Made by a program: the position numbers and the translations under genes. Below the pieces are notes generated by a model. It searched no databases and was not told where the DNA came from. It was given only the letters and a program-made list of their open reading frames with translations. A DNA stretch of 12,866 bases from NCBI GenBank assembly GCA_023441105.1, contig JAEZQX010000545.1, forward strand, positions 1 through 12,866, in the 5' to 3' direction. This document shows positions 1-12,866 of this stretch, piece by piece (the first letter of the stretch is position 1; each line of letters starts with the position of its first letter). Origin of the DNA: Pseudomonadota bacterium. Its GTDB lineage: Bacteria > Pseudomonadota > Gammaproteobacteria > Burkholderiales > Burkholderiaceae.

Positions 1-891
1 GCCGGCGGCGGCGCCCTTGCCGCGGATCTGCGTCAGCGCATCGGTGTCCTCCACCGCGATGCGCTGCACCTGGTCCCAGCACCATTCGCGCACGCAGCTC
101 GAGACGATGGCCTTCAGGTCGGCCGGCAGCGCATCCCACTTGCCCTTGTTGACGGCGAACTCCTGCGACGGCATCGAATGGCCGATGCGGATCGACGTCT
201 TGGCCACCTCGAAGAAGCCCATGCGATGGTTCATCGATTCGGTCGCCCAGTCGGCGGCATCGACCACGCCCTTGTCGAGCGCCGAATAGACCTCGCCACC
301 CGGCACCACGATGATCGAGGCGCCGAGCTTGCTGATGATCTCGGCGAACATCCCCTGCGGGGTACGCACCTTGAGACCCTTGAAATCATCGGTGGTCTTG
401 AGCGGCTTCTTCGACACCAGCGCCTCCTGGCCCCACCAGCTCACCCCGACCGGATAGACGTTGTAGCGGGCATAGGCCTCGCGCAGCATGTCCAGGCCGC
501 CACGGTGGTAGTACCAGGCCTCCGCCTGCCAGGGATGCTGGTAGGCGAAGTTGAGGTCGCCGATCACCGAGAAGCCGGGATCCTTGCCGGCCCAGTAGAC
601 GGGCGCGGTCGACTGGGCATCCAGCACGCCGGCGGAGACCGCATCCAGGGTCTCGAACACGCCGACCACGGCACCGGCCGAGAACGGCTGGATCTCCAGC
701 CGGCCGCCGGTGGCGGCGCTGACGCGCTTGCAGAAATCCTCGAACGCCTTGTAGGTGGTCTCGGATGCGCTCCACATCGACTGGGCGCGCCAGCGGATCT
801 TCGGCTGCGACAGCGCGATGGCCGGGGCGCCGATGGCGGATGCCGCCGCCGCGGACGCGATGAAGTTCCGACGCGAGATGCTTCCTGCCAT
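1..891 (-). CDS. TRAP transporter substrate-binding protein, DctP/TakP-like (3' end cut by window)
   Basis: Periplasmic binding protein of a tripartite ATP-independent (TRAP) importer. It captures an organic anion and hands it to the membrane subunits. The 297 visible codons are open to the window edge, so the C-terminus is missing. The N-terminus has a twin-arginine motif (SRRNFIA, residues 6-12) followed by an Ala-rich stretch that should be cleaved near residue 30. Family marks are VYWAGKDP (98-105), FKGLKVRTPQG (170-180, with the conserved ligand-binding Arg176) and PGGEVYSALDKGVVDAADW (197-215). This wording resembles TakP, a 2-oxoacid binder, more than the C4-dicarboxylate DctP group, so a keto or hydroxy acid ligand is an inference. 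The start is set by a GGAG seven bases upstream. A strong promoter and a GATATATC palindrome precede it. Membrane genes (dctQ, dctM) would be expected further left, outside the window. Confidence 0.93.
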   Translation of the reverse strand, partial: MAGSISRRNFIASAAAASAIGAPAIALSQPKIRWRAQSMWSASETTYKAFEDFCKRVSAATGGRLEIQPFSAGAVVGVFETLDAVSAGVLDAQSTAPVYWAGKDPGFSVIGDLNFAYQHPWQAEAWYYHRGGLDMLREAYARYNVYPVGVSWWGQEALVSKKPLKTTDDFKGLKVRTPQGMFAEIISKLGASIIVVPGGEVYSALDKGVVDAADWATESMNHRMGFFEVAKTSIRIGHSMPSQEFAVNKGKWDALPADLKAIVSSCVREWCWDQVQRIAVEDTDALTQIRGKGAAAG

Positions 892-943
892 GTCTCCTCT
901 CCTGGTTCGACCGGCCGGGGCGCGGCCGTTTGTTGGGATGCGT

Positions 944-953
944 TGATATATCA
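944..953. promoter_or_regulatory. Palindromic operator candidate TGATATATCA (site 1)
   Basis: This is a perfect 10-bp palindrome with the core GATATATC. It covers the expected transcription start of the TRAP gene, where a bound repressor would block initiation. The same 8-bp core recurs at 3174-3181 and 4016-4023. Short AT-rich palindromes of this kind are typical targets of FCD-type GntR regulators, two of which are encoded in this window. Which one binds is inference. Confidence 0.6.
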
Positions 954-958
954 CAAAA

Positions 959-987
959 ATAGTAAACAACCGTCTGCGGGGCGTCAA
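959..987 (-). promoter_or_regulatory. Sigma-70-like promoter of the TRAP binding-protein gene
   Basis: Read on the minus strand, a -35 box TTGACG (982-987) and a -10 box TACTAT (959-964) are separated by exactly 17 bp. Transcription should start near 952, about 60 bases before the ATG at 891. The match is 5/6 and 4/6 to consensus. The AT-rich block stands out in otherwise GC-rich DNA. Confidence 0.65.
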
Positions 988-1139
988 ATGGCGCGGCGAA
1001 AGCCGGCAGGCAGCCTTTGTTCGGAGGTGGGGAGAAGGGGTAGAGGCGTCGAGCGCCGAGGGCGCCTGCAGCAAGGGCGAGCCCGCCCAGGGGGGCGGAG
1101 GGGGTCGAACGGGACGCGCGAACGCGATCGCGCCGCTGC

Positions 1140-2018
1140 CTAGAACTTCTCGGACAGCGTGGCGCGGGTGAAACCTTCGACGTAGTCGAGCACCGCATCG
1201 GCGGCGGCACTCGCCTGGGCTTCGTCGCCCCGGGCGATGGCATCCATGACGTCGGCGTGGTGATCGCAGGCCAGCTCCAGGTCGCGGGCGGTGCGGTGGT
1301 GCAGATAGTAGAAGCGGCGCGACATGGCGTGGCAGGGTGCGATCGCGGTGGCAGCGAAGGGGTTGCGGGTGGCCTGCAGCGCGAGCGCCTCGGCCTGGAT
1401 ATGGACCCGGAAAAAGGCCAGCACATCGCCGCGATCGCCCGCTTCGCGCAGGGCGCGGGCGAAGTCGGCGAACTGGCGGGCCTCGGCGCCGGTACGGCGG
1501 CGGGCGGCGCGGGAGGCCACCAGCCGCTCGAGCTCGCGGCGCGTCTCCAGCAGCAGCAGCTGCCGTTCGACATTGATCTCGGTGATCTGCACGCCGTGGC
1601 GCTGCACGATGCGCACCAGATGGCAGGACTCGAGGCGCTTGAGCGCCTCCCGGACGGGGGTGCGGCCGAAGCCGGTGAGGTTGGCAAGTGCGCCCTCGGA
1701 CCACATGCTGCCGGGCGCGAGCTGGTGGGTGACGATCATCTCCTCCAGCTTTTCCAATGCCTGGGCCGCCAGCCCCGGCCGCCTGAGGTTCGCTGCCACC
1801 GGCTGCTGCAGGGCCGCGACCGGCGACGGCGTGCTGCCGGGCGGCAGAGTGGCGGCGGGCGCTGGCGTGCCGCTCCGCGCGCTCCGGGCGCTGTTCGGGG
1901 CGGAGTCCGGGGAGCTGGTCTGAACTGCTGGGCGGGGGCTGGGATCGTTCACGGGATCGCTGTCTGCTCGGTCGATGCACGGCGCCGGTCCGCGCAGGCG
2001 CGGCTGCGCGGATCCCAC
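1140..2018 (-). CDS. GntR-family transcriptional regulator, FCD subfamily, with long N-terminal extension
   Basis: DNA-binding regulator of 292 residues. The winged helix lies at about 85-145 and includes the GntR signature GRTPVREALKRLE (118-130). The rest is an all-helical FCD ligand-binding domain ending with HHADVMDAIARGDEAQA (253-269). Residues 1-80 are rich in Pro, Ala and Ser and match no domain I know. The start is uncertain: this frame opens with GTG at 2018, other GTG codons at 1952 and 1799 are possible, and none has a good ribosome site. A possible -10 (CATACT, 2034-2039) would leave a very short leader for the first. FCD metal ligands look incomplete: His206 and His253/254 are present, but the usual Asp three residues before the first His and the last His are missing. 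It is divergent from the Bug gene and upstream of the TRAP gene, so it probably controls one or both. Confidence 0.87.
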   Translation of the reverse strand: MGSAQPRLRGPAPCIDRADSDPVNDPSPRPAVQTSSPDSAPNSARSARSGTPAPAATLPPGSTPSPVAALQQPVAANLRRPGLAAQALEKLEEMIVTHQLAPGSMWSEGALANLTGFGRTPVREALKRLESCHLVRIVQRHGVQITEINVERQLLLLETRRELERLVASRAARRRTGAEARQFADFARALREAGDRGDVLAFFRVHIQAEALALQATRNPFAATAIAPCHAMSRRFYYLHHRTARDLELACDHHADVMDAIARGDEAQASAAADAVLDYVEGFTRATLSEKF

Positions 2019-2175
2019 ACGCCGACTCGACCAAGTATGACATGCGGCACCCGGGCATAAACCCTAGGGCTCGCTGGCGGGTTGCCGGCCGGTTGGCGTC
2101 GGGAATTGCGGCAGAATCGGCTCTCCAGAGGTTGACCAACGATCACTGCCGGATCCCGGCGCGGAGACACCATCC

Positions 2176-3144
2176 ATGACGCATCGTCGCCAATTCCTGC
2201 TCGGCGCAGGTGGACTGGCCCTGTCCAGCCAGCTTCCCGTTCGCGCGCAGTCCTTCCCCAGTCGCGCGGTGACCCTCTACTGCGCCTTTCCCGCCGGCGG
2301 CCCGACCGACCAGGTGTTCCGCGCCTTCGGCGAGGCCGCATCGCACACCCTCGGCCAGCCGGTGGTGGTGGAGAACAAGCCCGGCGCCGGCGGCACGCTG
2401 GCAGCGCTGGCGATGCGCAACGCCCGGCCGGACGGCTACACGCTGGCGCAGATGCCGATGGGGATGTTCCGCATCCCCCACATGCAGAAGACCCAGACCT
2501 TCGATCCCATCAAGGACTTCACCTACGTCATCAACCTGACCGGCTACACCTTCGGGCTGGTGATCCCCTCGGACTCGCCCATCAAGTCGATCAAGGAACT
2601 GGTCGAGTACGCCAAGAAAAATCCTGGCCAGTTCAGCTATGGCTCCACCGGCGTCGGCACGTCGCCGCACCTGGCGGTCGAGGAATTCGCCTCGCGCGCC
2701 GGCATCAAGCTGAACCACGTGCCGTTCAAGGGCAGCGCCGACCTGATGCAGGCGGTGGTGGGCGGGCACGTGATGTCCGCGAGCGATTCCACCGGCTGGG
2801 CACCGTACGTCGAATCGAAGCGGCTGCGCCTGCTGGCCACCTACGGCAGCAAGCGCACGCGGCGCTGGCCGGACGTGCCGACGCTCAACGAGCTCGGCTT
2901 CGAGACCGTGTCGGATTCTCCTTTCGGGCTCGGCGGGCCGCGCAACATGGATCCGCAGGCGGTCAAGGTGCTGCACGACGCCTTCCGCAAGGCGACCGAG
3001 GAGCCCAACGTCCTCAAGATGCTGGAGCGCTACGACCAGCCGGTGGTCTACATGAGCCCGGACGAATACACCGCCTGGGCCAAGAAGACTTATGAATCGG
3101 AGCGGGAGACCATCGAGCGGCTGGGGATGAAAGGGTCGATCTGA
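2176..3144 (+). CDS. Tripartite tricarboxylate transporter (Bug family) substrate-binding protein
   Basis: Periplasmic extracytoplasmic binding protein of 322 residues, full length for the family. A signal peptide with a twin-arginine-like start (HRRQFLLG, 3-10) ends near VRAQ (22-25). Bug motifs in order are FPAGGPTD (38-45), VENKPGAGG (65-73), YGSTGVGTSPHLA (155-167) and HVPFKGSADLMQAVVGGHV (181-199). Bug proteins bind carboxylates or small amides in a closed cleft; the ligand here cannot be told. No TctA/TctB membrane genes are nearby, so it is one of the many orphan Bug proteins of betaproteobacteria, which may share membrane parts or act as sensors. GGAGA at 2163-2167 sets the start. It is divergent from the GntR gene ending at 1140, which suggests that regulator as its controller. 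Confidence 0.95.
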   Translation: MTHRRQFLLGAGGLALSSQLPVRAQSFPSRAVTLYCAFPAGGPTDQVFRAFGEAASHTLGQPVVVENKPGAGGTLAALAMRNARPDGYTLAQMPMGMFRIPHMQKTQTFDPIKDFTYVINLTGYTFGLVIPSDSPIKSIKELVEYAKKNPGQFSYGSTGVGTSPHLAVEEFASRAGIKLNHVPFKGSADLMQAVVGGHVMSASDSTGWAPYVESKRLRLLATYGSKRTRRWPDVPTLNELGFETVSDSPFGLGGPRNMDPQAVKVLHDAFRKATEEPNVLKMLERYDQPVVYMSPDEYTAWAKKTYESERETIERLGMKGSI

Positions 3145-3172
3145 CCTCACGGCTGCGGCCGTAGCTGTTGTA

Positions 3173-3182
3173 CGATATATCG
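3173..3182. promoter_or_regulatory. Palindromic operator candidate CGATATATCG (site 2)
   Basis: This is a perfect 10-bp palindrome with the GATATATC core, 36 bp upstream of the ATG of the GntR gene at 3219. It is placed as expected for autoregulation. I could not assign clear -35 and -10 boxes here; the AT-rich core itself could serve as part of a -10. Confidence 0.55.
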
Positions 3183-3185
3183 CGA

Positions 3186-3204
3186 CGCGGCCATTCCGGC
3201 CGCG
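3186..3204 (+). other. Hairpin in the leader of the second GntR gene
   Basis: CGCGGCC (3186-3192) and GGCCGCG (3198-3204) form a perfect 7-bp stem around the loop ATTCC. It lies between the palindromic operator and the ribosome site at 3211. It could stabilise the 5' end of the message or limit its translation, or it could be a chance product of high GC. No U-run follows, so it is not a standard terminator. Confidence 0.35.
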
Positions 3205-3210
3205 CTGAAC

Positions 3211-3214
3211 GGAG
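3211..3214 (+). promoter_or_regulatory. Ribosome binding site deciding the GntR start
   Basis: GGAG four bases before the ATG at 3219. The frame is open further up to a TTG at 3168, but that start has no ribosome site and would put the operator inside the gene, so 3219 is preferred. Confidence 0.6.
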
Positions 3215-3218
3215 CGCC

Positions 3219-3932
3219 ATGTCGACGGCAGCATCGACCGACCGTGCCGGCCACGTCGTTCCTCGCGATCTCGGCGTCAGCGGCCACCTTTTACGCGGCG
3301 AGACGCTTGCCGACCAGGCCTACGAACGCCTGCGCCAGGGCATGATGAGCGGCTCCCTCAAGCCCGAGCAGGTGTTGAGCGTGCGCAGCGTCGCTGCGGC
3401 CTTCGGTGTCAGCCTGACGCCGGTGCGGGAGGCCATCCAGCGGCTGGTGGCCGAGCGGGCGCTGACCATCGAGAACGGCCGGACCATCCGGGTGCCGCGG
3501 CTCGATCTCGAGACCTATCGCGAGATCCTGCGGATCCGGCTGGAGCTGGAATACATGGCAGCCCGCGACGCCGCGGCGCGCATCGACGACGATGAGATCG
3601 ATGCCCTGGAGCAGCTCGCCGAAGCGCACCGTGCGGCGATCGCGGCGGGCGACGCTTCCCGGACCCTGGCTGCCAACACCGAATTCCACCTGCGGCTGTA
3701 CCGCGCCAGCGGTTGCGACATCCTCTGCGGGATCATCGAAAGCCTCTGGCTGCGGGTCGGCCCGACGCTCAACCTGCTGTTCCCGAAGTATTCCGGCAGC
3801 CTGCTGGGCCACGAGATGCACATGGTGGCGATCGAAGCCTTGCGCCGCCGCGACGGCGACACCGTGGGCCGGACGATGCGCGACGATCTGGTACACGGGT
3901 CGAAGTACCTGCTGCGGCTATTGAAGCCGTAG
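3219..3932 (+). CDS. GntR-family transcriptional regulator, FCD subfamily
   Basis: DNA-binding regulator of 237 residues, normal length for the FCD group. The winged helix spans about 28-95, with the signature FGVSLTPVREAIQRLV (62-77). The FCD domain (about 100-232) keeps the metal-site pattern: Asn153 and His157 (NTEFH), His201 (in HEMHMVAIEAL) and His226 (DDLVHG). It therefore likely binds a metal ion and a small organic acid that relieves repression. The ATG at 3219 has GGAG just upstream. A GATATATC palindrome lies 36 bp before the start, and another sits in the promoter of the TauA-like operon that follows 152 bp downstream on the same strand. It is the best candidate for the protein binding that motif. 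The stop codon sits in a 14-bp tandem duplication. Confidence 0.92.
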   Translation: MSTAASTDRAGHVVPRDLGVSGHLLRGETLADQAYERLRQGMMSGSLKPEQVLSVRSVAAAFGVSLTPVREAIQRLVAERALTIENGRTIRVPRLDLETYREILRIRLELEYMAARDAAARIDDDEIDALEQLAEAHRAAIAAGDASRTLAANTEFHLRLYRASGCDILCGIIESLWLRVGPTLNLLFPKYSGSLLGHEMHMVAIEALRRRDGDTVGRTMRDDLVHGSKYLLRLLKP

Positions 3933-3948
3933 CGTTGAAGCCGTAGCG
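3921..3948. repeat. Perfect 14-bp tandem duplication over a stop codon
   Basis: TTGAAGCCGTAGCG occurs at 3921-3934 and again at 3935-3948 with no gap. The TAG stop of the GntR gene (3930-3932) lies in the first copy, and an identical TAG in the second copy is therefore untranslated. It looks like a replication-slippage or short duplication event. Confidence 0.9.
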
Positions 3949-3965
3949 CTGCGCTGCCGCAGCGC
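3946..3965 (+). terminator. Strong hairpin after the GntR gene, possible terminator
   Basis: GCGCTGCG (3946-3953) and CGCAGCGC (3958-3965) make a perfect 8-bp GC-rich stem with the loop CTGC, 14 bases after the stop codon. No T-run follows, so an intrinsic terminator of the classical type is not shown; pausing or 3'-end protection is possible. It separates the regulator from the promoter at 4011. Confidence 0.42.
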
Positions 3966-4010
3966 GCCGGGGTGCCAGACGCCCCAAAATCGCTGCCGGC
4001 TTCACCGCCA

Positions 4011-4039
4011 TTGACGATATATCAAGTAACACATAGCAT
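4011..4039 (+). promoter_or_regulatory. Sigma-70-like promoter of the TauA-like operon
   Basis: A -35 box TTGACG (4011-4016) and a -10 box TAGCAT (4034-4039) are 17 bp apart. Transcription should start near 4046, about 40 bases before the ATG at 4085. The match is 5/6 and 4/6. The GATATATC palindrome begins on the last base of the -35 box. Confidence 0.62.
4016..4023. promoter_or_regulatory. Palindromic operator candidate GATATATC (site 3)
   Basis: This is the same 8-bp core as sites 1 and 2, here inside the promoter spacer directly behind the -35 box. Binding there would compete with RNA polymerase. The flanks (TTGAC on the left, AAGTAA on the right) are less symmetrical than at the other two sites. 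Confidence 0.6.
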
Positions 4040-4084
4040 CAGTCGGATTCTGCCAAGTCCAACCAACGCCCCCGGAGATCAAGC

Positions 4085-5122
4085 ATGAAGCTCAGCCTGT
4101 CGCGTCGCGAATTCAACCTGGTGGCGTCCAAGATGGTGGCCACATCGGTGGCCGGCGGCTCGCTGCTGACGGCCGGCCGGGTGCTGGCACAGCCGAAGAA
4201 AGTCAGCCTGGGGACCTTCGGCAACATCGACGTGCAGAACTACATCCGCGCCAGCAAGAGCATGGCGAAGACCTTCGGCCCCGACACCGCGGTCGACTTC
4301 GTCACCGTGCGCGCGGGCTCTGAGGTTCTCTCGGCGATGGCGGGCGGCAGCCTCGACATGTGCAACGTCGGCTCGAGCCCGATGGTGGTGGGGTACGCCA
4401 ACGGCGTGAAGGCATCGCTGGTGTACATCTACAAGAGCATCATCGACAGCGAATGCCTGGTGGTGCAGAAGGCGGCGGGCATCACCCGGCTCGCCGACCT
4501 GAAGGGCAAGCGGATCGGCCTGCCGTTCAATACCTCGGTCCATTTCGCGGCGCTGGCCGCGCTCAAGCACGCCGGCCTGGGCATCGGCGACGTGCAGCTG
4601 ATCAACATGCGCGCCGACACGATCGCCTCGGTCTGGGCCCGGCGCGAGATCGATGCCGCCTACATCTGGATTCCGGTGCTGCCCAAGCTGGTGGAAGACA
4701 ACGGCGCGGTGATCTTCAAGACCGGCGACCTGAACAACATCGGACTGGCGATGTTCGATGCCTTCCTGGTGCGCGACGAATTCAAGAAGCGGCATCCGGA
4801 GCTGGTCCTCGCCTTCCTGAAGGATTTCGAACGGATCGCCGCCGACTTCAAGAACAATCCCAAGGAAGTGGTCGCCACCATGACCACGTTCCTCGGTGTC
4901 GACGAAGCCACGGTGACGCGTTCGCTCAATGCCTTCTACCCGGTGCCGGCACGCGAGCAACTGACCGACAAGTGGCTCGGCAAGCCGGGCCAGAAGGATT
5001 CGGCGGTGGTCAAGACCCTGCAGGTGCAGGCGCAGTTCCTGAAGGAGACCGGCCAGATCGGCGCGCTGCCGGCGGACATGAACGGTCTCGTCGACAGCAG
5101 TTTCGTCGCGCAGATGGTCTGA
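4085..5122 (+). CDS. ABC transporter substrate-binding protein, TauA/NitT-like
   Basis: Periplasmic binding protein of 345 residues, first gene of a four-gene operon. It starts with a twin-arginine motif (SRREFNLVA, 6-14), with likely cleavage after VLAQ near residue 36. The TauA/SsuA type is seen in FGNIDVQNYIRA (45-56), the sampling loop AGGSLDMCNVGSSPM (86-100), ADLKGKRIGLP (137-147) and REIDAAYIWIPVL (187-199), which matches the taurine-binding wording well. The family binds sulfonates, nitrate-like anions, pyrimidine precursors and aromatic acids. Taurine itself is only one option, since no taurine dioxygenase or sulfoacetaldehyde gene is near. GGAG at 4074-4077 lies seven bases before the ATG. 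The promoter at 4011-4039 carries the GATATATC motif. Confidence 0.93.
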   Translation: MKLSLSRREFNLVASKMVATSVAGGSLLTAGRVLAQPKKVSLGTFGNIDVQNYIRASKSMAKTFGPDTAVDFVTVRAGSEVLSAMAGGSLDMCNVGSSPMVVGYANGVKASLVYIYKSIIDSECLVVQKAAGITRLADLKGKRIGLPFNTSVHFAALAALKHAGLGIGDVQLINMRADTIASVWARREIDAAYIWIPVLPKLVEDNGAVIFKTGDLNNIGLAMFDAFLVRDEFKKRHPELVLAFLKDFERIAADFKNNPKEVVATMTTFLGVDEATVTRSLNAFYPVPAREQLTDKWLGKPGQKDSAVVKTLQVQAQFLKETGQIGALPADMNGLVDSSFVAQMV

Positions 5123-5125
5123 TCG

Positions 5126-5995
5126 ATGCGGCAGGACCTGGCCGGGCGCGAGCCGGCGACGCAGGCAACTCCCGCAGGTCAGGCCGGCGGGGCCGCGCCG
5201 GCTGCCGGTGTCAAGGCGCGCTTCGAAGAAGTCTCCAAGCGCTTCGGCAGCGGGCCGGATGCGGTCCAGGCGCTGCAGCCGATCAGCCTGGACATTGCGG
5301 AGAATGCCTTCGTCTGCCTGGTCGGGCCATCGGGATGCGGCAAGACCACGCTGCTCAACATCCTTGCCGGCTTCGAGACCGCCACCAGCGGGCGGGTGCT
5401 GATGGACGGCCGGCCGGTGGAGGGGCCGGATGCCAGCCGGGGCGTGGTGTTCCAGCAGGGGGCGCTGTTCACCTGGATGAACGTGCTCGACAACGTCGCG
5501 TTCGGGCCGATCGCGACCGGCAAGTCGCCGGCGCAAGCCCGCGCCATCGCCGGCCGGTTCCTCGAGGTGGTGGGGTTGGCGGGGTTCGCCCGGCGCTATC
5601 CGTACGAGCTGTCGGGCGGCATGCAGCAGCGGGTCGGCATCGCCAGGGCGCTCGCCAACGATCCCGAGATCCTGCTGATGGACGAGCCGTTTGCCGCGCT
5701 GGATGCCCAGACGCGCGAGTTGCTGCAGGAAGAGATCAAGCGGATCTGGCAGAGCACGCGCAAGACGGTCCTGTGGATCACGCACAGCATCGAGGAGGCG
5801 CTGTTCCTGGCCACCGACGTGGTCGTGATGTCCGCCCGCCCGGGCCGCATCAAGGCGACCTTCAGGCCGCAGTTCGCGCACAGCGAGGATCCCGCGGTGG
5901 TCGCCAGCGCCGACTTCATGCGGATGAAGGCCGAGATCTTCGGCCTGCTGCGCGAGGAGGCCCTCGCGGCGCAGCGGCAGGAGGAGGCGCGATGA
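5126..5995 (+). CDS. ABC transporter ATP-binding protein, TauB/SsuB-like
   Basis: Cytoplasmic ATPase that drives the importer, 289 residues. All key motifs are intact: Walker A GPSGCGKTT (67-75), Q-loop FQQGALFTW (109-117), ABC signature LSGGMQQR (162-169), Walker B ILLMDEPFAALD (182-193) and the H-loop His220. Residues 1-29 form a Gln/Ala/Gly-rich extension before the first strand and are not conserved in the family, so a later start is possible, although no better in-frame start was found. It begins three bases after the stop of the binding protein with a weak ribosome site, which suggests translational coupling. Its end overlaps the permease start by four bases (ATGA). Confidence 0.95.
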   Translation: MRQDLAGREPATQATPAGQAGGAAPAAGVKARFEEVSKRFGSGPDAVQALQPISLDIAENAFVCLVGPSGCGKTTLLNILAGFETATSGRVLMDGRPVEGPDASRGVVFQQGALFTWMNVLDNVAFGPIATGKSPAQARAIAGRFLEVVGLAGFARRYPYELSGGMQQRVGIARALANDPEILLMDEPFAALDAQTRELLQEEIKRIWQSTRKTVLWITHSIEEALFLATDVVVMSARPGRIKATFRPQFAHSEDPAVVASADFMRMKAEIFGLLREEALAAQRQEEAR

Positions 5996-6798
5996 GCGCC
6001 AGTGCAACCGCTGCCGCGCGCCGCTCGCGCTGGATCAACCTCGCCTCGTTCGCCGGCCTGCTCCTGCTCTGGGTACTGATCACCGCGCCGCTGTTCGGTG
6101 GCCAGCCGCTGGTGGCGCCGCTGTTCCTGCCATCGCCGGCTTCGGTGTACGACACGTTCCTGATGCTGATGAAGAACGGCTACCAGGGCAAGACCTTGTG
6201 GCAGCACATCGGCATCAGCCTGTTCCGGTTCGGCGTCGCCTTCGGCGTGACCATCCTGGTGGCCGTGCCGCTGGGGCTGTGGATGGGCATGAACCGGACG
6301 GTCAAGGCGATCCTCGATCCGCCGATCGAGATCACCAGGCCGATGCCGAAGCTGGCGCTGCTGCCGCTGCTGATCATCTGGTTCGGCATCGGCGAGCTGT
6401 CGAAGATCGTGATCATCGTGCTGGCGCTGTTCCCGATCCTCTCGATCAGCGCCATGCAGGCGGTCGGCGGGGTCGGCCGGCGCAAGGTGCAGGCGGCGAT
6501 GGCCCTGGGCGCCTCGCGGGCGATGATCTTCCGGCGAGTGATCTTTCCGGCCAGCCTGCCGGGCATCTTCACCAGCATCCGGGTGAGCATCGGCATCGGG
6601 GTGACGATGCTGGTGGGCGCGGAGCTGATCGCGACCAACGCCGGCATCGCCTACATGGCGATGTCGGCCTCGGATTTCCTGCTGACCAATGTCGTGATCG
6701 TCGGTGTGCTGATCATGGCGGTGCTCGGCTACACCCTCGACCTGCTGGCGCGGGCACTCGAGACCCGCATCGTCCACTGGGGCGGCAAGGAAGGCTGA
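5992..6798 (+). CDS. ABC transporter permease, TauC/SsuC-like
   Basis: Inner-membrane subunit of the importer, 268 residues with about six membrane segments (roughly 18-35, 75-97, 120-155 as two segments, 195-215 and 230-252). The cytoplasmic coupling loop that contacts the ATPase is clear: the EAA-type motif AAMALGASRAMIFRRVIFPA (168-187). RPMPKLALLPLLIIWFGIGE (116-135) is typical of the taurine/nitrate permease group. The ATG overlaps the ATPase stop (ATGA, 5992-5995) and is preceded by GAGGAGG at 5981-5987. The same frame is open far upstream, but that part is antiparallel to the codon use of the ATPase gene and is not coding. Confidence 0.95.
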   Translation: MSASATAAARRSRWINLASFAGLLLLWVLITAPLFGGQPLVAPLFLPSPASVYDTFLMLMKNGYQGKTLWQHIGISLFRFGVAFGVTILVAVPLGLWMGMNRTVKAILDPPIEITRPMPKLALLPLLIIWFGIGELSKIVIIVLALFPILSISAMQAVGGVGRRKVQAAMALGASRAMIFRRVIFPASLPGIFTSIRVSIGIGVTMLVGAELIATNAGIAYMAMSASDFLLTNVVIVGVLIMAVLGYTLDLLARALETRIVHWGGKEG

Positions 6799-6802
6799 CG
6801 AC

Positions 6803-8038
6803 ATGAACAGGATACCGCGGCAAGGGACCGCATGGCCGCAACTGCAGGAACGGATGCGGCAGGCCGCGGCGCAGGACATCGACTGGCGGCGGGGACGGGC
6901 GCCGGCCTATATCCACTACGCCGGCGAAGACGTGCTGGAAGTCGCCAAGCAGGCCTACCTGATGTTCTTCTCGGAGAACGGGCTCGGTCCGCGCGCCTTC
7001 GGCAGCCTGGCGCGCTTCGAGGCCGACATCGTCGCGATGGGCCTGGGGCTGCTGAACGGCGGCCCCGAGGCCCGCGGCGCGATGACGACCGGCGGCACCG
7101 AGAGCATCTTCCTGGCGGTCAAGGCCGCCCGCGACCTGGCGCGCCGCGAGCGGCCGGATCTGGCCAGGCCGGAGATCGTGCTGCCCTTCAGCGCCCATCC
7201 GGCGTTCGACAAGGCGGCGCATTTCCTCGGGCTGGCGACCGTCCGCGTGCCGTTGCGCGCCGACTTCACCGCCGATCCGGCGGCGATGGCGGCGGCGATC
7301 TCGCCCGCCACGGTGATGCTGGTCGGATCGGCTCCGGCCTATCCGCACGGCGTCGTCGATCCGATCGGGGCGATCGCTGCGCTGGCCCGGTCGCGCGAAC
7401 TGTGGATGCATGTCGATGCCTGCGTCGGCGGCTACATCGCGCCGTTCGCGCGGCAACTCGGCTACCCGGTCGAGGCGTTCGATTTCGCGGTCGACGGCGT
7501 CACCTCCATCTCCGCCGACCTGCACAAGTACGGCTATGCCGCGAAGGGCGCCTCGACACTGTTCTTCCGCGACGTCGCGTCGTTCGAGCTGATGGAATAC
7601 CGCTTCGACAACTGGCCGCGCGGGCAGTACTCGACCCGCACCCTGGTCGGCACCCGCGGCGGCGGCGCCATTGCGGCCGCCTGGGCGGTGATGAACTATC
7701 TCGGCGAGGAAGGCTACCTGCGGGTGACCGAGCGGGTCATCGCCACCCGTCGCGCCATCGAGGAAGGCCTGAAGCCTCTCGGCCTGCAGGCGCTGGGCAG
7801 GCCCGAGCTGTCGATCCTGGCCTACGGCTCACCGCTGCACGACATCGCCGCCATCGGCCGGGGCCTCGGCGCGCGCGGCTGGATGGTCGGCCACGTCCGG
7901 CAACCGGACGGCATCCACCTGATGCTCAACCTGACGCACGAGCCGATCGTCAGCGAATACCTCGCGGACGTGGCGCAGGCGGTCGAGGAGGCGAAGGCCG
8001 CGGGAGCCGGCGGGGCCGGCGTGGTCGCCCGCTACTGA
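6803..8038 (+). CDS. PLP-dependent enzyme of the sphingosine-1-phosphate lyase / group II decarboxylase family
   Basis: Soluble fold-type I PLP enzyme of 411 residues. Key marks are the phosphate-cup TTGGTES (95-101), ring-stacking His132 in SAHPAFDKA, Asp205 in HVDAC (pyridine nitrogen) and the Schiff-base Lys242 in SISADLHKYGYAAKG, with the second conserved Lys248. From memory the segments line up closely with human SGPL1, such as NGGPEARG and VTSISAD, but the N-terminal membrane anchor is absent. The LHPD segment of true lyases reads LGPR (61-64), and YASPT reads YSTRT (276-280). The likely reaction is retro-aldol cleavage or decarboxylation of an amino compound; the substrate is unknown. 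The ATG is four bases after the permease stop, with AAGGAAGG upstream, so it belongs to the importer operon and probably acts on what is imported. Confidence 0.92.
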   Translation: MNRIPRQGTAWPQLQERMRQAAAQDIDWRRGRAPAYIHYAGEDVLEVAKQAYLMFFSENGLGPRAFGSLARFEADIVAMGLGLLNGGPEARGAMTTGGTESIFLAVKAARDLARRERPDLARPEIVLPFSAHPAFDKAAHFLGLATVRVPLRADFTADPAAMAAAISPATVMLVGSAPAYPHGVVDPIGAIAALARSRELWMHVDACVGGYIAPFARQLGYPVEAFDFAVDGVTSISADLHKYGYAAKGASTLFFRDVASFELMEYRFDNWPRGQYSTRTLVGTRGGGAIAAAWAVMNYLGEEGYLRVTERVIATRRAIEEGLKPLGLQALGRPELSILAYGSPLHDIAAIGRGLGARGWMVGHVRQPDGIHLMLNLTHEPIVSEYLADVAQAVEEAKAAGAGGAGVVARY

Positions 8039-8066
8039 GGCAAGACCGAGCTGGGAGCCCAGGCTC

Positions 8067-8540
8067 CTAACGCGAGCCGCCGTAGCGGAACCGGCTCTGC
8101 GCGCGGGTGTCGACCGCCTCGCGGAACAGGGCCGCGATCGGCTGCAGGTCGTCGGCGTCGATGGCCTGGAAAGGGCGGCGGCGCCATTGGGCACAGGCTG
8201 CGCGGGCGACCTCGGCCTCGGGACTGATGGGCTCGATCGCCGCCTCCGGCCGCACCGGATCCTGGATGGCCGAGGGTGCAGCCGGCTGGGCGGCCTGGGC
8301 CGGTTGCCGGGGGGCGGGCGCCGCACTGGCGAGCGCCGGCAGCGCATCCAGTTGCGCGACCTGCTCCTGCGACTGCGATGCCTGCTCCTGCGCCATGCCG
8401 AGGGTGACCGCCTTCAGCTCCGTCGGCACCACGCGCAACTCGGGGGACTTGAGTTGCTGCAGGAACTGCAGGACGCGGGCGACATCCTCCGGCGACAGGT
8501 TCCGGATCTTCTTGATGAGCTGATTCTGTTCACGGGTCAT
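8067..8540 (-). CDS. Hypothetical protein, 157 residues
   Basis: I do not recognise this gene. The N-terminal part (1-60) should be helical, beginning TREQNQLIKKIRNLSPEDV and followed by a Leu/Gln-rich helix. Residues 65-110 are an Ala/Pro/Gln-rich linker. The C-terminal part (112-150) has a charged, aromatic pattern (CAQWRRRPFQAID, then DDLQPIAALFREAVD) that looks like another short helical unit. It has no signal peptide and no membrane segment. The ATG at 8540 has AGAGGAAG about ten bases upstream; a longer frame up to 8753 is Pro/Gly/Arg-rich and unlikely to be coding. It is convergent with the PLP gene (28-base gap). The regular helical start supports a real gene, but evidence is limited. 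Confidence 0.62.
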   Translation of the reverse strand: MTREQNQLIKKIRNLSPEDVARVLQFLQQLKSPELRVVPTELKAVTLGMAQEQASQSQEQVAQLDALPALASAAPAPRQPAQAAQPAAPSAIQDPVRPEAAIEPISPEAEVARAACAQWRRRPFQAIDADDLQPIAALFREAVDTRAQSRFRYGGSR

Positions 8541-8603
8541 CGGCTTGCGGCTTCCTCTAGCGAATGCGCGCCGTGCTTGCGGCGGCACTTCATGGCAGTT
8601 TGC

Positions 8604-8629
8604 GGAGCCGGCCACTGCAGTGCGGCTCC
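8604..8629. repeat. Composite inverted repeat upstream of the hypothetical gene
   Basis: Outer arms GGAGCC (8604-8609) and GGCTCC (8624-8629) enclose the perfect palindrome CACTGCAGTG (8613-8622), with three bases on one side and one on the other. It lies 63 bases before the ATG at 8540 and 148 bases after the lipoprotein stop. It could be an operator for the hypothetical gene or a hairpin in its leader. Confidence 0.5.
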
Positions 8630-8724
8630 TGGAATGATTTATGCCACGTCCGCCGCCGGGGCAGGGCGGTTTGCCGATAGGTGGTCGCGTCGAAAGACCT
8701 GACGGCGGCCGGGTGGCGCTGCTC

Positions 8725-8746
8725 GCGCCGGCGCGATGGCCGGCGC
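8725..8746 (-). terminator. Strong hairpin after the lipoprotein gene, possible terminator
   Basis: GCGCCGGC (8725-8732) pairs perfectly with GCCGGCGC (8739-8746) around a six-base loop, 30 bases past the lipoprotein stop on the minus strand. No U-run follows, so termination is only suggested by position and stem strength. GC-rich DNA makes such stems easy to find by chance. Confidence 0.35.
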
Positions 8747-8776
8747 CCGGCACCGGCCCCGCCGCGCAACGACAGG

Positions 8777-9565
8777 CTAGCCGGCGGTCCCGGTTCCCGG
8801 GGTGTAAGAGATCAGCTCCCAGCGGACCCAGTCGTCACGCAGGCGGACCCCACCCAGGTCATTGAAGAAGTTCTCGTGCTGGTACTCACCGGTCCATTCG
8901 CGACGCACCCAGCGATTGACCTGCGGCGCGTACCAGACCCGGTCGATCCTGGACGAATTGAAGCGGAAGACGTCCGGATAGTCGAACCAGATGTGGCGCT
9001 CGACTGCGATGCAGTCGAAGTTGCCCGCCGGGGTGGCGATCCTGGCGGTTCCGGCAACCTTGAGGCGCTGCATCCAGGCGTAGCTGCCGGAGTAGCCGGG
9101 GACGGTGTAGCGGGTCCGGCTGGTCTGGGCTTCGCCGACCCGGCCCGACTCCGGCACGATAGGCATGGGTTGCGCGAAATCCATGGCCAGGTCGTAGGTG
9201 GGCTCGACGTCCACCACCCAGGGTTGCGCGTAGCGCTCGACCAGGACCGCATCGCGCCTGGCGATCTCACCGGCGGTGGTGTCGCTGCGCGTGCGCCGCA
9301 CATTGCAGGTGAGCGGCGATCCGGCGGTAACCGTGACCTCGACGTCGGCAAGCCGATAGCCGTTGTAGCGGTTGATTTCGCGATAGACCCAGCGGTCGCC
9401 GACCCGTACCTCGGGATGCGCGATTTCCACCGCCGGCCCGGCGGGCACGCGGGAAGTGGCGCAGCCGGCGAGACCGGCCGCCAGCATGGGCGTGGCGAGG
9501 GTTCCCGCGCCGGCGAGGAGCAGGCTGCGGCGTCCGGGGTTGGCCTTGTCGTTCGACTTGATCAT
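8777..9565 (-). CDS. Predicted lipoprotein of unknown function
   Basis: 262-residue exported protein. The N-terminus has a twin-arginine-like pair (GRRSLLLAGAG, 11-21) and a lipobox ending LAGC at Cys35, so the mature protein should be lipid-anchored to a membrane. The mature part starts with a strand-rich pattern (VRVGDRWVYREINRYNGYR) and is dominated by alternating aromatic and charged residues, as in small beta-rich envelope proteins. No catalytic motif is visible and I cannot name the family with confidence. The ATG at 9565 is chosen because AAGGAGAT lies six bases upstream; the in-frame start at 9598 lacks this and would put 11 polar residues before the signal. It follows the DUF4870-like gene by 54 bases on the same strand and is probably co-transcribed. 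Confidence 0.85.
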   Translation of the reverse strand: MIKSNDKANPGRRSLLLAGAGTLATPMLAAGLAGCATSRVPAGPAVEIAHPEVRVGDRWVYREINRYNGYRLADVEVTVTAGSPLTCNVRRTRSDTTAGEIARRDAVLVERYAQPWVVDVEPTYDLAMDFAQPMPIVPESGRVGEAQTSRTRYTVPGYSGSYAWMQRLKVAGTARIATPAGNFDCIAVERHIWFDYPDVFRFNSSRIDRVWYAPQVNRWVRREWTGEYQHENFFNDLGGVRLRDDWVRWELISYTPGTGTAG

Positions 9566-9571
9566 CGGGAT

Positions 9572-9577
9572 CTCCTT
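9572..9577 (-). promoter_or_regulatory. Ribosome binding site deciding the lipoprotein start
   Basis: AAGGAG on the minus strand, six bases before the ATG at 9565. It is the best ribosome site in the window and fixes the start after the upstream in-frame ATG at 9598. Confidence 0.75.
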
Positions 9578-9619
9578 GATCGTCTCTGATGCCCACACAA
9601 GACCCGCAAGCGAGCTGCC

Positions 9620-9982
9620 TCAGACCGGCATCGGCTTGCGTTCGTTCAGGTACAGCAGGCCCTTGATCATCCGGTACAGATACCAGATGGCCGGCAGGAA
9701 GAACAGGAACGAGAAAATGCCCAGGGTCAGCATCACCGGGATGGCGAGCACGACGAGCCAGAACAGCGTCCACCAGAACGTCCGGATCTGCCAGGTGAAA
9801 TGGCTCTCGAAGATCGTGCCGCGCGCCGACGGCCGCTTCACGTAGTTGATGATCAGCGCCACCACCGACAGGATGCCCAGGGAGAGCAGCAGTCCGGCGA
9901 TGTGCAGGCCGTAGTCCAGCATGGCGGTACGCGCGAGGGAACCCTCGCGCGCGTTGTCGATGGTGTCGATGGTCTGGTTCAC
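9620..9982 (-). CDS. DUF4870-like small integral membrane protein
   Basis: 120-residue membrane protein with about three hydrophobic segments: 27-47, 70-87 and 88-112 (the last two nearly continuous). The loop VKRPSARGTIFESHFTWQIR (48-67) is the typical conserved stretch of this family in betaproteobacteria. The biochemical role is unknown. I chose the GTG at 9982 because GGAG lies eight bases upstream and the protein then has a short soluble N-terminus as in relatives; an upstream start at 10054 would add an unlike Arg/Pro-rich stretch that overlaps the promoter. It is the first gene of a probable two-gene unit with the lipoprotein gene, and divergent from the hydrolase gene. Confidence 0.85.
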   Translation of the reverse strand: MNQTIDTIDNAREGSLARTAMLDYGLHIAGLLLSLGILSVVALIINYVKRPSARGTIFESHFTWQIRTFWWTLFWLVVLAIPVMLTLGIFSFLFFLPAIWYLYRMIKGLLYLNERKPMPV

Positions 9983-9990
9983 TGAGCGCG

Positions 9991-9994
9991 CTCC
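9991..9994 (-). promoter_or_regulatory. Ribosome binding site deciding the DUF4870-like start
   Basis: GGAG on the minus strand, eight bases before the GTG at 9982. It supports a GTG start for this gene. Confidence 0.6.
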
Positions 9995-10012
9995 GTCGGG
10001 GTTGGCGTGCCG

Positions 10013-10042
10013 GGTATATGGAGGTCTGTCACCGGATATCAA
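10013..10042 (-). promoter_or_regulatory. Putative promoter of the DUF4870-like / lipoprotein unit
   Basis: On the minus strand a -35 box TTGATA (10037-10042) and a -10 box TATACC (10013-10018) are 18 bp apart. Transcription would start near 10006 and leave a leader of about 24 bases before the GTG. The boxes match 5/6 and 4/6. Confidence 0.45.
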
Positions 10043-10289
10043 TCTGAGCCTCAATCGAATCGGGCCTGTCGGGGCCGGTCGCCGCAGCGCTGCGCAAAGC
10101 CCGACGGGCGCTGCCGTCGTGCCGGCGGCGGGCTTCCTCCCATCTTACCGCCTGCGCGAACGCCTGGGGCGCGCCGGGCTTTCGCTGCTACGGCGGGGCC
10201 GCTAAGATGTGGCGACGTCCGGCCGGTCGCATCCGTCCGGACCGCCCGGCCGCGGCGCCTGCGCTGGCCGCACTGCACAAGAATCGGAC

Positions 10290-10293
10290 GGAG
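10290..10293 (+). promoter_or_regulatory. Ribosome binding site deciding the hydrolase start
   Basis: GGAG five bases before the ATG at 10299. The frame is open back to 10209, but only the 10299 start puts the hydrophobic signal sequence at the N-terminus. Confidence 0.6.
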
Positions 10294-10298
10294 ACGTG

Positions 10299-11375
10299 AT
10301 GAAACCCAGCAGACTGCTCGAGCTGTTCACCTGCGGCGCCCTGCTTGTCGCCGCCTTGCCCGCCCTGGCCGCGAACCATCCGCCGCCCAAGGAGGGAGAG
10401 TACGTCATCGAGAACTTCCGCTTCCATACCGGCGACGTCCTGCCGAAGATGAAGCTGCACTACCGCACCATCGGCGATCCGGCAGGCGATCCGGTGCTCA
10501 TCCTGCACGGCACGGCCGGCTCGGGCGCGAGCATGCTGGTCGACGGCTTCGCCGGGGCGCTCTTCGGGCCCGGGCAGCCGCTGGATGCCAGCAAGCACTA
10601 CATCATCCTGCCGGACGCGATCGGCACCGGCAAGAGCACCAGGCCGTCGGACGGGCTGCGCGCGGGCTTTCCCAAGTACAACTACGACGACATGGTGGAG
10701 GCGCAGTACCGCCTGGTGAAGGAGCACCTGGGCATCCGCCACCTGCGCCTGGTCATGGGCAACTCCATGGGCGGCATGCAGACGTGGCTGTGGGGCATGC
10801 GCTATCCCGACTACATGGACGCGCTGGTGCCGATGGCCTCGCTCCCGGCGCCGATGTCGGGACGAAACTGGATGCTGCGGCGCATGCTGATCGATTCGAT
10901 CCTCACCGATCCGGCCTGGAACAACGGCAACTACACCGAGCAACCGCCCACCGTCCGGATCATGAGCTTCTGGTTCTCGACCGCTACCTCGGGCGGCAAC
11001 CAGCGCCTGCAGGCGCTCGCCCCGAACGGCAAGGCGGGGGACGACTACGTCGACAAGCGGCTGGCCGCGCAGAAGGTCGGCGACGCCAACGACCTGCTGT
11101 TCCAGTGGTCGTCATCGCGGGACTTCGATCCCACCGCCAACCTCGACAAGATCACCGCGCCGCTGCTGGCGATCAATTCGGCCGACGACGAGCGCAACCC
11201 GCCCGAGCTGGGGATCTTCGAGCGTGAGATGAAGCGGATCCCGAAAGGCCAGGTCTACATGATCCCCGCCAGCGCCGAGACCACCGGTCACGGCACGACC
11301 GGCGGCCAGGCAAAGCTGTACGCCGAGCCGCTGGCGAAGTTCCTGGCGTCGGTGCCGAAGCGCGTCGCGCCCTGA
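10299..11375 (+). CDS. Secreted alpha/beta hydrolase, homoserine acetyltransferase (MetX)-like
   Basis: 358-residue alpha/beta-fold enzyme. A signal peptide (about 1-25, hydrophobic core LFTCGALLVAALPALA) points to the periplasm. The catalytic set is visible: nucleophile Ser156 in GNSMGGMQ, acid Asp296 or Asp297 in NSADDERNP, and His331 in TGHGTTGG. The oxyanion region is LHGTAGSG (69-76). The elbow and the DAIGTGKSTRPSDGL stretch (106-120) are those of the MetX group, but true MetX works in the cytoplasm with acetyl-CoA, which an exported protein would not meet. Ester or related hydrolysis is more likely, with unknown substrate. It is transcribed alone, divergent from the DUF4870-like gene and convergent with pntB, with a 60-base gap. 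Confidence 0.9.
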   Translation: MKPSRLLELFTCGALLVAALPALAANHPPPKEGEYVIENFRFHTGDVLPKMKLHYRTIGDPAGDPVLILHGTAGSGASMLVDGFAGALFGPGQPLDASKHYIILPDAIGTGKSTRPSDGLRAGFPKYNYDDMVEAQYRLVKEHLGIRHLRLVMGNSMGGMQTWLWGMRYPDYMDALVPMASLPAPMSGRNWMLRRMLIDSILTDPAWNNGNYTEQPPTVRIMSFWFSTATSGGNQRLQALAPNGKAGDDYVDKRLAAQKVGDANDLLFQWSSSRDFDPTANLDKITAPLLAINSADDERNPPELGIFEREMKRIPKGQVYMIPASAETTGHGTTGGQAKLYAEPLAKFLASVPKRVAP

Positions 11376-11415
11376 GCGCGGCACGCAGCACGAAAGGCGG
11401 TTCGACCCGGCGCTT

Positions 11416-11439
11416 GTGCGCCCTCAGGTGCGCCCTCAG
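11416..11439. repeat. Perfect 12-bp tandem duplication over the pntB stop
   Basis: GTGCGCCCTCAG occurs at 11416-11427 and 11428-11439 with no gap. The pntB stop (11436-11438, minus strand) lies in one copy, and the other copy holds the same triplet downstream. A weak 5-bp hairpin (GGCGC/GCGCC, 11409-11422) overlaps the second copy; no T-run is present. Confidence 0.9.
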
Positions 11440-12863
11440 TCGACCGCCTTGACCATGTCCTCCACCACCTTCTTGGCGTCGCCGAACACCATCATCGTCT
11501 TGTCCATGTAGAACAGCTCGTTGTCGAGTCCGGCATAGCCGGACGCCATCGAGCGCTTGTTGACGATGACGCGGTGCGCCTTGTGGACCTCGAGGATCGG
11601 CATGCCGGCGATCGGCGACTTCGGATCCTTCGCTGCCGGGTTGACGACGTCGTTGGCGCCCAGGACCAGCACCACGTCGGTGTCGCCGAACTCCGAGTTG
11701 ATGTCCTCCATCTCGAACACCTGGTCGTACGGCACCTCGGCCTCGGCGAGCAGCACGTTCATGTGCCCGGGCATCCGGCCGGCGACCGGATGGATGGCGT
11801 AGCGCACGTCGATGCCCTTGCCAATGAGCTTGTCGGTCAGCTCCTTCAGCGGGTGCTGTGCCCTTGCCACCGCCAGGCCGTAGCCGGGGACGATGATCAC
11901 CCGATCGGCGTTGGCGAGCAGGAAGGCGCCGTCGTCGGCCGAGCCGGACTTGACCGGCCGCTGCTCCTGGCTGCCCGTGGCGACGGTGGTGGCCTCGCCG
12001 CCGAAGCCGCCGAGGATCACGTTGAAGAACGACCGGTTCATCGCCCTGCACATGATGTAGGACAGGATCGCGCCGGACGATCCGACCAGCGATCCGGCCA
12101 CGATCAGCATCGGGTTGTTGAGCGAGAAGCCGATGCCGGCAGCCGCCCAGCCCGAGTAGCTGTTGAGCATCGACACCACGACCGGCATGTCGGCGCCGCC
12201 GATCGGGATGATGATCAGCACCCCGAGCACGAAGGCGAGGATGGTCATCAGCCAGAACGGCGTCCATTCCTGCGTCAGGAAGAACCAGGCGCCACAGGCG
12301 AGCATGATGATCGCCAGGACGAGGTTGAGCAGGTGCTGGCCGGCGAAGGTCACCGGGGCGCCCTGGAAGAGGCGGAACTTGTACTTGCCGGAGAGTTTGC
12401 CGAAGGCGATCACCGACCCCGAGAAGGTGATCGCGCCGACGAAGGTGCCGATGAACAGCTCGAGACGGTTGCCCACCGGGATCGGCTCGCCGCGGGCGAC
12501 GATGTTGAACGCCCATGGCTCGGCCACCGCCGCGATGGCGATGAACACCGCCGCCAGGCCGATCATCGAATGCATGAAGGCGACCAGCTCCGGCATCTTG
12601 GTCATCTCGACCCGCTTCGCCATGATGGTGCCGGCGGTGCCGCCGACGATCACGCCGAGGAACACCCAGGCCAGGCCGCCGCTACCCGCTTCGCCCTGCA
12701 GCTTGATGATCAGGGCGAGGGTGGTGAGGACGGCGATCCCCATGCCGACCATGCCGAAGGTGTTGCCGATCCGGGAGGTTGTCGGGTGGGACAAGCCCTT
12801 CAGCGCCTGGATGAAGCATATCGATGCCACCAGGTAAAGCAGGACGACGAGGTTGAGGCTCAC
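11436..12863 (-). CDS. pntB: NAD(P) transhydrogenase subunit beta
   Basis: Membrane and NADP-binding subunit of proton-translocating transhydrogenase, which makes NADPH from NADH using the proton gradient. The 475 residues are full length. The N-terminal half has about eight or nine membrane helices, with FMHSMIG (97-103, the channel His) and MLNSYSGWAAAG (232-243, the channel Asn). The C-terminal NADP domain has PGYGLAVA (326-333), GRMPGHMNVLLAEA (362-375), GANDVVNP (402-409), KRSMASGYAG (436-445) and FGDAKK (460-465). The start is GTG at 12863, three bases from the window edge; relatives also begin with M-S-x-N-L, so the protein is probably complete, but its ribosome site cannot be seen. 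The pntA gene or genes should lie to the right. It is convergent with the hydrolase gene. Confidence 0.96.
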   Translation of the reverse strand: MSLNLVVLLYLVASICFIQALKGLSHPTTSRIGNTFGMVGMGIAVLTTLALIIKLQGEAGSGGLAWVFLGVIVGGTAGTIMAKRVEMTKMPELVAFMHSMIGLAAVFIAIAAVAEPWAFNIVARGEPIPVGNRLELFIGTFVGAITFSGSVIAFGKLSGKYKFRLFQGAPVTFAGQHLLNLVLAIIMLACGAWFFLTQEWTPFWLMTILAFVLGVLIIIPIGGADMPVVVSMLNSYSGWAAAGIGFSLNNPMLIVAGSLVGSSGAILSYIMCRAMNRSFFNVILGGFGGEATTVATGSQEQRPVKSGSADDGAFLLANADRVIIVPGYGLAVARAQHPLKELTDKLIGKGIDVRYAIHPVAGRMPGHMNVLLAEAEVPYDQVFEMEDINSEFGDTDVVLVLGANDVVNPAAKDPKSPIAGMPILEVHKAHRVIVNKRSMASGYAGLDNELFYMDKTMMVFGDAKKVVEDMVKAVD

Positions 12864-12866
12864 CGA

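Follow-up and report, generated by a model that had tools for sequence, protein, structure and literature searches.

The palindrome GATATATC, found before the gene of an FCD-type GntR regulator (gntR2) and again before the operon next to it, very probably serves as the operator of GntR2, which would repress both its own gene and a tauABC-decarboxylase operon, with a further operator added in most relatives. The window, that is the whole stretch of DNA analysed, has 12,866 nucleotides. Its two sites, here called O1 (3174..3181) and O3 (4016..4023), have conserved counterparts in orthologous loci; a third site, O2, lies inside gntR in most relatives and is conserved at the level of codons, and both O2 and O3 are nearly unique in the relatives' genomes.

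Gene content and occurrence of the palindrome

The gene gntR2 (3219..3932, plus strand) codes for a McbR-like protein and is followed on the same strand by a tauA-like gene for a substrate-binding protein (4085..5122, Pfam NMT1), which opens the operon presumed to be regulated, and then by the genes of a tauB-like ABC ATPase (5126..5995), a tauC-like permease (5989..6798) and a PLP-dependent decarboxylase of the sphingosine-1-phosphate-lyase/MfnA type (6803..8038). By their scores on the NCBIfam taurine models (TauA 193.5 bits on taurine_ABC_bnd against a cut-off of 304.25, TauB 256.5 against 357, TauC 220.7 against 342), the three transport proteins appear to be relatives of the TauABC taurine transporter that stay below its curated cut-offs. 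On the minus strand are gntR1 (1140..2018), a second FCD GntR regulator whose true start may lie further in, and dctP (1..891), coding for a TRAP solute-binding protein (Pfam DctP; NCBIfam TRAP_S1 85.1 bits, above the cut-off of 50), which starts at 891 and runs off the window.

The window has exact copies of GATATATC at 945-952, 3174-3181 and 4016-4023, all of them intergenic, and no others; the threefold repeat before genes pointed out in the preliminary description is thus confirmed. In 200 dinucleotide shuffles of the window the mean is 0.01 copies and none reaches three; likewise the pattern RATATATY gives no site beyond the three (shuffle mean 0.03, 0/200 reaching three). With one mismatch allowed no site is added, but 18 of 200 shuffles then reach three, and therefore the significance rests on the exact matches. 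In the nearest relative genome examined (G001, 5.9 Mb) 6 copies are counted, which means that three within 3.1 kb of the window are not background; the five copies besides O3 each fall within some open frame of at least 90 amino acids.

The nearest plausible ATGs are 53, 37 and 61 bases away from the sites at 945, 3174 and 4016, namely those of dctP (891, minus strand), gntR2 (3219) and tauA (4085). For O1, with the 10-mer CGATATATCG, an in-frame TTG at 3168 as start would place the site within gntR2, but the ATG at 3219 has the better leader (GGAGCGCC). O3 overlaps the last base of the -35 element and the spacer of a predicted tauA promoter (TTGACG 4011-4016, 17 nt, TAGCAT 4034-4039), while the site at 945..952, a candidate third target, lies 7-14 bases past the -10 element of a predicted dctP promoter on the minus strand (TTGACG 987-982, 17 nt, TACTAT 964-959). 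These are the two promoter-like sites between 880 and 4100, where shuffles give a mean of 0.2, and both adjoin a copy of GATATATC.

Conservation in orthologous loci

Orthologues were counted over 17 loci, with two more distant ones (L018, 40% identity; L019, 34%) left out save for an inspection of codons in L018, and the sites are the best matches under hand-set weights. The genus of G001 is represented by G001 alone, and a sample of 399 genomes from the family contains 7 with a match to GntR2 at E <= 1e-50, none of them new. The order gntR-tauA-tauB is found in 17/17 loci; tauC is matched in 16 and the decarboxylase in 15, where the contig of L010 ends before tauC and those of L003 and L010 before the decarboxylase. 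The sites before gntR2 and the tauA operon both have counterparts in these loci: an ATATAT palindrome (O3) precedes the tauA-like operon in all 17 loci, and a TATA-centred relative (O1, GARTATATTC or close) precedes gntR in 15, with a weak O1 in L003 and no acceptable one in L016. Helical phasing of the spacings between sites is not firmly indicated (R 0.14-0.54; of nine tests the lowest p is 0.026). As a short operator-like palindrome the motif proposed earlier holds, but the conserved core is wider than the 8-mer, being ATATAT-centred and often TTGAATATATTCAA.

It might be argued that such sites are chance occurrences or AT-rich -10 elements read by no regulator, and in fact the TATATT that precedes gntR in relatives is similar to a -10 hexamer. 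This seems highly improbable, however, as ATATAT stands before tauA in every orthologous locus, a copy exists inside the gene as well, and the tauA site of the window lies in the spacer rather than at the -10 position.

A profile was then trained on 49 sites from the orthologous loci, excluding the window's own sites and the best O1 candidate of L016, which is too poor, and including the weak O1 of L003. The window's O1 and O3 score 16.9 and 16.2 and are its top two hits. In 292 kb of the orthologous loci, 23 non-training hits score at least 10; the best of the 14 hits listed (L012:7053) overlaps a different palindrome (ATGCAAGCGCTTGCAT), and another (L009:10918) falls within the tauA reading frame. 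The frame after L012:7053 resembles a Bug-type receptor, as judged by eye and by a match to TctC.

At the genome level, 6 of 16 genomes have TGARTATATTCA exactly once, always at O3. TCRATATATCG covers O2 in every one of the 15 genomes with O2 that were searched, and in 11 of them this is its sole copy, its places being assigned to O2 by coordinate arithmetic. Thus under these strict patterns, which cover O2 and O3, the sites hardly occur outside the gntR-tauA locus in the relatives' genomes, and the arrangement resembles a local switch that regulates itself. The loose pattern KNRATATATYN has 4-38 copies per genome (16 genomes, both strands summed), where the reversed control pattern has 0-12; the core alone is accordingly not confined to the locus, and the loose pattern was rejected as a definition of a regulon.

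A copy inside the regulator gene

That no copy lies inside a gene, as first described, is true of the window and not of the family. In 16 of the 17 orthologous loci O2 is carried within gntR at the codons for Ser-Ile-Tyr-Arg, 262-296 bp before O3; it is absent from L001 and from the window, whose equivalent position (3684..3710, plus strand) codes for FHLRLYRAS with CTG CGG CTG TAC CGC at its centre. The earlier statement thus holds here because O2 is missing in the lineage of the window.

The codons at O2 are unusually rare. Ile160 is ATA in 16/16 O2 loci compared with 25 of 993 background Ile codons, a background drawn from the parts of tauABC and the decarboxylase aligned by tblastn that includes one stray paralogue stretch (L009) and a short overlap (L002), and where 19 of the 25 ATA codons come from two low-GC loci (L014 and L016). 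The codon statistics exclude L001 and the window, which have no O2. Of the 94 columns in which the amino acid is invariant and has synonymous codons, 5 use a single codon, and only at 160 and 161 is that codon a non-preferred one; rare codons are most strongly enriched at Ile160, with z = 25. On these codon data, the extra copy within the regulator gene is most likely kept by unusually rare codons in most relatives examined, and the constraint is strong enough to hold a rare codon in 16/16 orthologues.

Another explanation is that O2 is conserved for reasons of protein or translation, for example a slow ATA codon for folding or an mRNA signal, and not as an operator. The enrichment of rare codons extends over codons 155-162 except 157, wider than the palindrome, and columns 188, 196, 236 and 237 elsewhere in gntR also reach z of 5-8, both of which would agree with such a role. 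Against it, no other column comes near the value at Ile160, the invariant letters are TC[AG]ATATATCG, of the same ATATAT-centred type as O3, and the Arg following the Tyr is CGA in 9/16, adding a letter to the palindrome. We therefore hold this explanation to be unlikely and continue to read O2 as an operator. Auxiliary operators within coding DNA have a precedent in the lac operator O2 in lacZ, which raises repression via looping, although there the protein family is different and the site lies in the target gene, not in the regulator gene.

The regulator GntR2 and known systems

GntR2 belongs to the FCD-type GntR proteins (FadR subfamily), with both PF00392 (GntR, 65.4 bits) and PF07729 (FCD, 89.1 bits) over their cut-offs. 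Its FCD metal residues, earlier described as intact, are all present (N153, H157, H201 and H226), as assigned by analogy with Atu1419 and not from a structure; among 32 aligned sequences the first three are found in 32 and H226 in 25. The proposal that GntR2 is the best candidate regulator is likewise borne out, as its orthologues keep the sites before gntR and tauA.

Operators of FadR-type proteins have the consensus NyGTM-N0-1-KACNy, and an Arg at HTH position 38 reads the G of GT..AC (PMC4494728). The present sites do not fit GT..AC: the box positions are A and T in O3 (17/17) and O2 (16/16), and O1 has G in one half (13/16). Correspondingly, position 38 is Leu in GntR2 (residue 66), as it is in 32/32 aligned sequences, which suggests, on alignment, that Leu-for-Arg covaries with A-for-G in the operator. 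O1 is GAGTATATTC or close in 13/16 loci, and one half-site hence still has the G that is described as lost. Since other FadR-type exceptions to GT..AC are listed (PMC4494728), the misfit lowers the motif claim only.

The closest solved relative in both sequence and fold is E. coli McbR/YncC (4P9F; sequence E 3.8e-26, fold TM 0.81/0.90 with a monomer model of GntR2). At the G-reading position, where GntR2 has Leu, McbR likewise lacks Arg and has Ile (SITPVREA), and an ATATAT motif has been reported for it from ChIP-seq (PMC13343897). The two differ in that McbR is 30% identical to GntR2 and has Arg in place of His157. No tauABC-like operon stands beside E. coli mcbR, and a search of the mcbR region for RATATATY gave none; the region was thus dropped as a precedent. 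The best-scoring NCBIfam model for GntR2 is PRK11414, which we take to be the McbR model, at 119.7 bits and below its cut-off of 225.

A further comparison is Atu1419 of Agrobacterium fabrum, a tetramer of the VanR group, for which much that is similar has been described (PMC7797058). This FCD repressor has a short palindrome, ATGTATACAT, of 10 bp and in the same frame; one site falls between the -35 and -10 elements of its own gene, another, degenerate one within the ORF of a target, and DNA loops were observed by EM. Atu1419 has Arg45 and needs G3, its binding being lost when G3 is changed to A and C8 to T (PMC7797058), whereas GntR2 has Leu, and O2 and O3 have A and T. Its in-ORF site moreover lies in a target gene, while O2 belongs to the regulator gene itself, where rare codons maintain it in 16/17 orthologues. 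Among the titles and abstract openings listed, no literature was found describing GntR2, its in-gene operator or its motif.

The dctP site and GntR1

The preliminary description suggested a small transport regulon, in which GntR2 would control its own gene, the tauA operon and dctP. With dctP included, the chances of this reading are about even. The exact 8-mer is common to all three sites, and the site at 945, just past a predicted -10 element, is in a typical position for a repressor. On the other side, it scores 10.3, below all 49 training sites (minimum 13.9), 9 of 40 simulated windows contain a hit equal to or better than it, and the strict O2 and O3 patterns are nearly confined to one locus in relatives. 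In addition, no match to dctP or gntR1 at E <= 1e-8 is found in the available flanks of any of the 17 orthologous loci, and with dctP missing from all of these flanks the conservation of the 945 site is not traceable there.

One may also suppose that GATATATC is bound by GntR1 rather than GntR2, if only at dctP, the next gene downstream of gntR1; the two genes are neighbours on the same strand and mirror gntR2-tauA. Yet HTH position 38 of GntR1 is Arg (GRTPVR), the residue that reads G in FadR-type proteins (PMC4494728), and a GT-N3-AC site (GTATGAC, 2035) lies before gntR1 itself. Moreover GATATATC occurs in 0/20 GntR1-like loci, which are only 41-49% identical to GntR1, and RATATATY somewhere in 6/20, with no GT-N3-AC motif found common to these 20; the GntR2 orthologues keep their sites while their loci are devoid of a gntR1 match, and the whole of G001 has none at E <= 1e-30. 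From the Arg, the GT-N3-AC site and the absence of GATATATC in GntR1-like loci, GntR1 was rejected as the binder, a role which we regard as quite unlikely, and GntR2 is retained.

Proposed mechanism and implications

We infer the following scheme of binding, repression and release. GntR2 probably binds its operators as a dimer; at O1 it would repress its own gene, and at O3, in the spacer between -35 and -10, it would exclude RNA polymerase from the tauABC-decarboxylase operon, until an effector, perhaps the imported compound, releases it. In relatives, O2 may strengthen repression either by looping to O3 or O1 or by blocking elongation. In the window lineage, which lacks O2, a candidate additional site lies at the predicted transcription start of dctP, and a second target has perhaps been gained.

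More tentatively, and with rather less than an even chance in our judgement, a whole family of FCD repressors may keep an in-gene operator by means of a rare ATA-TAT codon pair that does not vary between genera. The gene body would then be a working part of a three-operator loop or roadblock setting the levels of both regulator and operon, with the window lineage having lost O2 and gained a dctP operator. The covariation at HTH position 38 would matter for a large family in which GT..AC is the usual basis of motif prediction. Altogether, a repeat first noticed by eye becomes a testable set of regulator and operators for a transport-decarboxylase operon, mainly in Burkholderiales.

A palindrome before three genes of the window

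The palindrome GATATATC is a real motif and is mostly explained. Exact copies lie in the window at 945-952, 3174-3181 and 4016-4023 only, and since dinucleotide-preserving shuffles held 0.01 copies on average and three copies in 0 of 200, the preliminary description of three copies, all intergenic and upstream of genes, stands. The first is found 53 bases before the ATG of dctP (891, minus strand), the second (O1) 37 bases before the ATG of gntR2 (3219), the gene at 3219-3932 (+) of the regulator GntR2, and the third (O3) 61 bases before the ATG of tauA (4085), each between plausible genes; an alternative in-frame TTG at 3168 would place the 3174 site within gntR2, and the ATG at 3219 has the better leader. 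Neither RATATATY nor a one-mismatch search gave any additional copy in the window, the latter reaching at least three in 18 of 200 shuffles. In the nearest relative genome examined (5.9 Mb), GATATATC has six copies, one of which precedes tauA.

GntR2 has GntR and FCD domains, and Asn153, His157, His201 and His226 are all present in its FCD pocket, as had been claimed of its metal residues. Its relatives, among the best 120 of 482 proteins, form a group down to about 57% identity, followed by a fall to 46%. Among solved structures, that of E. coli McbR/YncC comes closest, both by sequence (E 3.8e-26) and by fold (TM 0.81/0.90, from an AlphaFold2 model of mean pLDDT 87.6).

Conservation of O1 and O3 among orthologues

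A scan of genome contigs gave 19 loci with GntR2 relatives, of which 17 (63-78% identity) were kept as orthologues and two distant ones, L018 and L019, set aside; the 17 belong to Variovorax, Rhizobacter, Rubrivivax, Xylophilus, Pseudorhodoferax, Limnohabitans and MAGs, two of the latter titled Proteobacteria and Gammaproteobacteria alone. Genes tauA and tauB follow gntR in all 17; 16 loci also match tauC and 15 a PLP-dependent decarboxylase, and where either of these has no match the gene would fall at a contig end. The decarboxylase, at 6803-8038 in the window, is closest to sphingosine-1-phosphate lyases and to MfnA tyrosine/aspartate decarboxylase, and is paired with a taurine-like importer in 15/17 loci.

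Sites were chosen as the best match within each search window, with weights set by hand. On this basis O3 is present between gntR and tauA in 17/17 loci, each with ATATAT, in the forms TTGAATATATTCAA, TTGACGATATATC, TTGACAATATATTC or near variants. O1 is TATA-centred in 15/17, most often AGAGTATATTCA; in L003 it is weak (ATATTT), and the search before gntR in L016 gave no acceptable O1. Moreover, a profile trained without the window ranks its O1 first (16.9) and its O3 second (16.2) in 12.9 kb. The upstream regions of the orthologues bear out these two sites. In the window, O3 takes in the final base of the -35 box and runs into the spacer of the tauA promoter (TTGACG-N17-TAGCAT), and the same layout is seen by eye in L001, L003, L008 and L010-L013.

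Two other palindromes were seen in these loci. At L012:7057-7072, ATGCAAGCGCTTGCAT, overlapping TGACAATATAT, precedes a TctC/Bug-like receptor frame and is probably another regulator's operator. At L007:5910-5927, about 4 kb from gntR, the inverted repeat ACTGTATTTATGTACAGT has a CTGT-N8-ACAG form, which we take to recall the LexA box.

A probable operator inside the regulator gene

The earlier claim that no copy lies inside a gene holds for the window and fails for the orthologues: 16/17 carry within gntR, at Ser-Ile-Tyr-Arg codons, a site O2 reading TC[AG]ATATATCG, which is absent from L001 and from the window gntR2. The protein changes along with the site: among the proteins listed, this place reads SIYR in 91/99 and R-L/M-Y-R in 8, the latter including the window GntR2 and its closest relatives. 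The Ile160 codon is ATA in all 16 carriers, against 25/993 background Ile codons in the tauABC and decarboxylase stretches matched at those loci, 19 of these 25 coming from the low-GC loci L014 and L016; across the five other conserved gntR Ile columns, ATA appears once in one column and never in the remaining four. None of the 211 columns stands out as far for rare codons as Ile160 (z = 25; mean 0.9, sd 2.6), and residues 155-162 except 157 are also high; elsewhere 188, 196, 236 and 237 reach z 5-8. In 94 columns the 16 share one amino acid that has synonymous codons; five of these columns keep to a single codon, which is a non-preferred one at residues 160 and 161 alone. Pairs of loci differ at 14-76% (median 49%) of conserved four-or-more-fold codons, in a comparison that uses no phylogenetic model, so common descent by itself explains the O2 codons poorly.

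O2 lies 262-296 bp before O3, and the spacings give no firm phasing signal. Genome-wide counts covered the genomes of 16 relatives (without L007), with strict patterns for O2- and O3-type sequences. TGARTATATTCA occurs in 6/16, one copy each and always O3; TCRATATATCG occurs in 16/16, includes O2 in all 15 O2-carrying genomes and is the sole copy in 11 of them (places matched to loci by arithmetic). These strict patterns tie the operators to a single locus. With KNRATATATYN, a looser pattern, each genome has 4-38 matches versus 0-12 for the reversed control, and therefore weaker sites may exist elsewhere.

Which regulator reads the palindrome

In FadR, Arg45 at HTH position 38 reads the G of GT..AC (PMC4494728). 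Atu1419, which keeps Arg45, binds ATGTATACAT, and changing G3 to A with its partner to T abolishes binding (PMC7797058). GntR2, in contrast, has Leu at this position (McbR has Ile in the alignment), in 32/32 aligned and as SL in 96/99 proteins among the matches listed, the remaining three not being parsed, and O2 and O3 read NNATATATNN in the Atu1419 frame, with A for G; one O1 half-site mostly keeps G (13/16). Leu for Arg would match A for G. The proposal of GntR2 as best candidate gains from this match and from the O1 and O3 counterparts, from which we infer binding itself.

The other FCD regulator, GntR1 (gene at 1140-2018, minus strand), is an unlikely binder: it has Arg at position 38, GTATGAC stands before its gene, and GATATATC is found in 0/20 GntR1-like loci (3.4-3.6 kb each; 20 of 80 matches, 41-49% identity), RATATATY in 6/20. 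The GTATGAC/GTCATAC pair at 2030-2045, directly before gntR1, has the GT-N3-AC of the usual FadR-type box with 4/6 pairs complementary, and is a possible GntR1 operator.

As for the transport regulon of three promoters proposed earlier, O1 and O3 are conserved, but the 945 site scores 10.3, below all 49 training sites (minimum 13.9), and 9/40 simulated windows hold an equal or better match. Function is favoured by its adjoining one of the only two promoter-like sites in 880-4100 (those of dctP and tauA; shuffles 0.2): it lies 7-14 bases beyond the -10 of the predicted minus-strand dctP promoter (TTGACG 987-982, 17 nt, TACTAT 964-959), over the likely start. Since dctP and gntR1 have no match at E <= 1e-8 in 17 loci (flanks up to 10 kb, several shortened by contig ends), the site is either specific to the window lineage or due to chance. 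The longest contig listed is 14,293 bases long both for protein P0004, a GntR2 relative (81%), and for P0134, a GntR1 relative (77%); relatives with both regulators therefore probably exist, and the shared length suggests that the two are linked in another organism too.

Proposed mechanism

Most likely, GntR2 dimers on O1 and O3 would repress, the bound O3 covering the tauA promoter spacer, and an effector in the FCD pocket would release them; in relatives, O2 may add looping or a roadblock. A precedent for looping by an FCD repressor is Atu1419 (PMC7797058), which is tetrameric and has a second site within a target ORF, whereas O2 is in the regulator gene. Among the open-licence PMC papers listed, none describes this regulator or motif. 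Altogether, GntR2 would belong to a known kind, the self-regulating local FCD repressor, and what would be new is the probable in-gene operator held by rare codons together with the ATATAT specificity.
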